Positions 1 to 64,000 of a stretch of DNA of 64,000 nt are shown here, in pieces. Source of the DNA: Pararoseomonas baculiformis (GTDB lineage: Bacteria > Pseudomonadota > Alphaproteobacteria > Acetobacterales > Acetobacteraceae); assembly GCF_017813395.1 (NCBI RefSeq), contig NZ_JAGIZB010000006.1, positions 124,001-188,000 of the forward strand, read 5' to 3'. Made by a program: the position numbers and the translations under genes. The notes under the pieces were generated by a model. The model was not told where the DNA came from. It ran no database searches and saw only the letters and a list, made by a program, of their open reading frames with translations. Positions within the stretch are counted from its first letter, which is position 1; every line of letters begins with the position of its first letter.

Positions 1-259
1 GGTCCGATTCCACGAGGTGCCAGGGGCGCGACCTGTCCGCAATGGCCAGCACCAGCCCGGGGAAGCCGCCGCCGGTGCCGAGATCAGCCGCCGGTCCGCC
101 GCCGGGGGGCAGCAGTGGAAGGAGTTGCAGCGAATCCGCGATGTGACGGGCGCGCAGCGTGGCTGCATCGCGCTCCGCCACTAGGTTGATGCGGGCATTC
201 CACTTGAGGAGCAGGGCGAGGAAAGCATCCAGCCCGGCCTCCGTTTCACGTGAAATCAC
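1..259 (-). CDS. rsmG: 16S rRNA methyltransferase RsmG (GidB), 3' part cut off by window edge
   Basis: Only the first 86 codons lie in the window. They read as the N-terminus of RsmG, which methylates N7 of G527 in 16S rRNA using S-adenosylmethionine. Visible are WNARINLVAERD near residues 22-33, a conserved RHIADS segment, and the glycine-rich SAM loop DLGTGGGFPGL around residues 60-70. The start is taken as GTG at 259 because the reading ISRETEAGLDAFLALLL follows directly. It lies 14 bases after the mnmG stop, in the common alphaproteobacterial order mnmE-mnmG-rsmG-parA-parB, so parA and parB are probably just outside the left edge. A parS-like site overlaps its first codons. Confidence 0.9.
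   Translation of the reverse strand, partial: MISRETEAGLDAFLALLLKWNARINLVAERDAATLRARHIADSLQLLPLLPPGGGPAADLGTGGGFPGLVLAIADRSRPWHLVESD
242..257. other. parS-like ParB binding site (site 1)
   Basis: CGTTTCACGTGAAATC matches the bacterial parS consensus TGTTYCACGTGRAACA at 13 of 16 positions, with the core TTTCACGTGAAA intact. It sits over codons 2-6 of rsmG. Three other sites with the same core occur in the window. Confidence 0.65.
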
Positions 260-273
260 GGCGTCCGGTGCCT

Positions 274-2151
274 TCACGCCGCCCCCGCCCTGGCAAGTGC
301 CTGTGAACGCCGGAGGAAGCCCGCCAGGGCCACCAGCGCGGCGGGCGTCACGCCCGGCACGCGCCCGGCAGCGCCCAGCGTGGCGGGCCGGGCCGTGGAG
401 AGGCGCTGCCTCATCTCCGTGGAGAGGCCGGCGATGATGGCGAAGTCGACATCCTCGGGAATGGGCAGGCGCTCCTCGCGCTCCAGGGCGGCAAACTCGG
501 CGGCCTGGCGGGAGAGATAGGGAGCGTAGAGCGCCTCCGTCTCCAGCTGCTCCCGGACGCCGCGCGGCAGGTCATGCAGCCAGGGGAAGGCGGCTTCCAG
601 AGCCGGGCCGGCGGCGGCGGGCAGGGCCATCACCTCCAGCAGGGAACGGGGCACGCCATCCTGGTTCACCGCGATGCCGGCCGCGGCCAGGGCGGCGGGG
701 GTGGCGACCGATGCCCTCGCACGCGCCAGGGCATCCTGCACTGCCCGGGCAAAGGCGCGGTGCCGCGCCGCGCGCTCCGGCCCCACGCAGCCCCAGTCGA
801 TGCCGCGCTCGGTCAGCCGCAGCCCGGCATTGTCGGCCCGCAGCCGCAGCCTGTGCTCCGCGCGGGCGGTGAGCATGCGATAGGGTTCCGTCACGCCCTG
901 GGTCACGAGGTCATCCACCAGCACGCCGGCATAGGCTTCGGTTCGCAGCAGCAGGCGTGGCTCGCCGCCCCCTGCCCTCTGCGCCGCGTTCAGCCCGGCC
1001 AGGAGGCCCTGGGCGGCCGCTTCCTCATAGCCTGTGGTGCCGTTCACCTGGCCCGCCAGGAAGAGGCGCGGCACGGCCCGCACCTCCAGGCTGGGCCGCA
1101 GGGCGCGGGGGTCCAGGTGGTCGTATTCGATGGCATAGCCGTGCCGCAGGATGCGCGCGCGGCCCAGGCCGGGAATGCTGGCGATGGCGGCTTCCTGCAC
1201 CTCTCGCGGAAGGCTGGTGGAGATGCCGTTCGGATAGACCGTGGGGTCGTCCAGCCCTTCCGGTTCGAGGAAGATCTGATGCCGCTCGCGCTCCGCGAAG
1301 CGCACCACCTTGTCCTCGATGGAAGGGCAGTAGCGCGGCCCGGCACCCTGGATCTGGCCGGTGTAGATCGGCGCACGGTCCAGCGCGCCGCGGATGATCT
1401 CATGCGTGCGGGGCGTGGTGGCCGTGATGCCGCAGACCACCTGCGGGCCGGTGATCCGCTCCGTCATCCAGGAGAGGGGTTCGGCCGGGTCGTCCCCGGG
1501 CTGCGGCTCCACCGCGTCCCAGTCGATCGTGCGGCCATCCAGCCTGGGCGGTGTGCCAGTCTTGAGCCGGCGCACGGGCAGGCCAAGGCCCAGCAGCGCG
1601 AGGGCCAGCCCGACCGAGGCCGGGTCGCCATGCCGCCCGGCGGGCATCCGCTCCTCGCCCAAATGGATCTCGCCGCGCAGGAAGGTGCCGGCCGTGACGA
1701 CCACGGCGCCGCAGGCGATCCGGGTGCCGTCGCCGGTCAGCACGGCATCGATCCCGCCATCAGCCCCGCGCTCCAGCCCCTCCGCCACGCCTTCGCGGAG
1801 GGTGAGGTTGGGCGTGGCCTCCAGCAGGGCGCGAATGGCGCGGCGGTAGAGGCCTCGGTCCGCCTGGGCGCGCGGCCCGCGTACCGCCGGGCCCTTGCTC
1901 CGGTTCAGGAGCTTGAAATGGATGCCTGCGGCATCGGCCGCCCGGCCCATCAGCCCGTCCAGCGCGTCCACCTCGCGCACGAGGTGCCCCTTGCCCACGC
2001 CGCCGATCGCCGGGTTGCAGGACATCTCACCCAGCCCGTCGATCCGGTGCGTCAGCAGCAGGGTGCGCGCGCCGCAACGGGCCGCCGCCGCGGCCGCCTC
2101 GGCCCCGGCATGCCCGCCACCCACCACCACCACGTCAAAGTCAGCCGCCAT
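274..2151 (-). CDS. mnmG: tRNA uridine-5-carboxymethylaminomethyl modification enzyme MnmG (GidA)
   Basis: This FAD protein works with MnmE to make the cmnm5 modification at wobble uridine 34 of several tRNAs. The 625-residue product is close to the family length (about 630). It begins [16 protein letters not shown], the N-terminal FAD Rossmann motif. The signature [15 protein letters not shown] follows near residue 45, then [14 protein letters not shown], and [16 protein letters not shown] in the second FAD-binding block. The frame is open further upstream, but that stretch overlaps mnmE and is not conserved, so the ATG at 2151 is chosen. It lies 31 bases after mnmE on the same strand, and MnmE and MnmG act as a complex. 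Confidence 0.97.
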
Positions 2152-2182
2152 GTGGCGCCTATACCGAAGCGGTCGCCCCGGG

Positions 2183-3484
2183 TCACTTCCCGATGCAGAA
2201 CTCGGCGAAGACGCGGTCCAGAATTTCTTCTGCCCCGACCTTCCCGGTAAGGCGGCCGAGGGCGCGAAGCGCCTCGCGCAGCGCATCCGCGCGCAGCTCG
2301 GGCAGGGCGGCACCCGCGGCTTCCCGCAGCCATGCGAGGGCATCGCGCAGGGCCGCCCGGTGGCGCGGGCGGGAGATGAGCGTGGCGCCGGATGCGGGGG
2401 CGAGGCGCATGGCCTCCGCTTCCAGCCGGGCACGCAGTTCCTCCAGCCCCTGCCCCGTGCGCGCGGAGACGCGCAGCGCGCCAGGGAAGGGCAGGCTGCC
2501 CACATCGGATTTGGAGACGACCGGGATGCAGGGCCGCCGCTCCAGCAGGGCTAGGGTGGCGGGATCGGGCGGCGCATCGCCCGGAAGCACGGCCAGGACG
2601 ATATCGGCCTCCTCGCCCCTGTGCAGCGCGCGGCGGACGCCCTCGGCCTCGATCTCGTCGGCGGCCTCCCGCAGCCCCGCCGTATCGGCCAGCACGGCCG
2701 GCAGGCCGGCCAGCACCAGGCGCGCCTCGACGATGTCCCGCGTGGTTCCGGCCCGGGCGGAGACGATGGCGGCCTCTCGCCCGACCAGCGCGTTCAGCAG
2801 CGAGGATTTGCCGGCATTCGGGGCGCCGAGGATGGCGACATCCAGCCCGGTGCGGATGCGCTCCCCACCCGCATCGGCTTCGAGCCGGTTCCCGATCTCG
2901 GCGGCAAGGGATGCGATGCCCTCCCCCACGCTTCGCTCCAGCGTGCCCGGCAGGTCCTCGTCCTCGAACTCGATCAGGGCCTCCTGCCGGGCCAGCAGCC
3001 CGGCCAGCCGGTCTGCCCAGCCATGGCAGAGCACCGCCAGCCCGCCACCGGCCAGGCGCAGCGCCTGCCTTGCCTGTGCGGCCGTCTCGGCTTCGATGAG
3101 GTCGATCACGCCCTCGGCGGCGGTCAGGTCCATGCGGCCGTTCAGCACCGCGCGGCGGGTGAATTCTCCAGGCTCTGCCGGGCGGGCGCCGAGCGCGACC
3201 AGGGCATCGCCCACCCCCTCCACCACGGCGGGGCCCCCATGCAGGTGCAGCTCCGCCGAATCCTCGCCGGTGTAGGAGGATGGGCCGGGAAACCAGAGCA
3301 CCAGCGCCTTGTCCAGCACCTCGCCGCGGAGGTCGCGCAAGCGGCGCAGGGAGGCGAGCCTGGGCTGCGGGAGGGTTCCGGCCATGGCAGCCAGCAGCCC
3401 CCCCGCCCCCGGGCCGGAGAGACGGATGAGAGCAATGGCCGCGCGGCCTGGCGCCGTGGCCAGGGCGAAGATCGTGTCAGGCAT
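2183..3484 (-). CDS. mnmE: tRNA modification GTPase MnmE (TrmE)
   Basis: K+-dependent GTPase partner of MnmG in cmnm5U34 tRNA modification. The N-terminal formyl-tetrahydrofolate-binding domain begins [22 protein letters not shown]. The G domain has the P-loop GAPNAGKSS, the switch GTTRD, DTAG in G3 and SKSD as a G4-like motif. The C-terminus is CIGK, the conserved last residues including the catalytic-site cysteine. The length of 433 residues is normal. ATG at 3484 is preferred over ATG at 3493 because AGGA lies at a proper distance before it; the alternative adds only three residues. First gene of the mnmE-mnmG-rsmG run. Confidence 0.96.
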
Positions 3485-3512
3485 GGCGCCCATCCTGCCG
3501 GGCGGGATGTGT

Positions 3513-3938
3513 TCAGCCCTTCTCCTTGCCGGGTGGCACGTCCTTTTCGGTCAGCATGAGCCGGGGTACGCGCCCCTTGTCGCGGACGTGGGTGGCCAGG
3601 ATCTCGTCGATGTCCTCACGCGTGTCCGCGCGGTACCAGACGCCCTCGGGGTAGATGACCATGGCAGGGCCGAACTCGCAGCGGTCCAGGCAGCCCGCGC
3701 TGTTCACGCGCACGCGCTTCAGGCCCATCTCCTTGGCCCGTGCCTTCATGTAGTCCCGCAGTGCCTCCCCCCCTCGCGCGGCGCAGGAGCCGCGGCGGTG
3801 CCCATCGGGCCGGCGGTTGGTGCAGACGAAAAGGTGCACATCGAACCAGAGCGGCGGATCCGTTTCTGTTTCACGTGAAACGGCGGGGTGGTAATCGGCC
3901 AAGGAAAGGGCATCCTCGATGGAGAAGCTTTCCCGCAT
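3513..3938 (-). CDS. thioredoxin-like (2Fe-2S) ferredoxin domain protein
   Basis: Small protein of about 141 residues from the thioredoxin-fold [2Fe-2S] ferredoxin family. Visible are HLFVCTNRRPDGHRRGSC with the first two cluster cysteines, then VNSAGCLDRCEFGPAMVIYPEGVWY with the second pair. The partner and electron-transfer role are unknown. The start is uncertain: the frame is open to 4124, but residues before the ATG at 3938 look non-coding. The parS site at 3867-3882 falls inside the N-terminal part, so some residues there may be dictated by ParB binding rather than by protein function. The gene precedes mnmE by about 28 bases on the same strand. Confidence 0.8.
   Translation of the reverse strand: MRESFSIEDALSLADYHPAVSRETETDPPLWFDVHLFVCTNRRPDGHRRGSCAARGGEALRDYMKARAKEMGLKRVRVNSAGCLDRCEFGPAMVIYPEGVWYRADTREDIDEILATHVRDKGRVPRLMLTEKDVPPGKEKG
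3867..3882. other. parS ParB binding site (site 2, strongest)
   Basis: TGTTTCACGTGAAACG matches the parS consensus TGTTYCACGTGRAACA at 15 of 16 positions. It lies within the N-terminal coding region of the ferredoxin-like gene. Together with three further sites it indicates an origin-proximal centromere region. Confidence 0.85.
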
Positions 3939-4059
3939 GTAGAGCCCACGCCGCTTCCGCGCGAGGGCTGGGCGGGTAAGGAAGTCGCACTCACGAGCTT
4001 CCTGCAAACCCCGCTTGACGCGGGGCCCGGCTCGCCCGACGAATGCCCCAGGCCAACCC

Positions 4060-4596
4060 ATGCCCCAGACCTTCATCCACACCCCTCTCGGCACCCTCAC
4101 CATCTCGGAGGAGGACGGCGCCATCGTTGCCCTCGATTGGGGCCAGGGCCGCGACCGGGAGGAATCCCCGTTGCTGCGGCGCGCCGCCGACCAGCTGCAG
4201 GACTACATGGATGGGCTGCGGACGGAGTTCGACCTGCCGCTGAAGCCCATGGGCAGCCCCTTCCGCCAGCGTGTCTGGCAAGCCCTGCGGGAGATCCCGC
4301 ATGGGGAAACCCGCTCCTATGCTGACCTCGCCCGCCTGCTCGGCACCGCGTCCCGCGCCATCGGCGGGGCGAATGGCGCCAATCCGATCCCCATCATCAT
4401 CCCGTGCCACCGCGTGATCGGCGCGGGCGGGGTGATCGGGGGCTATTCGGCCGAGGGCGGCGTCGCGACCAAGCGCTGGCTCCTGGCCCTGGAGCGGCGG
4501 ACCCGCCGCGCCGACCCGGACCGGCCGGACCTGCTGGACAGCATCCCCCCCACCCCGCACGGAGAAGGCGCCCCTGGCGCCTCCAAGGCGTCCTAG
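4060..4596 (+). CDS. ogt: methylated-DNA--protein-cysteine S-methyltransferase
   Basis: Suicide DNA-repair protein of 178 residues that transfers the alkyl group from O6-alkylguanine to its own cysteine. The active-site motif IPCHRVIG is clear, preceded by the helix-turn-helix region FRQRVWQALREIPHGETRSYADLA. The N-terminus TPLGTLTISEEDGAIVALDW matches the Ogt/MGMT N-domain. No Ada regulatory domain is present, so it is the stand-alone Ogt type. The start at 4060 follows homology; upstream codons in the frame are not conserved. The next gene starts 11 bases downstream and may be co-transcribed. Confidence 0.93.
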   Translation: MPQTFIHTPLGTLTISEEDGAIVALDWGQGRDREESPLLRRAADQLQDYMDGLRTEFDLPLKPMGSPFRQRVWQALREIPHGETRSYADLARLLGTASRAIGGANGANPIPIIIPCHRVIGAGGVIGGYSAEGGVATKRWLLALERRTRRADPDRPDLLDSIPPTPHGEGAPGASKAS

Positions 4597-4607
4597 GAAC
4601 CCTGCCC

Positions 4608-5582
4608 ATGAACCACGCCATTCGCCTTCATGAGCCGGGCGGCCCGGAGAACCTGACCTGGGAGGAAGTGCCGCTTCCCAGCCCCAAGCCGGGCGAAGCC
4701 CTGGTCCGCCACGCGGCGGTCGGGCTCAACTTCATCGACATCTATTTCCGCACGGGACTCTACAAGGCCCCCTCGCTTCCGGCCGTGATCGGCATGGAAG
4801 CCTCGGGCACCGTGGAGGCCGTGGGCGAAGGGGTGGAAGACCTCAAGCTTGGCGACCGCGTGGCCTATGCCATGGGGCCGATCGGCGCCTATGCGGAGTT
4901 CCGCACCATCCCCGCCAAGGTGCTGGTGAAGCTGCCGGACGACATCGATTTCCGCACGGCCGCCGCCATGATGCTCCAGGGCCTCACGGCCCAGTATCTC
5001 CTGCGCCGCACCTATCGCCTCCAGGCCGGTGAGACGATCCTGGTGCATGCGGCGGCAGGCGGCGTGGGCCTCATCCTCTGCCAGTGGGCGAAGGCACTGG
5101 GCGCCACGGTCATCGGCACGGTCGGGACGGAAGCAAAGGCCGAGCTGGCCCGCGCCCATGGCTGCGACCATGTCATTCTCCAGGGGGAGGATCTTCCCGC
5201 CCGCGTGGACGAGATCACCCGGGGGGCCCGCCTGCCCGTGGTGTATGACAGCATCGGCCGCGACACCTTCCTCGCTTCGCTGGACTGCCTCGCGCCCTTC
5301 GGGCTGATGGTCTCCTACGGCAACGCCTCCGGCCCCGTCACGGGTGTCGATCTTGGCATTCTCGCGGCCAAGGGCAGCCTCTTCGTGACCCGCCCGACCC
5401 TGGCGACCCATACCGCGCGGCGCGAGGACCTGCTGGCCATGTCGGAGGACCTGTTCGAGGTCGTGCGCAGCGGCAAGGTGAGGATCGAGATCAACCAGAC
5501 CTTCGCGCTGCGCGACGCGGCCGAGGCGCACAGGGCGCTTGAGGCCAGAAAGACCACGGGCAGTACGATCCTTCTGCCGTAA
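4608..5582 (+). CDS. NADPH:quinone oxidoreductase, zinc-independent MDR family
   Basis: A 324-residue member of the medium-chain dehydrogenase/reductase superfamily, quinone oxidoreductase (QOR) branch, expected to reduce quinones with NADPH. The N-terminal GroES-like fold carries NFIDIYFRTGLYK, a QOR hallmark. The nucleotide-binding motif is HAAAGGVGLILCQWAKALGA. The zinc ligands of alcohol dehydrogenases are absent. The physiological substrate is not known. It closes a two-gene plus-strand unit with ogt and is followed by a strong terminator. Confidence 0.9.
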   Translation: MNHAIRLHEPGGPENLTWEEVPLPSPKPGEALVRHAAVGLNFIDIYFRTGLYKAPSLPAVIGMEASGTVEAVGEGVEDLKLGDRVAYAMGPIGAYAEFRTIPAKVLVKLPDDIDFRTAAAMMLQGLTAQYLLRRTYRLQAGETILVHAAAGGVGLILCQWAKALGATVIGTVGTEAKAELARAHGCDHVILQGEDLPARVDEITRGARLPVVYDSIGRDTFLASLDCLAPFGLMVSYGNASGPVTGVDLGILAAKGSLFVTRPTLATHTARREDLLAMSEDLFEVVRSGKVRIEINQTFALRDAAEAHRALEARKTTGSTILLP

Positions 5583-5631
5583 TCTTTCCGGCGAAGAGGC
5601 AAGTTTTCCGTTACCGCAAAAAATCCTGCAG

Positions 5632-5656
5632 AAAGGCCACCTGACGGTGGCCTTTT
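5632..5656. terminator. bidirectional rho-independent terminator
   Basis: AAAGGCCACC and GGTGGCCTTT form a perfect 10-bp stem around a 4-base TGAC loop, followed by CTTTTCC-type T runs. It lies between convergent genes, the quinone oxidoreductase (plus) and the acetyltransferase (minus), so it can serve both. Confidence 0.9.
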
Positions 5657-5661
5657 CCTTT

Positions 5662-6408
5662 TCAGCCCTTCATGAAGTAGCGGTATCGATAGGCCTCCCG
5701 GAACCCAGCTGCCTCATAGACACGGCGCGCGTTGACGTTGCCGGGGGCCACCTGGAGCCAGCAGGTTTCCGCGCCCTGCCGCCTTCCCCAGCCCGCCAGC
5801 GCGCCCAGCAGGCGCCGCCCGAGGCCAAGGCGGCGGAACTCCGGCCGCACCGCGAGGTCGAAGAGCCCGCACCATGCTCCATCCGCCACGGCATGCCCGC
5901 AGGCGGCAGGCTCCTCGCCCTCTTCCAGCACGAGCCAGGCGGCAGGCCGGGCGAAGAGGGGCAGGGCCTGCTCCTTCTCGGCGCGCCTGGCAGGGCCCTG
6001 ATGCTCGGCCGTGGCCAGGATGGAGAGCCAGTCGGCCTCCGGGCCGGCCAGCCAGCGGGCGGCGGGGTCCTCGGCCGCGGGCACCTGCCCCAGCATGACC
6101 AGCGCGCCTTCCTTCTCCCGATAGCCGCGGCCCTCCAGCAGCCCCAGCAGCCCGGGTGGGTCGAGCGGGGTGGAACGGAAGCAGCAAGGCATGCCGAGCC
6201 GGGCATAATGCGCCTCGATCCGGGTCACGCGCCCTTCCAGGCCGGGATCCGGCGCGGGGTCCAGGGAACAGGCGGCATTGGCGCGGCCCGTGCCGCCCAG
6301 GAACGCGCGGATGACGAAGCCGCCATCCCATGCCACCCGCGGCGCCGGCACGGCGTTCAGCGCGGCCCGCTCCAAAGCGCCGATATCAGTGGTTTCCGTC
6401 AAAGCCAT
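5662..6408 (-). CDS. GNAT family N-acetyltransferase
   Basis: Probable acetyl-CoA-dependent N-acyltransferase of about 248 residues. The C-terminal half has the GNAT fold: LFDLAVRPEFRRLGLGRRLLGAL is beta4 plus the acetyl-CoA pyrophosphate loop (R-x-x-G-x-G/L), followed by LQVAPGNVNARRVYEAAGF. The N-terminal half is longer than a minimal GNAT domain and resembles a second, degenerate one. The substrate cannot be told from the sequence. The start is ambiguous between ATGs at 6408, 6426 and 6435; the first gives the most family-like N-terminus. It stands alone, convergent with the quinone oxidoreductase. Confidence 0.85.
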   Translation of the reverse strand: MALTETTDIGALERAALNAVPAPRVAWDGGFVIRAFLGGTGRANAACSLDPAPDPGLEGRVTRIEAHYARLGMPCCFRSTPLDPPGLLGLLEGRGYREKEGALVMLGQVPAAEDPAARWLAGPEADWLSILATAEHQGPARRAEKEQALPLFARPAAWLVLEEGEEPAACGHAVADGAWCGLFDLAVRPEFRRLGLGRRLLGALAGWGRRQGAETCWLQVAPGNVNARRVYEAAGFREAYRYRYFMKG

Positions 6409-6601
6409 CCGTTCAAGCTCTCTCATCGCTCCCATCGGTGGGATGCTGCCCCGGAGAAGCGGCCGCGGATGCTTCCACCCCCGCAGCCCGGCTCCGCACC
6501 CGCCGGACGTCTTTCCACCGCAGCGTGATGCCGGTCCCGCAACCGGGCCTCAAGGGCCGCGTTGGTCACCCACACCACGACGGTTCATGGAGACAAACCA
6601 G

Positions 6602-6856
6602 ATGAAGAAGACCCACCTCGCACTTGCCCTCGCCGCCGGCCTGATCGCGGGCCCCGCCCTCGCCCAGTCCCCGGCCCCGCAGGGCCCGGTTTCCACGGCG
6701 CCGACGCCGCGCGCGCCGGGTGGCGTTGCCCCGGACCAGGGCGCTGGCGTGCCTGGCATCGCTGCCTCCCCGGCCGCTCCCGGCGGCGCCGGCCTGCCCA
6801 CCAGCCCGCAGGCTGGCGTTCCCGGCACCCAGGCGCCGTCCCAGATCGGCCGCTGA
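6602..6856 (+). CDS. small secreted Ala/Pro/Gly-rich protein of unknown function
   Basis: An 84-residue protein beginning MKKTHLALALAAGLIAGPALA, a typical Sec signal peptide with an ALA cleavage site. The mature part (about 62 residues) is low-complexity Pro/Ala/Gly/Ser with no cysteine and almost no charge, so it is probably disordered in the periplasm or outside the cell. GGAG lies 9 bases before the ATG. No family is recognised. It is a single gene followed by a strong terminator. Confidence 0.7.
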   Translation: MKKTHLALALAAGLIAGPALAQSPAPQGPVSTAPTPRAPGGVAPDQGAGVPGIAASPAAPGGAGLPTSPQAGVPGTQAPSQIGR

Positions 6857-6880
6857 GCCGAACCGGGTAACCGGATACGA

Positions 6881-6914
6881 AAAGGGCCTGCCCCGGCAAC
6901 GGGGCAGGCCCTTT
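6881..6914. terminator. bidirectional terminator between the secreted-protein gene and rho
   Basis: AAAGGGCCTGCCCC and GGGGCAGGCCCTTT form a perfect 14-bp stem around a 6-base loop. T-rich sequence follows on the plus strand and a T-rich tail on the minus strand. It can end both the small secreted gene and rho. Confidence 0.9.
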
Positions 6915-6942
6915 CTTCATGGCCCCGCCGCAGCGGGCAGCC

Positions 6943-8226
6943 TCAGGTGTTCATCGCGTCGAAGAAGTCCTGGTTGGTCTTGCTGTACTTCAGCTTGTCC
7001 AGCAGGAACTCCATCGCGTCCTGCGTGCCCATCGGGTTCAGGATCCGGCGCAGCACCCACATCTTCGACAGCTCAGCGCGATCCACCAGCACCTCTTCCT
7101 TGCGGGTGCCGGACTTGGTGATGTCGATCGCGGGGAAGACGCGCTTGTCCGAGAGCTTGCGGTCAAGGACGATTTCCGAGTTACCGGTGCCCTTGAACTC
7201 CTCGAAGATCACCTCGTCCATGCGGCTGCCCGTGTCGATCAGGGCAGTTGCGATGATGGTGAGCGAGCCGCCTTCCTCGATGTTGCGCGCCGCGCCGAAG
7301 AAGCGCTTCGGCCGCTGCAGGGCGTTGGCGTCCACGCCGCCCGTCAGCACCTTGCCCGAGGAGGGCACGACGGAGTTGTAGGCGCGGCCGAGGCGCGTGA
7401 TGGAGTCCAGAAGGATCACCACGTCCCGCTTGTGCTCGACCAGGCGCTTGGCCTTCTCCAGCACCATTTCCGTCACCTGCACGTGGCGCGTGGCCGGCTC
7501 GTCGAAGGTGGAGGCGACAACCTCGCCGCGCACGGTGCGCGCCATGTCCGTCACCTCTTCCGGCCGCTCGTCGATGAGCAGCACGATGAGGAAGACATCG
7601 GGATTGTTGGCGGAGATGGACTTGGCGATGTTCTGCAGCATCACCGTCTTGCCGGTGCGCGGGGGCGCGACGATCAGCGCGCGCTGGCCCATGCCGATCG
7701 GCGAGACCAGGTCGATCACCCGGTGCGTGTTGTCCTTCAGCGGGCCCTTCTTGTCGGCCTGCGCCGCCTCGGCTTCCGGGTTCTCCATCCGCAGGCGCCG
7801 GGTGGGGTAGAGCGGGGTGAGGTTGTCGAAGTTCACCCGGTGGCGCACCGCCTCGGGCGGCTCGAAATTCACCGTGTTGACCTTCAGGAGGGCGAAGTAG
7901 CGCTCCCCGTCCTTGGGTGCGCGGATCTGCCCTTCGACCGTGTCACCGGTGCGCAGCGCGAAGCGGCGGACCTGGGCGGGCGAGATGTAGATGTCGTCCG
8001 GCCCCGGAAGGAAGTTGGACTGGGGGTTCCGCAGATAGCCGAAGCCATCGGAGAGGATCTCGAGCGTGCCATCGCCGTAGATCGCCTGTCCGTTCTCGGC
8101 GACCTGCTTAAGGATGGCGAACATCATGTCCTGCTTGCGCAGCGAGGAGGCGTTCTCGACGCCGACCTCCTCCGCGAAGGCGAGCAGGTCGCCCGGGGAT
8201 TTGGCCTTGAGTTCGGAGAGGTGCAT
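6943..8226 (-). CDS. rho: transcription termination factor Rho
   Basis: Hexameric RNA-dependent ATPase that ends transcription; 427 residues, a normal length. It starts [20 protein letters not shown]. The RNA-binding domain includes [25 protein letters not shown]. Walker A is [12 protein letters not shown], Walker B is [16 protein letters not shown], and the Q-loop region [20 protein letters not shown] is intact. About 280 bases without a gene lie upstream up to hemJ and would contain its promoter and leader; I see no obvious leader peptide there. Confidence 0.98.
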
Positions 8227-8505
8227 TCGGGGTGGTCTCGATCGCCAGGGGTGGTGAACCTCTGGCCGAAGGGGAAGGGTGCACGGAACCTGGATCGAAC
8301 CTGGCCTGGGGCCAGATCCTCCGCCGGGCGGCGGGATTCCGATGGCGATGCACGGGGCGGTGGAGGCTTCCGGGAACCCAGGGCTCTACACCGGCATGAA
8401 ACCTAAAAGGGCGGTCCACCACGCGTCAAGCGGTCACATGGGAAAAAGAACCGCGAAATCAAGAGGAGGCGCCCCCGCCCGGAGGAGGGACAGAGGCCGG
8501 GCGGC

Positions 8506-8958
8506 TCAGAAGGGCCGCACGATCACCATGATGACGATCAGCACGAGAAGCACGGTCGGGATCTCGTTCGCGGCCCGCCAGTAGCGCTCGCTCCTCGGGC
8601 GCTCGTCACGCTCGAACCTCTTGCGCGCGGCGGCCAGGTGCCCGTGGAAGGCGCTCATGCCCAGGAAGCCGGCCATCTTCCCGTGCCACCAGCCCGCGCC
8701 CCAGTCCACCACGCCCGGGGTCAGCACCAGGGTGATGCCCAGCAGCCAGGCGGCGCCCATGGCGGGGTTGATGATGGCGCGCAGCAGCCGCCGCTCCATC
8801 ACCTTGAACATCTCCGACATCTCGGAGCCCACGGGAACGGTGGAGTGATAGACGTAGAGCCGCGGCAGGTAGAACATCCCGGCCATCCAGGCGAAGACCG
8901 CGATCAGGTGCAGCGCCTTGGTCCAGGGATAGAGGTTCGCGAACCAGTCGACCGTCAT
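8506..8958 (-). CDS. hemJ: protoporphyrinogen IX oxidase HemJ
   Basis: Integral membrane haem protein that oxidises protoporphyrinogen IX to protoporphyrin IX, the step before ferrochelatase, in most alphaproteobacteria. The 150 residues include WTKALHLIAVFAWMAGMFYLPRLYVYH, with the conserved first-helix histidine and the Y-x-x-R/L-Y-V-Y-H region. Three further hydrophobic segments follow. The start overlaps the HAD gene stop by four bases (ATGA), so it is translationally coupled in a hemH-HAD-hemJ operon. Confidence 0.92.
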   Translation of the reverse strand: MTVDWFANLYPWTKALHLIAVFAWMAGMFYLPRLYVYHSTVPVGSEMSEMFKVMERRLLRAIINPAMGAAWLLGITLVLTPGVVDWGAGWWHGKMAGFLGMSAFHGHLAAARKRFERDERPRSERYWRAANEIPTVLLVLIVIMVIVRPF

Positions 8959-9629
8959 GCGGCCGCCCCCGCCCGGGCGATGCCCAGCAGCCCCGGCAGG
9001 GCGGCGTGGCTGGTGAACACCTCGGCCACCCCAGCCTCCAGCAGGTCCACGGGCCGGGTGTCATGCGCGAAACCCAGCACCCGGCAGCCCGCGGCCAGCC
9101 CGGCCCTGGCGCCGGTCACGCTGTCCTCGATCACCACGCAATCGCGCGGGTCCGCGCCACAGAGCCTCGCGGCCGCCAGGTAGAGGTCCGGATGGGGCTT
9201 GGGCCGCGCCACGTCCTGGAAGCAGAGAAGCCGCCCCTCGAAATGGCGGAAGAAGGGGAAGAGGCCGGCCTTGTTGCGCAGCTCGTCGCGGCCGGAATTG
9301 GAGGCGACGGCCATGGGGAGCCCCGCCGCCGCCACCGCGGCCACGGCGGCTTCCGCGCCCGGAATCGGCTCCAGCATGCCCGAGTGATAGCGCGCGATGA
9401 TCCGGGCCACGATCTGCTCCGGCCAGTCCGCCGGCAGCTTGCGGCCCAGGTGATGCTCGATGCGCGGCACCATGTCCGGCAGGGCCGTGCCCATGAAGGC
9501 CAGCTTCGCGGCCTCCATGGTCATCGGCCATCCACGCTCGGTCAGGTCCTCGGCCACGGCGCCATTCGCCAGGGCCTCGCTGTCCACCAGCACGCCATCG
9601 CAATCGAAGAGAACGGCGGCGGGGCGCAT
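8955..9629 (-). CDS. HAD superfamily (subfamily IA) phosphatase
   Basis: A 224-residue haloacid-dehalogenase-type hydrolase of the phosphoglycolate phosphatase/beta-phosphoglucomutase branch. Motif I is VLFDCDGVLVDSE with the two catalytic aspartates, motif II is VASNSGRDELR, motif III is the lysine of KPHPDLYLAAA, and motif IV is VIEDSVTGARAGLAAG. The substrate is unknown. The ATG at 9629 shares its A with the hemH stop (TGATG), and the gene overlaps hemJ at its other end, so it is embedded in a haem operon. Whether it serves haem metabolism is not shown. Confidence 0.9.
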   Translation of the reverse strand: MRPAAVLFDCDGVLVDSEALANGAVAEDLTERGWPMTMEAAKLAFMGTALPDMVPRIEHHLGRKLPADWPEQIVARIIARYHSGMLEPIPGAEAAVAAVAAAGLPMAVASNSGRDELRNKAGLFPFFRHFEGRLLCFQDVARPKPHPDLYLAAARLCGADPRDCVVIEDSVTGARAGLAAGCRVLGFAHDTRPVDLLEAGVAEVFTSHAALPGLLGIARAGAAA

Positions 9630-10792
9630 CAGGCGTTCACCCGCAGCGGCTGGGCCGCGCCATGCGGGCAGTCCTTGTGGTTCCTGGGGCATTGCCGCCC
9701 GCCGGCGAAGGAGCAGAGCTTGCCGCCCGCCACGTCGCGGGATCCGCGCGTCTCCGCCCGCACCCTGTGCACCAGCCCCGCCACGGCCTGGATGAAGGCC
9801 GGGTCGGAATTCTGCGCGGGCACGCGGAAATAGCCGGGCACGCCCTTCTCATGGGCCAGCTCGCGGTATTCCACGTCCAGTTCCACCAGCGTCTCGGAAT
9901 GCTCGGAGACGAAGGCGATGGGGCAGATCAGCAGCGCCACGCCCTCAGCCCCCGCGCGGGCCACCTCCTCCTCCGCGCTCGGCCCAAGCCATTTCTGCGG
10001 CGTCACGCGGGACTGGTAGCAGAGCGCGTGGTCCAGCCCCGGGAGGTCCAGCGCCTCCAGCACGGAGGCCACGCTGCGCTCCACCTGCCACTGGTAGGGG
10101 TCGCCCTGCTTCACGATCGTCTCGGGCAGGCCATGGGCGCTGAACAGCAGGCGCAGCCGCGTGCCCTCCGGCACCGCGGCACGTGCCTCGTCCCAGGCAC
10201 GCCGCACGATGGCGGCGGTGGCCTGGGCGAAACCCTCGTCGGAATGCCAGCAGCACAGGGTGGTCGTCGGCACGGAAAGCCGGGCCCTGGCCGCCGCCTC
10301 ATGCCAGGCGGTGAGGCTGCTGCCCGTCGTGGTCGTGCTGAACTGGGGGTAGAGCGGCAGCAGCACCACTTCGTCCGGGCCCCAGGCCACCACCTCGCGC
10401 AGGGCCTGCTCGGTGAAGGGGTGCCAGTAGCGCATGGCGACGAAGCAGCGTGCCTGAACGCCCTCCGCCGAGAGCACCGCCTCCAGCGTCCGCCCCTGCT
10501 CCTCGGTCAGCTCCCGCAGCGGGGATTTGCCGCCAAGGATGGCGTAATTCGCCGAGGCCTCCCTGGTGCGCCGCGCGGCGATGAAGCGGCCCAGCGGCTG
10601 CCGGATGAAGCCGGGCAGGCGCAGGATGGCCGGATCGGTGAAGAGGTTGGTCAGGAAGGGACGCACCGCCTCCGGGCTGTCAGGCCCTCCGAGGTTGAAC
10701 AGGACGACGGCGAGTTTCCGCCGCCCCCCCGTTCCTTCGGAGGGAGGCGGCCCGGCCGGGGGCGCGGGCTGGTCAGCGATGCTGGTGCTCAT
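9629..10792 (-). CDS. hemH: ferrochelatase HemH
   Basis: Inserts Fe2+ into protoporphyrin IX, the last step of protohaem synthesis. Family signatures are VVLFNLGGPDSPEAVRPFL at the N-terminus, YPQFSTTTTGSS, the active-site segment LFSAHGLPETIV, and ICPIAFVSEHSETLVELD. The last 50 residues carry cysteines spaced C-x7-C-x6-C (LCSFAGGRQC, then KDCPHG). Some alphaproteobacterial ferrochelatases, such as that of Caulobacter, carry a [2Fe-2S] cluster, and these cysteines could serve that. ATG at 10792 is preferred; another ATG at 10846 would add an unconserved 18 residues. First gene of the hemH-HAD-hemJ operon. Confidence 0.96.
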   Translation of the reverse strand: MSTSIADQPAPPAGPPPSEGTGGRRKLAVVLFNLGGPDSPEAVRPFLTNLFTDPAILRLPGFIRQPLGRFIAARRTREASANYAILGGKSPLRELTEEQGRTLEAVLSAEGVQARCFVAMRYWHPFTEQALREVVAWGPDEVVLLPLYPQFSTTTTGSSLTAWHEAAARARLSVPTTTLCCWHSDEGFAQATAAIVRRAWDEARAAVPEGTRLRLLFSAHGLPETIVKQGDPYQWQVERSVASVLEALDLPGLDHALCYQSRVTPQKWLGPSAEEEVARAGAEGVALLICPIAFVSEHSETLVELDVEYRELAHEKGVPGYFRVPAQNSDPAFIQAVAGLVHRVRAETRGSRDVAGGKLCSFAGGRQCPRNHKDCPHGAAQPLRVNA

Positions 10793-11018
10793 GATGGCGC
10801 CAGATGCCACCTCGCCACCCCCGGTCAAGGGGCAAGGCCGCGTCATGGCCCTGGAAACGACCGCGCCATCATAACATCATGGCCCCAGCCCATGGTGGAT
10901 CCCGGTCCACATCGCCCCGGGCTTCGCCGGGAAGGGTGCGCCGCGGCCTGCACCGGGCCCGCGCGATGCGGCACATTCCCCTTCCTCATCCCGCCCCTGG
11001 AAGCAGCCCGAGCCGTCC

Positions 11019-11783
11019 ATGACCATGAACCAGCCCGGCCGCCTCCCTGCCCTGCTCCTGGCCGCTGCCCTGGCGGGCTGCGCCGGCCCCGCCCCGCAGG
11101 CGGCCTGGGACGGCCGCCGCGGCTATGGCGGGACAGGGGACTATGGCTACGACCTCACGGCCTCCCGCGCCGAGGCCTTCACCTATCGTGCTCATGCCGC
11201 GCGCAGCTATGCGGTTCCCGGGCCGCCATCCGATCCCTGGGGCCCGCATATCCGCGAAGCCTCGGCCCGCTTCGGCGTGCCGGAGCGTTGGATCCGCGCC
11301 ATCATGCGCCAGGAGAGCGGCGGCCGGCTTTACGATGCCAATGGCTATCCCATCACCTCCCCGGTCGGCGCCATGGGGCTGATGCAGGTGATGCCGCGCA
11401 CCTATGACATCCTGCGCGCCCGGCACGGCCTGGGCGACGATCCCTATGAGCCGCGGGACAACATCCTCGCCGGTGCCGCCTATATCCGCGAGATGCATGA
11501 CCGCTACGGGGCCCCCGGCTTCGCCGCGGCCTATAATGCCGGGCCGGACCGGGTGGACGGCTTTCTCTCCGGCTCCATGATCCTGCCGGACGAGACCATT
11601 CACTACCTCGCCAGCGTCACCCCGCGCCTCGGCCCGGAGGTGGTCGCCACCGGACCATGGGCGGAATACGCGGGCGGCGGCTACGGGACCACCGCGGTCG
11701 CCTATGGCGATGATCCCTCCCTTCGCGCCTTCGAGGGGGGCGGGCTGGTGACGCCCGGCGCCCCGACGGGATGGATGCGCTAG
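11019..11783 (+). CDS. lytic transglycosylase lipoprotein (SLT family 1)
   Basis: Periplasmic enzyme cleaving the MurNAc-GlcNAc glycosidic bond of peptidoglycan; 254 residues. The N-terminus ends in the lipobox LAGC, so it is probably lipid-anchored. The catalytic domain starts near residue 80: IREASARFGVPERWIRAIMRQESGGR carries the catalytic glutamate in the ES motif. GAMGLMQVMPRTYDIL, then NILAGAAYIREMHDRYG and AAYNAGPDRV are the further SLT motifs. It is divergent from hemH and may have its own promoter in the 226-bp gap. Confidence 0.92.
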   Translation: MTMNQPGRLPALLLAAALAGCAGPAPQAAWDGRRGYGGTGDYGYDLTASRAEAFTYRAHAARSYAVPGPPSDPWGPHIREASARFGVPERWIRAIMRQESGGRLYDANGYPITSPVGAMGLMQVMPRTYDILRARHGLGDDPYEPRDNILAGAAYIREMHDRYGAPGFAAAYNAGPDRVDGFLSGSMILPDETIHYLASVTPRLGPEVVATGPWAEYAGGGYGTTAVAYGDDPSLRAFEGGGLVTPGAPTGWMR

Positions 11784-11790
11784 GCGGCGC

Positions 11791-13776
11791 TCACCCGGCC
11801 GCCGCCTGCTCCTCGGTCTTCGGCGCCTCGGCCGCCTGGACGAGGCATAGGACGGCGTCGCGCAGGGAACGGGCCTCGCAGACTCCGCCACCGGCCTCGC
11901 GCAGCGCGGTCATGACGGCGCTGTCGCGCTCCGCCCCCCAGAGCCCGGCCACGAGGGTGGCGCCGGGGAAGCGGCGGCGAAGGCGGCGCATGGTGTAGCG
12001 GGCGCTGACGGCCCCGCTGCCGCCATTGAGGGCGGAGAGGATCACGGCGCGCACGCCTTCCGTCGGGGTCGCGTCGCGCAGCGCCTCGTTCGGCAGGGCG
12101 GTCACGCCGAACCCCTTGAGGGACAGCACCTGGGCGAGCATGACGGTCGCCTGCTCGTCCAGCCGCCCCCGGCCGGCCACGCAGAGCACGGCCCCGGGCG
12201 CCGTCCATTCCGGCGCCAGCACCGGGTCCGGCAGGGGCTCGGCCGCTCCCTCGTTCGGGTGCTCCATGGGCCCGTCCGCCACCAGGGCGGGGGCTTCCAC
12301 GTCCTCATGCTCGGACAGGTCGTCCAGCAGCCCGTCCACCCGGGCGCGCAGCGTGTCCAGCCGGGCCCGGTTCAGGGCGCCGCGCGTCGCGTCCCCCTGC
12401 GCCAGGGCCAGGCCGGGCAGGGCGACCGTGTCGTAATAGGCCTGGAGGGGCAGGGTGCGGAGCTGCAGCTCCGCCTGCTCGGCCAGGCCATCCCCGTCCC
12501 CGGCCAGGGCGCGTTGGTAGAAGGCCTCGGGCGGTTCCAGCGCGGCCCGGTCCCCCAGCAGCACGTCCAGGAATTCCAGCCGGTCCACATGGCGCCCCAG
12601 CACCACAAGCCCGACGGTCAGCGGGGTGGCCAGCAGCAGGCCGATAGGTCCCCAGAGCCAGGCCCAGAAGGCGGTGGCGAGCAGCACGGCCACAGGGGAA
12701 AGCCCAGTGGAATGGCCATAGACCAGGGGTTCGAAGATGTGCCCCATGGTCGGCTCCGCCACGCCGAAGAGGACCACCACCCAGATCATCATGGTCCAGC
12801 CCGGATCCACGGCGATGGCCAGCAGCAGGGGAAAGGCCGCGGCGATGAAGCCACCGATGAAGGGGACGAAGCGCATCATCCCGGCGATCACGCCCCAGAG
12901 CACCGGGTTGGGGATGCCGATGGCCCAGAGCCCGATCGTGATGAACACGCCGAAGCCGGTGTTCAGCATGGTCTGCGCCAGGAAGTAGCGGGAGAGGCGG
13001 GAGGCGGCCTCGTTCAGCGCGGCGGTGGTGCGCTGCAGGTCGCGCGAGCCGATCAGCTTGATCAGCCGGTCCCGCAGGTCCTCCCGGTAGAGGAGGAGGA
13101 AGGCGACGAAGACGATGACGATGCCGGTCGTGGCCACGGGGCCCAGCAGCGGCCCGACCACGCGCTGCATGACCGTGAGGATGCCGGGCGTCGGCTCCCG
13201 CACCTCCACGGGAAGGGGCGGCAACGCCGTCTCGCGGGTCGTGGCGGCGGGTGCCTCGGACCGGGGCGACAGGCTCTCCCCCAGGGACTGCAGCATCTCG
13301 GAGGCGCGGCCGATCAGCCCGCCGCCGCCGAACAGCCCGTTCAGCTTCTGGGTGATGGTCGCCTGGTAGTAGGGCAGCTCATTCGCCAGGTCCGCCAGCT
13401 GGCGGCCCATCACGGCCCCGACGCCGGAGAGCAGGCCGACCGCCAGGATCACGCCCAGGAGCTCCGCAGCCACCCGGGGCACGCCGATGCGGCGGAAGGC
13501 CTTCACCACGGGGGCCAGCACGAAGGCCAGCAGCACCGCCATCGCAAGCGGAACCAGAAGCTCCCGGGTGAAGTAGAGGATCCCGACCACGGCGATGCCG
13601 GCATAGAAGATCCCCGGCCCGCCATAGGGCACGCCGGCGGCCTGTACCTCGCCGGCCAGGTTGGAGGAGGAAAGACGGGCGCCCGTCTGCTGCAGGGCGC
13701 GGGGGGCGATCGGTTCCGGCATGGTCTCCACGGCACTCGGGACCGGGGGGGAACGCAGGGCGAGGGTGTTTGTCAC
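11791..13776 (-). CDS. AI-2E (PerM) family transporter with C-terminal cytosolic domain
   Basis: Inner-membrane protein of 661 residues. Residues about 55-400 form the AI-2E/PerM transporter: eight or so hydrophobic segments, with GVIAGMMRFVPFIGGFIAAAFP and PLVYGHSTGLSPVAVLLATAFWAWLWGPIGLLLATPLTV being typical. Usual members end soon after this. Here about 230 more residues follow. The last about 120 look like an alpha/beta (Rossmann- or B12-binding-like) fold: GAVLCVAGRGRLDEQATVML, then FGVTALP, AVILSALNGG and ATLVAGLWG. The transported substrate is unknown. The start is GTG at 13776; ATG at 13722 is an alternative. Confidence 0.85.
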   Translation of the reverse strand: MTNTLALRSPPVPSAVETMPEPIAPRALQQTGARLSSSNLAGEVQAAGVPYGGPGIFYAGIAVVGILYFTRELLVPLAMAVLLAFVLAPVVKAFRRIGVPRVAAELLGVILAVGLLSGVGAVMGRQLADLANELPYYQATITQKLNGLFGGGGLIGRASEMLQSLGESLSPRSEAPAATTRETALPPLPVEVREPTPGILTVMQRVVGPLLGPVATTGIVIVFVAFLLLYREDLRDRLIKLIGSRDLQRTTAALNEAASRLSRYFLAQTMLNTGFGVFITIGLWAIGIPNPVLWGVIAGMMRFVPFIGGFIAAAFPLLLAIAVDPGWTMMIWVVVLFGVAEPTMGHIFEPLVYGHSTGLSPVAVLLATAFWAWLWGPIGLLLATPLTVGLVVLGRHVDRLEFLDVLLGDRAALEPPEAFYQRALAGDGDGLAEQAELQLRTLPLQAYYDTVALPGLALAQGDATRGALNRARLDTLRARVDGLLDDLSEHEDVEAPALVADGPMEHPNEGAAEPLPDPVLAPEWTAPGAVLCVAGRGRLDEQATVMLAQVLSLKGFGVTALPNEALRDATPTEGVRAVILSALNGGSGAVSARYTMRRLRRRFPGATLVAGLWGAERDSAVMTALREAGGGVCEARSLRDAVLCLVQAAEAPKTEEQAAAG

Positions 13777-13863
13777 AGCCGGTTACGGACCGGCCCGCCC
13801 TGGCCGGATGGGGCCCTGCCCATTATCTTCCGGCCAGGATTTCCCAGGACTGGCCCAGGCCCG

Positions 13864-14088
13864 ATGCGCGACCCCGATTTCACAGGCTACACCCCCAACC
13901 GCGTTCCCGGCGTGACGGCGGAGGACGTGATCACCGTCACCTCCCGCCATGTGCCCTGCGATGGCGGCGGCGGCGCCCTGGGGCACCCGCTGATCTGGCT
14001 GCGGATCGAGGGGGCGGAGATCACCTGCCCCTATTGCTCCCGCACCTATCACCTGGCGCCCGGCGCGGGCGACGACGAGCATCACTGA
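13864..14088 (+). CDS. zinc-finger domain protein, NDUFS6-like (zf-CHCC)
   Basis: A 74-residue protein of the zf-CHCC family. In alphaproteobacteria these are homologues of the NDUFS6 accessory subunit of respiratory complex I. Zinc ligands are visible: C at RHVPCDGG, H at LGHPLIWL, and the pair ITCPYCSRTYHL. The start is ATG at 13864. It is a short gene between divergently oriented neighbours, followed by a stem-loop. Confidence 0.88.
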   Translation: MRDPDFTGYTPNRVPGVTAEDVITVTSRHVPCDGGGGALGHPLIWLRIEGAEITCPYCSRTYHLAPGAGDDEHH

Positions 14089-14096
14089 GGAAGGCC

Positions 14097-14116
14097 GGGG
14101 GAGAAGCTACTCCCCC
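14097..14116 (+). terminator. stem-loop, likely terminator of the zinc-finger gene
   Basis: GGGGGAG and CTCCCCC pair around a 6-base loop. The stem extends imperfectly outward (AAGGCC against GGGCCT) and is followed by CTCCTCCTTTG. It lies 9 bases after the stop codon. Confidence 0.6.
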
Positions 14117-14247
14117 AGGGCCTCCTCCTTTGTTCCTACGAATTGGAGCGCGCGGGTTCCGCCGGCGCGCCAGTGCTAAACTCCAGGCATAGGAGGGGGT
14201 CCGGGGGGATATCTCTCCCCGGTCTTTTCCTCCGCACAGGACGAGAG

Positions 14248-17088
14248 ATGGCCACGGATCGCGAGAACGCCGACGAGGCCGCCGACAAGGCGCCGGTTCA
14301 GGATCCGGTCACCGCCGAGGTGGACACGGATCGCCACCTGATCCTGGTGGACGGGTCCGGCTACATCTTCCGCGCCTTCCACGCCCTGCCGCCCATGACC
14401 AACCCGGCGGGCGTGCCGGTGAACGCCGTGTTCGGCTTCACCCAGATGCTGGCGAACTTTCTCTCCAAGCATGCGGGCAGCCATATCGCGGTGGTGTTCG
14501 ATGCCTCGCGCTCCACGTTCCGCAACCAGCTCTATCCCGAATACAAGGCGCAGCGGCCCGAGGCCCCGCCGGAGCTGGCGCCGCAATTCGGCCTGATCCG
14601 CGAGGCGACAGAGGCCTTCGGCGTCGCCCGCGTGGAGCTGGACGGCTACGAGGCCGATGACATGATCGCGACCTATGCCACGGCCTTCGCGAAGGAGGGC
14701 GGGCAGGTCACCATCGTGTCCTCGGACAAGGACATGATGCAGCTGGTGGATGACCGCATCCGCATGCTGGATCCCATCAAGCAGAAGCCGATCCACGCCG
14801 CGGAGGTGATGGAAAAGTTCGGCGTGATGCCGGAGAAGGTGGTGGAGGTGCAGGCGCTGGCGGGCGACAGCACCGACAACATCCCGGGCGTGCCGGGAAT
14901 CGGCATCAAGACCGCGGCGCAGCTGATCGAGCAGTATGGCGACGTGGAGACGCTTCTCTCCCGCACCGCCGAGATCAAGCAGCCCAAGCGGCGCCAGGCG
15001 CTGGAGGAGAACGCGGAGAAGGCCCGCATCTCCCGCAAGCTGGTGGAGCTGATGCGGGACGCGCCCCTGCCCTGCCCGATGGACGATCTGCGGACGCGGG
15101 CGCCGGAGACGGGCAAGCTCGCGGCCTTCCTGAAGACCCATGGCTTCCGCAGCGTGCAGCACCGCCTGAGGCTGGATGCGACCGGGGAGGTGCCGCTTTC
15201 CCGCCCGGCGGGCCCGGCCCCCGCGCCGGCGGCGCTTTCCCTGCCCGAGCAGGGCGCGGCCTTCGGCCCCTATGAGACGATCACCACCCTCGATGCGCTG
15301 GAGGCCTTCGCGGCGGCGGCGCGCGAGGCGGGGGTGATGGCGCTCGACACCGAGACGAGCAGCCTGGATGCGCTGAACGCCTCGCTTGTCGGCATCAGCA
15401 TGGCGGTGGCGCCGGGCAGGGCCGCCTACCTGCCGCTGCGGCACGAGGGGACGGACATGCTCTCCCCCGCGCCGGAGCAGCTGGGCTTCGAGGAGGCGGC
15501 GCGCGTGCTGCGGCCGCTGCTGGCTGATCCTTCCGTGCTGAAGGTGCTGCACAACGCGAAATACGACCTGGAGGTGCTGGGGCGCGAGGCGAATGGGGGC
15601 TTCGTGGTGTCGCCGGTGGATGACACCATGATGATCTCCTACAGCATGGATGCCGGGCGGCACGGGCATGGGATGGACGAGCTCTCCCGCCGCCACCTCA
15701 ACCACCAGCCCATCACCTATGACGAGGTGACGGGCACGGGGCGCGGGCGAAAGCCCTTCGCCCAGGTGGCGCTGGACATGGCCACCGCCTACGCCGCCGA
15801 GGACGCCGATGTGACGCTGCGCCTGTGGCAGGCGCTGCGGCCTAAGCTGCGCGAGGAGAAGGCGCTCGTGCTCTATGAGCAGGTGGAGCGCCAGATGATC
15901 GCCGTGCTGCGCGACATGGAGGTGGCGGGCGTGCGGGTGGACGGCCCCGCGCTGAAGCAGACCGGCGCCGAGTTCACCGAGCGCATGGCGGCGCTGGAGA
16001 AGGAGATCCACGAGATAGCGGGCCGGCCCTTCGCCGTGGGCTCGCCCAAGCAGCTCGGCGACATCCTGTTCGGCGAGATGGGGCTGCAGGGCGGCAAGAA
16101 GGGCAAGTCCGGCGCCTATTCCACCGATGCGGCGACGCTGGAGGAGCTGGCGGCGAGCACGGGGCACCCGCTGCCGCGCAAGGTGCTGGACTGGCGCCAG
16201 CTCTCGAAGCTGAACTCCACCTATGTGGAGGGGCTGCAGGCGCAGATCGCATCCGATGGGCGCGTGCACACGGATTTCTCCATGGCGGTGACGAGCACGG
16301 GGCGCCTCTCCTCCACCGAGCCGAACCTGCAGAACATCCCGATCCGCACCGAGGAAGGCGTGCGGATCCGCCGTGCCTTCGTGGCGGAGCAAGGGCATGT
16401 CCTGCTGGCGGCCGACTACTCGCAGATCGAACTGCGGCTGCTGGCGCATGTTGCGCAGGTGCCCTCCCTGCTGGAGGCCTTCGCCACCGGGCAGGACATC
16501 CATGCCCGCACCGCCTCGGACATCTATCGCATCCCGCTGGACCAGGTGGACCGCGAGGCGCGGCGGCGGGCGAAGACGATCAACTTCGGCATCATCTACG
16601 GCATGTCCGCCTTCGGCCTGGCCGGGCGGCTGGGCATCGGGCCGGCCGAGGCGCGCGGCATCATCGATGCCTATTTCGCGCAATATCCGGGCATCCGCGA
16701 CGCCATGGAGCGCTTCAAGGAGGATGCGCGCAGCAACGGCTATGTGCAGACCCCCTTCGGGCGAAAGCTGTGGATCCCCGAGATTGCCTCAAAGAACCAG
16801 GGGCTGCGCGGCAACGCGGAGCGCGCGGCGATCAACGCCCCCTTCCAGGGCGGCGCGGCCGAGGTGATCAAGCGCGCCATGGTGCGCCTGCCCGATGCGC
16901 TGCGCGAGGCGAAGCTCTCCGCGCGCATGCTGCTGCAGGTGCATGACGAGTTGCTGTTCGAGGTACCGGAGGGCGAGGTGGAGGAAACCACGCCCGTGGT
17001 GCGGCAGGTGATGGAGAACGTGGCCACCCTTTCCGTGCCGCTGGCCGTGGAGATCGGCACCGGGCATTCCTGGGCGGAGGCGCATTGA
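14248..17088 (+). CDS. polA: DNA polymerase I
   Basis: Full-length Pol I of 946 residues. It carries an N-terminal 5'-3' exonuclease (LILVDGSGYIFRAFHALPPM, YKAQRPEAP, GYEADDMIATYA, GDSTDNIPGVPGIG). A middle 3'-5' proofreading domain follows with the DxE motif ALDTETSSLD near residue 365 and a later YAAEDADVTLRL, so it looks active. The C-terminal polymerase has motif A DYSQIELRLL, motif B RRRAKTINFGIIYG and motif C LLQVHDELLFE. It removes RNA primers and fills gaps. AGGA sits 7 bases before ATG 14248; codons further upstream in frame are not conserved. It is monocistronic. Confidence 0.98.
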   Translation: MATDRENADEAADKAPVQDPVTAEVDTDRHLILVDGSGYIFRAFHALPPMTNPAGVPVNAVFGFTQMLANFLSKHAGSHIAVVFDASRSTFRNQLYPEYKAQRPEAPPELAPQFGLIREATEAFGVARVELDGYEADDMIATYATAFAKEGGQVTIVSSDKDMMQLVDDRIRMLDPIKQKPIHAAEVMEKFGVMPEKVVEVQALAGDSTDNIPGVPGIGIKTAAQLIEQYGDVETLLSRTAEIKQPKRRQALEENAEKARISRKLVELMRDAPLPCPMDDLRTRAPETGKLAAFLKTHGFRSVQHRLRLDATGEVPLSRPAGPAPAPAALSLPEQGAAFGPYETITTLDALEAFAAAAREAGVMALDTETSSLDALNASLVGISMAVAPGRAAYLPLRHEGTDMLSPAPEQLGFEEAARVLRPLLADPSVLKVLHNAKYDLEVLGREANGGFVVSPVDDTMMISYSMDAGRHGHGMDELSRRHLNHQPITYDEVTGTGRGRKPFAQVALDMATAYAAEDADVTLRLWQALRPKLREEKALVLYEQVERQMIAVLRDMEVAGVRVDGPALKQTGAEFTERMAALEKEIHEIAGRPFAVGSPKQLGDILFGEMGLQGGKKGKSGAYSTDAATLEELAASTGHPLPRKVLDWRQLSKLNSTYVEGLQAQIASDGRVHTDFSMAVTSTGRLSSTEPNLQNIPIRTEEGVRIRRAFVAEQGHVLLAADYSQIELRLLAHVAQVPSLLEAFATGQDIHARTASDIYRIPLDQVDREARRRAKTINFGIIYGMSAFGLAGRLGIGPAEARGIIDAYFAQYPGIRDAMERFKEDARSNGYVQTPFGRKLWIPEIASKNQGLRGNAERAAINAPFQGGAAEVIKRAMVRLPDALREAKLSARMLLQVHDELLFEVPEGEVEETTPVVRQVMENVATLSVPLAVEIGTGHSWAEAH

Positions 17089-17100
17089 GGCCCCCGGGCC

Positions 17101-18036
17101 TCATCCCCGCTCGCAGCTGACCGCGAGGACGGAGCGGCCCGCGGCCTCCTCCACGGCTTCGGCGCTGCGCTCCGGCAGGGAATCGGGGCCCAGCGAAGGC
17201 GCCACCCCGGCGGCGCGCAGGAAGGCCATGGCGCGCTCCGCCCGGACCGCCTGCAGCTTCCGAGACCGGCGCGCCTGCGGTTCCGGCATCTCCAGCGTGA
17301 TGCCGACGACGCGGGCGCGAAGGTCCAGCAACGGGCTGCCGGGCGGGGCGGGGCCGTTGAAGGCCAGCCGGTTCGCATCCCCGCGCGGGCTTCCCAGCCC
17401 GCTCACCTCCACCCGCGCGGGCTGCGCCGCCGCGAAGCCGAGGGCCATCACCGCTTCCCCACGCTTGGGCGTGTCGGCACGGAAGGGCAGCCGGGGCCCG
17501 CTGAGCCCGGGCACGGACAGAATGGCCAGGCCCAGCTCGCCATTGCCCTGGACAGGCGGCACGGCGCTGTAGGCCTGCCCATTCGCCCCGCGCAGGGTGA
17601 TCCGGGTGCAGCCATCCGTGAGGGCGCGGGAGGTCAGCACCCGCTCGGGCGCCACCAGCAGGCCGGTGCCCGAAGCGGGGCGCTGGGGCGGCTGCGCCGC
17701 CGCGGTGGCCTGCACCGAGGCGGGATCGAACACCACCATGGGATCGGCGCAGACATCATGGCCGCTCCGCACCGCTTCCCGCCCATCGGAGAGGCGGAGG
17801 CGGAGATCGAGGCGGCAGGGGGCATCGGCCTTGCGGCGGAAGCGCTTCTCGGCGCCATCCGCCACGGCCTCCCGCAGGCGGTTGCGGCCTTGCGGGTTCG
17901 CGGCCCCGGCCTCCACCGCCACCAGCCCCAGTGCCGCCTGGCCGGTGCGGTTCACCACGCGCCAGGAGCCTGCCGGCGCTTGCGCCAGGGCAGGGGTTGC
18001 GAGGAGGGAGAGAAGAATCGGAAGGACGGGTCGCAT
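17101..18036 (-). CDS. secreted trypsin-like protein lacking the catalytic triad
   Basis: A 311-residue protein with a Sec signal peptide (LLSLLATPALAQ). Residues about 25-110 form an unassigned domain (SWRVVNRTGQAALGLVAVEAG). After that the layout follows a trypsin/DegP beta-barrel: SGTGLLVAPERVLTSRAL, then LGLAILSVPGL, then PPGSPLLDLRARVVGI. Where an active protease has TAAHC, DLALL and GNSGGPL, this one has TSRAL, LGLAIL and PPGSPLL, so His, Asp and Ser all appear replaced. I read it as a periplasmic pseudoprotease, perhaps a binding protein. ATG at 18036 is chosen; a GTG immediately precedes it. It is convergent with polA. Confidence 0.75.
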   Translation of the reverse strand: MRPVLPILLSLLATPALAQAPAGSWRVVNRTGQAALGLVAVEAGAANPQGRNRLREAVADGAEKRFRRKADAPCRLDLRLRLSDGREAVRSGHDVCADPMVVFDPASVQATAAAQPPQRPASGTGLLVAPERVLTSRALTDGCTRITLRGANGQAYSAVPPVQGNGELGLAILSVPGLSGPRLPFRADTPKRGEAVMALGFAAAQPARVEVSGLGSPRGDANRLAFNGPAPPGSPLLDLRARVVGITLEMPEPQARRSRKLQAVRAERAMAFLRAAGVAPSLGPDSLPERSAEAVEEAAGRSVLAVSCERG

Positions 18037-18081
18037 CACGGGACTGTGAGGCCGGATCCCGCCGGCTGAAAGCCCCGCCAG

Positions 18082-18678
18082 CTAGCCTGACGACGCGACA
18101 AGCCGGCGGATGGCGCGCTGGGCGAAGTGCCGGGAAAGGCCGCTATGCACGAGGTGGTCGGCCCGGCGGCGACGCAGGCTGTCCGGCACCTGGCGGGCAA
18201 GAATGGCCTTCAGCCGCTCCTTCGTCATGCCAGGGCGCCGTAGCACGCGGGTGCGCTGGATGGCGGGCGGCGCCGTGACCACCAGCACCTTGTCCACCCG
18301 CTTCTCGCCCCCCGTTTCGAAGAGCAGGGGGATGTCGAGCACGGCCAGCCGTGTGCCGCGTCGGCGGGCGGCGGCGAGGAAGCGCTGCTCCGCCTTTCGC
18401 ACCAGCGGGTGAACGATGGCTTCCAGTTTCCGCAGGGCAGGCTCATTGCCCAGCACCACCTTCCGCAGCGCCTCGCGGTCCACATACGGGCCCTTGGAAC
18501 TCGGGCGGGTGGTACCGGGGAAGGTCGCCTCGATCGGGCGCACGGCCGCTCCGCCCGGGCCTTGCAGCCGGTGCACGGCGGCATCGGCGTCAAAGACAGG
18601 GATGCGCAACCGGCGCAGCATGGCCGTGGCGGTGGACTTGCCCATGCCGATCCCGCCTGTGAGGGCCCAGACCTTCAT
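18082..18678 (-). CDS. coaE: dephospho-CoA kinase
   Basis: Phosphorylates the 3'-hydroxyl of dephospho-CoA, the last step of coenzyme A synthesis. The 198-residue product starts MKVWALTGGIGMGKSTAT, with the P-loop GGIGMGKST, then FDADAAVHRL, a conserved PLVRKAEQ and LAVLDIPLLFETGGEKRVD, and the LID-region RVLRRPGMTKE. The ATG overlaps the aroE stop by 4 bases (ATGA), so the two genes are translationally coupled. The pair aroE-coaE is a usual part of the alphaproteobacterial origin neighbourhood, where it often lies next to maf and dnaQ. Confidence 0.96.
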   Translation of the reverse strand: MKVWALTGGIGMGKSTATAMLRRLRIPVFDADAAVHRLQGPGGAAVRPIEATFPGTTRPSSKGPYVDREALRKVVLGNEPALRKLEAIVHPLVRKAEQRFLAAARRRGTRLAVLDIPLLFETGGEKRVDKVLVVTAPPAIQRTRVLRRPGMTKERLKAILARQVPDSLRRRRADHLVHSGLSRHFAQRAIRRLVASSG

Positions 18679-19544
18679 TTGGCGTGCCGGGGGATATCGG
18701 CGGCGACCATCCCGCGCAGTTCCGCATCCACCTCGGGCATGGCACCGAACCAGGCCTGGAAGCCGCGGCGGCCCTGGTGGAGCAGCATGCCAAGGCCATC
18801 CACCCCCACCAGCCCGCGGGCGCGGGCAGCCGCCAGCAGCGGGGTTTCGAGGGGCACATAGACGATGTCCGCCACCACCGACCCCGGGGACATGGGCGAG
18901 AGGTCAATCTCCAGCGCGGGCTGGCCCTGCATGCCCGCGCTGGTGGTGTTCACCAGCAGCGCAGCGCCCTCAAGCGGCGGCCTGACCGCCACATTCACCC
19001 GCGCGCCACGGGCGGCAAGCTCCTGGGCCAGGGCCTCTGCCCGTGCCGGGCTGCGGTTCACCAGGGTCAGCGAAGGGCATCCGGCAGAGAGCAGCGCATG
19101 GGCCACCGCCCTCGCCCCGCCCCCGGCGCCGAGGATCACCGCCGGGCCCTGTTTCACGTGGAACGCGGGCGCCTGTTCCCGCAAGCTCTCGATGAAGCCC
19201 CAGCCATCCGTGTTCCAGCCCTCGATGCGCCCGTCCTCGTGGAACACCAGCGTGTTCACGGCCCCGATCCGGCGCGCCTCATCCTCCACCATGTCGCAGG
19301 CGGTGAGCGCGGCCTCCTTGTGGGGAATGGTCACATTGGCGCCGCGGAAGCCCAGATCCACCAGCGCCCGCACCGTACCGGAGAAGCGGTCCGGCGCGAC
19401 GGGAAGGGGCACATAGGCCCCGTCGATCCCATGCCGCGCCAGCCAGATCCCGTGCATGCGCGGGGACCGGGAATGGGAAACGGGCCAGCCGAGAAGGCCC
19501 GCCATGCGCGTCTTGCCAGAGAGGGTGCGGGGCATGGGTTGCAT
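18675..19544 (-). CDS. aroE: shikimate dehydrogenase (NADP+)
   Basis: Reduces 3-dehydroshikimate to shikimate in aromatic amino acid synthesis; about 289 residues. Substrate-binding motifs are LLGWPVSHSRSPRMHG and GANVTIPHKEAALTACD, with the catalytic lysine in PHKE. GAVNTLVF and WNTDGWGF follow. The NADP site is ILGAGGGARAVAHAL, then VNRSPARAEAL. The C-terminal MLLHQGRRGFQAWFG is conserved. The start may be ATG 19544 or ATG 19535; neither has a strong Shine-Dalgarno. A parS site lies in codons encoding AFHVKQ. Coupled to coaE. Confidence 0.95.
   Translation of the reverse strand: MQPMPRTLSGKTRMAGLLGWPVSHSRSPRMHGIWLARHGIDGAYVPLPVAPDRFSGTVRALVDLGFRGANVTIPHKEAALTACDMVEDEARRIGAVNTLVFHEDGRIEGWNTDGWGFIESLREQAPAFHVKQGPAVILGAGGGARAVAHALLSAGCPSLTLVNRSPARAEALAQELAARGARVNVAVRPPLEGAALLVNTTSAGMQGQPALEIDLSPMSPGSVVADIVYVPLETPLLAAARARGLVGVDGLGMLLHQGRRGFQAWFGAMPEVDAELRGMVAADIPRHAK
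19150..19165. other. parS ParB binding site (site 3)
   Basis: TGTTTCACGTGGAACG matches the parS consensus TGTTYCACGTGRAACA at 15 of 16 positions. It is located inside aroE, about 13 kb left of the proposed origin. Confidence 0.85.
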
Positions 19545-19588
19545 GGGGAAGGGATAGCGCAGCCGTGCCGGCGCGTCAGGGCCGATGG

Positions 19589-20521
19589 TCAGGCGAAATC
19601 CTCGACCAACATCCGGCGGCCGAGAAGGAAGGCATCGGCCACATGCACCAGCGGCGCCAGATCCACATCGCATTCACCGCTGCGGGCCAGGGCGGCGAAA
19701 TGCCGGTAGATGGCATCATATTCCGCCTTGGGCTCCTCCAGCAGCAGGCGCTCCCCTTCCAACAGGCGGCGGCCGCCACCCTCGATGGTGAGCGATCCCT
19801 CCTCCGTATCCACCCGGATGGTCCAGTTCTCCGGGCCCTGCGGGCGCCAGTCGAAGGCCGCGCTTCCATCCAGCCCATGGGCATCGGTGAAGCGAAGATC
19901 CGCCGCGATCGGCGCGCTGCGATTGCCGGGGAAGAGGAGATCGGCGCCGGTCAGGAAGACCGGCTGGGGCAGGATGCGGGTCAGGATGGACAGGGCGTTG
20001 ATGCCCGGATCGAACACGCCGAGCCCGCCCGGCTCCCAGATCCAGTCCTGGCCCGGATGCCAGCGGCGCACATCCTCCATCCACTCGATCCGCACGGCAC
20101 GGATGCGGCGGCTGGCCAGCATGCTCCGCGCGGGTTCCACGGCCGGGGCGTGGCGGGAATGCCAGCTGGCATGAAGGCTGCGGCCCTTCCGGCGCGCCAG
20201 TTCCAGCAGGGGCGCGATCTCCGCCACCGTCGCGCCCGGTGGCTTTTCCAGCAGCACATGCTTGCCCGCCCGCAGTGCCCCGGCTGCGAGCCGCGCGCGG
20301 ATCTGCGATGGTGTGCAGAGCGCGACGGCATCGAAGCCCGTGCCCGAGGCGAGAAGCGCCTCCAGGGAAGGGAAGGCCGGCACCCCCGTGAGCGAGGATC
20401 GCGGGTCCGCCGTGGCGACGAGGCGCAGGCCGGGAATGCCGGCAATGGCGCCGAGATGACGGTCCCGCGCGATCTTGCCCAGCCCGATGATGGCGAGGCG
20501 CAATTCGTCCGCTGGTTCCAT
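19589..20521 (-). CDS. Gfo/Idh/MocA oxidoreductase, D-galactose/L-arabinose 1-dehydrogenase type
   Basis: An NAD(P)-dependent sugar dehydrogenase of about 310 residues. The N-terminal Rossmann motif is LAIIGLGKIARDRHL, followed by ALCTPSQ and HVLLEKPPGATVAE, with the EKP catalytic lysine. The segments ASWHSRHAPAVEPAR and VRRWHPGQDWIWEPGGLGVFDPGINALSI closely recall the L-arabinose and D-galactose 1-dehydrogenases that start the non-phosphorylating pentose/galactose routes in Azospirillum and relatives. No other pathway gene is next to it, so the substrate remains a guess. ATG at 20521 is chosen (MEPADELRL); ATG at 20536 is possible. Confidence 0.85.
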   Translation of the reverse strand: MEPADELRLAIIGLGKIARDRHLGAIAGIPGLRLVATADPRSSLTGVPAFPSLEALLASGTGFDAVALCTPSQIRARLAAGALRAGKHVLLEKPPGATVAEIAPLLELARRKGRSLHASWHSRHAPAVEPARSMLASRRIRAVRIEWMEDVRRWHPGQDWIWEPGGLGVFDPGINALSILTRILPQPVFLTGADLLFPGNRSAPIAADLRFTDAHGLDGSAAFDWRPQGPENWTIRVDTEEGSLTIEGGGRRLLEGERLLLEEPKAEYDAIYRHFAALARSGECDVDLAPLVHVADAFLLGRRMLVEDFA

Positions 20522-20650
20522 GCCGCCCTGTCCCATGCCGGTGTCGCATGATGCCGCCGGCCCCCCGCCGCGTCACCACGGCGCCTCCCCCTGGCGCGCG
20601 GGCGCGAGGGATGCGACCAAAGCAACCAACGCGATTACGGATGGACAGCC

Positions 20651-21598
20651 ATGGCGAAAACCCTGCGGGTGGCGGTGCAGATGGACCCGATGGAGAGCAT
20701 CGGGATCGAGGGGGACAGCACCTTCGTCCTCATGCTGGAGGCCCAGGCGCGTGGCCATGCGCTGTGGCACTACCATGTGCGCGACCTGGCGCTGGACAAT
20801 GGCCGGGTGACGGCCTGGGCCCATCCGGTGGAGGTGCGCCGCGTGAAGGGCGACCACTTCACCTTCGGCGAGCCGGTGGAGCTTGATCTCGGCCGTGACG
20901 TGGATGTGGTGCTGATGCGCCAGGACCCGCCCTTCGACATGGCCTACATCACGGCCACGCATATCCTGGAACATATCCACCCCAGGACGCTGGTGGTGAA
21001 TGACCCAGGCCAGGTTCGCAACGCGCCGGAGAAGCTCTTCGTCACCCACTTCCCCGACCTCATGCCGGAGACGCTGGTGACGGCGGATCGCCGCCGCATT
21101 ATGCGCTTCCGCGAGAAGCACGGGGACATCATCATCAAGCCGCTCTTCGGCAATGGCGGCGCGGGCGTGTTCCACCTGCGCCCCGAAGACCCGAACATGA
21201 ACTCGCTGATCGAGATGTTCACCGAGCGCTCGCGCGAGCCGCTGGTGATCCAGAAATACGTCCCGGCCGTGCGCCAGGGCGACAAGCGGATCATCCTCGT
21301 CGATGGCGAGGCAATGGGCGCGATCAACCGCGTGCCGGCCGAGGGCGAGGCGCGCTCCAACATGCATGTGGGCGGCAAGGCGGTGCAGACCACGCTGACC
21401 GACCGCGAGAAGGAGATCTGCGCGGCGATCGGGCCGGAGCTGAGGAAGCGCGGCATGATCTTCGTCGGCATCGACGTGATCGGCGGCTATCTCACCGAGA
21501 TCAACGTCACCTCCCCCACCGGCCTGCAGGAGGTTGCGCGCTTCGACGGCGTGCATCTGGAAAAGGCGATCTGGGACGCGATCGAGGCGAAGCGGTAA
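20651..21598 (+). CDS. gshB: glutathione synthetase
   Basis: ATP-grasp ligase joining gamma-glutamylcysteine and glycine; 315 residues, the usual length. Signatures are [11 protein letters not shown] at the N-terminus, [32 protein letters not shown], the ATP-grasp loop [36 protein letters not shown] and [27 protein letters not shown] precedes the start. It lies 13 bases before the CocE-type hydrolase and is likely co-transcribed with it. Confidence 0.97.
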
Positions 21599-21611
21599 GG
21601 AGGAGCAGGAC

Positions 21612-23426
21612 ATGTCGGACAGCGACCTGAAAGGCGGCGCCTGGCGGGTCGCCCCGTCCCGTTACGCGGCCTCGCGTGAGGTGGAATTCGCACTGCCGGC
21701 ACGCCCGGCCTCGCAATACCTGGCGATGCGCGATGGCTGTCGCATCGCCATCGATGTCTGGCTGCCCGAAGGCGCCACCGGCCCCCTGCCGGCGGTGCTC
21801 ATCCTCACCCCCTATTACCGCCGCTTCGCCGTGGCGCCGGGCAGCGATGCGGATGCCATCCCCAATGCGGGCAAGTTCATCCGCTACCTCGTGCCGCGCG
21901 GCTATGCGGTCGTGGTGGTGGATGTGCGGGGCACGGGCGCCAGCTTCGGCACGCGCGACAGCTTCCGCTCCCCGAAGGAGCGCGAGGACAGCCGCGAGAT
22001 CACGGACTGGGTCGTGGCCCAGCCCTGGTCCGACGGGCGGGTGGGCGCCACCGGCATCTCCTATCCCGGCGCCGCCTCGGACTTCCTGGCGAGCACGGGC
22101 CACCCGGCCGTGCGCGCCATCGCGCCGCTCTTTGCCGTGTGGGACACCTATGCCGACAACTACTATCCCGGCGGCATCCTGCTGAAGGAGCTGGCGCGCA
22201 GCTACGATGCGCTGATGGTCGCCATGGACCATGACCGGCGCGACCTGCTGAAGAACTACGTCTACTATGCCAACCCCGACCTGCGCGGCCCGCATCCGGT
22301 GGACGAGGATGCGGACGGCACGCTGCTGGCGCAGGCGATCCACGAGCATCTCGGCAATTTCCGCCAGCCGGATTTCATGGGCGAGTTCCGCTTCCGCGAG
22401 GAGCCCCTGCCCTACGATCCGGGCTTCAGCTCGGCCTCCTTCAGCCCCTATTCGGTCAGCCCGGGCATCCGGCCCGATGTGGCGGTCATGGCCACCTCCG
22501 GCTGGATGGATGGCGCGGGCTACGCGAACGGCGCGATCTCGCGCTTTCTCACGCTGCGCGAGAACCCGGTGCACCTGCTTCTCGGCCCCTGGGACCATGG
22601 GGCGCGTTGCAACGTCTCCCCCTGGCGAGACGGCGTGACGCCGGAGTTCGACCTGCTCGCCGCGCTACTGCGCTTCTTCGACGAGTACCTGATGGGCCGT
22701 GATACTGGCCTTCGCGGCGAGGCGCGGGTGCACTACTTCGCCCTGCATGCGGAGGAATGGCGCTCCGCCGAGGCCTGGCCGCCGGTGGTGGAGACGGAGC
22801 GGCTGGTGCTGGCAGCGGATTCCAGCCTGGCCCTGGAACCCGGCGAGGCAGGAAGCGACGAGATGCGTGCCGACTTCGCCGCGGGCACCGGCAACGGTAC
22901 GCGCTATGAGCGCATCGCCGGCATCAACAGCACCGTCTATCACGCCGATTGGGCGGAGAAGTCCGCCAATATGCTGTCCTGGACCTCGGCCCCGCTAGCG
23001 GCATCGCAGGAACTGGCGGGGCATGGCGTCGCGGAGCTCTGGATCACCTCCAGCGAGCCGGATGCATCGATCTTCGTCTATCTTTCGGAAGTCGAGGCGG
23101 ATGGCACGGTGCGCTACGTCACCGAAGGCCTGCTGCGCGCCCTGCATCGCAAGGAAAGCCCGGCGCCCCAGGCCTACCGCGCCACTTGGCCCTTCCGCAG
23201 CTTCCGGCGGGAGGATGCGGCGCCGCTGGTGCCGGGCGAGGCCACCCGCATCCGCATCCCGCTGCTTCCCACGGCCTGGCGCTTCTCCACCGGCAGCCGT
23301 ATCCGCCTCTCCATCGCGGGCGCCGATGCCGATCACTGCGTGCAGGTGCCGCATGGACGCCCGCCGGTGCTGGCGGTGCTGCGGGGTGGTGAGCGCTCCT
23401 CGGCGCTGGAACTGCCGCTGACATAG
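21612..23426 (+). CDS. CocE/NonD family alpha/beta hydrolase
   Basis: A 604-residue serine hydrolase related to cocaine esterase and X-Pro dipeptidyl-peptidase (peptidase S15 fold). The nucleophile motif is [28 protein letters not shown] forms the oxyanion-hole region, TSGWMDGAG is at the place of the catalytic aspartate, and [10 protein letters not shown] carries the catalytic histidine. The C-terminal jelly-roll domain (residues about 380-600) ends with [20 protein letters not shown]. No signal peptide is seen, so it is probably cytoplasmic. The substrate is unknown. GGAGCAGGA precedes ATG 21612. It follows gshB. Confidence 0.9.
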
Positions 23427-23451
23427 CGATCAGCGGTTGGACCGGGTGGCA

Positions 23452-23483
23452 TCCGGGGGAGAGAAGGCCTTCTCTCCCCCGGA
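23452..23483. terminator. 32-bp perfect palindrome after the CocE-type gene
   Basis: TCCGGGGGAGAGAAGG is followed immediately by its exact reverse complement, giving a 16-bp arm palindrome. A second inverted repeat, GGGAGGC/GCCTCCC, follows at 23522-23538. These are probable termination structures between the convergent CocE-type gene and dnaJ, although T runs are lacking. Confidence 0.6.
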
Positions 23484-23578
23484 ATGCTCGGGCGACCGAA
23501 GAGGCAGCCCAGGAGGTTCCTGGGAGGCAAGGCCTCCCTGGGGCAACAAGCGCCGGGAGCGGTCGGCGGAAGGGCGGC

Positions 23579-24721
23579 TTACCGCCCCAGCCCCTCCCAG
23601 AACTCCTTCACGCGGCTGAAGAAGCCTTCGCTCTCCGGGCTGGTCCGGCTGTTCGCCTCCGCCTCGGCTTCGAACTGCTCCAGCAGCTCGCGCTGCCTGG
23701 GCGTGAGGTTCTGCGGCGTCTCCACCGAAACCTGCACATACATGTCCCCGCGCGTGGCGCTGCGCAGCACGGAGAAGCCCTTGCCGCGCAGGCGGAACTG
23801 ATCGCCCGCCTGGGTGCCCGTGGGGATGGAGACGCGGGCGCGCCCTCCATCGATGCTCGGCACCTCCACCGTGCCGCCCAGGGCCGCCTGCGTCATGCGC
23901 AGGGGCACGCGGATGAAGATGTTGTTCCCCTCGCGCTGGAAGATCGGGTGGGGCTTGATGCCGATATCGACATAGAGATCGCCAGGCGGTGCCCCGCGCA
24001 GCCCCGCCTCGCCCTCTCCGGCCAGGCGGATGCGCGTGCCTTCCTCCACCCCGGCAGGAATGGTGACGTTGAGGTTGCGGTCCTTCTCCACCCGGCCGGC
24101 GCCATGGCAGACCTTGCAGGGATTCTTGATGCTGCGCCCGGCGCCGCCGCAGGTGGGGCAGGTGCGCTCCACCAGGAAGAAGCCGGACTGCGCGCGCACC
24201 TTGCCCGCGCCCTTGCAGGTCGGGCAGTTCTCGGTTTGCGCCTTGCCGCCCTCGGCGCCCGTGCCGGAGCAGTTGTCGCAGCTGACGGAGGACGGAACGC
24301 GGATCGTCGTCTTCGTGCCCGCGAAGGCCTCCTCAAGGGTGATGGTCACCTCGGTGCGGAGGTCGGAGCCGCGGCCACTGGGCTGCCCGCCGCCACGGCG
24401 GCCACCCAGGTTGCCGAACATCTGCTCGAAGATGTCCTCGAAGCCGCCGCCCGCGAAGCCGCCGCCGAAGGGCCCGCCGCCCCCGCCGCCGCCGCCCTCG
24501 AAGGCGGCATGGCCGTAGCGGTCATAAGCGGCCCGCTTCTCGGCGTCCTTCAGGACGTCATAGGCCTCGTTGCATTCCTTGAACTTCGCCTCGGCCGCCT
24601 TGTCGCCCGGGTTGCGGTCCGGGTGGTGCTGCATGGCGAGCTTGCGGAACGCCTTCTTCAGCGTGTCCTCGTTGGCGTCGCGGGGGACGCCGAGCACCTC
24701 GTAATAGTCACGCTTGGCCAT
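23579..24721 (-). CDS. dnaJ: chaperone DnaJ (Hsp40)
   Basis: Co-chaperone stimulating DnaK ATPase; 380 residues. J domain at residues 1-70 ([12 protein letters not shown], with HPD in [11 protein letters not shown]). A Gly/Phe-rich linker follows, with an unusually long glycine run. Four zinc-binding CxxCxGxG repeats are intact: [24 protein letters not shown] and CKVCHGAG. The C-terminal substrate domain contains [21 protein letters not shown]. It lies downstream of dnaK on the same strand, separated by a strong stem-loop. Confidence 0.98.
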
Positions 24722-24786
24722 CGTTGTTCCCGTGCGGGGCGGGTTCAGGCCCCCTTGGGTTGGAACCAGGAATCATGCCGCAAAGA

Positions 24787-24824
24787 GAAGCGCCCGGCCC
24801 GCTCCTCGCGATGCCGGGCGCTTC
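24787..24824 (-). terminator. stem-loop between dnaK and dnaJ
   Basis: GAAGCGCCCGGC and GCCGGGCGCTTC form a perfect 12-bp stem with a 14-base loop. On the minus strand it is followed by TCTTTG. It starts about 20 bases after the dnaK stop and could reduce transcription from dnaK into dnaJ, lowering the DnaJ to DnaK ratio. Confidence 0.75.
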
Positions 24825-24843
24825 ATCCTTACTGCACGGGCGA

Positions 24844-26784
<1,941 letters not shown>

Positions 26785-26953
26785 CCGTCACTCCTTTTCG
26801 CGGCGGCCGGGGCACGGCCCATGATCAGGCGCCGTGCGCGGCCCCATTGTTCAATCGGATGGGGGTTGGGGAGACGGGGAACGCCCCGTCGGCCCTCGAT
26901 GTATTCAGGGGCGGGGCGCGGGACAAGACCCCGCTGCCCCCGAAATAAGCAGA

Positions 26954-27502
26954 TCAGGCAGCCTTGCCCGCCACCACCACCATGGCCGGCTTCAGCAGGC
27001 GGCCATTGATGGTCCAGGCGGGGGTCCAGGCGGTGATCACGGTGCCGGGCTCCACGCCCTCGGGCGCGGGCTGCTCGGCCATCGCCTGGTGCAGCTCCGG
27101 GTTGAAGGGCTTGCCGGCCGGGTCCTCGGCCTTCACCCCATGCCGCTCCAGCATGGCGATGAAGGCACGCTCCACGCCCTCGAAGCCGCCACGCAGCTTG
27201 GCGATGGGGCCTTCGTCGCTCTCAGGCACGGGGGGAAGGGCGTCCAGGCCGCGGCGCAGGTTCTCGGCCGCATCCGCCACGTCGCGCGCGAACTTGGTCA
27301 CGGCGTAGTTGCGGGCATCCTCCAGCTCCCGCTTGTGGCGGTTGCGCAGGTTCTGCATCTCGGCCTCGGCCCGCAGCCACTTGTCGCGCATCTCGCTGAG
27401 CTGGGTGGCCAGGTCCGGCGTCCCGGCCTCGGCCGGGGCATCGTTCGCGGCGCCGGGCTGGAGCTCGGCCTCGGGGGATGGGGTGTTCGGGGTATCGCTC
27501 AT
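26954..27502 (-). CDS. grpE: nucleotide exchange factor GrpE
   Basis: Releases ADP from DnaK; 182 residues. An acidic, disordered N-terminus of about 30 residues is followed by the long coiled coil (LSEMRDKWLRAEAEMQNLRN, then HKRELEDARNYAVTKFARD). The C-terminal beta domain ends VLKPAMVVV-like (RLLKPAMVVVAGK). The conserved FNPELHQAM segment is present. The start is ATG 27502; codons further upstream are not GrpE-like. No hrcA is adjacent, unlike in many alphaproteobacteria, and I see no CIRCE element upstream. About 170 bases separate it from dnaK. Confidence 0.96.
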   Translation of the reverse strand: MSDTPNTPSPEAELQPGAANDAPAEAGTPDLATQLSEMRDKWLRAEAEMQNLRNRHKRELEDARNYAVTKFARDVADAAENLRRGLDALPPVPESDEGPIAKLRGGFEGVERAFIAMLERHGVKAEDPAGKPFNPELHQAMAEQPAPEGVEPGTVITAWTPAWTINGRLLKPAMVVVAGKAA

Positions 27503-27704
27503 CGGGTGGTTCTGGTCTTTCCTGGCCCTGGAAGGCTCGTCTCGGGCCTCACCTAGGGTCCGTCGGGCGGCGGGACAAGCAGTCCGCACGGCTCCGGCAC
27601 GTTGCACCGCAGCATTCCTTGGTCTCCCATAGGGGAATGCAACGCCACCCCGCTATCCGGAACGCCGCCCCCACGCCAAGCGCCGGGGAAGGGGGATGGC
27701 CCGC

Positions 27705-28907
27705 ATGAGCGATCCGGCCCAGGCGCCACGCCGCCACGTGCCGCTCTGGCTCCTGGCGCTCATCACCTTCAGCGGCACGGTCGGGATGTATGTCTTCGTG
27801 CCCGCCCTGCCCTCCGCCGCTGCGGAACTGGGTGCGACGACGGGCGCCATGCAGCTCACCGTCAGCCTCTATGTGCTCGGCCTCGCCCTGGGCCAGCCGG
27901 TCTATGGCCCCCTGTCAGACCGGTTCGGCCGGCGCCCCGTGCTGGTGGGCGGCCTTGTCCTCTACACCCTGGCCGGGCTGCTCACCTGCATCGCCCCGAA
28001 TGCCGAGGTGCTGATCGCCGCCCGCTTCTTCCAGGCCCTGGGCGGCGGCGCCGGGCTGGTGCTCGGCCGCGCCATCGTGCGCGACACCTCCGAAGCCACT
28101 GTGGCCGCCCAGCGGCTGGCCCTGCTGAACCTGATGGTCACGCTGGGCCCCGGCCTCGCCCCCCTTCTCGGCAGCGCGGTGGTGGCCACGGCCGGATGGC
28201 GCATGGCGCTCGGGCTGCTCTGCCTTCTCGGGGTGGCGAACCTGCTTTTCACCTGGCGGATCCTGCCCGAAACCGGGCGGCGCACATCCCCGCCGGACAG
28301 CTCCGCCCTGCTGCGGGACTATCTGCGCCTGCTCCGTTCCCCAACCTTCCTGGGCTACGCCATCTGCGGCGGCTGCATGACCACGGCCTCCTACGCCTTC
28401 TTCGGCTCGGCGCCGTTCATCTTCCGCGAACTCGGCCGGCCGGAGCATGAGGCCGGCATCTACCTGGCCCTGCTCATTATCGGCATTTCCATCGGCAACT
28501 GGCTGGCCAGCCGCCTGGTCGCGCGCGCGGCGCTCGACCGCGTGCTGCTCATCGCGGGCGCGACGAGCCTTGCCTCCACCCTCGCGCTGCTCGGCGTGGT
28601 GCTGGCCGGCGGGCTGTCCGTCGCATCGGCCATGGGCTGCATGTTCGTCTTCACCCTGTGCATCGGGATCGGCGGCCCTTCGGCCCTGGCCCAGGCCATC
28701 AGCCTCAACCCGCGCGTGGTGGGCTCGGCGTCCGGCATCTACGGCTTCACCCAGATGGCCGTCGGCGCGCTCTGCTCGGGCCTGGCGGGGCTGGGGAAAG
28801 ACCCCGCGCTCACCGCGGCCCTGGTGCTGGCCGGCGCGGCCCTGACGGGCCAGCTGGCCCTGCGCATGGCCCTGCGGGGCAAGCGCCGCGCCGTGGCCAG
28901 CGAATAG
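27705..28907 (+). CDS. Bcr/CflA family multidrug MFS transporter
   Basis: Proton-coupled efflux pump of 400 residues with 12 predicted membrane helices. The N-terminal MYVFVPALPSAAAELG is the Bcr/CflA hallmark. The loop 2-3 motif GPLSDRFGRRPVLVGG is the MFS signature, and RFFQALGGGAGLVLGRAIVRD is the conserved helix 4-5 segment. The drug spectrum is unknown. ATG at 27705 is chosen since GGGGG precedes it at a suitable distance; ATG 27696 adds three residues. It is divergent from grpE and ends nine bases before the convergent hemolysin III-type gene. Confidence 0.93.
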   Translation: MSDPAQAPRRHVPLWLLALITFSGTVGMYVFVPALPSAAAELGATTGAMQLTVSLYVLGLALGQPVYGPLSDRFGRRPVLVGGLVLYTLAGLLTCIAPNAEVLIAARFFQALGGGAGLVLGRAIVRDTSEATVAAQRLALLNLMVTLGPGLAPLLGSAVVATAGWRMALGLLCLLGVANLLFTWRILPETGRRTSPPDSSALLRDYLRLLRSPTFLGYAICGGCMTTASYAFFGSAPFIFRELGRPEHEAGIYLALLIIGISIGNWLASRLVARAALDRVLLIAGATSLASTLALLGVVLAGGLSVASAMGCMFVFTLCIGIGGPSALAQAISLNPRVVGSASGIYGFTQMAVGALCSGLAGLGKDPALTAALVLAGAALTGQLALRMALRGKRRAVASE

Positions 28908-28916
28908 GGAACTGCC

Positions 28917-29552
28917 TCAGCCCCTTGCCAGGGGAAAGACCACCGCGAAGTGACAGGCCGCGGCCGTGACCACGAAGCCGTGCCAGATGGCCGTGTTGTA
29001 AGGCAGCCCTGGCGAGAGGTGGAAAAACACCCCAAGGCTGTAGAGCGCCCCGCCCAGAATCAGCATCCCGAGCTGCCAGGCCTCCATGGACTGGATCAGC
29101 GGCGCAAGCGCCGCCACCCCCACCCATCCGAGAAGAAGATAGGCCGCGATCGAGGCCCGCTCATACCGTCCGGGCGCCAGGAGCTTGACGGCGGCGCCGG
29201 GAAGCGCCCCGCCCCACACAATGGCCAGGAGAACCGCGCCCCAGGTCCCACCGATCGCCAGAAGCGAGACCGGCGTATAGGTGCCCGCGATCATGAGGAA
29301 GATGGCCGCGTGGTCGAAGCGGCGGAGCAGCGCCTTGCCGCGGCCGGCCGGCGCCAGGTTGTAGGCGGCCGAGCAGGTGAAGGTCGCCACCAGCCCCAGC
29401 GCGTACAGCCCGATGGCGGCGCCGGGCCACAGGGCCCAGGGTGTGACGAGTGCCAGCGACACGCAGCCGGCCAGGACCGCGGCCAGGCCGATGCCATGGA
29501 TGGCGGCATCGGCCGCGTACTCGGCGTGGGTGTTGGTCGGGACGTCAGACAT
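28917..29552 (-). CDS. hemolysin III family (PAQR/TrhA) membrane protein
   Basis: A 211-residue protein with seven hydrophobic helices. Family motifs are AYNL near residue 65, RRFDHAAIFLMIAGTYTPV with the conserved aspartate and histidine, and the C-terminal IWHGFVVTAAACHF with two histidines. Together these form the metal site of the PAQR/hemolysin III fold. Bacterial members are linked to membrane lipid homeostasis; the haemolytic role is doubtful. It is a single gene, convergent with the MFS transporter. Confidence 0.9.
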   Translation of the reverse strand: MSDVPTNTHAEYAADAAIHGIGLAAVLAGCVSLALVTPWALWPGAAIGLYALGLVATFTCSAAYNLAPAGRGKALLRRFDHAAIFLMIAGTYTPVSLLAIGGTWGAVLLAIVWGGALPGAAVKLLAPGRYERASIAAYLLLGWVGVAALAPLIQSMEAWQLGMLILGGALYSLGVFFHLSPGLPYNTAIWHGFVVTAAACHFAVVFPLARG

Positions 29553-29616
29553 CGGCTATGGCCAGCCCGGCTTTCGCCCGCGCTGGTTCGGAGCCCGCCT
29601 TGCCGGTCCGGGGCCG

Positions 29617-29853
29617 TCAGCCCGGGAGAGGCATGTTCCGGCCGAGCGCGGCGAAGGAGCCAAGGCGCATCTGGCTTTCACGCACCACCCGCTCCTGCCC
29701 GCCCCGGTCATTCCGGATGCGGTATTCGCGGTCCGGCGCGTCATTGGGCAGCAGCCGGACCACGGTGTAGCTCTGGCCGAGGGCATCATTCGGGGTCATA
29801 TGCCCGGCCAGCAGCTCGATATTCTCGCCGATCTTGAAACGATGGGCCTTCAT
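29617..29853 (-). CDS. small conserved-looking protein of unknown function
   Basis: A 78-residue soluble protein starting MKAHRFKIGENIELLAGHMT; an ATG two codons upstream is equally possible. It contains YTVVRLLPNDAPDREYRIRN and ERVVRESQM, which read as a small beta-rich (SH3-like) fold of the kind common in alphaproteobacterial hypothetical proteins. A purine-rich stretch (GGAGGAGTGACC) precedes the start. No function can be assigned. Its neighbours are the hemolysin III-type gene downstream and a gene-poor stretch upstream. Confidence 0.65.
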   Translation of the reverse strand: MKAHRFKIGENIELLAGHMTPNDALGQSYTVVRLLPNDAPDREYRIRNDRGGQERVVRESQMRLGSFAALGRNMPLPG

Positions 29854-29885
29854 GGTCACTCCTCCGGCAGGGCTGAGCCCCCAGC

Positions 29886-30068
29886 TTACCCGATCAAGTC
29901 CAGGATGATCCGGCGGATCTCGTCGGGCGAGAGACCGGCGGGAATGGCCTCGGCGGGCATGGTAGCAGCCGGCGAGGAAAAGGCAGACAGCAAAGTCGAA
30001 GGACCGGTAGCGGCCCGGGAAACTGACAAGTGAACGTGATCCTTACGCGGCCCGAATTCATTCGGCAC
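29886..30068 (-). CDS. doubtful small open frame (60 codons)
   Basis: The last 17 residues, AGLSPDEIRRIILDLIG, look like a natural amphipathic helix, but the N-terminal half is not convincing. A shorter version starting at ATG 29960 would encode 24 residues. I cannot decide between a real small protein, the remnant of a longer gene, and chance. The region 29860-30210 otherwise holds no gene that I can see. Confidence 0.25.
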   Translation of the reverse strand: MPNEFGPRKDHVHLSVSRAATGPSTLLSAFSSPAATMPAEAIPAGLSPDEIRRIILDLIG

Positions 30069-30096
30069 CGCGATGCAAGTGACCGGTGCCGCGACA

Positions 30097-30169
30097 GGCC
30101 TTCATGGCCCCGCATCCGGTCGGGAAGAAAGAAAATGCTGCGGAAGCGGCGGGCCGGCCTTCATGGCCC
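30097..30169. repeat. 14-base direct repeat in the gene-poor stretch
   Basis: GGCCTTCATGGCCC occurs at 30097-30110 and again at 30156-30169, start points 59 bases apart. A short inverted repeat GCACCG/CGGTGC lies just left (30065-30089). The surrounding 29860-30210 stretch is without a clear gene. No function is evident. Confidence 0.4.
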
Positions 30170-30210
30170 TGCCTGCCACTCCGCCAATGGGCCGCGGACG
30201 GCCCCGCGCC

Positions 30211-30417
30211 TCAGGCAGCCTTCAGGTTGCCCGCGGAGACGCGGCCCTGGTTGCCGCGCTGCAGATCATACTCGATCTTGTCGCCCTCGCGGGGCTCCTG
30301 CAGGCCAGCGCTCTGGACGTCGGAGATGTGCAGGAACACATCCTTCGTGCCGTCATCCGGCTGGATGAAGCCGAAGCCCTTGGTGCTGTTGAACCACTTG
30401 ACGGTGCCAATGGCCAT
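30211..30417 (-). CDS. cold-shock domain protein (CspA family)
   Basis: A 68-residue single-strand nucleic-acid-binding protein. It begins MAIGTVKWFNSTKGFGFIQ, containing RNP1 (KGFGFIQ), followed by RNP2 DVFLHISDV. The full OB-fold length is present and it acts as an RNA chaperone. A non-coding leader of about 230 bases lies upstream, as is usual for csp genes. Confidence 0.95.
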   Translation of the reverse strand: MAIGTVKWFNSTKGFGFIQPDDGTKDVFLHISDVQSAGLQEPREGDKIEYDLQRGNQGRVSAGNLKAA

Positions 30418-30648
30418 GATGGGTGTTCCGTTTACCTGATGGAACCGGCACGCAACATCGCACGCCGGATCAAGCATCGAGAAGAAACGGACACCAGGCT
30501 CGGCACTCCGCGAGGAGCAAGGAGGACAGGCCGAACCAAACGAGTTTGACTCGTAGTACATGGGAAGGGGAGGCGGCAGCTTCAACCCGACAGCCCCGGA
30601 GAAATGCCGCAACCTTCCAGGCCCTGGAATGCCGGGCCTGAGCACCGG
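30418..30648 (-). promoter_or_regulatory. long leader region of the cold-shock gene
   Basis: About 230 bases separate dnaQ from the csp start with no gene. On the minus strand it contains the hairpin ACGAGT-CAA-ACTCGT (30540-30554) and purine/pyrimidine tracts. Long structured 5' leaders are typical of csp mRNAs and make translation temperature-sensitive. I have no direct evidence for a promoter position. Confidence 0.4.
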
Positions 30649-31353
30649 CTAGGAGGAAGGTGCCTGGGCCTCCAGCGTGGCCCAGACCGGCTCCTTCAGC
30701 TTTGCCACGAAGGCGGCATGCCGCTCCAGCTCCTCCGGGCTTGGCTGGATCGGCCTTGGCGTGCGCCGCACCGGCCCCTCCATGGCCGCCAGGCTGGACC
30801 GCGCGCCGCCGATGCTCGTCGCCAGCTCCAGCCCGGGCTGCTTGCCGCCCATCAGCTCGAGATAGACCTGCCCCAGCAGCTGCACGTCCAGCAGCGCATT
30901 GTGGGTGGTGCGCGCCGAGAGATCGATGCCGAAGCGCCGGCACAGCGCATCCAGGCTGTTCGGCAGGCCGGGGAAGCGCTTCTTGGCCATGTCCAGCGTA
31001 TCGACCATCCGGCTGCGCGGGATGCGCGGCACGCCGCAGCGGTCGAACTCATGGTCCAGGAAGTTGAAGTCGAAGGGCGCGTTATGGGCGATCACGGGAT
31101 CATCGCCCAGGAATTCCAGCAGTTCCGGCAGGATGGCGCGGAACAGCGGCTTGTCCGCCAGCATCTCGGCGGTGAATCCATGCACCTTCGTCGCCTCGGG
31201 CGGCACCTCCCGCTCGGGGTTGATGAGCCGGTGGAAGTGCCGGCCCGTGGGCATCAGGTTCACCACCTCGATCGCGGCCACCTCCAGCACGCGGTCACCG
31301 GTGGCGGGGTCCAGGCCGGTGGTTTCGGTATCGAGGATCAGGGCGCGGGACAT
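30649..31353 (-). CDS. dnaQ: DNA polymerase III epsilon subunit (3'-5' proofreading exonuclease)
   Basis: DEDDh exonuclease of 234 residues. Exo I is ALILDTETTGLDP, Exo II is AHNAPFDFNFLDHEF, and Exo III is the H-x4-D pattern in TTHNALLDVQLL. KVHGFTAEMLADKP is also conserved. The C-terminal 50 residues would bind the polymerase alpha subunit. It lies downstream of hemE on the same strand, near the proposed origin, as in other alphaproteobacteria. Confidence 0.95.
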   Translation of the reverse strand: MSRALILDTETTGLDPATGDRVLEVAAIEVVNLMPTGRHFHRLINPEREVPPEATKVHGFTAEMLADKPLFRAILPELLEFLGDDPVIAHNAPFDFNFLDHEFDRCGVPRIPRSRMVDTLDMAKKRFPGLPNSLDALCRRFGIDLSARTTHNALLDVQLLGQVYLELMGGKQPGLELATSIGGARSSLAAMEGPVRRTPRPIQPSPEELERHAAFVAKLKEPVWATLEAQAPSS

Positions 31354-31439
31354 GGGCCCTAGATAGGGGGGAAAGAGGGGGAGGAGGTATACCCCCGGCC
31401 CCCCTTCGCTTCCTCGGGCTCAGCGCTGTGGCGCGGGGG

Positions 31440-32516
31440 TCACCTCGTGGCCTTCACCTGGGCGGCCTTCACCTGGGCGACCAGCGCGGCGACATGCTCG
31501 ATGGGGGTATCGGGCGTGATACCGTGGCCCAGGTTGAAGATGAAGGGGCGGCCCTTCATGGCGGAAAGGATGCTCGCGGTCGCTTCCTCCAGCGCCGCGC
31601 CACCGGCCACCAGCACCTTGGAATCCAGGTTGCCCTGCAGCGTCACGCCCGGTGGCATGGCTCCGGCGGCCCAGGCCGGGTCAAGCGTCTCGTCCAGCCC
31701 CACGGCATTCACGCCCACGCGCCCGGCATAGGCCGGGATCCCCTCCCCACCCAGGCGAGGAAAGCCGATCAGCGGGTAGTCCGGGCCCAGGCGCGCGCGC
31801 AGGCGCCGCACCAGCTCCGCCGTGGGCTGGACCACCCAGCGCTCGAAGCCTTCGGGCGGCAGCAACCCGGCCCAGGAGTCGAACAGCATCAGCGCCTCGG
31901 CCCCCGCCTCGGCCTGGGCCACCAGATACTCCTCCGAGGCTTCCAGCAGCCGCTCGAACAGCCGCCCCAGCAGCGCCGGGTTCTCCTCGGCCATGTGCCG
32001 CGCCAGGGGGAAGCCATGCCCGCCGCGGCCATCGACCATGTAGCAGGCCACCGTCCAGGGCGCGCCGGCAAAGCCGATCAGCGCCACCCCCGGATGGTCT
32101 TTCTCGAGCCCGGCGCGGATCCGGCGCACCGTCTCCATGATCGGCGCCGCCTTCTGCGCGGCCCTGCCGGGCGTCAGCGCCTCGATCGCCGCCGCGTCCC
32201 GCACGGGATCCAGGATGGGCCCCACCCCATCCGCTCCGCCCTGGCCATAGCGAAGCCCCTGCCCCATGGCCCAGGGCAGCATCGGCAGGTCCGTGAACAG
32301 GATCGCGGCGTCCAGCGGGAAGCGCCGCAGGGGCTGGAAGGTCACCTCGGCCGAGAGGGCCGGGTTCAGGCAGAGCTCCAGGAACCCGCCCGCCTTCTCC
32401 TTCGTCGCCCGGTATTCCGGCAGGTAGCGCCCGGCCTGGCGCATCAGCCAGATCGGCGGCGGCCACACGGCCTCGCCGGCCAGGGCTCGGAGGAAGGGCT
32501 TGTCCACGGCGTCCAT
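31440..32516 (-). CDS. hemE: uroporphyrinogen decarboxylase
   Basis: Decarboxylates the four acetate side chains of uroporphyrinogen III to give coproporphyrinogen III; 358 residues. The N-terminal active-site motif PPIWLMRQAGRYLPEYRATK is complete. DAAILFTDLPMLPWAMG, GFAGAPWTVACYMVDG, and the C-terminal FNLGHGITPDTPIEHV follow. The start is ATG 32516 with AAAGGGG just upstream. The frame stays open to 32753, but that part lies in the origin region and is not HemE-like. hemE bordering the origin is a Caulobacter-type arrangement. Confidence 0.98.
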   Translation of the reverse strand: MDAVDKPFLRALAGEAVWPPPIWLMRQAGRYLPEYRATKEKAGGFLELCLNPALSAEVTFQPLRRFPLDAAILFTDLPMLPWAMGQGLRYGQGGADGVGPILDPVRDAAAIEALTPGRAAQKAAPIMETVRRIRAGLEKDHPGVALIGFAGAPWTVACYMVDGRGGHGFPLARHMAEENPALLGRLFERLLEASEEYLVAQAEAGAEALMLFDSWAGLLPPEGFERWVVQPTAELVRRLRARLGPDYPLIGFPRLGGEGIPAYAGRVGVNAVGLDETLDPAWAAGAMPPGVTLQGNLDSKVLVAGGAALEEATASILSAMKGRPFIFNLGHGITPDTPIEHVAALVAQVKAAQVKATR

Positions 32517-32576
32517 GGCGCCCCTTTCACTCGAATTAGATTTTTTAGGAAAGGAGAAGTGACTGTAGTGCCCTGT

Positions 32577-32804
32577 GAGTCCTGTGGACGCAATCCGCGG
32601 GACTCCTGATCCCGAGGGTTTTCCACAGGCTGGAAGGCCCAGCGACTCGCTAACGGGATGCGAGTCGGTGACTCGCTCCGCAGGACTCATCCACCGTGCC
32701 CGGGATTCCGTCCCGGGTGGCGTGAGTCGTGACTCGCCGCCCCCATGACTCATGGAGGGCGGGAAAAGGCCCGGATCTATCCCCAGGACTCACGTTCATG
32801 AGTC
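32577..32804. repeat. dense array of 12 GANTC sites with nested inverted repeats
   Basis: GANTC occurs at 32577, 32601, 32644, 32662, 32670, 32684, 32704, 32724, 32731, 32747, 32787 and 32800. All but one (GATTC at 32704) are GACTC/GAGTC. Pairs form palindromes: CGACTCGC with GCGAGTCG (32643/32660), GCGAGTC-GGT-GACTCGC (32660-32676), GAGTC-GT-GACTC (32724-32735), CATGA-C-TCATG (32744-32754), and GACTCA with TGAGTC (32787/32799). GANTC is the CcrM methylation target. At about 70% GC one site per roughly 360 bases is expected. The near-uniform GACTC[G/A] form suggests an iteron-like protein site as well. Confidence 0.85.
32619..32627 (+). promoter_or_regulatory. DnaA box
   Basis: TTTTCCACA differs at one position from the DnaA consensus TTATCCACA. 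It is the best DnaA box in the gap and lies between two GANTC sites. Confidence 0.7.
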
Positions 32805-32847
32805 GCGTCCTCCCCAGCTTGTCCCCACTCCGCTAGGCTCTGCCCCG

Positions 32848-33735
32848 ATGCCCCGCACCACCAACCTCCACCTCGTCTCCGACAGCACGGGGGAAACGCT
32901 GAACTCCATGGCGCGCGCCACCCTTGCGCGCTTCGAGGACCCGCATGTGATCCAGCACCGCTGGTTCCTCGTGCGCTCCCGCTTCCAGCTGGAACAGGTG
33001 CTGGAGGGCATCCAGGCGGAGCCCGGGCCTGTGCTCTTCACCTTGGCCGACAAGTCCCTCCGCCACAGCCTGGAGGAGTTCTGCGCCCGGCTCGGCGTCA
33101 CCAGCCTCTCCGTGCTGGACCAGACCCTGGACCTGCTGCAGCGGGAGCTCGGCGCGGCCGCCAAGGAAAAGCGCGCCGCCCAGCACGTGCTGGATGCCGA
33201 TTACTTCCGCCGCATAGATGCCATGCACTACGTCCTGGCCCATGATGACGGGCAGGGAACCGCCGGGATCTTCGAGGCCGATACCTGCCTCGTCGGTGTC
33301 TCCCGCAGCAGCAAGACGCCCACCTGCTTCTATCTGGCCAACCGGGGCATCAAGGCCGCCAACGTCCCGATCGTGCCCGGTGCTCCCCTGCCGGTGGAGC
33401 TGGACAATCCCCCCTGCCCCGTCATCGGCCTGACCATCGAGGTCAATGCGCTGCTCGAGATCCGCCGCCACCGGCTGAAGCTCATCGGCCAGGGCGCTGG
33501 CCCCGGCGCCATCCGCCAGGACAGCACCGACTACGTGGACCCCGAGGCGGTGAAGGCCGAAATCCTCGCCGCCCGCCGCCTCTGCACCTCCCGCGGCTGG
33601 CCGGTGATCGACGTGACCCGCCGCAGCATCGAGGAGACCGCGGCCACCGTCCTCCAGCTGATGGAGGCCTGGCACGCCCGCAACGCGGCGCCCGGCACGC
33701 CGCATGGCGCCAACCAGGGGCCGCCGGCCCGCTGA
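32848..33735 (+). CDS. pyruvate, water dikinase regulatory protein (PpsR/DUF299 family)
   Basis: Bifunctional ADP-dependent kinase / Pi-dependent phosphorylase that controls PEP synthase (or PPDK) by threonine phosphorylation; 295 residues. The N-terminal [18 protein letters not shown] and the nucleotide loop [19 protein letters not shown] (G-x-S-R-S-x-K-T-P) are diagnostic. [18 protein letters not shown] follows near the C-terminus. The start is ATG 32848, at the edge of the proposed origin. The stop overlaps the maf start (TGATG), so both are translated together. In Caulobacter the homologous gene (RP001 type) also borders the origin. Confidence 0.93.
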
Positions 33736-34364
33736 TGGACCATCCCATGACCGATCTCCAACCAGCCGGGCCGCCGGTCATCCTCGCCAGCGCCTCCTCG
33801 GCCCGGAAATCCGTGCTGGAGGCGGCAGGGCTGCGCTTCCAGGCCATCGCCGCGGCGGTGGACGAGGCCGCGATCAAGGAGAGCGCGAAGGAGGAAGGCT
33901 TCACCGCGGCCGAGGCCGCCCTGATGCTGGCCGAGGCCAAGGCGCGCCGCATCGCCGCCCGGCATCCCGAAGCCCTGGTCATCGGCTGCGACCAGATCCT
34001 CACGCTCGGGGATCGCTGGTTCGACAAGCCGGCATCCCGCGCGGAGGCCCGCGCCCATCTGGAGGCGCTGCGCGGCAACTCGCACCAGCTCGTTACCGCG
34101 GTGCTCTGCTGGCGCGGGGGCCAGCGCATCTGGCAGCACGTGGCCACCCCGCGCCTGACCATGCGCCCGGTTTCGGACACCTTCCTGGATGCCTATCTTG
34201 CACTGGAGGGCGACACGGTCACCACCACGGTCGGTGCCTACCGGCTGGAAGGCCCGGGCATTCATCTTTTCGACCGGGTGGAAGGCGAGCACGCCGCCAT
34301 CCTCGGCCTTCCTTTGCTGCCGCTGCTCGGCTTCCTCCGGCAGCATGGCGTGCTGCTGCGTTAG
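33735..34364 (+). CDS. maf: Maf family nucleoside triphosphate pyrophosphatase
   Basis: House-cleaning NTP pyrophosphatase of 209 residues, linked to septum control and removal of modified nucleotides. The N-terminal motif is VILASASSARKSVLEAAGL, followed by VIGCDQILTLGDRWFDKP (substrate pocket with the catalytic aspartate). VVG/AYRLEGPGIHLFDRVEG-type sequence follows near the C-terminus. The ATG shares a base with the ppsR stop. Gene order hemE/origin/ppsR/maf is conserved in alphaproteobacteria. Confidence 0.92.
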   Translation: MDHPMTDLQPAGPPVILASASSARKSVLEAAGLRFQAIAAAVDEAAIKESAKEEGFTAAEAALMLAEAKARRIAARHPEALVIGCDQILTLGDRWFDKPASRAEARAHLEALRGNSHQLVTAVLCWRGGQRIWQHVATPRLTMRPVSDTFLDAYLALEGDTVTTTVGAYRLEGPGIHLFDRVEGEHAAILGLPLLPLLGFLRQHGVLLR

Positions 34365-34653
34365 CCCTTCTCCGGAAGACACCACCAGCGCGGGCGCAGC
34401 GACGAGCATCCTGGCTTCGATCGAGGGATACGAGGCCTTTCTGCGCGCCACCTATTGGCGATGGGCCAAGACGGTGCTCCTCATCGCGCCCGAGCTGGCC
34501 TCCATCCATCTCGGTACCGGCGATCCGGGCGAGGCCATCCGGCAGGATTTCCACGCACGCCCGGCCAACTGGCTGCGCGATGCCAGCCCGCGCGCGGCCG
34601 ACGCCGTGGCCTGCGAGTACCGGCGCGTCCAGCAGGCCACACAGCCTGGCTGA
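34345..34653 (+). CDS. short orphan coding frame, possibly a gene remnant
   Basis: About 90 in-frame codons after maf show coding-type third positions and protein-like sequence (IEGYEAFLRATYWRWAKTVL, APELASIHLGTGDPGEAIRQ), but no clear start. ATG 34345 overlaps the end of maf by 20 bases in another frame; the convincing part starts near 34410. It could be a real small protein of unknown family or the C-terminal remnant of a larger gene. I recognise no family. Confidence 0.4.
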   Translation: MACCCVSPSPEDTTSAGAATSILASIEGYEAFLRATYWRWAKTVLLIAPELASIHLGTGDPGEAIRQDFHARPANWLRDASPRAADAVACEYRRVQQATQPG

Positions 34654-34795
34654 AGCAGGAATTGCGCCCCTTTGCGTTTCACGGGCCGCACCCGATCCTC
34701 CTGGATCCTTGCCCGATTCTCCAGCGCCGGCGAAGCGCGGGTTTTCATGCCGGCCTGGCCACCTATCCTCATCCTCCCCCGCCGAGGATCGCCCC

Positions 34796-35713
34796 ATGTC
34801 CCGCCATGCCGAACTCGCCCTGCTGATCGACCGCCTTACCGAGGATCTCGGGGATGGCATCCACACGACGCGCATTCCCCGCCTTGCCCTGATCCGCTCC
34901 GCCCAGCCCACGGATGGGCTGCACACGGTCTATGGCCCCTCCGTCTGCATCGTCGCCCAGGGCACGAAGCGCACCATCGCCGGGGAAGCCGTGCTGGACT
35001 ACGCGCCCGGCCACTACCTCATCGTCTCGGTCGAGATTCCCGTCATCGGGCAGGTCACGCGCGCCACTGCCGAAGAGCCCTATCTCTGCCTGCGGCTGGA
35101 TCTCGATCCCGCCATGCTCGGCGGGCTGCTGATCGAAGCCGGCATGCACCGGCGGCGGGAGCCGGAGCCCGGGCTCGGCATCATGCTCAGCTACACCACG
35201 CCGGAGATCATGGATGCCGTCATCCGCCTCACGCGGCTGCTCTCCACGCCGGGCGACATTCCCGTCCTCGCGCCGCTGGTGGAGCGCGAGCTTCTCTACC
35301 GCCTCGTCAACGGTGACCAGGCCGCCATGCTGCACGGCATTGCCATGGGCGAAAGCCGCGCAGCCGGCATCGCGCGCGCGGTGAACTGGATCAAGGACCA
35401 TTTCCGCGAGCCGCTGCGCGTGGAGAAGCTGGCCGAGATCGCGCATATGAGCCCATCCGCCCTGCACCAGCACTTCAAGACCGTGACGGCAATGAGCCCG
35501 CTGCAATACCAGAAGCAGCTCCGCCTGCAGGAGGCACGGCGCCTGATCCTCTCGGCGCAATCCGATGCCGCCGGCGCCAGCTTCGCCGTGGGCTATGGCA
35601 GCCCTTCGCAGTTCAGCCGCGAATATGCCCGGCTCTTCGGCGCACCGCCCCTGCGCGACATCGCGCGGCTGCGCGGCGGCGAGGAGGGAGCGAGGATGGC
35701 CGCTTCCGGCTAG
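34796..35713 (+). CDS. AraC family transcriptional regulator
   Basis: A 305-residue regulator. The N-terminal ligand domain (PSVCIVAQGTKRTIAGEAVLDYAPGHYLIV) is of the AraC_N type, found in regulators of short-chain dehydrogenase genes. The C-terminal pair of helix-turn-helices covers residues about 195-295: LRVEKLAEIAHMSPSALHQHFK and FAVGYGSPSQFSREYARLFG. It lies about 100 bases before an SDR gene and an Atu4866-type gene on the same strand, which are its likely targets. The inducer is unknown. Confidence 0.9.
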   Translation: MSRHAELALLIDRLTEDLGDGIHTTRIPRLALIRSAQPTDGLHTVYGPSVCIVAQGTKRTIAGEAVLDYAPGHYLIVSVEIPVIGQVTRATAEEPYLCLRLDLDPAMLGGLLIEAGMHRRREPEPGLGIMLSYTTPEIMDAVIRLTRLLSTPGDIPVLAPLVERELLYRLVNGDQAAMLHGIAMGESRAAGIARAVNWIKDHFREPLRVEKLAEIAHMSPSALHQHFKTVTAMSPLQYQKQLRLQEARRLILSAQSDAAGASFAVGYGSPSQFSREYARLFGAPPLRDIARLRGGEEGARMAASG

Positions 35714-35820
35714 TCCGGAGGATCGGGCAATCACCGTGGAGTTCCGGTCTACCGCCTGAAGCGGCCCAGCCGCCAGTTTCTCCCCAGCGGCGCAACGCAG
35801 CGCCGAAGAGGAGAAACCCG

Positions 35821-36558
35821 ATGTCCGGCACCATTTCCGGCAAGACCGTTCTCATCACCGGCGCCAGCAGCGGCATTGGCGAGGCAACGGCCCGCGTTCT
35901 CGCGGCCCGGGGCGCGCGCCTCGTCCTCGGCGCCCGCCGCACCGACCGGCTCTCCGCGCTCGTGCGAGAGATCGAGGAAGCCGGTGGACAGGCCCGCCAC
36001 CGCGCGCTGGACGTGACGGATGCGGCGGAGATGCAGGCCTTCGCCGACTTCGCCGAAGCCGAGTTCGGCCGCGTCGATGTGCTCGTCAACAATGCCGGCC
36101 TGATGCCGCTCTCGCCGCTCAACGCGCTGAAGATCGACGAGTGGAACCGCATGATCGACGTGAACATCCGCGGCGTGCTGCACGGCATTGCCGCCGTGCT
36201 GCCGCGGATGGAACGCCAGGGCGCCGGCCATGTGATCAATGTCGCCTCGATCGGCGCGCATGCCGTCTCGCCCACGGCGGCCGTGTACTGCGCGACGAAG
36301 TTCGCGGTTTGGGCCATCTCGGACGGGCTGCGGCAGGAAACCGACCGGATCCGCGTCACCACCATCAGCCCGGGCGTGACGACATCCGAACTCGCCGACA
36401 CCATCACCGACGAGACGGCGCGCGACGCCATGGCCTCCTTCCGCTCCAAGGCCATTCCGGCGGAGGCGATCGGCCGCGCCATTGCCTATGCCATCGCCCA
36501 GCCTGACGAGGTGGATGTCAGCGAGGTGATCGTGCGCCCCACCGCCAGCCCGCACTGA
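35821..36558 (+). CDS. short-chain dehydrogenase/reductase (SDR)
   Basis: Classical SDR oxidoreductase of 245 residues. The cofactor motif is VLITGASSGIGEATARVL, structural NNAG is in VLVNNAGLMPLS, the catalytic serine is in INVASIGAHAVS, and YCATK is the YxxxK catalytic pair. ARRTD after beta2 suggests NADP(H). The sequence resembles the widespread NADP-dependent 3-hydroxy acid/serine dehydrogenase-like branch. GAGGAG lies before the start. It is grouped with the AraC regulator and the Atu4866-type gene. Confidence 0.93.
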   Translation: MSGTISGKTVLITGASSGIGEATARVLAARGARLVLGARRTDRLSALVREIEEAGGQARHRALDVTDAAEMQAFADFAEAEFGRVDVLVNNAGLMPLSPLNALKIDEWNRMIDVNIRGVLHGIAAVLPRMERQGAGHVINVASIGAHAVSPTAAVYCATKFAVWAISDGLRQETDRIRVTTISPGVTTSELADTITDETARDAMASFRSKAIPAEAIGRAIAYAIAQPDEVDVSEVIVRPTASPH

Positions 36559-36569
36559 GGAACGCCCTG

Positions 36570-36959
36570 ATGCAGACCGAAGCCGCCTGGCCGCTCTTCC
36601 TGGCCACCCTTCTCGCCCATGCATCGCTCGCCGGGGCGCAACCCGCCCCGCAGCCCACGCGCATCGAAAGGAGCGCCGAAATGTCCCGCATCACCGATCG
36701 GCCCAGCCCTGCGCCCGACAATCCCTATGTCGGGATGTGGGTCACCGCCGATGGCCGCATTCGCCATGAGCTGCTGTCCGATGGCCGCTATGACGAGGCG
36801 CGCGGCAACCGGCAAAGCGCCTATCGGGGCCGCTACTGGCTGGAGGGGAACCGCATCGAATACCTGGACGACACCGGCTTCACCGCCGATGGCGAATTCC
36901 GCGACGGCGTCCTCCACCATGGCGGCATGATCTTCCACCGCGAGAACGCGCGGAACTGA
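36570..36959 (+). CDS. secreted Atu4866-type protein
   Basis: A 129-residue protein. Residues about 1-23 form a signal peptide (FLATLLAHASLAGA). The remaining domain, NPYVGMWVTADGRIRHELLS, then GRYDEARGNRQSAYRGRYW and LDDTGFTADGEFRDGVLHHGG, matches the Atu4866 family of small beta-barrel proteins whose role is unknown. It follows the SDR by 11 bases, and this SDR/Atu4866/AraC grouping recurs in proteobacteria as I recall. It ends in a clear terminator. Confidence 0.85.
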   Translation: MQTEAAWPLFLATLLAHASLAGAQPAPQPTRIERSAEMSRITDRPSPAPDNPYVGMWVTADGRIRHELLSDGRYDEARGNRQSAYRGRYWLEGNRIEYLDDTGFTADGEFRDGVLHHGGMIFHRENARN

Positions 36960-36970
36960 CACAGGAGAAG

Positions 36971-36995
36971 GGGGAGGCCACGGGCCTCCCCTTTT
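36971..36995. terminator. bidirectional rho-independent terminator
   Basis: GGGGAGGCC-ACG-GGCCTCCCC forms a perfect 9-bp stem with a 3-base loop, followed by TTTT on the plus strand. It serves the Atu4866-type gene and the convergent DUF3072-type gene. Confidence 0.85.
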
Positions 36996-36996
36996 G

Positions 36997-37236
36997 CTAC
37001 TTCCCGCGCCCGGTCTTCTCCTGCAGCGCGTCGATCCGCTTCGATGCCTCGGCCTTGCTCAGCCCCGGATCGAATTCCTCCCCCGCCTCCTCGGACAGGG
37101 TCTTGAGATAGGAGGCCTGCGCCCCTGTCATCGCCTCGTCGCCCGTGGTCCAGTCATCCGGGTCCTTCACCGTGTTGGAACCGGGATTGGGATCCGCCTT
37201 CGGGTTCGCCTCATGCTGCTCGGCCTGCTTGGCCAT
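36997..37236 (-). CDS. small DUF3072-type protein
   Basis: A 79-residue hydrophilic protein: MAKQAEQHEANPKADPNPGS, then DDWTTGDEAMTGAQASYLKTL and LSKAEASKRIDALQEKTGRG. The TGAQASYLKTL...LSKAEASKRIDALQ part is the DUF3072 domain and resembles a small helix-hairpin nucleic-acid-binding motif. The function is unknown. ATG 37236 is chosen; ATG 37254 is an alternative. It stands alone on the minus strand. Confidence 0.8.
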   Translation of the reverse strand: MAKQAEQHEANPKADPNPGSNTVKDPDDWTTGDEAMTGAQASYLKTLSEEAGEEFDPGLSKAEASKRIDALQEKTGRGK

Positions 37237-37336
37237 GCCTGCATCCTCCTCCAATGATGTTCCCTAAACGTTCAGGGGCTTCGGAGGTTGCCTCCACCGG
37301 GCCGCCGGGCGAGACCGGGGGAAAGAGGAGGGCCGC

Positions 37337-38143
37337 ATGAAGGTCAGGATGGGCGAGATCACGGGCGCCGAGGCGCGCGCCCTCTATGCGCGCAAGCCTG
37401 TGGTGCTGCTCCCCCTGGGCAGCCATGAGGACCAGGGCCCCCATGCCCCCATGGGCGACTATCTCCTGGCCGAGCTGATGGCCGAGCGCATCGCCCGCGC
37501 CGCCACCGGGGCCGGCACCGAGACCGTCGTCGCCCCCGTGCTTCCCTTCGGCAAGGCGGATTTCTTCGGCGCCATGCCCGGCGGCATCGCCCTGTCCCAC
37601 CGCGCCTTCGCCCTGGTGCTGACCGAGATGATCGAGGCGCTGCTCCGCCACGGGCTGGCCCGCATCCTCATCCTCAACGGCCATGGCGGGAACGCGCCCG
37701 TCATCCACGACGTGACGCAGCATTTCCTGCTCGCCGGCCGCGGCACCTTTCCCTGCTTCTATCTGTGGAAGGTCGCCGGCGCCCTGCTGCCCGAGGTGAT
37801 CGGCCCGGAAAGGGCCCGCCGCTCCGCCGGCCATGGCGCGGACCCCCTCACCAGCATCGCCCTGCACCTGGCGCCGGAGCGGATGCGGATGGACCAGGTC
37901 CCCGCCACCCCCACGCCGCCGGCCACCATGCTCGGCCTGCCTTTCTCCGCCTGGGGCGCGCTCTCCTTCGAAGGCGCGGAGATCAACGTCCCGGCCGAAT
38001 ACGACCTGCCCTCGCCCGATGGCATCGGCCCCGGCGATCCCCGGCTGTGCAGCGCCGAAACCGGCCAGGCTCTGGTGGAGCGCCTGGTGGCGATCGGCGC
38101 CGGTTTCGTGCGGCACTACGCCGCCCAGCCCCGCGGAACGTGA
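37337..38143 (+). CDS. creatininase family amidohydrolase
   Basis: A 268-residue metal-dependent hydrolase of the creatinine amidohydrolase / MftE / FAPy deformylase family. Metal ligands are in LLPLGSHEDQGPHAPMGDY (E and H), LNGHGGNAPVI and FEGAEINVPAEYD. Substrates in this family vary (creatinine, formamides, mycofactocin precursor), so the specific reaction is not assignable. A strong AGAGGAGGG ribosome-binding site precedes the ATG. It is a single gene. Confidence 0.88.
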   Translation: MKVRMGEITGAEARALYARKPVVLLPLGSHEDQGPHAPMGDYLLAELMAERIARAATGAGTETVVAPVLPFGKADFFGAMPGGIALSHRAFALVLTEMIEALLRHGLARILILNGHGGNAPVIHDVTQHFLLAGRGTFPCFYLWKVAGALLPEVIGPERARRSAGHGADPLTSIALHLAPERMRMDQVPATPTPPATMLGLPFSAWGALSFEGAEINVPAEYDLPSPDGIGPGDPRLCSAETGQALVERLVAIGAGFVRHYAAQPRGT

Positions 38144-38206
38144 CCCGGCTTGCCCCTACCGAGGCAGCGCCGCTGAATGGCGTTGCAACAAGCCGGAACA
38201 CCTTCC

Positions 38207-38806
38207 ATGCGCCGCCCAGCCTTCCGAACCCTTCTTCTGGCCTCATTCCTCCCCCTGGCGGCCTGCGGCACGACAGAACTTCCCATGACCTACAGCCCCT
38301 CCGTCGCACCCCGCCCGGTCGCGACGGCACGTCCGGTGGTCACGGTCGGCACGGTCACGGATGAGCGGCAGGACGGCCAGGCCAACACAGCCCAGTTCGG
38401 CACGATCCGGGGCGGCTACGGAAACCCGCTGCGCCGCCTGGCCGCCCCGCAGCCGGTGGCGGAGGTGGTGGCCCAGGGCTTCCGCGATGCGCTGGCGGCA
38501 CGCGGCCTTCTCGCGGGCGGCGGAAGCGGGGCTTATGAGCTTCGTGTCCGGGTCATCCGGTACAATGCCAACAAGCTCATCCGGACAGAGGCCAATACCC
38601 AGTTCCAGGCCGTCCTCGTCAACCGCGCCACGGGCATTGCCGCCTGGACCGGTGAGGGCCGCTCGGATTTGATCGAGGCGGGCAACATCGTCGCGGCCGG
38701 CATCATCGCCGATCCCGAGGAACTGCGCAGCACCATGCTCCGTTCTATGGCTGCCGCCATCGACCAGATCCTGGATCGGCCCGACTTCCTCGCGGCGCTG
38801 CGGTAA
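38207..38806 (+). CDS. outer-membrane-type lipoprotein of unknown function
   Basis: A 199-residue protein with a lipoprotein signal: LLLASFLPLAAC, lipobox LAAC, cleavage at about residue 20. The mature part (VVTVGTVTDERQDGQANTAQFGTI, ANKLIRTEANTQFQAVLVNR) resembles the YajG-like lipoprotein group: alternating beta strands and an alpha-beta core. The role is unknown; a cell-envelope location is probable. Stand-alone gene. Confidence 0.75.
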   Translation: MRRPAFRTLLLASFLPLAACGTTELPMTYSPSVAPRPVATARPVVTVGTVTDERQDGQANTAQFGTIRGGYGNPLRRLAAPQPVAEVVAQGFRDALAARGLLAGGGSGAYELRVRVIRYNANKLIRTEANTQFQAVLVNRATGIAAWTGEGRSDLIEAGNIVAAGIIADPEELRSTMLRSMAAAIDQILDRPDFLAALR

Positions 38807-38821
38807 ACCCCTGCCCCCCGG

Positions 38822-38844
38822 CCCGGGATGGCTCTCATCCTGGG
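38822..38844. terminator. stem-loop between convergent genes
   Basis: CCCGGGATG pairs with CATCCTGGG (one G-U) around a 5-base loop, between the lipoprotein gene and the convergent alpha/beta hydrolase gene. No clear T run. Confidence 0.4.
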
Positions 38845-38926
38845 TCGATCGGGCCGGCCCCCACCCGCCACCGGCCAACGCGCCTTCCTCACCACCCAGG
38901 AGCTGGGCTTGGGGCGGCCGCCCGCC

Positions 38927-39925
38927 TTACCAGAGCGGCAGCGGCATCCGGACCCAGGCCTCCCCCGTCCTGTCCGCCCCCGAGGGAAGGGGCGCGGCGG
39001 GCCGCTCCATCCAGGCCAGCATGTCCCCGATCACGGTCGGCGCCTGCAGGTCCCGCAGCGGCATGTGGTACACGCCGTTGTAGAAGGCGATCCGGGCCGG
39101 CACCCCGGGTGGGATGCGGTCCAGCAGGGCCCGTGTCGCGACCGGCGGCACAAGCTGGTCCCGTGCGCCATAGACCAGCAGCACGGGTGGCATGCCGGGC
39201 CGCAGCCGCGCCCCGGCGGCCAGGGCATCGTCCATCAGGTCCACCAGCCCCTTGGTCGTGTCCACCCGCGTCTCGCGGATGGTCAGCGGGTCCCGGGCCA
39301 TGCGCTGCAGGGCGCGCATGTTGTCCGTGGGCACGATGCCGGGCACGTAGGAGGCCACGGCCACGCGGGGCACCACATGGGCCAGCATGTCCAGCAGCCC
39401 TGAAGCCAGCCTGGGCATGGTCACGCGTCCCCAGACCGCGGGGGCCAGCAGCACATAGCCCTGGGCCGGCGGCGGCTCGGGCCGCGTGGAAGCCAGCAGC
39501 AGCACCGCCCCGCCCATGCTCTCGCCCAGCAGAAAGAGCGGCGCATCCGGGTGCCGCGCCTTCACCAGCCGCGCGGCGGTCACCGCATCGGCCGCCAGGG
39601 TCGGCGATCCCGGCCACACCCCCCTGTGCGGCGCCCCGCCGAAGCCCCGCTGGTCATAGGCATAGACCGCCACCCCCGCCTCGTTCAGCGCCGGGGCTGG
39701 CTCGGTCATGAAGTTGCGGCTGTCGTTGAAGCCATGCAGGCAGAGCAGCACGGCCTTGGGCGCCCCGTCCGGCAGCCAACTACGCAGGGGCAGCCGCGCT
39801 CCGTCCTCCATCACCAGCGCATCATCGCCCAGGATGGCATCCGCGATGCGGGGACCGGCGGGAATCAGCTGGGGCGTGCAGCCGGCCAGCGGCAGGGCGA
39901 GAAGGGCGCGGCGGGGCAGGGGCAT
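38927..39925 (-). CDS. alpha/beta hydrolase lipoprotein (lysophospholipase/monoacylglycerol lipase-like)
   Basis: A 332-residue serine hydrolase with a lipoprotein signal ending LALPLAGC, so probably anchored in the envelope. The catalytic pattern is LCLHGFNDSRNFM (oxyanion hole), nucleophile elbow LGESMGGAVLL, DQLVPP with the acid and GVYHMPLRD with the histidine. YDQRGFGGAPHRG is typical of the lysophospholipase/monoglyceride lipase branch. It lies downstream of a LutA-type gene and an acylase gene on the same strand, 64 bases apart, and could be co-transcribed with them. Confidence 0.88.
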   Translation of the reverse strand: MPLPRRALLALPLAGCTPQLIPAGPRIADAILGDDALVMEDGARLPLRSWLPDGAPKAVLLCLHGFNDSRNFMTEPAPALNEAGVAVYAYDQRGFGGAPHRGVWPGSPTLAADAVTAARLVKARHPDAPLFLLGESMGGAVLLLASTRPEPPPAQGYVLLAPAVWGRVTMPRLASGLLDMLAHVVPRVAVASYVPGIVPTDNMRALQRMARDPLTIRETRVDTTKGLVDLMDDALAAGARLRPGMPPVLLVYGARDQLVPPVATRALLDRIPPGVPARIAFYNGVYHMPLRDLQAPTVIGDMLAWMERPAAPLPSGADRTGEAWVRMPLPLW

Positions 39926-39989
39926 CAGAGCGGGATGTGGGCCCTCGGTGCCGGGCCGTCCATGCCCCGGCGGGCCTTCCCGCGGCGGC

Positions 39990-40763
39990 TCAGCGCCGGT
40001 CCTCGGCCGCCTCGCCGATCGGCGGCACCTCGCCTGTCATGCCCGCCAGCACCTCGGCCACGTGGCGCACCCGCACCTCGCTTGCCTCGCGCTTCAGCCG
40101 CCCGGCCATGTTCAGCAGGCAGCCCATGTCGCCCGCCAGCAGCGTATCCGCCCCGGTGGCGCGGATATCCGCCACCTTGTCCGTCACCATGCGGGTGGAG
40201 ATGTCCGGGTATTTCACGCAGAAGGTGCCGCCGAAGCCGCAGCACAGCTCCGGCTCCGCCAGTTCCTTCACCGTCACGCCCGGCACCTGGGCCAGCAGCT
40301 TCCGCGGCTGCGCCTTCACCCCCAGCTCGCGCAGGCCGGAGCAGCTGTCGTGATAGGCCACCACGCCATCATATGGGGCGCGGGCAACATCCACGCCCAT
40401 GACATCCACCAGAAAGGAGGTCAGTTCATGGGTGCGCGCGGCCAGCGCATCCGCCTTCGCGCGATATTCCGGATCATCCTCGAACAGGCCGGGATAGTGA
40501 TGCGCGATCATCCCCGCGCAGGAGCCCGAGGGCGCAACCACGTAGTCGCAGCCCCGGAACTCGTCGATCACGGCCCGCGCCAGGTCCCGCGCCGCCGCCC
40601 GGTCCCCGGCATTGTAGCCCGGCTGGCCGCAGCAGGTCTGGCCCGCCGGCACCTGCACCTCGCACCCTGCCTGCTCCAGCAGCTTGATCGCCGCGAAGCC
40701 GACCGTGGGCCGGTACAGATCAACGAGGCAGGTGACGAACAGGGCGACGCGGGGCTTGGACAT
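39990..40763 (-). CDS. LutA/YkgE-type (Fe-S) oxidoreductase with two CCG domains
   Basis: A 257-residue cysteine-rich protein of the lactate-utilisation LutA (YkgE) family. It begins RVALFVTCLVDLYRPTVGF. The two cysteine-rich CCG motifs are QTCCGQPGYNAGD and ELCCGFGGTFCVKYPDIS, with single cysteines in SGSCAGMI and YHDSCSGL. LutA normally works with LutB and LutC in oxidation of L-lactate. Neither partner is in the window, so its redox partners are unknown. The start is ATG 40763. It lies 109 bases after the acylase gene. Confidence 0.88.
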   Translation of the reverse strand: MSKPRVALFVTCLVDLYRPTVGFAAIKLLEQAGCEVQVPAGQTCCGQPGYNAGDRAAARDLARAVIDEFRGCDYVVAPSGSCAGMIAHHYPGLFEDDPEYRAKADALAARTHELTSFLVDVMGVDVARAPYDGVVAYHDSCSGLRELGVKAQPRKLLAQVPGVTVKELAEPELCCGFGGTFCVKYPDISTRMVTDKVADIRATGADTLLAGDMGCLLNMAGRLKREASEVRVRHVAEVLAGMTGEVPPIGEAAEDRR

Positions 40764-40872
40764 CACGGTCAGGATACGCGCCCCGACCGTCCCGCGCCAC
40801 TCGGTCCCGGGGTGAAACCGGGCCCCCTCCACCGGGAAGCCAACGGGCTTCCCGGACCCCGCCTTCGGCCAT

Positions 40873-43176
40873 TCACGGAACCAGCCGCTGCGTGCTCCGC
40901 GCCACGGCCCGCACGGCATCCCAGCCATAGAGCATCGGCACCATCCGCGCCGCGGCCCATTCCGCGTGCTGGTCGGTGTAGTGCGGGCTGCCGGGCTGGC
41001 CGGAAACACCGTGGAACACCGCCCAGCGGCTGTTGTCCCAGTTCCCCACGTCGAAGACATAGCGCGCGAGGGCACCATAGCCCGCCGCCGGCCCCACGGA
41101 GGCCAGCAGCCCGTTCGCCAGCACCGTGTCATTGTCCCCGCCGATAGGCAGGGCCGGCGCGTCTAGCAGCGGCGCCGCCTCCGGGAACTGGGCGGAGAGC
41201 GGGTGCACGAAGCGCGGCCGGTGCGCCTCGCCCCAGGGCGCGGCGGGCTGCCCCGCCACCTCCCGCAGCGCCGCCTGAAGGGCGTCGTCCCAGCTCCATC
41301 CGTCCAGCAGCGAGGCATCGTCCCGCCGCAGCAGGTTGGGCAGGGTCCACCAGAGCTGGTTCATCGGCACCACGCCCGGTGCCACCGCCAGCCAGGGATG
41401 CGAACCCGCGCCGGAAAGCCCGCTCCGCTCCGCCAGGATCCGCGTCAGCGCCCGGCGCAGCGCGACATACTCGGTCGGCGCGGTGGCGCCCGCCTCCATC
41501 CGCCCATCCCAGGCCAGCAGCCGCTGCCGCATGGCCTCCGCCTCGCCCTCCGCCGCCGGCATGGCCGCCAGCCGCGCCTTCAGCAGCGCCGCATTGGGGG
41601 AGAGCGTGTCGCCATGGATCCCCGCCGCATCCTCCGGCCCGAAATCGGGCATCTCCCGCAGCCGTTCCAGGATGCGCGCGGCGCGATAGGGCGGGTGGCA
41701 ATCCGTGCAGAGGTAGTCCGGATGGTCATCCGCCACCACGCGGTTGTTGGCGGTGACGAGCATGCCCTCCTGCGGGTCGATCACGCGGGGCATGTCGTCA
41801 TGCGCGATCCAGCCCTGCCAGGAATGCTCGCCCGTCCACCCCGGCATCGGGAGCCACCCGCTCTCGCGCGGGCGCCGCGGCACGCGGGCGCGCACCAGAT
41901 GCCCGATATGCCCGGCCGTGTCCGCCGCGACGAGGTTGTGGTCGATCAGCCCCCAGCCCCGCGTCGCCTCGAACAGCCCTTCCACGCTTTCCGCGCCGGT
42001 CATGCGCGGCAGGCAGTCGAAGGAGAGATCCGTCTCCGCGAATTGCACGGAGCGCAGCGAAAGCGCCGTGCCCGCGCGCGCATCACCGGCGATCACCGGG
42101 CCGTTCGGAGTCTCCAGCACCTCGAAGCGCCGCGCGTCCCCGCCGCGAACCTGGATGCTCTCCTCGCGCCGTCGCACCGGCACCCATTCCCCGGCATGCA
42201 TCACCTGCGACGCATCGGCGTCGAAACGCTCCAGGAACACGTCGTGGATGTCCATGAAGGCATGCGTCACGCAATAGGCCACGCGCCCGTTCTGCGCGAA
42301 ATGCGGGAAGCCCGGCACGCCCGGCACGGTCAGCCCGATCATGTCGAAGGCATCGCAGGCCACATGATGCTGCGCATACATGTTCGGCATCTCGAACACC
42401 CGGTGCGGGTCGCCCGCCAGCACCGGCCGCCCCGTGCCGCTGCGCGAAGGCCCAACCGCCCAGTTGTTGCTGCCGCCGCCCGTCTCGTCCCCGGGCAGGC
42501 CGAGGGATTCCAGCAGCGCGCCGATGGCTGGCGAAAGCGCCGCCAGATCCGCCTCGAAGCGCTGCGCCTCCGCGCCTGGCGGAATGCAGAGCAGGTCGCG
42601 CCCGCCATCGTCGTAGCGCAGCTTGCCGACATTCCCCGCGCCCACCACGGGCAGCGCCGCGGCGCGCCACAGCTTGAACCAGACCGATCCCATCAGCAGC
42701 CCAAGGCGCCGCATCACCGCGATGCTGTGCCACCCCTCCCAGGGCTCCGGCTTCGCGTCCAGCAGGCCATATTCCGCCGGCAGCGGCGCGCCGGAGGCGA
42801 CGAAGGCATTCACCCCCGCCGCATAGGAATCCAGCATCGCGCGCGCGGCCTCGCCCAGCGCCGCATGGTCGCGCCGGCAGGCTGCCTCCATCCCCAGGCG
42901 CCGCACGAGGATATCCGCTTCCGCAGCGCCCGCGCCCAGCCATTCCGCCGCGCGCCCCAGGGCGCGGCGCCGCGTCAGCTCCATCTGGAACAACCGGTCC
43001 TGCGCATGCACGAAGCCCAGCGCGAGCCAGGCATCGCCTGTCGCGCCCGCGCGGATATGCGGAATGCCATAGGTGTCGCGCAGAACCTCCACCGGCCCGG
43101 AAAGGCCGGGCAGGCGCAGCTCCCCCTCCATCGGCGGCAGCGCGGCCTGCAATGTCTGCGCATCGAATACCGGCAT
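40873..43176 (-). CDS. penicillin acylase family (Ntn-hydrolase) amidase without signal peptide
   Basis: A 767-residue amidohydrolase of the penicillin G/V acylase superfamily. The family cleaves itself between alpha and beta chains; here the site would be GGG|SNNWAV with Ser236 as N-terminal nucleophile. RDTYGIPHIRAGATGDAWLALGF (in two parts) and HAQDRLFQMELTRRRALGR are the conserved N-terminal motifs. GDPHRVFEMPNMYAQHH and TANNRVVADDHPDYL follow. Most homologues are exported, but this N-terminus (MPVFDAQTLQAALPP) has no signal, so it probably works in the cytoplasm. It is divergent from an importer operon with a shared 101-bp control region. I infer that it hydrolyses an imported amide; the substrate is unknown. 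Confidence 0.88.
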   Translation of the reverse strand: MPVFDAQTLQAALPPMEGELRLPGLSGPVEVLRDTYGIPHIRAGATGDAWLALGFVHAQDRLFQMELTRRRALGRAAEWLGAGAAEADILVRRLGMEAACRRDHAALGEAARAMLDSYAAGVNAFVASGAPLPAEYGLLDAKPEPWEGWHSIAVMRRLGLLMGSVWFKLWRAAALPVVGAGNVGKLRYDDGGRDLLCIPPGAEAQRFEADLAALSPAIGALLESLGLPGDETGGGSNNWAVGPSRSGTGRPVLAGDPHRVFEMPNMYAQHHVACDAFDMIGLTVPGVPGFPHFAQNGRVAYCVTHAFMDIHDVFLERFDADASQVMHAGEWVPVRRREESIQVRGGDARRFEVLETPNGPVIAGDARAGTALSLRSVQFAETDLSFDCLPRMTGAESVEGLFEATRGWGLIDHNLVAADTAGHIGHLVRARVPRRPRESGWLPMPGWTGEHSWQGWIAHDDMPRVIDPQEGMLVTANNRVVADDHPDYLCTDCHPPYRAARILERLREMPDFGPEDAAGIHGDTLSPNAALLKARLAAMPAAEGEAEAMRQRLLAWDGRMEAGATAPTEYVALRRALTRILAERSGLSGAGSHPWLAVAPGVVPMNQLWWTLPNLLRRDDASLLDGWSWDDALQAALREVAGQPAAPWGEAHRPRFVHPLSAQFPEAAPLLDAPALPIGGDNDTVLANGLLASVGPAAGYGALARYVFDVGNWDNSRWAVFHGVSGQPGSPHYTDQHAEWAAARMVPMLYGWDAVRAVARSTQRLVP

Positions 43177-43230
43177 TCCCGTTCTCCTCCCCGTGCCGGG
43201 GTGAGTGTGAAACCGGGTTGCAGCCGTGTC

Positions 43231-43241
43231 GATATATCAAA
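43231..43241. promoter_or_regulatory. candidate GntR operator, copy 1 (GATATATCAAA)
   Basis: GATATATC is an 8-bp palindrome followed by AAA, lying in the divergent control region between the acylase and the ABC importer operon. The identical 11 bases recur at 52856-52866 before the aminotransferase gene. In DNA this rich in GC an 11-mer with nine A/T bases is rare, and both copies sit in front of genes of this locus, which also encodes a GntR regulator. Confidence 0.6.
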
Positions 43242-43277
43242 TAGCATCCGCGCCGAACCGCCGCTGAAGGAGCCGGG

Positions 43278-44369
43278 ATGGGGGTCACGAACGGGCAGCA
43301 GGGCCGCGTGGCGGTGCAGGATCTCGTCAAGCGTTTCGGCCCGGTGAATGCCGTGGACCATGTCTCGCTCGAGGTCAGCTCCGGCGAGTTCCTGGCGCTG
43401 CTCGGCCCTTCCGGCTCGGGCAAGACCACCATCCTCATGGCCATCGCCGGATTCGAATACCCGGACGAGGGCCGCATCCTCATCGGGGACGAGGACATCA
43501 CCTGGGCACCGCCGAACAGGCGGAACCTGGGCATGGTGTTCCAGCGCTACACGCTCTTCCCGCATATGAGCGTGCTGGAGAACATCGCCTTCCCACTGAA
43601 GATGCGCGGCATCGGCCGCGCCGAGCGCGAGGAACGCGCCCGCGCCGCGCTGGCCACGGTGCGGCTGGGCCAGATGGGGGACCGCAGGCCCGCCCAGCTC
43701 TCCGGCGGCCAGCAGCAGCGCGTCGCCATCGCCCGCGCCATCGTTTACCAGCCCCGCGTCCTGCTGATGGACGAGCCCCTCTCCGCGCTCGACAAGAACC
43801 TGCGGGAGGAGATGCAGATCGAGATCAAGCATCTGCAGCGCGAGATCGGCATCACCGTCATCTTCGTCACCCATGACCAGACCGAGGCGCTGACCATGGC
43901 GGACCGCGTGGCGGTGCTGGACCATGGCCGCCTGCAGCAGCTCGGCGCCCCGCGCGACCTCTATGAGGCGCCGGAAACGGTCTTCGTCGCCGGCTTCATC
44001 GGCGAGACCAATTTCTGCGAGGGCCGCATCCCCCACGCCGCCCGCCCGGGCGAGCCCGTCTCCGTCGCGCTTCTCGGCGGCGGGCAGATGGACGCCGTCG
44101 CCGCCCAGCCCCTGCCGGCCGGCCAGCTCATCAAGGTCGCCCTTCGCCCCGAGCGCCTGCGCGTGCTGCCGGCGGGCAACGAAACGGCCACGGCGCGGGT
44201 CACGGAAGCGATCTATGCCGGCAACGCCACCACGCTGATGCTGGAAGGGCAGGGCGGGCAGCTTCTCCGCGCCCGCATCCCCGCCGGCGCCGGCCTGCAT
44301 GAGCCGCGCCCGGGCGATGCCGTGCGCCTTTCCTGGCAGACCGCCGACGCCCGGGCCTTCATCGCATGA
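43278..44369 (+). CDS. ABC transporter ATP-binding protein, PotA (polyamine/CUT1-like) type
   Basis: A 363-residue ATPase energising import. Walker A is [12 protein letters not shown]-loop [14 protein letters not shown], signature [14 protein letters not shown], Walker [14 protein letters not shown], and H-loop FVTHDQTEA. Residues about 240-363 form the TOBE domain ([23 protein letters not shown]). This domain layout is that of spermidine/putrescine importers, although related systems carry other amines, phosphonates or iron. GGAG precedes the start. Its stop overlaps the first permease start (ATGA). First gene of the locus operon. Confidence 0.95.
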
Positions 44370-45238
44370 GCGGCGGCCGCCCCTCCTGGTTCTTCCTCGG
44401 CGGCCGTCGCTACAGCCCGGCGGCCAGCCTCATGCTGGCGGCGCCCTTTCTTCTCCTCATCGCCATCATCTTCATCCTGCCCCTGGCGACGCTGCTGCAT
44501 GAAAGCGCCTTCGTCCCCGGGCCGACCACGGCGCATTACGCCCGCGCCTTCGAGGAACCCGTCTATCTCCGCGTCATGCTCCGCACGCTCTGGATCGCGG
44601 TGCTCGTCACGGCGCTGGCCCTCGTTCTCGCCTGGCCCATGGCCTGGGTGATGTCGCGCAGCACCGGCATCGGCCTCGCATTGCTGGCCGCCGCCGTGCT
44701 GCTGCCGCTCTGGACCTCCGTCCTCGTCCGCACCTATGCCTGGATGGTCCTGCTGCAGCGCAACGGCGTCATCAACCAGCTCCTGCAGGGGGCCGGGCTG
44801 ATCGATGCCCCCATGCGCCTCCTCTATACGCAGGGCGCGGTGGTGCTCGCGATGGCGCATGTGCTGCTGCCCTTCATGGTGCTGCCCATCTATTCCGCGC
44901 TGAAAGGCATTCCGGAGGATTACGCCCGCGCCGCCCAGATGCTCGGCGCCTCCGCCTGGTCCACCTTCCGCGAGGTGATCTGGCCCCTCGCCCTCCCCGG
45001 CGTGACCTCGGGCTGCCTGATGGTCTTCCTCCTGGCGCTGGGCTTCTTCGTCACCCCCGCCCTGATCGGCGGCCCGCAGCAGATGATGATCGCCACCCTT
45101 GTCTCCCAGCAGGTGCGGGAGATGCTGGACTGGCCCTTCGCCGGCGCGCTGGTGGGAATCCTTCTCGTCTTCGTCCTGGGCATCACCATCCTCTTCAAGC
45201 GCGCCGTGCGGCTCGACCGCTTCGTGGGGTCGGCATGA
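44366..45238 (+). CDS. ABC transporter permease, PotB type
   Basis: A 290-residue inner-membrane protein with six predicted helices. The first helix is LMLAAPFLLLIAIIFILPLA. The cytoplasmic EAA-type loop contacting the ATPase is RAAQMLGASAWSTFREVIWP. It overlaps its neighbours by four bases on both sides, so the three transport genes form one translational unit. With the partner permease it would form the channel. Confidence 0.95.
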   Translation: MSGGRPSWFFLGGRRYSPAASLMLAAPFLLLIAIIFILPLATLLHESAFVPGPTTAHYARAFEEPVYLRVMLRTLWIAVLVTALALVLAWPMAWVMSRSTGIGLALLAAAVLLPLWTSVLVRTYAWMVLLQRNGVINQLLQGAGLIDAPMRLLYTQGAVVLAMAHVLLPFMVLPIYSALKGIPEDYARAAQMLGASAWSTFREVIWPLALPGVTSGCLMVFLLALGFFVTPALIGGPQQMMIATLVSQQVREMLDWPFAGALVGILLVFVLGITILFKRAVRLDRFVGSA

Positions 45239-46065
45239 GGAGCCGCGCGCAACGCCATAACCGCGCCGGGCGCATGGCGCTGAATGCCGCGGCCTATGCC
45301 GTCACGGTCTTCCTGCTGCTGCCCACCCTCATCATCGCCCCCATGTCGGTGGGCCCCGAGCGCCTGCTGAGCTTCCCGCCCAAAGGCTTCTCGCTGCGCT
45401 GGTATGCCGAATATTTCCAGGACACCGACTGGATCCGCGCCACCCTCTTCAGCGCCGAGGCGGGCCTCATCTCGGCGGTCTGCGCCACGGTCATCGGCAC
45501 CATGCTCGCCCTCGCCCTGGTGCGCGGCCGCCTGCCCGGCAAGGGCCTGATCGAGCTGCTGGTCATCGGCCCCGTCATCGTCCCGCACATCGCCCTGGCC
45601 GTCGCGATGTTCCTGGTCTTCGAGCAGCTGCGCCTGACCGGCTCGCTCATCGGCTTCGCCATGGCGCATACGGTGCTGGCCCTGCCCTTCGTGGTCTTCA
45701 CCGTGCTGGCCGCCCTTTACCGTTTCGATGCGGAGCTGGAGCGCGCCGCGCTGTCCTGCGGCGCCGGCGCCTTCCGCACCTTCCGCTACGTCACGCTGCC
45801 ACTGATCGCGCCGGGTCTCGTCTCCGCCGCGCTCTTTGCCTTCATCATCTCCTTCGACGAGGCGGTGGTCTCCTTCTTCATCTCCGACCTCGACCGCAAG
45901 ACGCTGCCGCGGAAGATGTTCGAGGATATCGACTTCAACATCTCGCCCACCCTTGCCGCCGTCGCCACCATGCTGACCGCCCTCACCATCCTCGCGCTGC
46001 TGATCGGCTACGGGCTGAAGCGCAGCATGGAGCGGCGGGCGCGCGCGGCTGATACAGGACCGTGA
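45235..46065 (+). CDS. ABC transporter permease, PotC type
   Basis: A 276-residue inner-membrane protein with six predicted helices. The EAA loop is RAALSCGAGAFRTFRYVTLP, followed by IAPGLVSAALFAFIISFDEAVVSFF, a segment typical of PotC-type permeases. The stop overlaps or abuts the GntR gene start. Co-translated with the first permease. Confidence 0.95.
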   Translation: MRSRAQRHNRAGRMALNAAAYAVTVFLLLPTLIIAPMSVGPERLLSFPPKGFSLRWYAEYFQDTDWIRATLFSAEAGLISAVCATVIGTMLALALVRGRLPGKGLIELLVIGPVIVPHIALAVAMFLVFEQLRLTGSLIGFAMAHTVLALPFVVFTVLAALYRFDAELERAALSCGAGAFRTFRYVTLPLIAPGLVSAALFAFIISFDEAVVSFFISDLDRKTLPRKMFEDIDFNISPTLAAVATMLTALTILALLIGYGLKRSMERRARAADTGP

Positions 46066-46070
46066 AGACC

Positions 46071-46784
46071 ATGCCCGAAGCGGCAAGAGTGCTCGATTTC
46101 GTCACCCCCATCGGCCGGGAAAACCTGGCCGGCCGTGTCTATGACGAACTTCGCACAGCCCTGTTCGAGGGCCGCATGCGCCCGGGCCAGCGGCTGAAGA
46201 TCCGCGACCTCGCCGCCGCCATGCAGGTTTCCGAAACCCCGGTGCGGGAAGCCGTGGTGCAGCTGGCCCGCGAGCGCGCGCTTCGCCTGGAGGCCGCCCG
46301 CTCCATCACCGTCGCCGGCCTCAGCCTGGAGCAATATCTGGAACTCCGCACCATCCGGCTGGAACTGGAAGGCCTGGCGGCCGAAGCCGCCGCCCTCCGC
46401 ATCTCCCCCAGCGAGCTGGAGGCGCTGGAACGCGCCCACGACACTCTTTCCGAGGCCGAGGAAGCCGGCGAGCCGCTCGCTGCCAATCGCGCCAACTGGG
46501 CCTTCCACCACACGCTCTACGCCGCCGCCGCGATGCCGGAGCTGCTCTCCATCATCGAGAGCATCTGGCTCCGCAACGGCCCCATGCATGCCTTCCTCTA
46601 TCCCGATGCGCGCCCGGCCTATCCGGGCCGGCACCGGCACCTGGACATCATCGAAGGCCTCCGCGCGCGCGACCCGAAGGCCACGCGCGCCGCCCTACGC
46701 GCGGATCTGACGGAGGGCGGCGCCAATCTTGTCGCGCTCCTCGGCCGCATGGAACGCGACGCGGCCTGGGCCACCCCCACCTGA
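46071..46784 (+). CDS. GntR family regulator with FCD ligand domain
   Basis: A 237-residue regulator. The winged helix-turn-helix (residues about 10-75) includes GRVYDELRTALFEGRMRPGQ and RDLAAAMQVSETPVREAVVQL, the GntR signature. The C-terminal FCD domain has the metal-binding pattern in ANWAFHHTLYAAA and RHRHLDIIEGL, so its effector is probably a small carboxylate. It sits in the middle of the catabolic locus between permease and binding-protein genes and is the obvious candidate to bind the two GATATATCAAA motifs. ATG 46071 is chosen; GTG 46062, overlapping the permease stop, is possible. Confidence 0.93.
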   Translation: MPEAARVLDFVTPIGRENLAGRVYDELRTALFEGRMRPGQRLKIRDLAAAMQVSETPVREAVVQLARERALRLEAARSITVAGLSLEQYLELRTIRLELEGLAAEAAALRISPSELEALERAHDTLSEAEEAGEPLAANRANWAFHHTLYAAAAMPELLSIIESIWLRNGPMHAFLYPDARPAYPGRHRHLDIIEGLRARDPKATRAALRADLTEGGANLVALLGRMERDAAWATPT

Positions 46785-46833
46785 CCAGGGGAACCCGGGC
46801 CATTCTTCAACCAACACGGACAGGAGACAGGGC

Positions 46834-47895
46834 ATGGGCGTGAATCGGAGAACTCTTCTCGCGGCCTCCGCGCTGGGCGCGGGGGCGGCAAGCCTGGCGC
46901 GACCGGCCCTGGCCCAGCGCGGCTCGGGCGAGGTGGTGATCTGCGCCACCGGCGGCCTGATGGAGCGCAGCCTGCAGGAGCATTTCTACCGCCGCTTCGA
47001 GCAGGAGGTGGGCATCCGCGTCCGCTCCATCCCCATCGAGTTGCCGGACCAGTGGGCCCGCGCCCGCGCCGGCCAGCGCAGCGGCAACATTCCCTTTGAC
47101 GTCGTCACCGCCACCCCGCCGGACCTCATCCAGCACGCCGACATTCTGGCGCCGATCGACTGCAACACCCCGGCGATGACCCAGCACGCCCTGCCCGGCG
47201 GCTGCTTCCCCACCGGCATCATCCGCACCGCCGGCGGAATGGCCATCACCTGGAGCAAGAAGGCCTTCCCCAATGGCGGCCCTGCCAGCTGGGCGGATTT
47301 CTTCGATGTCGCGAAATTCCCGGGTCCCCGCTCCCTGCCGGATACCGGCGACCGTGAATGGTGGGTCCCGCTCGCCGCGCTGATCGCGGATGGCGTCCCG
47401 CGCGACAAGCTCTTCCCGATGGATCTCGACCGCGCCTACCGGAAGCTCGATGCGCTGAAGCCCCATGTGGCCGCCTGGTGGAAGAGCGGCGACAACTCCA
47501 TGCAGATCATGCGCGGCGGGGACGCGGTGATGAGCATGCTCTATTCCTCCCGTTCCGTGCCCCTGGCCAAGAGCGGCGAGTTCGATTTCACGTGGAACGG
47601 CGCCATCCGCGACGTGGGCAACTGGGCCGTGCTGAAGGGCGGGCCGAACACCGCCAATGCCATGCGCTTCCTGGAATTCTTCGTCCAGAACCCGCGCGAG
47701 CACCTGCCCTTCAGCGACAAGGTGTCCTTCGATTCCAACAACCGCGACACCGCGGCCCTGGTGCCCGAGGGCGAGCGCCGCTACCGCCCCTCCTGGCCCG
47801 AGAACTGGGAGAAGCTGGTCATCGCGGACTACGAATGGATCGCGAACCACCGCAACGCGATGCGCGAGCGCTGGGTGAACTGGCTCACGCGCTGA
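46834..47895 (+). CDS. ABC transporter substrate-binding protein with Tat signal
   Basis: A 353-residue periplasmic binding protein of the PotD/spermidine-putrescine type. The signal MGVNRRTLLAASALGAGAAS contains twin arginines followed by PALAQ, so export by the Tat pathway is likely. The mature part has VVICATGGLMERSLQEHFYR, ADILAPID, ITWSKKAFPNGGPASWADFF and WWKSGDNSMQIMRGGDAVMSM, which line up with PotD-type proteins. GGAGACAGGG precedes the ATG. A weak parS-like site lies within the gene at the codons for FDFTWNG. The ligand is unknown. Confidence 0.9.
   Translation: MGVNRRTLLAASALGAGAASLARPALAQRGSGEVVICATGGLMERSLQEHFYRRFEQEVGIRVRSIPIELPDQWARARAGQRSGNIPFDVVTATPPDLIQHADILAPIDCNTPAMTQHALPGGCFPTGIIRTAGGMAITWSKKAFPNGGPASWADFFDVAKFPGPRSLPDTGDREWWVPLAALIADGVPRDKLFPMDLDRAYRKLDALKPHVAAWWKSGDNSMQIMRGGDAVMSMLYSSRSVPLAKSGEFDFTWNGAIRDVGNWAVLKGGPNTANAMRFLEFFVQNPREHLPFSDKVSFDSNNRDTAALVPEGERRYRPSWPENWEKLVIADYEWIANHRNAMRERWVNWLTR
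47584..47599. other. parS-like site (site 4, right of the origin)
   Basis: GATTTCACGTGGAACG keeps the parS core TTTCACGTGGAAC and matches TGTTYCACGTGRAACA at 13 of 16 positions. It lies inside the substrate-binding-protein gene and is the only such site right of the proposed origin. Confidence 0.5.
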
Positions 47896-47959
47896 TTCCT
47901 GCTCCGGGCGGGCCGTCCTGGCCCGCCCGCACCGCATCCACCACCGGAACCCTTCCTTC

Positions 47960-48304
47960 ATGCTGGTGAACGACCCCGAGGCGGCGCATTGGCCGGTTGA
48001 CCCGTCCCGCCTCGACCTCGCCGAGGAATTCCGCCGCAAGCCCCGCGGCCCGCACAGCGACGATCTGCAGAAGCTGCTGCACCGCATGCGCTGGTCCGGT
48101 GTCGGCCGCCGCTACGTGCTTGTCACGCTGGAGCCGAACCGGCGCTGGATGCTCGGGCGCCTGCCCGGAAAGCGCGGCGTGCCGGTGGAAACCTTCCCCA
48201 ACCGCGTTTTCACCAGCCTGGCCGATGCCGAATGGGCCGTCTTCGCCATGCGCTGGGAAGCACTCACCGGCCAGAAGATCGAGAACGCCGGGAACGAGCC
48301 CTGA
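47960..48304 (+). CDS. N,N-dimethylformamidase-like small (alpha) subunit
   Basis: A 114-residue protein resembling the small subunit of N,N-dimethylformamidase. The core is PRGPHSDDLQKLLHRMRWSG, then RRYVLVTLEPNRRWMLGRLP and DAEWAVFAMRWEALTGQ. In the known enzyme this subunit packs against the large catalytic subunit. Its stop codon shares a base with the large-subunit start (TGATG), so the two are translated together. No good Shine-Dalgarno is visible, hence the exact start is uncertain. Confidence 0.8.
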   Translation: MLVNDPEAAHWPVDPSRLDLAEEFRRKPRGPHSDDLQKLLHRMRWSGVGRRYVLVTLEPNRRWMLGRLPGKRGVPVETFPNRVFTSLADAEWAVFAMRWEALTGQKIENAGNEP

Positions 48305-50595
48305 TGACCGATACAACCGCCGTCCTCGGCTACGCCTGGCCCCTCGTCGTCTCCCCGGGGGAGGAGGTCGCCTTCCACCTCTCCAGCGCCACTCTGGAAG
48401 GCGCGGAGGCCACGCTTATCCGCGTCCGCTGCGCCGATCCGGATCCGGACGGCCCCGGCCTGCGTTTCCACCAGCCCGGCACGGCCATCGACGGTCCGGT
48501 CGCACTGCGCAACCAGCCCCTGCGCCCGGGTTCCTGCGCCATCATCCCCGATGCACCAGCCCTGAACCGGCCCGGCTCCCTCTCGCTCGGCCTCTTCCTC
48601 TACCCGACCGCGCCGCTCGCGGGGGCACAGACCATCCTCGCCCGCTGGCGCGACGACACGGCCGAGGGCTGGCGCCTCGCCCTCAACACCGAAGCCCAGC
48701 TCGAATTCACCATCGGCGCGGGCGGGCGCCTCTGGCGCGCCACCGCCCCGCGCGCGGTGATCGAGCGCGAATGGATCTTCGTCGCGGCCAGCCTCGACAC
48801 AGGGGCCGGCCGCATCGCCCTCACCCAATCCAGCCTGGACCCCCAGGCTGGCCGCGACACGGGCTGCACCACGACGGCCGAGGGTCCCGGCGCGATCACC
48901 TGGGCCACCGAAACCGCCCTCACCATCGCCGCCCATGCGCTGGAACCCGGCGCGGCGCCCCGGACCGCCGGCCATTTCGACGGAAAGATCGATCGTCCCC
49001 GCATCCTATCCGCCGCGCTGGACGCGGCGGCGATCCGTGCCCTGGCGGAAAATCCCTCCCCTGCCCCGGCTGAGCCGGACCTGGTCGCCGCCTGGGACTT
49101 CTCGCGCGACATGTCCACCGACATCATCCGCGACCTCTCCGCCAACCGCCTGGACGGCACGCTTCGCCAGATGCCCATGCGTGCCGCGACGGGCGCGAAC
49201 TGGGACGGCCGCACGGTGCAATGGACCGAGGCGCCCGAGCTCTACGGCGCCATCCATTTCCACAGCGACGACATGCACGATGCCGGCTGGTCGCCGGACC
49301 TGCGCTTCACCATTCCCGCGGAATGGCGCAGCGGCTTCTACGCGCTGCGCCTGTGCGCGCGCCAGGACAGCGACGATCCGGTGGAGAGCTTCGTCGCCTT
49401 CTTCGTCCGCGCGCCGCTCGGCAAGCCGCGCTCCGAACTCGCTTTCGTCGCCAGCACCGCCACCTTCCTCGCCTATGCCAACTCAGCGCTGCGGATGGAC
49501 CAGGTGCATGCGGAAGCCATGCTGGAAGGCCTTCTCGCCCTCTCCCGCGATGACGTGTACCTGCAGGAGCACCGCGAGCTCGGTCTCTCCACCTATGACA
49601 CCCACAGCGACGGCAGCGGCTGGTGCTATTCCACCGCCAGGCGCCCCATCATCAACATGCGGCCGCGCGGCGCCACCTTCAACTACGGCAACGACACCCA
49701 CATTATCGACTGGCTGGAGCAGATCGGCCAGGACCACGACATCATCGTGGATGACGACATTCACAGGCACGGCGCGCAGGCCCTCGCACCCTATCGCTGC
49801 GTCATCACCGGCTCGCATCCCGAGTATTTCAGCCGCTCGATGATCGAGGCCTTCGATTCCTACCAGCGCAATGGCGGCCGCCACATCTATCTCGGCGGCA
49901 ACGGCTTCTACTGGCGCATCGGCTGGCACCCGACCCAGCCGCACGCCATGGAGATCCGCCGCGGCATGAACGGGCTGCGCACCTGGGAAGGCGAGGCGGG
50001 CGAGAACGCCCTTTCCTTCACCGGCGAACCATCCGGCCTCTGGCGCAGCAATGGCCGCCCGCCGCAGCGCCTCGTGGGCGTCGGCTTCGACGCGCAGGTC
50101 TTCACCCGCTCCTACCCCTATGAGTGGCGCGAACCCGCGCGCGACCCGCGCGTCGCCTGGGCGGTGGAGGGCATCGACCTCGACGCGCCGCTGGGCGATT
50201 TCGGCCTGCGCGGCGGCGGCGCGGCGGGGCTGGAGGTGGATCGGGTGGAACCCACCCTCGGCTCCCCGCCCCATCTCCTCTGGCTCGCCACCGCGGACCG
50301 GCTGGGCTACGGCGGCGTGCCCACGCTGGAGGAGCTGCGAACCCTCCATCGCGGCGCCATGGGCGACCAGAACGCGCGCGTGCGCGCCGATATCGCCTTC
50401 TTCCCCACCGCGCGCGGTGGTGCCGTCTTCTCCACCGGCTCCATCGCCTGGGCCTGCGCCCTGTCCCACAACAACTACGACAACTCCGTCAGCCGCCTGA
50501 CAGGCAACGTCCTCCGCCGCTTCCTCGATCCCAGCCCCTTCGAGGGCTTCGACACCCAGGAGCGATCGCTGGAGGGCATCTGCCCGGAGGCGTGA
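48304..50595 (+). CDS. N,N-dimethylformamidase-like large (beta) subunit, mononuclear-iron amidohydrolase
   Basis: A 763-residue protein; the known dimethylformamidase large subunit is about 762. Residues about 95-245 form a lectin-like (LamG-type) beta sandwich, and the C-terminal catalytic domain spans about 370-763. Family iron ligands, as I recall two tyrosines and a glutamate with a histidine two residues before it, correspond to Tyr391 (FLAYANSA), Tyr431 (LSTYDTHSDG) and Glu507 in HPEY, with His505. Family members hydrolyse small N-substituted formamides to formate and amine. All ligands are kept, so activity is likely; the substrate is unknown. Coupled to the small subunit. Confidence 0.82.
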   Translation: MTDTTAVLGYAWPLVVSPGEEVAFHLSSATLEGAEATLIRVRCADPDPDGPGLRFHQPGTAIDGPVALRNQPLRPGSCAIIPDAPALNRPGSLSLGLFLYPTAPLAGAQTILARWRDDTAEGWRLALNTEAQLEFTIGAGGRLWRATAPRAVIEREWIFVAASLDTGAGRIALTQSSLDPQAGRDTGCTTTAEGPGAITWATETALTIAAHALEPGAAPRTAGHFDGKIDRPRILSAALDAAAIRALAENPSPAPAEPDLVAAWDFSRDMSTDIIRDLSANRLDGTLRQMPMRAATGANWDGRTVQWTEAPELYGAIHFHSDDMHDAGWSPDLRFTIPAEWRSGFYALRLCARQDSDDPVESFVAFFVRAPLGKPRSELAFVASTATFLAYANSALRMDQVHAEAMLEGLLALSRDDVYLQEHRELGLSTYDTHSDGSGWCYSTARRPIINMRPRGATFNYGNDTHIIDWLEQIGQDHDIIVDDDIHRHGAQALAPYRCVITGSHPEYFSRSMIEAFDSYQRNGGRHIYLGGNGFYWRIGWHPTQPHAMEIRRGMNGLRTWEGEAGENALSFTGEPSGLWRSNGRPPQRLVGVGFDAQVFTRSYPYEWREPARDPRVAWAVEGIDLDAPLGDFGLRGGGAAGLEVDRVEPTLGSPPHLLWLATADRLGYGGVPTLEELRTLHRGAMGDQNARVRADIAFFPTARGGAVFSTGSIAWACALSHNNYDNSVSRLTGNVLRRFLDPSPFEGFDTQERSLEGICPEA

Positions 50596-50652
50596 ATCGC
50601 TCCTCAGCAGGATTGCGCCGGCAAAAGGCGCGACACAGGAATTCGCCCGATC

Positions 50653-52821
50653 ATGCAGCGCACTCCCATCTCCACCGACACCCCCTGGTTCCGGCTGGAG
50701 GTGGACGACAGCGACTGGGCGGCGGAAGACCCCGCTGCCCTCGCCCGCTGGATGGAACAGCTTCTCCTCATCCGCCGCTTCGAGGAGAAAATCCTCGAAC
50801 TCCACGGGCAGGGCCTCGTCCACGGCCCCGCCCATGCCTCCATCGGCCAGGAGGCCGGCGCCGTCGGCGCCATGTCCGTGCTCGGCACGCAGGACAAGCT
50901 GAACGGCACCCACCGCGCGCACCACCAGATCCTCGCGAAGCTGCTGAACAGCGCTCTTCCGGAAGGCTACGACCCCCGCCAGGACAGGCCCGTGGATGAG
51001 GCGGGCGGCCTGGTCCGCCGCGCCATGGCCGAGATCATGGGCCTTTCGGAAGGCTTCTGCGGCGGGCGCGGCGGCTCCATGCACATGCGCTGGGCGCCCG
51101 CCGGCATCGTCGGCACCAGCGCCATCATCGGCGGCAACCTGCCGCATGCGGTGGGCTATGGGCTGGCCGACAAGGTGCTGGGCCGCGACCACGTCTCCGT
51201 CGCCTTCTTTGGCGACGGCACGCTCATGGCCGGCCAGTCGATGGAAGCCATCAACCTCGCCGCCCTCTACAACCTGCCCGTCATCTTCTTCCTGGAGAAC
51301 AACTTCTACGCCGTCTCCACCCATGTGCGAGAGCAGACACGGGAGACGCGCCTGACCACGCGGGGCGCCATGTTCGGCGTGCCCTCGGTCGAATGCGACG
51401 GCATGGACCTCGTCGCTGTTCGCCGCGCCATGCAATGGGCCGTGCAGACCATCCGCGAAACCGGCGGCCCCGTTTTCGTCGAGGCCATCCTCTACCGCTT
51501 CCTGCACCAGAGCGGACCGCTTCTCGGCAGCCAGCTCGGCTATCGCAGCAAGGAGGAGGAGGCCGAATGGCGCGCGCGGGACCCGATCGCCACGGTGCCC
51601 GCGCGGCTGAAGGCGATGGGCGTGCTGGACGATGCCGGCCTCGCCGCCCTCGACGCCCGCGCCCGCCGCATGGTGGAAGAGGCGGCGGCAGCCCTCACCG
51701 AGGTCCCGCGCGATTCCAACGCGCTGCAGATCCGCGCCGGCGCCTTCCCCGATGTGGCGGAGATCGAGAACGGCATCCGCGGCGATCTCTCCGAACTCGC
51801 GGGCGAACGCATCCTCGAGGCCCCCTCCGTCCCCGCCGAGGCGCAGGTGGAGATGAAATATATCGACGCCATCGCCGCCACCCTCCTCCGCAACATGGAG
51901 CGCGACCCGCGTATCGTGGTCATCGGGGAAGACGTGCACCGCCTGCGCGGCGGCGTCTCCGGCTCCACGAAGGGGGTGATGGAGCGCTTCCCCGAACGCG
52001 TCTTCCCCACCCCGATCTGCGAGAACGGCTTCACCGGCATGGCCCTCGGCGCCGCCGTCTGCGGCCTGCGCCCGGTCGTGGACATCATGTTCGGCGATTT
52101 CTGCATCGTCGCGGCCGACCAGATGTTCAACGGCATCGGCAAGTTCTCGCACATGTTCGGTGGCGGCTTCGGCGTGCCCGTGGTGGTGCGCGCCCGCGTC
52201 TCGCCCCAGGCGGGCTACGGCTCCCAGCACTCCATGGACCCCTCCGCCCTCTTTTCCCTTTACCCGGCCTGGCGGATCGTCTCCCCCTCCACCCCGCACG
52301 ACTATATCGGCCTGATGAACGCGGCGCTCCGCTGCGACGATCCCGTGCTGGTCATCGAACACCAGGACCTCTTCCAGACCACCGGCCCCGTCCCGCGCGA
52401 TGACCTGGACTACATCATCCCCCTCGGCACCGCCCGCACCGCCCGCCCCGGCCAGGCCTGCACGGTCCTCACCTATTCCAGCATGGTCGGCGCGAGCATC
52501 GAGGCCGCCGAGGCCGCGGGTATCGACGCCGAGGTCATCGACCTCCGCAGCCTCGACCCCGGTGGCCTGGACTGGCCCGCCATCGAGGCCAGCGTGAAGC
52601 GCACCAACCGGGTGCTGATCGCCGAGCAGACCGCGCGCGGCACCAGCCATGGCGCCCGCATCGCGCAGGAAATCGGGGAGCGCTGCTTCGATTGGCTCGA
52701 CGCCGAGATCCTCCGCGTCACCGGCGGCGCCGCCGCACCCGTCGTCTCCCGCCCCCTCAACCTCGCGGCGCTCGGCAACGCCGCCAAGATCGAGACCGCC
52801 CTCCGCCGCCTGATGACGTGA
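50653..52821 (+). CDS. fused alpha-beta E1 component of a 2-oxo acid/acetoin-type dehydrogenase
   Basis: A 722-residue thiamine-diphosphate enzyme with E1-alpha and E1-beta joined in one chain. The alpha part (1-330) has the ThDP motif GDG (187-189) to ENN (215-217) and HRAHHQILAK. The beta part (about 390-722) has IVVIGEDVHRLRGGVSGSTKG and YGSQHSMDPSALF, with the histidine that contacts lipoyl-E2. The C-terminal transketolase domain has EVIDLRSLDPGGLDW. No E2 or E3 gene is in the window, so it either borrows them or acts alone as a decarboxylase/ligase. It lies 57 bases after the formamidase genes and probably acts on a keto acid made downstream; this is inference. Confidence 0.88.
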   Translation: MQRTPISTDTPWFRLEVDDSDWAAEDPAALARWMEQLLLIRRFEEKILELHGQGLVHGPAHASIGQEAGAVGAMSVLGTQDKLNGTHRAHHQILAKLLNSALPEGYDPRQDRPVDEAGGLVRRAMAEIMGLSEGFCGGRGGSMHMRWAPAGIVGTSAIIGGNLPHAVGYGLADKVLGRDHVSVAFFGDGTLMAGQSMEAINLAALYNLPVIFFLENNFYAVSTHVREQTRETRLTTRGAMFGVPSVECDGMDLVAVRRAMQWAVQTIRETGGPVFVEAILYRFLHQSGPLLGSQLGYRSKEEEAEWRARDPIATVPARLKAMGVLDDAGLAALDARARRMVEEAAAALTEVPRDSNALQIRAGAFPDVAEIENGIRGDLSELAGERILEAPSVPAEAQVEMKYIDAIAATLLRNMERDPRIVVIGEDVHRLRGGVSGSTKGVMERFPERVFPTPICENGFTGMALGAAVCGLRPVVDIMFGDFCIVAADQMFNGIGKFSHMFGGGFGVPVVVRARVSPQAGYGSQHSMDPSALFSLYPAWRIVSPSTPHDYIGLMNAALRCDDPVLVIEHQDLFQTTGPVPRDDLDYIIPLGTARTARPGQACTVLTYSSMVGASIEAAEAAGIDAEVIDLRSLDPGGLDWPAIEASVKRTNRVLIAEQTARGTSHGARIAQEIGERCFDWLDAEILRVTGGAAAPVVSRPLNLAALGNAAKIETALRRLMT

Positions 52822-52840
52822 GGCGGAACACCCTTCCGCC
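52822..52840 (+). terminator. stem-loop directly after the E1 gene
   Basis: GGCGGAA-CACCC-TTCCGCC, a perfect 7-bp stem with a 5-base loop, starts at the base after the E1 stop. It has no T run. It may end or attenuate transcription so that the aminotransferase depends on the operator/promoter region that follows. Confidence 0.5.
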
Positions 52841-52854
52841 GTCACTTCGGCATA

Positions 52855-52866
52855 TGATATATCAAA
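52855..52866. promoter_or_regulatory. candidate GntR operator, copy 2 (TGATATATCAAA)
   Basis: TGATATATCA is a perfect 10-bp palindrome (52855-52864). Bases 52856-52866 repeat the 11-mer found at 43231. It overlaps a possible -10 element TATGAT (52853-52858) and ends 24 bases before the aminotransferase ATG at 52890, a good place for a repressor. Confidence 0.6.
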
Positions 52867-52889
52867 CCGACAAAGCCGAGGATCCGTCC

Positions 52890-54137
52890 ATGTCGCAGGC
52901 CCTCCTCCCTGAGAAGACCAGCACCACGCCACCGGACGCCGCCCTGCGCGCCCGTGCCCAGGCGGTGATCCCCGGCGGCCTCTGGGGCCATCTGAACGCC
53001 GCCAAGCTGCCCGAGGGCTACCCGCAATACTTCACCTCGGCCGAGGGCTGCCGCCTGCGCGACGCCAATGGCCGCGAATACATCGACTTCATGTGCTCCT
53101 GGGGCCCGGTGGTGCTCGGCCACCGCCACCCCGTGGTGGAGGCCGCCGCCCGCCGCCAGGCCGATCAGGGTGACTGCATGAACGGCCCAGCCCCCGTGCT
53201 GGTCGAGCTCGCCGAACTCCTGGTGGACACCATCCCGCACGCGGATTGGGCGCTCCTCGCCAAGAACGGCACGGACGCCACCACCGCCTGCGTCACGATC
53301 GCGCGGGCCGAGACCGGGCGCCGCAAGGTCCTCGTCGCCCGCGGCTCCTATCACGGTGCCGTCCCCTGGTGCTCCCCGTCCCTCGCCGGCGTCACGGCGG
53401 AGGACCGCGCCCATCTCCTCACCTACGACTACAACGACATCGCCAGCCTGGAAGCCGCTGCCGACCAGGCGAAGGGCGACCTCGCCGCCGTCATCGTCAC
53501 CGCCTTCCGCCATGACTTCGGCCGCCACCAGGAGATGCCCACCGCCGAATTCGCGCGCCATCTCCGCGCGCTCTGCGACGCCACCGGCGCTGCCCTCATC
53601 ATCGATGACGTGCGCGCCGGCTTCCGCATCGATCTCGGCGGCTCCTGGGAACCCCTGGGCATACGCCCCGACCTTTCCGCCTTCTCGAAGGCCATTGCCA
53701 ACGGCCACCCGCTCGCCGCCGTCACGGGGCGCGAGCGCTTCCGCCAGGCCGCCACCCAGGTCTACACCACCGGCTCCTTCTGGTGCGGCGCCGTGCCCAT
53801 GGCCGCCGCCGTGGCTACCATCAACGAGCTCCGCCGGATCGACGGCCCCGCCCGGATGCGCGCCATGGGCGAGCGCCTCCGCAACGGGCTCGATGCCCTG
53901 TCGCGCCAATACGGCCTTCCCATTCGCCAGACCGGCCCGGCGCAGATGCCGCTGATGATCTTCGACAACGACCCGGACTGGCGCATGGGCGACACCTTCT
54001 GCGCCACCGCGCTGAGGCACGGCGCCTACTTCCATCCGCGCCACAACATGTTCCTCTCCTGCGCCCATGCCGAGGCCGATATCGATCAGGCCCTGGAGGC
54101 GGCGGAGGCCGGGTTCCGGGCGGTCGCGGGACGCTGA
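52890..54137 (+). CDS. class III (glutamate-1-semialdehyde-like) PLP aminotransferase
   Basis: A 415-residue fold-type I PLP enzyme. Conserved are the N-terminal IPGGLWGHLNAAKLPEGYPQ, DFMCSWGPVVLGHRHP, KNGTDATTACVTIARA (phosphate contact), SYHGAVPW, LIIDDVRAGFR with Asp239, and the Schiff-base lysine Lys267 in FSKAIANGHPLAAV. It belongs to the HemL/omega-aminotransferase group but is no hemL itself; the amino donor and acceptor are unknown. GAGGA precedes ATG 52890, which leaves the operator-like motif upstream; an ATG at 52854 would place the motif in the gene. Last gene of the locus. Confidence 0.88.
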   Translation: MSQALLPEKTSTTPPDAALRARAQAVIPGGLWGHLNAAKLPEGYPQYFTSAEGCRLRDANGREYIDFMCSWGPVVLGHRHPVVEAAARRQADQGDCMNGPAPVLVELAELLVDTIPHADWALLAKNGTDATTACVTIARAETGRRKVLVARGSYHGAVPWCSPSLAGVTAEDRAHLLTYDYNDIASLEAAADQAKGDLAAVIVTAFRHDFGRHQEMPTAEFARHLRALCDATGAALIIDDVRAGFRIDLGGSWEPLGIRPDLSAFSKAIANGHPLAAVTGRERFRQAATQVYTTGSFWCGAVPMAAAVATINELRRIDGPARMRAMGERLRNGLDALSRQYGLPIRQTGPAQMPLMIFDNDPDWRMGDTFCATALRHGAYFHPRHNMFLSCAHAEADIDQALEAAEAGFRAVAGR

Positions 54138-54290
54138 CGGGGAGAGCGGCGGCCGCTGGAGCCAGGCCTCGGTCCTGATCCGCCATGCCCGGGCGCGGGC
54201 GCGCCGGGCGCAACCTCGCCCGGATGGCGCGCGGGCGGCGCCCTCCTGGAAGCGCTATAAGCCAAGCTCGATTCGCCACAGGAACGCCCG

Positions 54291-54881
54291 ATGCGCCTTC
54301 TCACCTCCCCCGCCAGCCCCTTTGCCCGGAAGGCCTATGCCTGCGCCATCGCGCGGGGCGTGGATGGCGGGATCGAGCTGGTTCCCACCAGCACCCAGGC
54401 CAGCGCGGAGCTGCCCGGGCTCAATCCCCTCGGCAAAATTCCCGTCCTCGTCCTAAAGGACGGCACCGCTGTCTTCGACAGCCCGGTGATCTGCGATTAC
54501 CTGGACACGCTGGGCGCCGCGCCGTCACTGATGCCGGCCTCCGGCCCGGCCCGGCTTCGCGCCGGCATCATGCAGGCCCTGGCCGATGGCATCATGGATG
54601 CCGCCGTCGCCCGCCGCATGCAGATCGCCCTGCCGCAGGACGAAGGCCGCCAGGCCTTCGATGCCCGCCAGAAGGCGGCGGTGGAGCGCGGGCTGGCGCG
54701 GCTGGAGGCGGACCCGCCGCAGGGCCTTACCGATGTGGGGGCCATCGCGGTGGCCTGCGCCCTCGGCTATCTCGACTTCCGCTTCCCCGCCGAGCCCTGG
54801 CGTGAGCGCTTCCCGCGCCTGGCCGGCTGGCTGGCCTCGGTGGAGTCCCACCCTGCCCTGGCCCGCAGCGCCCCGGCATGA
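54291..54881 (+). CDS. glutathione S-transferase family protein
   Basis: A 196-residue protein with an N-terminal thioredoxin fold (MRLLTSPASPFARKAYACAI, with the active serine in SPFARK; NPLGKIPVLVLKDG; DSPVICDYLD) and a helical C-terminal domain (LTDVGAIAVACALGYLDFRF). The substrate is unknown. Its stop overlaps the cupin start by four bases. AGGA precedes the ATG. The upstream 153 bases hold no gene. Confidence 0.9.
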   Translation: MRLLTSPASPFARKAYACAIARGVDGGIELVPTSTQASAELPGLNPLGKIPVLVLKDGTAVFDSPVICDYLDTLGAAPSLMPASGPARLRAGIMQALADGIMDAAVARRMQIALPQDEGRQAFDARQKAAVERGLARLEADPPQGLTDVGAIAVACALGYLDFRFPAEPWRERFPRLAGWLASVESHPALARSAPA

Positions 54882-55315
54882 ACCTGCGCGATCCCGGGCT
54901 GGATCCGGCCGCCATCATCGCGGCCCTGGACCTGCGCCCGCACCCCGAGGGCGGGCATTACCGGGAGACCTGGCGAGACGCGCCGGATGGCGGTGGCCGG
55001 GGTGCCGGCACCGCCATCCTCTTCCTGCTCGCGGCCGGGGAGCGGAGCCACTGGCACCGGGTGGATGCGGCCGAGGGCTGGCACTGGCATGCGGGCGCAC
55101 CCCTGCTCCTGCGAATCTCGGATGGCGGCCCCCCCTCCCTCGTCCGGCTTGGCCCTGACCATGCCGCCGGGGAGGCTCTCTTCGCGATGGTGCCGAAGGG
55201 GCGATGGCAGGCGGCGGAAAGCCTGGGCGGCTGGACGCTGGTGGGCTGCACCGTCAGCCCCGCCTTCCGATTTGAAGGCTTCGAGATGGCGCCGCCGGGA
55301 TGGGAGCCGGCCTGA
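54878..55315 (+). CDS. cupin domain protein (DUF985 type)
   Basis: A 145-residue small beta-barrel protein. LRPHPEGGHYRETWR is the DUF985 hallmark, followed by ILFLLAAGERSHWHRVDAAEGWHWHAG with the metal-ligand histidines, and WTLVGCTVSPAFRFEGFEM. Related proteins bind sugars or act as epimerase-like enzymes, but this family is largely uncharacterised. Translation is coupled to the GST gene (ATGA overlap). Confidence 0.88.
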   Translation: MNLRDPGLDPAAIIAALDLRPHPEGGHYRETWRDAPDGGGRGAGTAILFLLAAGERSHWHRVDAAEGWHWHAGAPLLLRISDGGPPSLVRLGPDHAAGEALFAMVPKGRWQAAESLGGWTLVGCTVSPAFRFEGFEMAPPGWEPA

Positions 55316-55371
55316 GGCGCCATGGCGTTTCGCCCCGCGTAAGTTGTGCCGAGCGGAACGAATGCAGCGTC

Positions 55372-55400
55372 TTGGTTGCAGGAAGCGGCTCGCCTAGCTT
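55372..55400 (+). promoter_or_regulatory. promoter of the first hybrid kinase
   Basis: TTGGTT (55372-55377), a 17-base spacer and TAGCTT (55395-55400) form a sigma-70-like promoter. TCTTGGTTGC, nine bases and CTCGCCTA are shared exactly with the region before the second kinase. The start codon is 33 bases beyond the -10 element. Confidence 0.65.
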
Positions 55401-55432
55401 GCCGCAACGGCGCTGCAAAAGGGTTGGCCGGC

Positions 55433-57244
55433 TTGCTTCACGTCCCAACCGTCCTGGTGATCGCCTCGACCCTGGCCGCCACCTACGGCTCCATCCTCCT
55501 CTATCTCTGGCTTCAGCACCGCCGGCAGCTCGCCATGGTCAGCTGGAGCGCGGCGCATTTCATCGCTGCCGTCTCGCTCGCCCTCATGCCGATGCGCGGC
55601 ATGGTTCCGGACATCGTAGCCGTCCAGCTCGCCAATGCGGGCATGGCCCTCGCCTATGGGCTGATCTGGGCAGGGGCGCGCCAGTTCGGCGGCGGCCAGG
55701 CGCGGGTGCTCCCTACCCTCGCGGGCATACTGGGCTGGCTGGCCGCCTGCCAGTTCCCCGCCTTCTCCGAAAGCCTGTCGGCGCGGATCCTGGCGCTCGG
55801 GATGATCGCGGCCGTGTACCACCTCGCGGCGGCATGGGAATTCCACCGGGATGGCCCCTGCAAGGCCCTGCGCTCACGCCGCCTGATCATCGGGATCCTG
55901 CTCGCGAATGCGGCCGCCTACCTGCTGCGGATCCCGGGCCTGCTGCTGCGGCCTCTCCAGCCATCCCCGATGGATCTGCCGGTGAGCCCCTTCGTCGATG
56001 CCTTCCTGCTGGTCGGGATCGCGGCCGGCGGCAGCCTCGTGCTGGGCCTGGTGGCCCTGCAACGGGAGATGGAGGAGCGGGAGGCGAACGCCGCCCTGCG
56101 GGAGGCGCGCGACGCGGCCGACCGCGCCAGCGCCGAGAAAAGCCGTTTCCTGGCCCATATGAGCCATGAGCTGCGCACCCCGCTGAATGGCGTGCTCGGC
56201 TTCGCGCAGATCCTGAAGGAGGACCCGGCCCTGCCCCCCCTTCAGCGGGAGCACGCGGCCATGCTGGAGCGCACCGGGCGCCACCTGAACGCCCTGCTGA
56301 ACGACGTGCTGGACCTCTCCAGCATCGAGGCCGGGCGGCTGAGGCTCCTGGCCACCCCCACGGCGCTGGTTCCCCTGATGGAGGACGTGGTCGGCCTCTC
56401 CCGGGCCGCGGCGGAGGCCAAGAGGGTACGGCTGTTCTTCGAGCCCGCGCGGGACCTGCCCGCGGGCGTGCTCTGCGATGCGCTGCGGGTGCGCCAGATC
56501 CTCCACAACCTCCTCAACAACGCGGTGAAGTTCACCCCGCCGGGCGGACAGGTGGTGTTCTCCGTCCACCGGCGTGATGCGGGCGGCCTGGTGCTCTCGG
56601 TGCGGGATGACGGCCCCGGCATCCCCAGGGATTTCCATTACCGGCTCTTCCAGGACTATGCGCGGGCCAGCCAGGTGGCCGGGAGGAGCGAAGGCACGGG
56701 GCTCGGCCTGGCCATTTCGGCCGGGCTGGCGCAGGCCATGGACGGCTCGATCCGCTTCGGCACCCCGCCCGATGGCAGGGGCAGCATCTTCGAGGTGTGG
56801 CTGCCCCTGCCCGATGCCGAGCCGCCGGCCTCCCCCGCCGAGGCCCCGGCCCCGGGCTCCGCCAGTCTGCAGGTCCTGGTGGTCGATGATGTCGCGGTGA
56901 ACCGCCTGGTCCTGCGCGGCCTGCTCCAGGGCGCGGGCCACCGCGTCACCGAGGCGGAGGACGGGCAGGCCGCCCTCGGTATCCTCACGGGCGCCCCCAG
57001 CCTGCCGGATGCGGTGCTGATGGATGTCCTCATGCCCGGGATGGACGGGCTGGAGGCCACCCGCCGCATCCGTGCCCTGCCGGGCCCCGCATCCCGCCTG
57101 CGGATCCTGGCGGTGACCGCGGGCGCCATGCCCGAGCAGATCGCCGCCTGCCTGGAGGCAGGCATGAACGGGCACCTCGTGAAGCCCGTGGACCGGCAGG
57201 TCCTGCTTGCCGCCCTTGCCCGCCGCGAGCACGCCCGGGCCTGA
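55433..57244 (+). CDS. hybrid sensor histidine kinase with 7-TM sensor domain (copy 1)
   Basis: A 603-residue membrane kinase. Residues 1-210 form seven hydrophobic helices with very short loops, so the signal is probably sensed in the membrane. A coiled-coil linker (QREMEEREANAALREARDAA) leads to the HisKA domain with His245 in AHMSHELRTPLNG. The HATPase has NLLNNAVKFTPPGG, DDGPGIPRDF and GTGLGLAISAGL. A receiver domain at about 480-603 has VLVVDDVAVNRLVLRG, VLMDVLMPGMDG and LVKPVDRQ. TTG at 55433 is the chosen start because it aligns with the start of the paralogue. The signal and the downstream partner (HPt, regulator) are unknown. Confidence 0.9.
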   Translation: MLHVPTVLVIASTLAATYGSILLYLWLQHRRQLAMVSWSAAHFIAAVSLALMPMRGMVPDIVAVQLANAGMALAYGLIWAGARQFGGGQARVLPTLAGILGWLAACQFPAFSESLSARILALGMIAAVYHLAAAWEFHRDGPCKALRSRRLIIGILLANAAAYLLRIPGLLLRPLQPSPMDLPVSPFVDAFLLVGIAAGGSLVLGLVALQREMEEREANAALREARDAADRASAEKSRFLAHMSHELRTPLNGVLGFAQILKEDPALPPLQREHAAMLERTGRHLNALLNDVLDLSSIEAGRLRLLATPTALVPLMEDVVGLSRAAAEAKRVRLFFEPARDLPAGVLCDALRVRQILHNLLNNAVKFTPPGGQVVFSVHRRDAGGLVLSVRDDGPGIPRDFHYRLFQDYARASQVAGRSEGTGLGLAISAGLAQAMDGSIRFGTPPDGRGSIFEVWLPLPDAEPPASPAEAPAPGSASLQVLVVDDVAVNRLVLRGLLQGAGHRVTEAEDGQAALGILTGAPSLPDAVLMDVLMPGMDGLEATRRIRALPGPASRLRILAVTAGAMPEQIAACLEAGMNGHLVKPVDRQVLLAALARREHARA

Positions 57245-57279
57245 TCGCCGCGCATCGCGCACTTTCCTGGTTGCCGCCA

Positions 57280-57292
57280 CCGGATAATCCGG
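57280..57292. repeat. 13-base palindrome in the inter-kinase gap
   Basis: CCGGAT-A-ATCCGG is a perfect palindrome, 36 bases after the first kinase stop. It could be a weak terminator or a protein site. The rest of the 214-bp gap shows only the promoter for the second kinase. Confidence 0.35.
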
Positions 57293-57398
57293 GGAGAGGA
57301 AGCGCCGATGTCTCGTGCCCGATGCCGCGTGCCGGATGGGCGATAAGGAACCGCCTCCGGCCAGCCATGGTGGAACCTCGGGCAAGCGAACAAAACTC

Positions 57399-57427
57399 TT
57401 GGTTGCGACCCGGCCCTCGCCTAACCT
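57399..57427 (+). promoter_or_regulatory. promoter of the second hybrid kinase
   Basis: TTGGTT (57399-57404), a 17-base spacer and TAACCT (57422-57427). The surrounding TCTTGGTTGC-N9-CTCGCCTA is identical to that before the first kinase. The start codon lies 32 bases after the -10 element. Confidence 0.65.
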
Positions 57428-57458
57428 GTAAAGATCACGTTTTTGAGAGGCCAGAGGG

Positions 57459-59282
57459 TTGCTGCATCCTCCCACAGCCTTCGTTCTCAGCTTCGCCCTG
57501 GCTCTCACCTGCGGTGTCATCCTCCTGCTGCTCGGCCGGCAGGACCGCCGCCAGCCCGCCATCGCCAGCTGGGGTGTCGCCCATTGCCTCGGCGCCCTCG
57601 CGCTGCTGCTCCTGGCGCTGCGCGGGACCATTCCCGCCTTCGCCTCGGTCCAGCTCGGCAATGCGCTGCTGGCCGTCAGCTACGGGCTGGTCTGGGCAGG
57701 GGCACGCCAGTTCCGCGGGGCAAGGGCCGGTCTTGCCCCGATCCTCGCCGGCTGCACCGCCTGGATGGCGGCCTGCCAGATCCCCGCCTTCTATGAGAGC
57801 CTCGCCGCGCGCGTCCTGCTGATGGGCTTTGTCGCCGCCGGCTACTATGTGGCGGCCTCCTGGGAGTTCCGGCCACGCGGCGCCGGGAACACCCTGCGGT
57901 CGCAGCGCCTTCTCATCGGTATCCTCCTCACCAACGCGGCCTGCTACCTGCTGCGCATCCCCGTGCTGCTGCTGCAGCCCGTCGGCGCCTCGCCCATGGG
58001 CCATCCGACCTCCGTCCTGCTGGACCTGCTCGTCGTCCTCGGCACCGCCCTGGCCGGGAGCGCCGCGCTCGGCGTGGTGGCGCTGCAGCGGGAGAAGGAG
58101 GAGCGGGAGGCGAACACGGCCCTGCGGGAAGCGCGCGACACGGCCGACCGCGCCAGCGCCGAGAAGACCCGCTTCCTGGCCCATATGAGCCATGAGCTGC
58201 GCACCCCGCTGAACGGCGTGCTCGGCCTGGCCCAGGCCCTGGCGCAGGATCCCGCCCTCCCCGAGGAGCAGCGCGGGCGCGCGGCCATGCTGGAACGCGC
58301 CGGGCGCCACCTGAACGCCCTGCTGAACGACGTGCTGGACCTTTCCGCCATCGAGGCCGGGCGGCTGGAACTGGTACCGGTGCCCACCTGGCTGAAGCCG
58401 CTGCTGGAGGATGTGGCCGGCCTGGCCCGCGCGGGGGCGGAGGCGAAGGGCGTCGCGCTCCGCATCGCGCCCGCACCCGGCCTGCCCGCCTCCGTGCTCT
58501 GCGATCCGCTGCGGGTGCGGCAGATCCTGCACAACCTGCTGAACAACGCCGTGAAGTTCACCCCCGCCGGGGGCGATGTCCTTCTTTCCGTCCGGCGCGC
58601 GGAGGAGGGCGGGCTGCTGCTGACCGTGAAGGATGACGGCCCGGGCGTGCCGGAGGAGTTCCGCGACCGGCTCTTCCAGACCTATTCCCGCTCCACCAGG
58701 GAAGCGGCGAAGGGCGACGGCACGGGGCTGGGCCTGGCCATCTCATCGGGACTGGCCAGCGCCATGGGCGGCACCATCCGCTTCGGCATCCCGCCCGAGG
58801 GCAAGGGCAGCATCTTCGAAGTCTGGCTCCCCCTCCCCGAGGCCGAGGCGGCGCCCCTGCCCGCCCCGCCCGATGCGCCCGCGCCCGCGCCCGCCGCGCC
58901 GGGCCGGCGCGTGCTGGTGGTGGACGACGTGACGGTGAACCGCCTGGTCCTCCGCGCCATGCTGGAACCGGCGGGCTATCAGGTGACGGAGGCCAGGGAC
59001 GGCCAGGCCGCCCTGGATGCCCTGGGCGGCCCCGGCCCGCTGCCCGACGTGGTGCTGATGGACGCGATGATGCCGGGAATGGACGGCATGGAGGCCACCC
59101 GGCGGATCCGCGCCCTGCCCGGCCCCGCAAGCCGCCTGCGCATCCTCGCCGTGACGGCCGGCGCCATGCCGGAACAGGTGGCCGCCTGCCTGAATGCCGG
59201 GATGGACGGGCATGTGATGAAGCCGGTGGACCGCCGAGGCCTTCTCGCCACCCTCGCGGCCCGTGACAGGATCGCCGCCTGA
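57459..59282 (+). CDS. hybrid sensor histidine kinase with 7-TM sensor domain (copy 2)
   Basis: A 607-residue paralogue of the preceding gene, aligning without gaps over at least the first 250 residues (both have the phospho-accepting histidine at 245). Seven membrane helices, coiled coil, HisKA (AHMSHELRTPLNG), HATPase (NLLNNAVKFTPAGG, DDGPGVPEEF, GTGLGLAISSGL) and a receiver domain (VLVVDDVTVNRLVLRA, VLMDAMMPGMDG, VMKPVDRR) are all intact, so both copies should be active. Sensor helices differ more than the catalytic parts, suggesting different signals. It starts at TTG 57459, with GAGAGG upstream. Confidence 0.9.
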   Translation: MLHPPTAFVLSFALALTCGVILLLLGRQDRRQPAIASWGVAHCLGALALLLLALRGTIPAFASVQLGNALLAVSYGLVWAGARQFRGARAGLAPILAGCTAWMAACQIPAFYESLAARVLLMGFVAAGYYVAASWEFRPRGAGNTLRSQRLLIGILLTNAACYLLRIPVLLLQPVGASPMGHPTSVLLDLLVVLGTALAGSAALGVVALQREKEEREANTALREARDTADRASAEKTRFLAHMSHELRTPLNGVLGLAQALAQDPALPEEQRGRAAMLERAGRHLNALLNDVLDLSAIEAGRLELVPVPTWLKPLLEDVAGLARAGAEAKGVALRIAPAPGLPASVLCDPLRVRQILHNLLNNAVKFTPAGGDVLLSVRRAEEGGLLLTVKDDGPGVPEEFRDRLFQTYSRSTREAAKGDGTGLGLAISSGLASAMGGTIRFGIPPEGKGSIFEVWLPLPEAEAAPLPAPPDAPAPAPAAPGRRVLVVDDVTVNRLVLRAMLEPAGYQVTEARDGQAALDALGGPGPLPDVVLMDAMMPGMDGMEATRRIRALPGPASRLRILAVTAGAMPEQVAACLNAGMDGHVMKPVDRRGLLATLAARDRIAA

Positions 59283-59387
59283 GCGGCGTCGCGCCTTGAC
59301 GCGGCCTGCCCGTGGCGGGACACCCCATGCCCCGTCACCACGAAGCCCCCGGCGCTCCAACCGCCGGCGGGCCAGGAGCCCATCTCC

Positions 59388-60389
59388 ATGCAGCGCGTCT
59401 TCTCGGGCATCCAGCCCTCGGGCGTCCCCACCCTCGGCAACTACCTGGGCGCCATCCGCAACTGGGTGCCGATGCAGGACACGCATGAGAGCATCTTCTG
59501 CGTGGTGGACCAGCACGCCATCACCGTGTGGCAGGACCCGAAGGAGCTGGCACGGCAGACGCGGGACATGGCCGCGGCCCTGATCGCCTGCGGCCTGGAC
59601 CCGGACCGCTGCATCCTCTTCGTGCAGTCCCATGTGCATGCCCACACGCGGCTGGCCTGGATCTTCAACTGCGTGGCCCGCATCGGCTGGCTGAACCGCA
59701 TGACGCAGTTCAAGGACAAGGCCGGCAAGGACCGCGAGAACGCGGGCAGCGGGCTCTATGTCTATCCGAACCTCATGGCGGCCGACATCCACGCCTATCA
59801 CGCCACGCGCGTGCCGGTGGGCGAGGACCAGAAGCAGCACCTGGAGCTGGCGAACGACATCGCCGAGAAGTTCAACCACGACTACGGCGTGGATTTCTTC
59901 CCGCATATCGATCCGCACATCATGGGCGTCGCCGCCCGCGTGATGTCGCTGCGCGACGGCACGAAGAAGATGAGCAAGTCGGACCCCTCCGACCAGTCGC
60001 GCATCAACCTGAGCGACGATGCCGACACCATCGCCCTGAAGATCCGCCGCGCGAAGACGGACCCGGAGCCCCTGCCCTCCGAGATGCAGGGGCTGGAAGG
60101 CCGGCCGGAGGCGCGGAACCTTGTCGGCATCCTCGCCGCCATCACCGGCACCACGCCCGAGGATGTGCTGCGCCAGCATGGCGGCCAGGGCTTCGGCACC
60201 TTCAAGGGCGTGCTGGCGGAGGCGCTGGTGGCGCATCTCTCCCCCATCGCCTCCGAGGCGCAGCGCCTGCTGGCCGATCCCGGCGCGGTGGACGCCCTGC
60301 TCCGCCGCGGCGCCGACCGCGCCCGCGCCATCGCGGAGCCGATCGTCGCGAAGGCCGAGGAGCTGGTCGGCTTCCTGCCGCCGCGCTGA
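59388..60389 (+). CDS. trpS: tryptophanyl-tRNA synthetase
   Basis: Class I aminoacyl-tRNA synthetase charging tRNA-Trp; 333 residues. It begins [20 protein letters not shown], containing the HIGH-equivalent TLGN. The Trp pocket segment is VDQHAITV, and the KMSKS loop is [29 protein letters not shown] is the typical central motif. GGAG precedes the ATG. murJ begins 12 bases downstream and is likely co-transcribed. Confidence 0.97.
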
Positions 60390-60401
60390 GCCGCTGATCC
60401 C

Positions 60402-61928
60402 GTGCTGAAGGGCATCCTCACGGTCGGCGGCTGGACCATGGCCAGCCGCCTCCTCGGCTTCCTGCGCGACATGCTGATCGCGGCCAGCCTCGGCGCCGGC
60501 CCGATCGCCGATGCCTTCTTCATCGCGCTCAAGCTGCCCAACCTGTTCCGGCGGCTCTTCGGCGAAGGCGCGTTCAACGCCGCCTTCGTCCCCGCCTTCG
60601 CGTCCACCCTCACCCTCAGCGGCCACGAACAGGCGCGCGCCCTGGCCGAGCGCATGTCCACGCTGATGACGCTGTGGCTGACGCTGCTCGCCACGCTCGG
60701 CATGATCTTCATGCCGCAGGTGCTGCACGTGCTGGCGCCCGGCTTCACCGACGAACCCATCCGCTTCGGACTCGCCGTCGAGATGACGCGGATCACCTTT
60801 CCCTATCTCGTCTTCATCTGCCTCACCGCGCTCATCTCCGGCGTGCTGAACGGGCTGGACCGCTTCGCCGCCGCCGCCGGCGCGCCGGTGCTGTTCAACC
60901 TTCTCTCCATGGCCGCGCTCTTCGCGCTCACGCCCTTCGTCGCCACGCCGGGCCATGCGCTGGCCTGGGGCATCACCGTCTCGGGCGTGGCGCAGTTGCT
61001 TCTCGTCTGGGTCGCGGCCGCCCGCGCCGGCATGCCGCTGCGCATCGTCTCCCGCCCCCGCATCACGCCCGCGGTGCGGCTGGTGCTGCGCCGCATGGGC
61101 CCCGGGCTGGTCGGGGCGGGGGTGACGCAGCTGAACCTGGCGGTGGATGTCATCATCGCCTCGCTGCTGCCCGCGGGCGCCGTTTCCTACCTGTATTACG
61201 CGGACCGCATCGGCCAGCTTCCGCTCGGCGTCATCGGCGCCGCCATCGGCACGGCCATGCTGCCGCTGCTGGTGAAGCAGCTGCGCGGGGGCAAGCCGCT
61301 GGCGGCCCACCGCACCATGAACCGGGCGCTGGAACTCTCCTTCGCCCTCGCCCTGCCCGCCGCCGCCGCACAGGCCGTGCTCGCCTGGCCCATCATCTCC
61401 GCCCTTTTCATGCGCGGTGCCTTTGGGGAACTGGAAGCGGCCGCCACCTCCGCCGCCCTCACCGTCTATGCCCTGGGCCTGCCCGCCTTCGTCCTGGTGA
61501 AGGCCTATGTTCCCGGCTTTTTCGCGCGCGGGGACACGGCCACCCCCGTGAAGGTCAGCATCGCGATCGTGGCGCTGAACCTTGCGCTTAACCTCATTCT
61601 CACGCGCTACATCGCCCATGTCGGCATCGCGCTCGCCACCGGCCTCTCGGCCTGGGTGAACGTCATCGCCCTGGCCTGGATCCTGCGCCGCCGCAACCAG
61701 TGGCGCCCGGATCGCCGCCTGCGCCGCCGCCTGCCCCGCCTGCTCTTCGCGACCCTGGCGATGACCGCGGTGTTGATTGCCCTGCGCCTGGTGATGCCGG
61801 ACCCTGTCGGCTCCACCGCGCGGCTGGTCGTGCTGGGTATCTATGTCGTCGCCGGGCTCGCCACCTATTTCGGGCTGGCGCATCTGCTGGGCGCGCTCAA
61901 CCTCGGGGATCTGCGGCGCCGGCGCTGA
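60402..61928 (+). CDS. murJ: lipid II flippase MurJ (MviN)
   Basis: Moves lipid II across the inner membrane for peptidoglycan synthesis; 508 residues and about 14 hydrophobic helices. The N-terminal GWTMASRLLGFLRDMLIAASLG and FFIALKLPNLFRRLFGEGAFNAAFVPAFA are diagnostic. Conserved YYADRIGQLPLGVIG follows in the middle. The start is GTG 60402. It follows trpS closely and is convergent with queC. Confidence 0.96.
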   Translation: MLKGILTVGGWTMASRLLGFLRDMLIAASLGAGPIADAFFIALKLPNLFRRLFGEGAFNAAFVPAFASTLTLSGHEQARALAERMSTLMTLWLTLLATLGMIFMPQVLHVLAPGFTDEPIRFGLAVEMTRITFPYLVFICLTALISGVLNGLDRFAAAAGAPVLFNLLSMAALFALTPFVATPGHALAWGITVSGVAQLLLVWVAAARAGMPLRIVSRPRITPAVRLVLRRMGPGLVGAGVTQLNLAVDVIIASLLPAGAVSYLYYADRIGQLPLGVIGAAIGTAMLPLLVKQLRGGKPLAAHRTMNRALELSFALALPAAAAQAVLAWPIISALFMRGAFGELEAAATSAALTVYALGLPAFVLVKAYVPGFFARGDTATPVKVSIAIVALNLALNLILTRYIAHVGIALATGLSAWVNVIALAWILRRRNQWRPDRRLRRRLPRLLFATLAMTAVLIALRLVMPDPVGSTARLVVLGIYVVAGLATYFGLAHLLGALNLGDLRRRR

Positions 61929-61937
61929 TTGGGCGCA

Positions 61938-62007
61938 GCCTGTCCCATCCTGTGACAGGCAGCCGCAGGCCTCCTGCGAAGGGAGCTGGGGGAAGCAGCG
62001 CTCCCCC
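61938..62007. terminator. two stem-loops between convergent murJ and queC
   Basis: GCCTGTC and GACAGGC (61938-61960) form a 7-bp stem with a 9-base loop. GGGGGA and TCCCCC (61988-62007) form a second hairpin. Both lie in the 84-bp gap between convergent genes. T runs are weak. Confidence 0.5.
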
Positions 62008-62012
62008 CGGCC

Positions 62013-62711
62013 TTACCCTTCCACGAACCCCTGCCATCCCGCCGCCCGCAGCTCGCAGGCCGGGCAGGTGCCGCAGCCATGGCCCCAGGGGTGCATCGGC
62101 CCGCGTTCCCCGCGGTAGCAGGTATGGGTGTCCTCCACGACCAGCCGCACCAGCGCGTCGCCGCCCAGGCGCCGGGAAAGGCGCCAGGTCTCGGCCTTGT
62201 CGATCCACATCAGCGGCGTATGCAGGATGAAGCGGCGCTCCATGCCCAGGTTGAGCGCCACCTGCAGCACCTTGATCGTGTCGTCCCGGCAATCCGGGTA
62301 GCCGGAATAATCCGTCTCGCACATGCCGCCGACGATGTGGCGCAGCCCGCGGCGATAGGCGAGCGCGGCGGCGAAGGTGAGGAAGATGAGGTTCCGCCCG
62401 GGCACGAAGGTGTTGGGCAGCCCGCCCTCCTCCATCTCGATCGCCACCTCCCGCGTCAGCGCGGTGTCCGAAATGGCGCCGAGGGAGGCGAGATCGATCG
62501 TGTGGTCTTCGCCCAGCCGCGCCGCCCATCCGGGCTTCATCGCGCGCAACCCGTCGCGGAGGGTGCCGCGGCATTCCAGCTCGATCCGGTGCCGCTGGCC
62601 GTAGTCGAAGCCGACCGTCTCCACCCGCCCGAAGCGCTCCAGCGCCCAGGCGAGGCAGGTGGTGGAATCCTGCCCGCCGGAGAAGAGGACCAGGGCGCCT
62701 TCGTCTTGCAT
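62013..62711 (-). CDS. queC: 7-cyano-7-deazaguanine synthase
   Basis: Makes preQ0 from 7-carboxy-7-deazaguanine with ATP and ammonia, in queuosine synthesis; 232 residues. The PP-loop is [39 protein letters not shown] and [12 protein letters not shown] are family motifs. The zinc site has the four cysteines of DTHTCYRGE and [13 protein letters not shown]. No queD or queE is adjacent. A 42-bp gap separates it from the amidase upstream. Confidence 0.96.
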
Positions 62712-62753
62712 GGGCGCCTTATGGCGCCCCGGGGCGATGGGGGAAACCGGGTT

Positions 62754-64000
62754 TCAGCCCGGCTCCGCCACGGTGATCGTCGTCTCCAGCAGCGCCCCGG
62801 CTTCCAGCAGGATGTCCTCCCGGTAGCGCCCGGCCACGAGCTGCACGCCCAGCGGCGCGGGGCCGGAGAGATCGGTCGTCACGGTCAGCCCGGGCAGGCT
62901 CATCAGCGGCAATCCCACCTGCGGCAGGATGGATTCGATCACCCGTTCGAAGGCTTCGGGCGATTCCAGGTCCTGCAGGTCCGGGAAGGGCGGCTCGGAG
63001 GCGACGGGCATGATGGCCACGGGGTAGCGCTCCAGGAACAGGCTCCATTCCCGCAGGTATCCGGCGCGGGCCTGCAGCGCGTCCTGGAAGGCGTTCATGT
63101 CCGGTTCGGGGCAGAGCCGCTCCATCTGCGCGAAGATGAAGTTGGCGTCGGGGTCGTTCTCCTCCACCAGCGCCTTCTTCATCCCGCGCCGGCTCTCGGC
63201 CAGCCAGAGCATGGCCTGCAGCCGGGCGGGCTCGCGCAGCTTCGGGATGGGCGTCTCGGCCACGGTCCAGCCGGCATCCTGCAGCTTGCGCCCGGCGGCA
63301 CGCAGCGCCTCCTCCACCACCGGCGTGGTCGCCAGCCCTTCCGGCCGCACGCAGAGCGCGGCGCGCCTGGGGAAGGCCGGCCCTTCCAGCGGCGCGGGCA
63401 CCCACCAGGGATCGCGCGCATCGGGTGCCGCCATGGCCTGCAGCGCCACGCGGATATCCGCGATGCTCCGCGCCAGCGGGCCGGAAACCGCCATCAGCTG
63501 CGCCCCGATCGCCCGTTCCGCCGAGGAAGGGTTCCAGGCCGGCACCCGCCCGATGGTCGGCCGCAGCCCATGCACGCCGCAGGCATAGGCAGGGTAGCGG
63601 ACGGAGCCGCCGATATCCGTGCCATGCCCGATCGCTCCGATCCCGGCGGCCACCGCCGCCCCCGCGCCACCGGAGGAACCACCCGGCGTCAGCGCGGGAT
63701 TGCGCGGGTTGCGCGTGTGCCCGTGCAGCGAATTGCGCGTGACCCAGTGCAGCGAGAAGGCCGGCGTGTTGGTGCGCCCGATGATCACCGCCCCCGCCTT
63801 GCGCAGGTTGGACACCACGGGGTTGTCCGCCTTGGCGACCAGGTCCTTCTGGATCCGCAGCCCGTTGGTGGTGGCGAAGCCCTTCTGGTCCACATTCACC
63901 TTGGTGGTGACGGGCACGCCGGCCAGCGGCCCCGGATCCTCCCCGCGCGCGATCGCCGCATCCACCGCGCGGGCGGCGGCCATCGCCTCCTCCGGCATGA
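62754..64000 (-). CDS. amidase signature family enzyme, N-terminus beyond window edge
   Basis: About 415 residues are visible; family members have roughly 460-480, so some 50 N-terminal residues lie beyond the right edge. The Ser-cisSer-Lys triad is present: lysine in PVTTKVNVD, GGSSGGAGAAVAAG, and GTDIGGSVRYPA. GLRPTIGRVP and the C-terminal GLPLMSLPGLTV are also typical. It hydrolyses an amide bond; the substrate cannot be told. The methionine near the edge is internal, not the start. Confidence 0.92.
   Translation of the reverse strand, partial: MPEEAMAAARAVDAAIARGEDPGPLAGVPVTTKVNVDQKGFATTNGLRIQKDLVAKADNPVVSNLRKAGAVIIGRTNTPAFSLHWVTRNSLHGHTRNPRNPALTPGGSSGGAGAAVAAGIGAIGHGTDIGGSVRYPAYACGVHGLRPTIGRVPAWNPSSAERAIGAQLMAVSGPLARSIADIRVALQAMAAPDARDPWWVPAPLEGPAFPRRAALCVRPEGLATTPVVEEALRAAGRKLQDAGWTVAETPIPKLREPARLQAMLWLAESRRGMKKALVEENDPDANFIFAQMERLCPEPDMNAFQDALQARAGYLREWSLFLERYPVAIMPVASEPPFPDLQDLESPEAFERVIESILPQVGLPLMSLPGLTVTTDLSGPAPLGVQLVAGRYREDILLEAGALLETTITVAEPG

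Follow-up and report, generated by a model that had tools for sequence, protein, structure and literature searches.

A dense, conserved array of CcrM methylation sites in the probable chromosomal origin of Roseomonas

The 331 bp gap between the divergent genes hemE and ppsR in a genome belonging to Roseomonas sensu stricto is very probably the chromosomal origin, oriC, and it is crowded with 12 GANTC sites, the site of the CcrM methylase. The array is real and extreme and, judging from its conservation, under selection, and from it we infer a role in initiation. Such density is maintained throughout the genus and arose independently in Belnapia, which suggests that the initiation of replication there is gated by DNA methylation.

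Results

Identification of the probable origin

The window analyzed here is a 64 kb stretch (positions 124001–188000 of its contig) from a 5.25 Mb draft genome. The gap lies at 32517–32847 of the window, and its borders are given by HMM matches, both above cut-off, to hemE on the minus strand (uroporphyrinogen decarboxylase, 31440–32516; TIGR01464, 335 bits) and to a ppsR-type kinase/pyrophosphorylase gene on the plus strand (DUF299, 32848–33735; NF003742, 291 bits). The sequence-only reading had likened these borders to those of the Caulobacter origin, Cori, and hemE and ppsR are indeed the genes that border Cori. Among the 70 alphaproteobacterial genomes read, a divergent hemE/ppsR pair surrounds the gap in 64. 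A longer hemE frame, reaching up to 32753, is rejected because gap lengths among relatives differ by amounts that are not divisible by three.

The surroundings of the gap provide further, indirect support. There are parS-like sites in the same contig at −13.5, −29 and −57 kb from the gap, and the gene for ParB lies at a distance of about 34 kb. The arrangement in related genomes is similar, with ParB encoded at a distance of 30–40 kb in both R. mucosa and R. rosea, and with the only two parS-like sites in 760 kb sampled from R. mucosa situated approximately −14 and +8 kb from the ppsR region. The strand bias of GGGNAGGG also changes from one side of the locus to the other in R. mucosa (23/80 vs 143/64), and DnaA boxes are present in most of the hemE-ppsR gaps compared. 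Because ParB, parS-like sites and the GGGNAGGG strand switch are all found nearby, either here or in R. mucosa, we conclude that the gap is very probably oriC, so that the earlier call of an origin at this position is well supported, albeit indirectly. On most of the features tested, the strand-composition switch apart, the gap belongs to the hemE-type origins of the alphaproteobacteria.

Organization of the gap

Reading from hemE towards ppsR, the gap contains an AT-rich stretch, a left composite unit, a DnaA box, a dense middle segment with two close inverted GANTC pairs, and a right composite unit. The AT-rich stretch, the DnaA box and the weak DnaA-like boxes had all been picked out beforehand, and each is present. 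The AT-rich stretch (approximately 32527–32561; 64–72% AT in 25 bp steps) is a candidate unwinding element or hemE promoter, and is partially conserved in relatives. The DnaA box TTTTCCACA (32619–32627, plus strand) has one mismatch to TTATCCACA and is invariant in all ten Roseomonas sensu stricto genomes compared; weak DnaA boxes are located at 32687, 32777 and 32819.

The two composite units each join a GANTC site to a DnaA-like box. In the left unit (32576–32592, plus strand) this takes the form GTGAGTCCTGTGGACGC, also given as GTGAGTCCTGTGGAC at 32576, and in the right unit (32777–32793, minus strand), which is inverted relative to the left, a weak DnaA-like box is joined to GANTC in the sequence CTATCCCCAGGACTCAC, with the inverted copy TCCCCAGGACTCAC at 32780. 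Both units are present in 10 of 10 Roseomonas sensu stricto genomes, as are both sites of each close inverted pair, GAGTCGGTGACTC at 32662–32674 and GAGTCGTGACTC at 32724–32735. In the Belnapia clade the position of the left unit reads TGGATGCTGTGGACGCA, without a GANTC, and a DnaA-like box may therefore have been converted to a methylation site in Roseomonas, provided that the direction of change is read correctly.

In R. rosea (L110:1872–2500) the GANTC cluster and ppsR are separated by about 300 additional bases, an insertion that is absent from its relatives. Single-strand folding of the gap is stronger than that of shuffles (z −3.7). The alignment of the gap has almost no compensatory change, which leads us to reject a folded structure, and the hairpins are probably a by-product of the palindromic sites.

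Abundance of GANTC sites

The cluster occupies 32577–32804, with sites at 32577, 32601, 32644, 32662, 32670, 32684, 32704, 32724, 32731, 32747, 32787 and 32800; our recount agrees exactly with the 12 first reported, and 11 of these are GACTC or GAGTC. The contig background predicts 0.2 GANTC per 228 bp (Poisson probability of the cluster 6e-18). The earlier expectation of fewer than one site is slightly low for the composition of the gap itself, as dinucleotide shuffles of the gap contain 2.18 ± 1.35 sites. The largest number in any shuffle is 9, and none of 5000 reaches 12. No other pentamer of the form XYNY'X' is present in the gap in more than 6 copies.

Elsewhere GANTC is sparse. The rest of the 261 kb contig never has more than 3 sites per 250 bp, and outside the gap the densest 250 bp in the 760 kb sampled from R. 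mucosa contain no more than 5. The window as a whole contains 53 sites vs 222 expected from dinucleotide shuffles, making them about fourfold rarer. GACTC and GAGTC constitute only 22% of GANTC sites in the contig background. A genome-wide pattern scan, blind to clusters that begin and end with GAATC or GATTC, finds several GANTC triplets, with the most overlapping matches at the hemE-ppsR gap. A second dense spot, with six GANTC in about 140 bp, is situated downstream of an FtsX-like frame (G000:C18:43261–43396), and three GANTC lie directly upstream of a frame resembling ihfA (G000:C24:74715–74770), IHF being an origin-binding protein in Caulobacter. GANTC also recurs every 75–100 bp in what is apparently a tandem repeat array (G000:C65:2339–3178) on an 8.6 kb contig with a ParA-like frame, perhaps a plasmid.

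The GANTC sites have no consistent helical period. With a true minimum spacing of 5 bp, none of the representatives tested has sites separated by 5 or 6 bp, where about 7 such cases are expected, as if each site needs room; other spacing preferences are weak.

Methylation machinery

A CcrM-type methylase, on whose presence the sequence-only reading had depended, is encoded in full length, an N6 methylase with a DPPY motif and a RAMA domain (RAMA match at G000:C1:244289–244561). Full-length GcrA is encoded as well (G000:C1:166010–166504), and its extended motif, YGAKTCG, is matched by four of the 12 sites. Nearly all members of the family have both proteins, also those with only 0–4 sites in the gap, so dense sites in the gap are not a general need. 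The genome has no SeqA, and no PF03925 match is seen across three Roseomonas genomes, the E. coli control being positive. The 64 kb window contains no match to the CtrA box TTAA-N7-TTAA with up to 1 mismatch, and CtrA is dispensable in the Rhodospirillales that have been studied (PMC8116508).

Distribution among relatives

In a HemE+PpsR tree, and judging also by the named PpsR relatives, the window groups with Roseomonas rosea (92% identity) as part of Roseomonas sensu stricto, of which R. mucosa is the outer branch. The hemE-ppsR gap has 11–14 GANTC in all 11 Roseomonas sensu stricto genomes, including our own, 8–11 in the Belnapia clade (Belnapia, Paeniroseomonas and a Craurococcus MAG), and 7–9 in Paracraurococcus and Roseicella. 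Other Acetobacteraceae mostly have 0–5, with 6–8 in some Pseudoroseomonas and others, and a class-wide draw of 64 alphaproteobacterial gaps has a median of 3 and a maximum of 9. The sequence-only reading had put the density above that of the Caulobacter origin, and among the other alphaproteobacterial genera sampled, those of the Belnapia clade aside, none reaches it.

The tree is a quick one, built from two proteins and rooted at the midpoint, and some of its forks are open. Explaining the label '9 or more' on it takes four changes, of which well-supported branches force three, and Roseomonas and Belnapia fall into separate, well-supported clades. As read from this tree, high GANTC density is a separate gain in each of the two. 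The Belnapia origins are alike in having their 8–11 sites in the same gap, mostly as GACTC or GAGTC, but differ in that most sites are at other positions. Nine GANTC, six of them GACTC or GAGTC, are found in a 355 bp hemE-ppsR gap from another family of the class (L263 in G267), possibly a third separate gain.

Conservation of the sites and of their central base

In an alignment of ten Roseomonas genomes other than R. mucosa, ten GANTC positions are occupied in 9–10 of the 10. Identity is 95% in the fixed GANTC columns. It is lower both in the remaining columns of the cluster, DnaA blocks excluded (77%; p 3e-9), and in those directly adjoining the sites (84%; p 2e-4), both tests treating columns as independent. 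The Roseomonas columns are shared by 5 of the 12 R. mucosa sites and by 2–4 of the 10–11 Belnapia sites; as most sites in both thus sit in other columns, it is density, more than position, that recurs. Judged by this conservation and by the second gain in Belnapia, the GANTC sites are under selection, which does not reveal what role they have.

The central base of the sites is 94% identical in the alignment. Sites with C or G at this position number 11 of 12 here and 12 of 12 in R. mucosa, against backgrounds of 22% and 25% respectively, and the ratio of GASTC to other GANTC is 104:24 in Roseomonas and 51:18 in the Belnapia clade vs 3:33 in Neoroseomonas gaps. From this bias together with the clade totals, the added sites are GACTC and GAGTC rather than GANTC in general.

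Discussion

We propose that the hemE-ppsR gap is the oriC of a Roseomonas sensu stricto species and that methylation of its 12 CcrM sites gates DnaA-driven initiation, a reading that we consider to have an even chance of being correct. The sequence-only reading had already taken the density to imply strong control of initiation by CcrM methylation state or a factor such as GcrA; we infer that the 12 sites are methylated, when this happens and how it might affect initiation. Prior to firing, all 12 sites would be methylated on both strands, and departure of the replication fork would then leave all of them hemimethylated together until the late pulse of CcrM. In this interval the hemimethylated array would keep the origin inactive and thereby prevent a second start. 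It could do so by retaining a reader protein with a preference for hemimethylated or GACTC-centred sites, or by disturbing DnaA at the weak boxes that are joined to GANTC at both ends. The evidence that we count in favor of such a gate is the cluster itself, its conservation, the separate gain in Belnapia, the fact that CcrM and GcrA are encoded, the composite units, and the absence of a CtrA box from the window and of SeqA from the genome, while counted against it are the inclusion of the start regions of hemE and ppsR within the same gap and the bias in the central base, which CcrM alone does not explain.

The same sites could instead serve transcription, with GcrA reading methylated GANTC at the promoters of both flanking genes, or at an origin transcript, to time expression. 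GcrA is encoded, its extended motif fits four of the 12 sites and the gap is a divergent promoter region; however, one or two sites would be enough for this, YGAKTCG sites do not rise with the total (2–5 of 11–14 in Roseomonas), and hemE and ppsR are divergent also in relatives with few GANTC, and we therefore regard a transcriptional role as unlikely. A methylation-independent regulator that binds the origin at GACTC and GAGTC as such, its overlap with the CcrM site being incidental, would fit with the added sites being almost all GASTC, with the conserved central base, and with the absence of 5–6 bp spacings in the representatives tested. We find this regulator distinctly improbable, given that flanking preference is weak, that GANTC is the site of CcrM, which the genome encodes, and that the GC-rich composition accounts for part of the C/G bias.

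There is little to recommend a functionless array, in which sites accumulated in a tolerant non-coding gap and persisted by descent, notwithstanding that GANTC in alphaproteobacteria is generally commoner between genes than within them (PMC3973325). Nothing similar is seen elsewhere in the contig or in the 760 kb of R. mucosa, the site columns are more conserved than their neighbors and there was a separate gain in Belnapia, all of which makes this explanation very improbable. It is similarly hard to believe that the gap is a regulatory region with the origin itself some tens of kilobases away. The best fit of the GGGNAGGG switch in R. mucosa does fall at 4.20–4.25 Mb, 50–100 kb from ppsR, and the cumulative GC-skew minimum inside our contig is about 98 kb from the gap, but the skew is weak and noisy, also in the R. 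mucosa samples, and is too weak to decide the position of an origin alone. Against a displaced origin stand the border genes shared with Caulobacter, the positions of the parS-like sites in both genomes, including their absence from the remainder of the 760 kb sampled in R. mucosa, the location of ParB 30–40 kb away, and the DnaA boxes in most gaps.

The proposed methylation gate can be compared with three known systems. Caulobacter crescentus Cori (the hemE-RP001 origin) has the same flanking pair, DnaA boxes and some GANTC sites, but is controlled by CtrA boxes, whereas the Roseomonas gap has 12 GANTC and there is no CtrA box in the 64 kb window. At E. coli oriC, with 11 GATC in about 245 bp, dense methylation sites likewise cover a DnaA-dependent origin, the methylase is a solitary adenine methylase, and its own sites are in excess in the origin, as those of CcrM are here. 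By analogy the gap would work most like Dam/SeqA at E. coli oriC, although the site and methylase are different (GANTC and CcrM) and, with SeqA absent, the gap falls outside that system; sequestration is proposed by analogy.

An older Caulobacter model assumed that a fully methylated origin was required (PMC2217572). Caulobacter lacking CcrM has a normal DNA content, from which the authors conclude that CcrM is not needed for control of initiation (PMC3973325), and this, the chief argument against the proposed gate, urges caution against assuming CcrM control of initiation here. The same study finds origin-proximal sites hemimethylated in about 80% of cells, and its passage citing Shaheen 2009 speaks only of 'several' GANTC at Cori (PMC3973325). 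The third system, the repABC origin ori2 of Agrobacterium tumefaciens, is the chief precedent in favor and resembles the proposed gate in that the level of CcrM alters initiation: ori2 over-initiates under CcrM over-expression, and transient hemimethylation of three GANTC has been proposed by the authors as a brake (PMC11514494). It differs as a plasmid-type RepC origin of a second replicon with 3 sites, compared with a DnaA-type main origin with 12. Our literature search found no paper linking Roseomonas with CcrM or Acetobacteraceae with GANTC.

More tentatively, and with some doubt, we suggest that Roseomonas and, separately, Belnapia may have CcrM/GANTC sequestration of the main chromosome, using a reader other than SeqA that prefers GACTC and GAGTC and replacing the CtrA brake at the origin. 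It has long been asked whether CcrM gates initiation in alphaproteobacteria; the answer from Caulobacter was no, and to our knowledge methylation gating of main-chromosome initiation has not yet been shown in this class. Because so many sites are kept genus-wide and again in a second clade, while the window lacks a CtrA box and SeqA is absent, Roseomonas and Belnapia are natural test cases for methylation-gated initiation, and their close relatives with 0–4 sites in the same gap are natural controls. The Roseomonas and Belnapia arrays would then be a convergent counterpart of Dam/SeqA at E. coli oriC.
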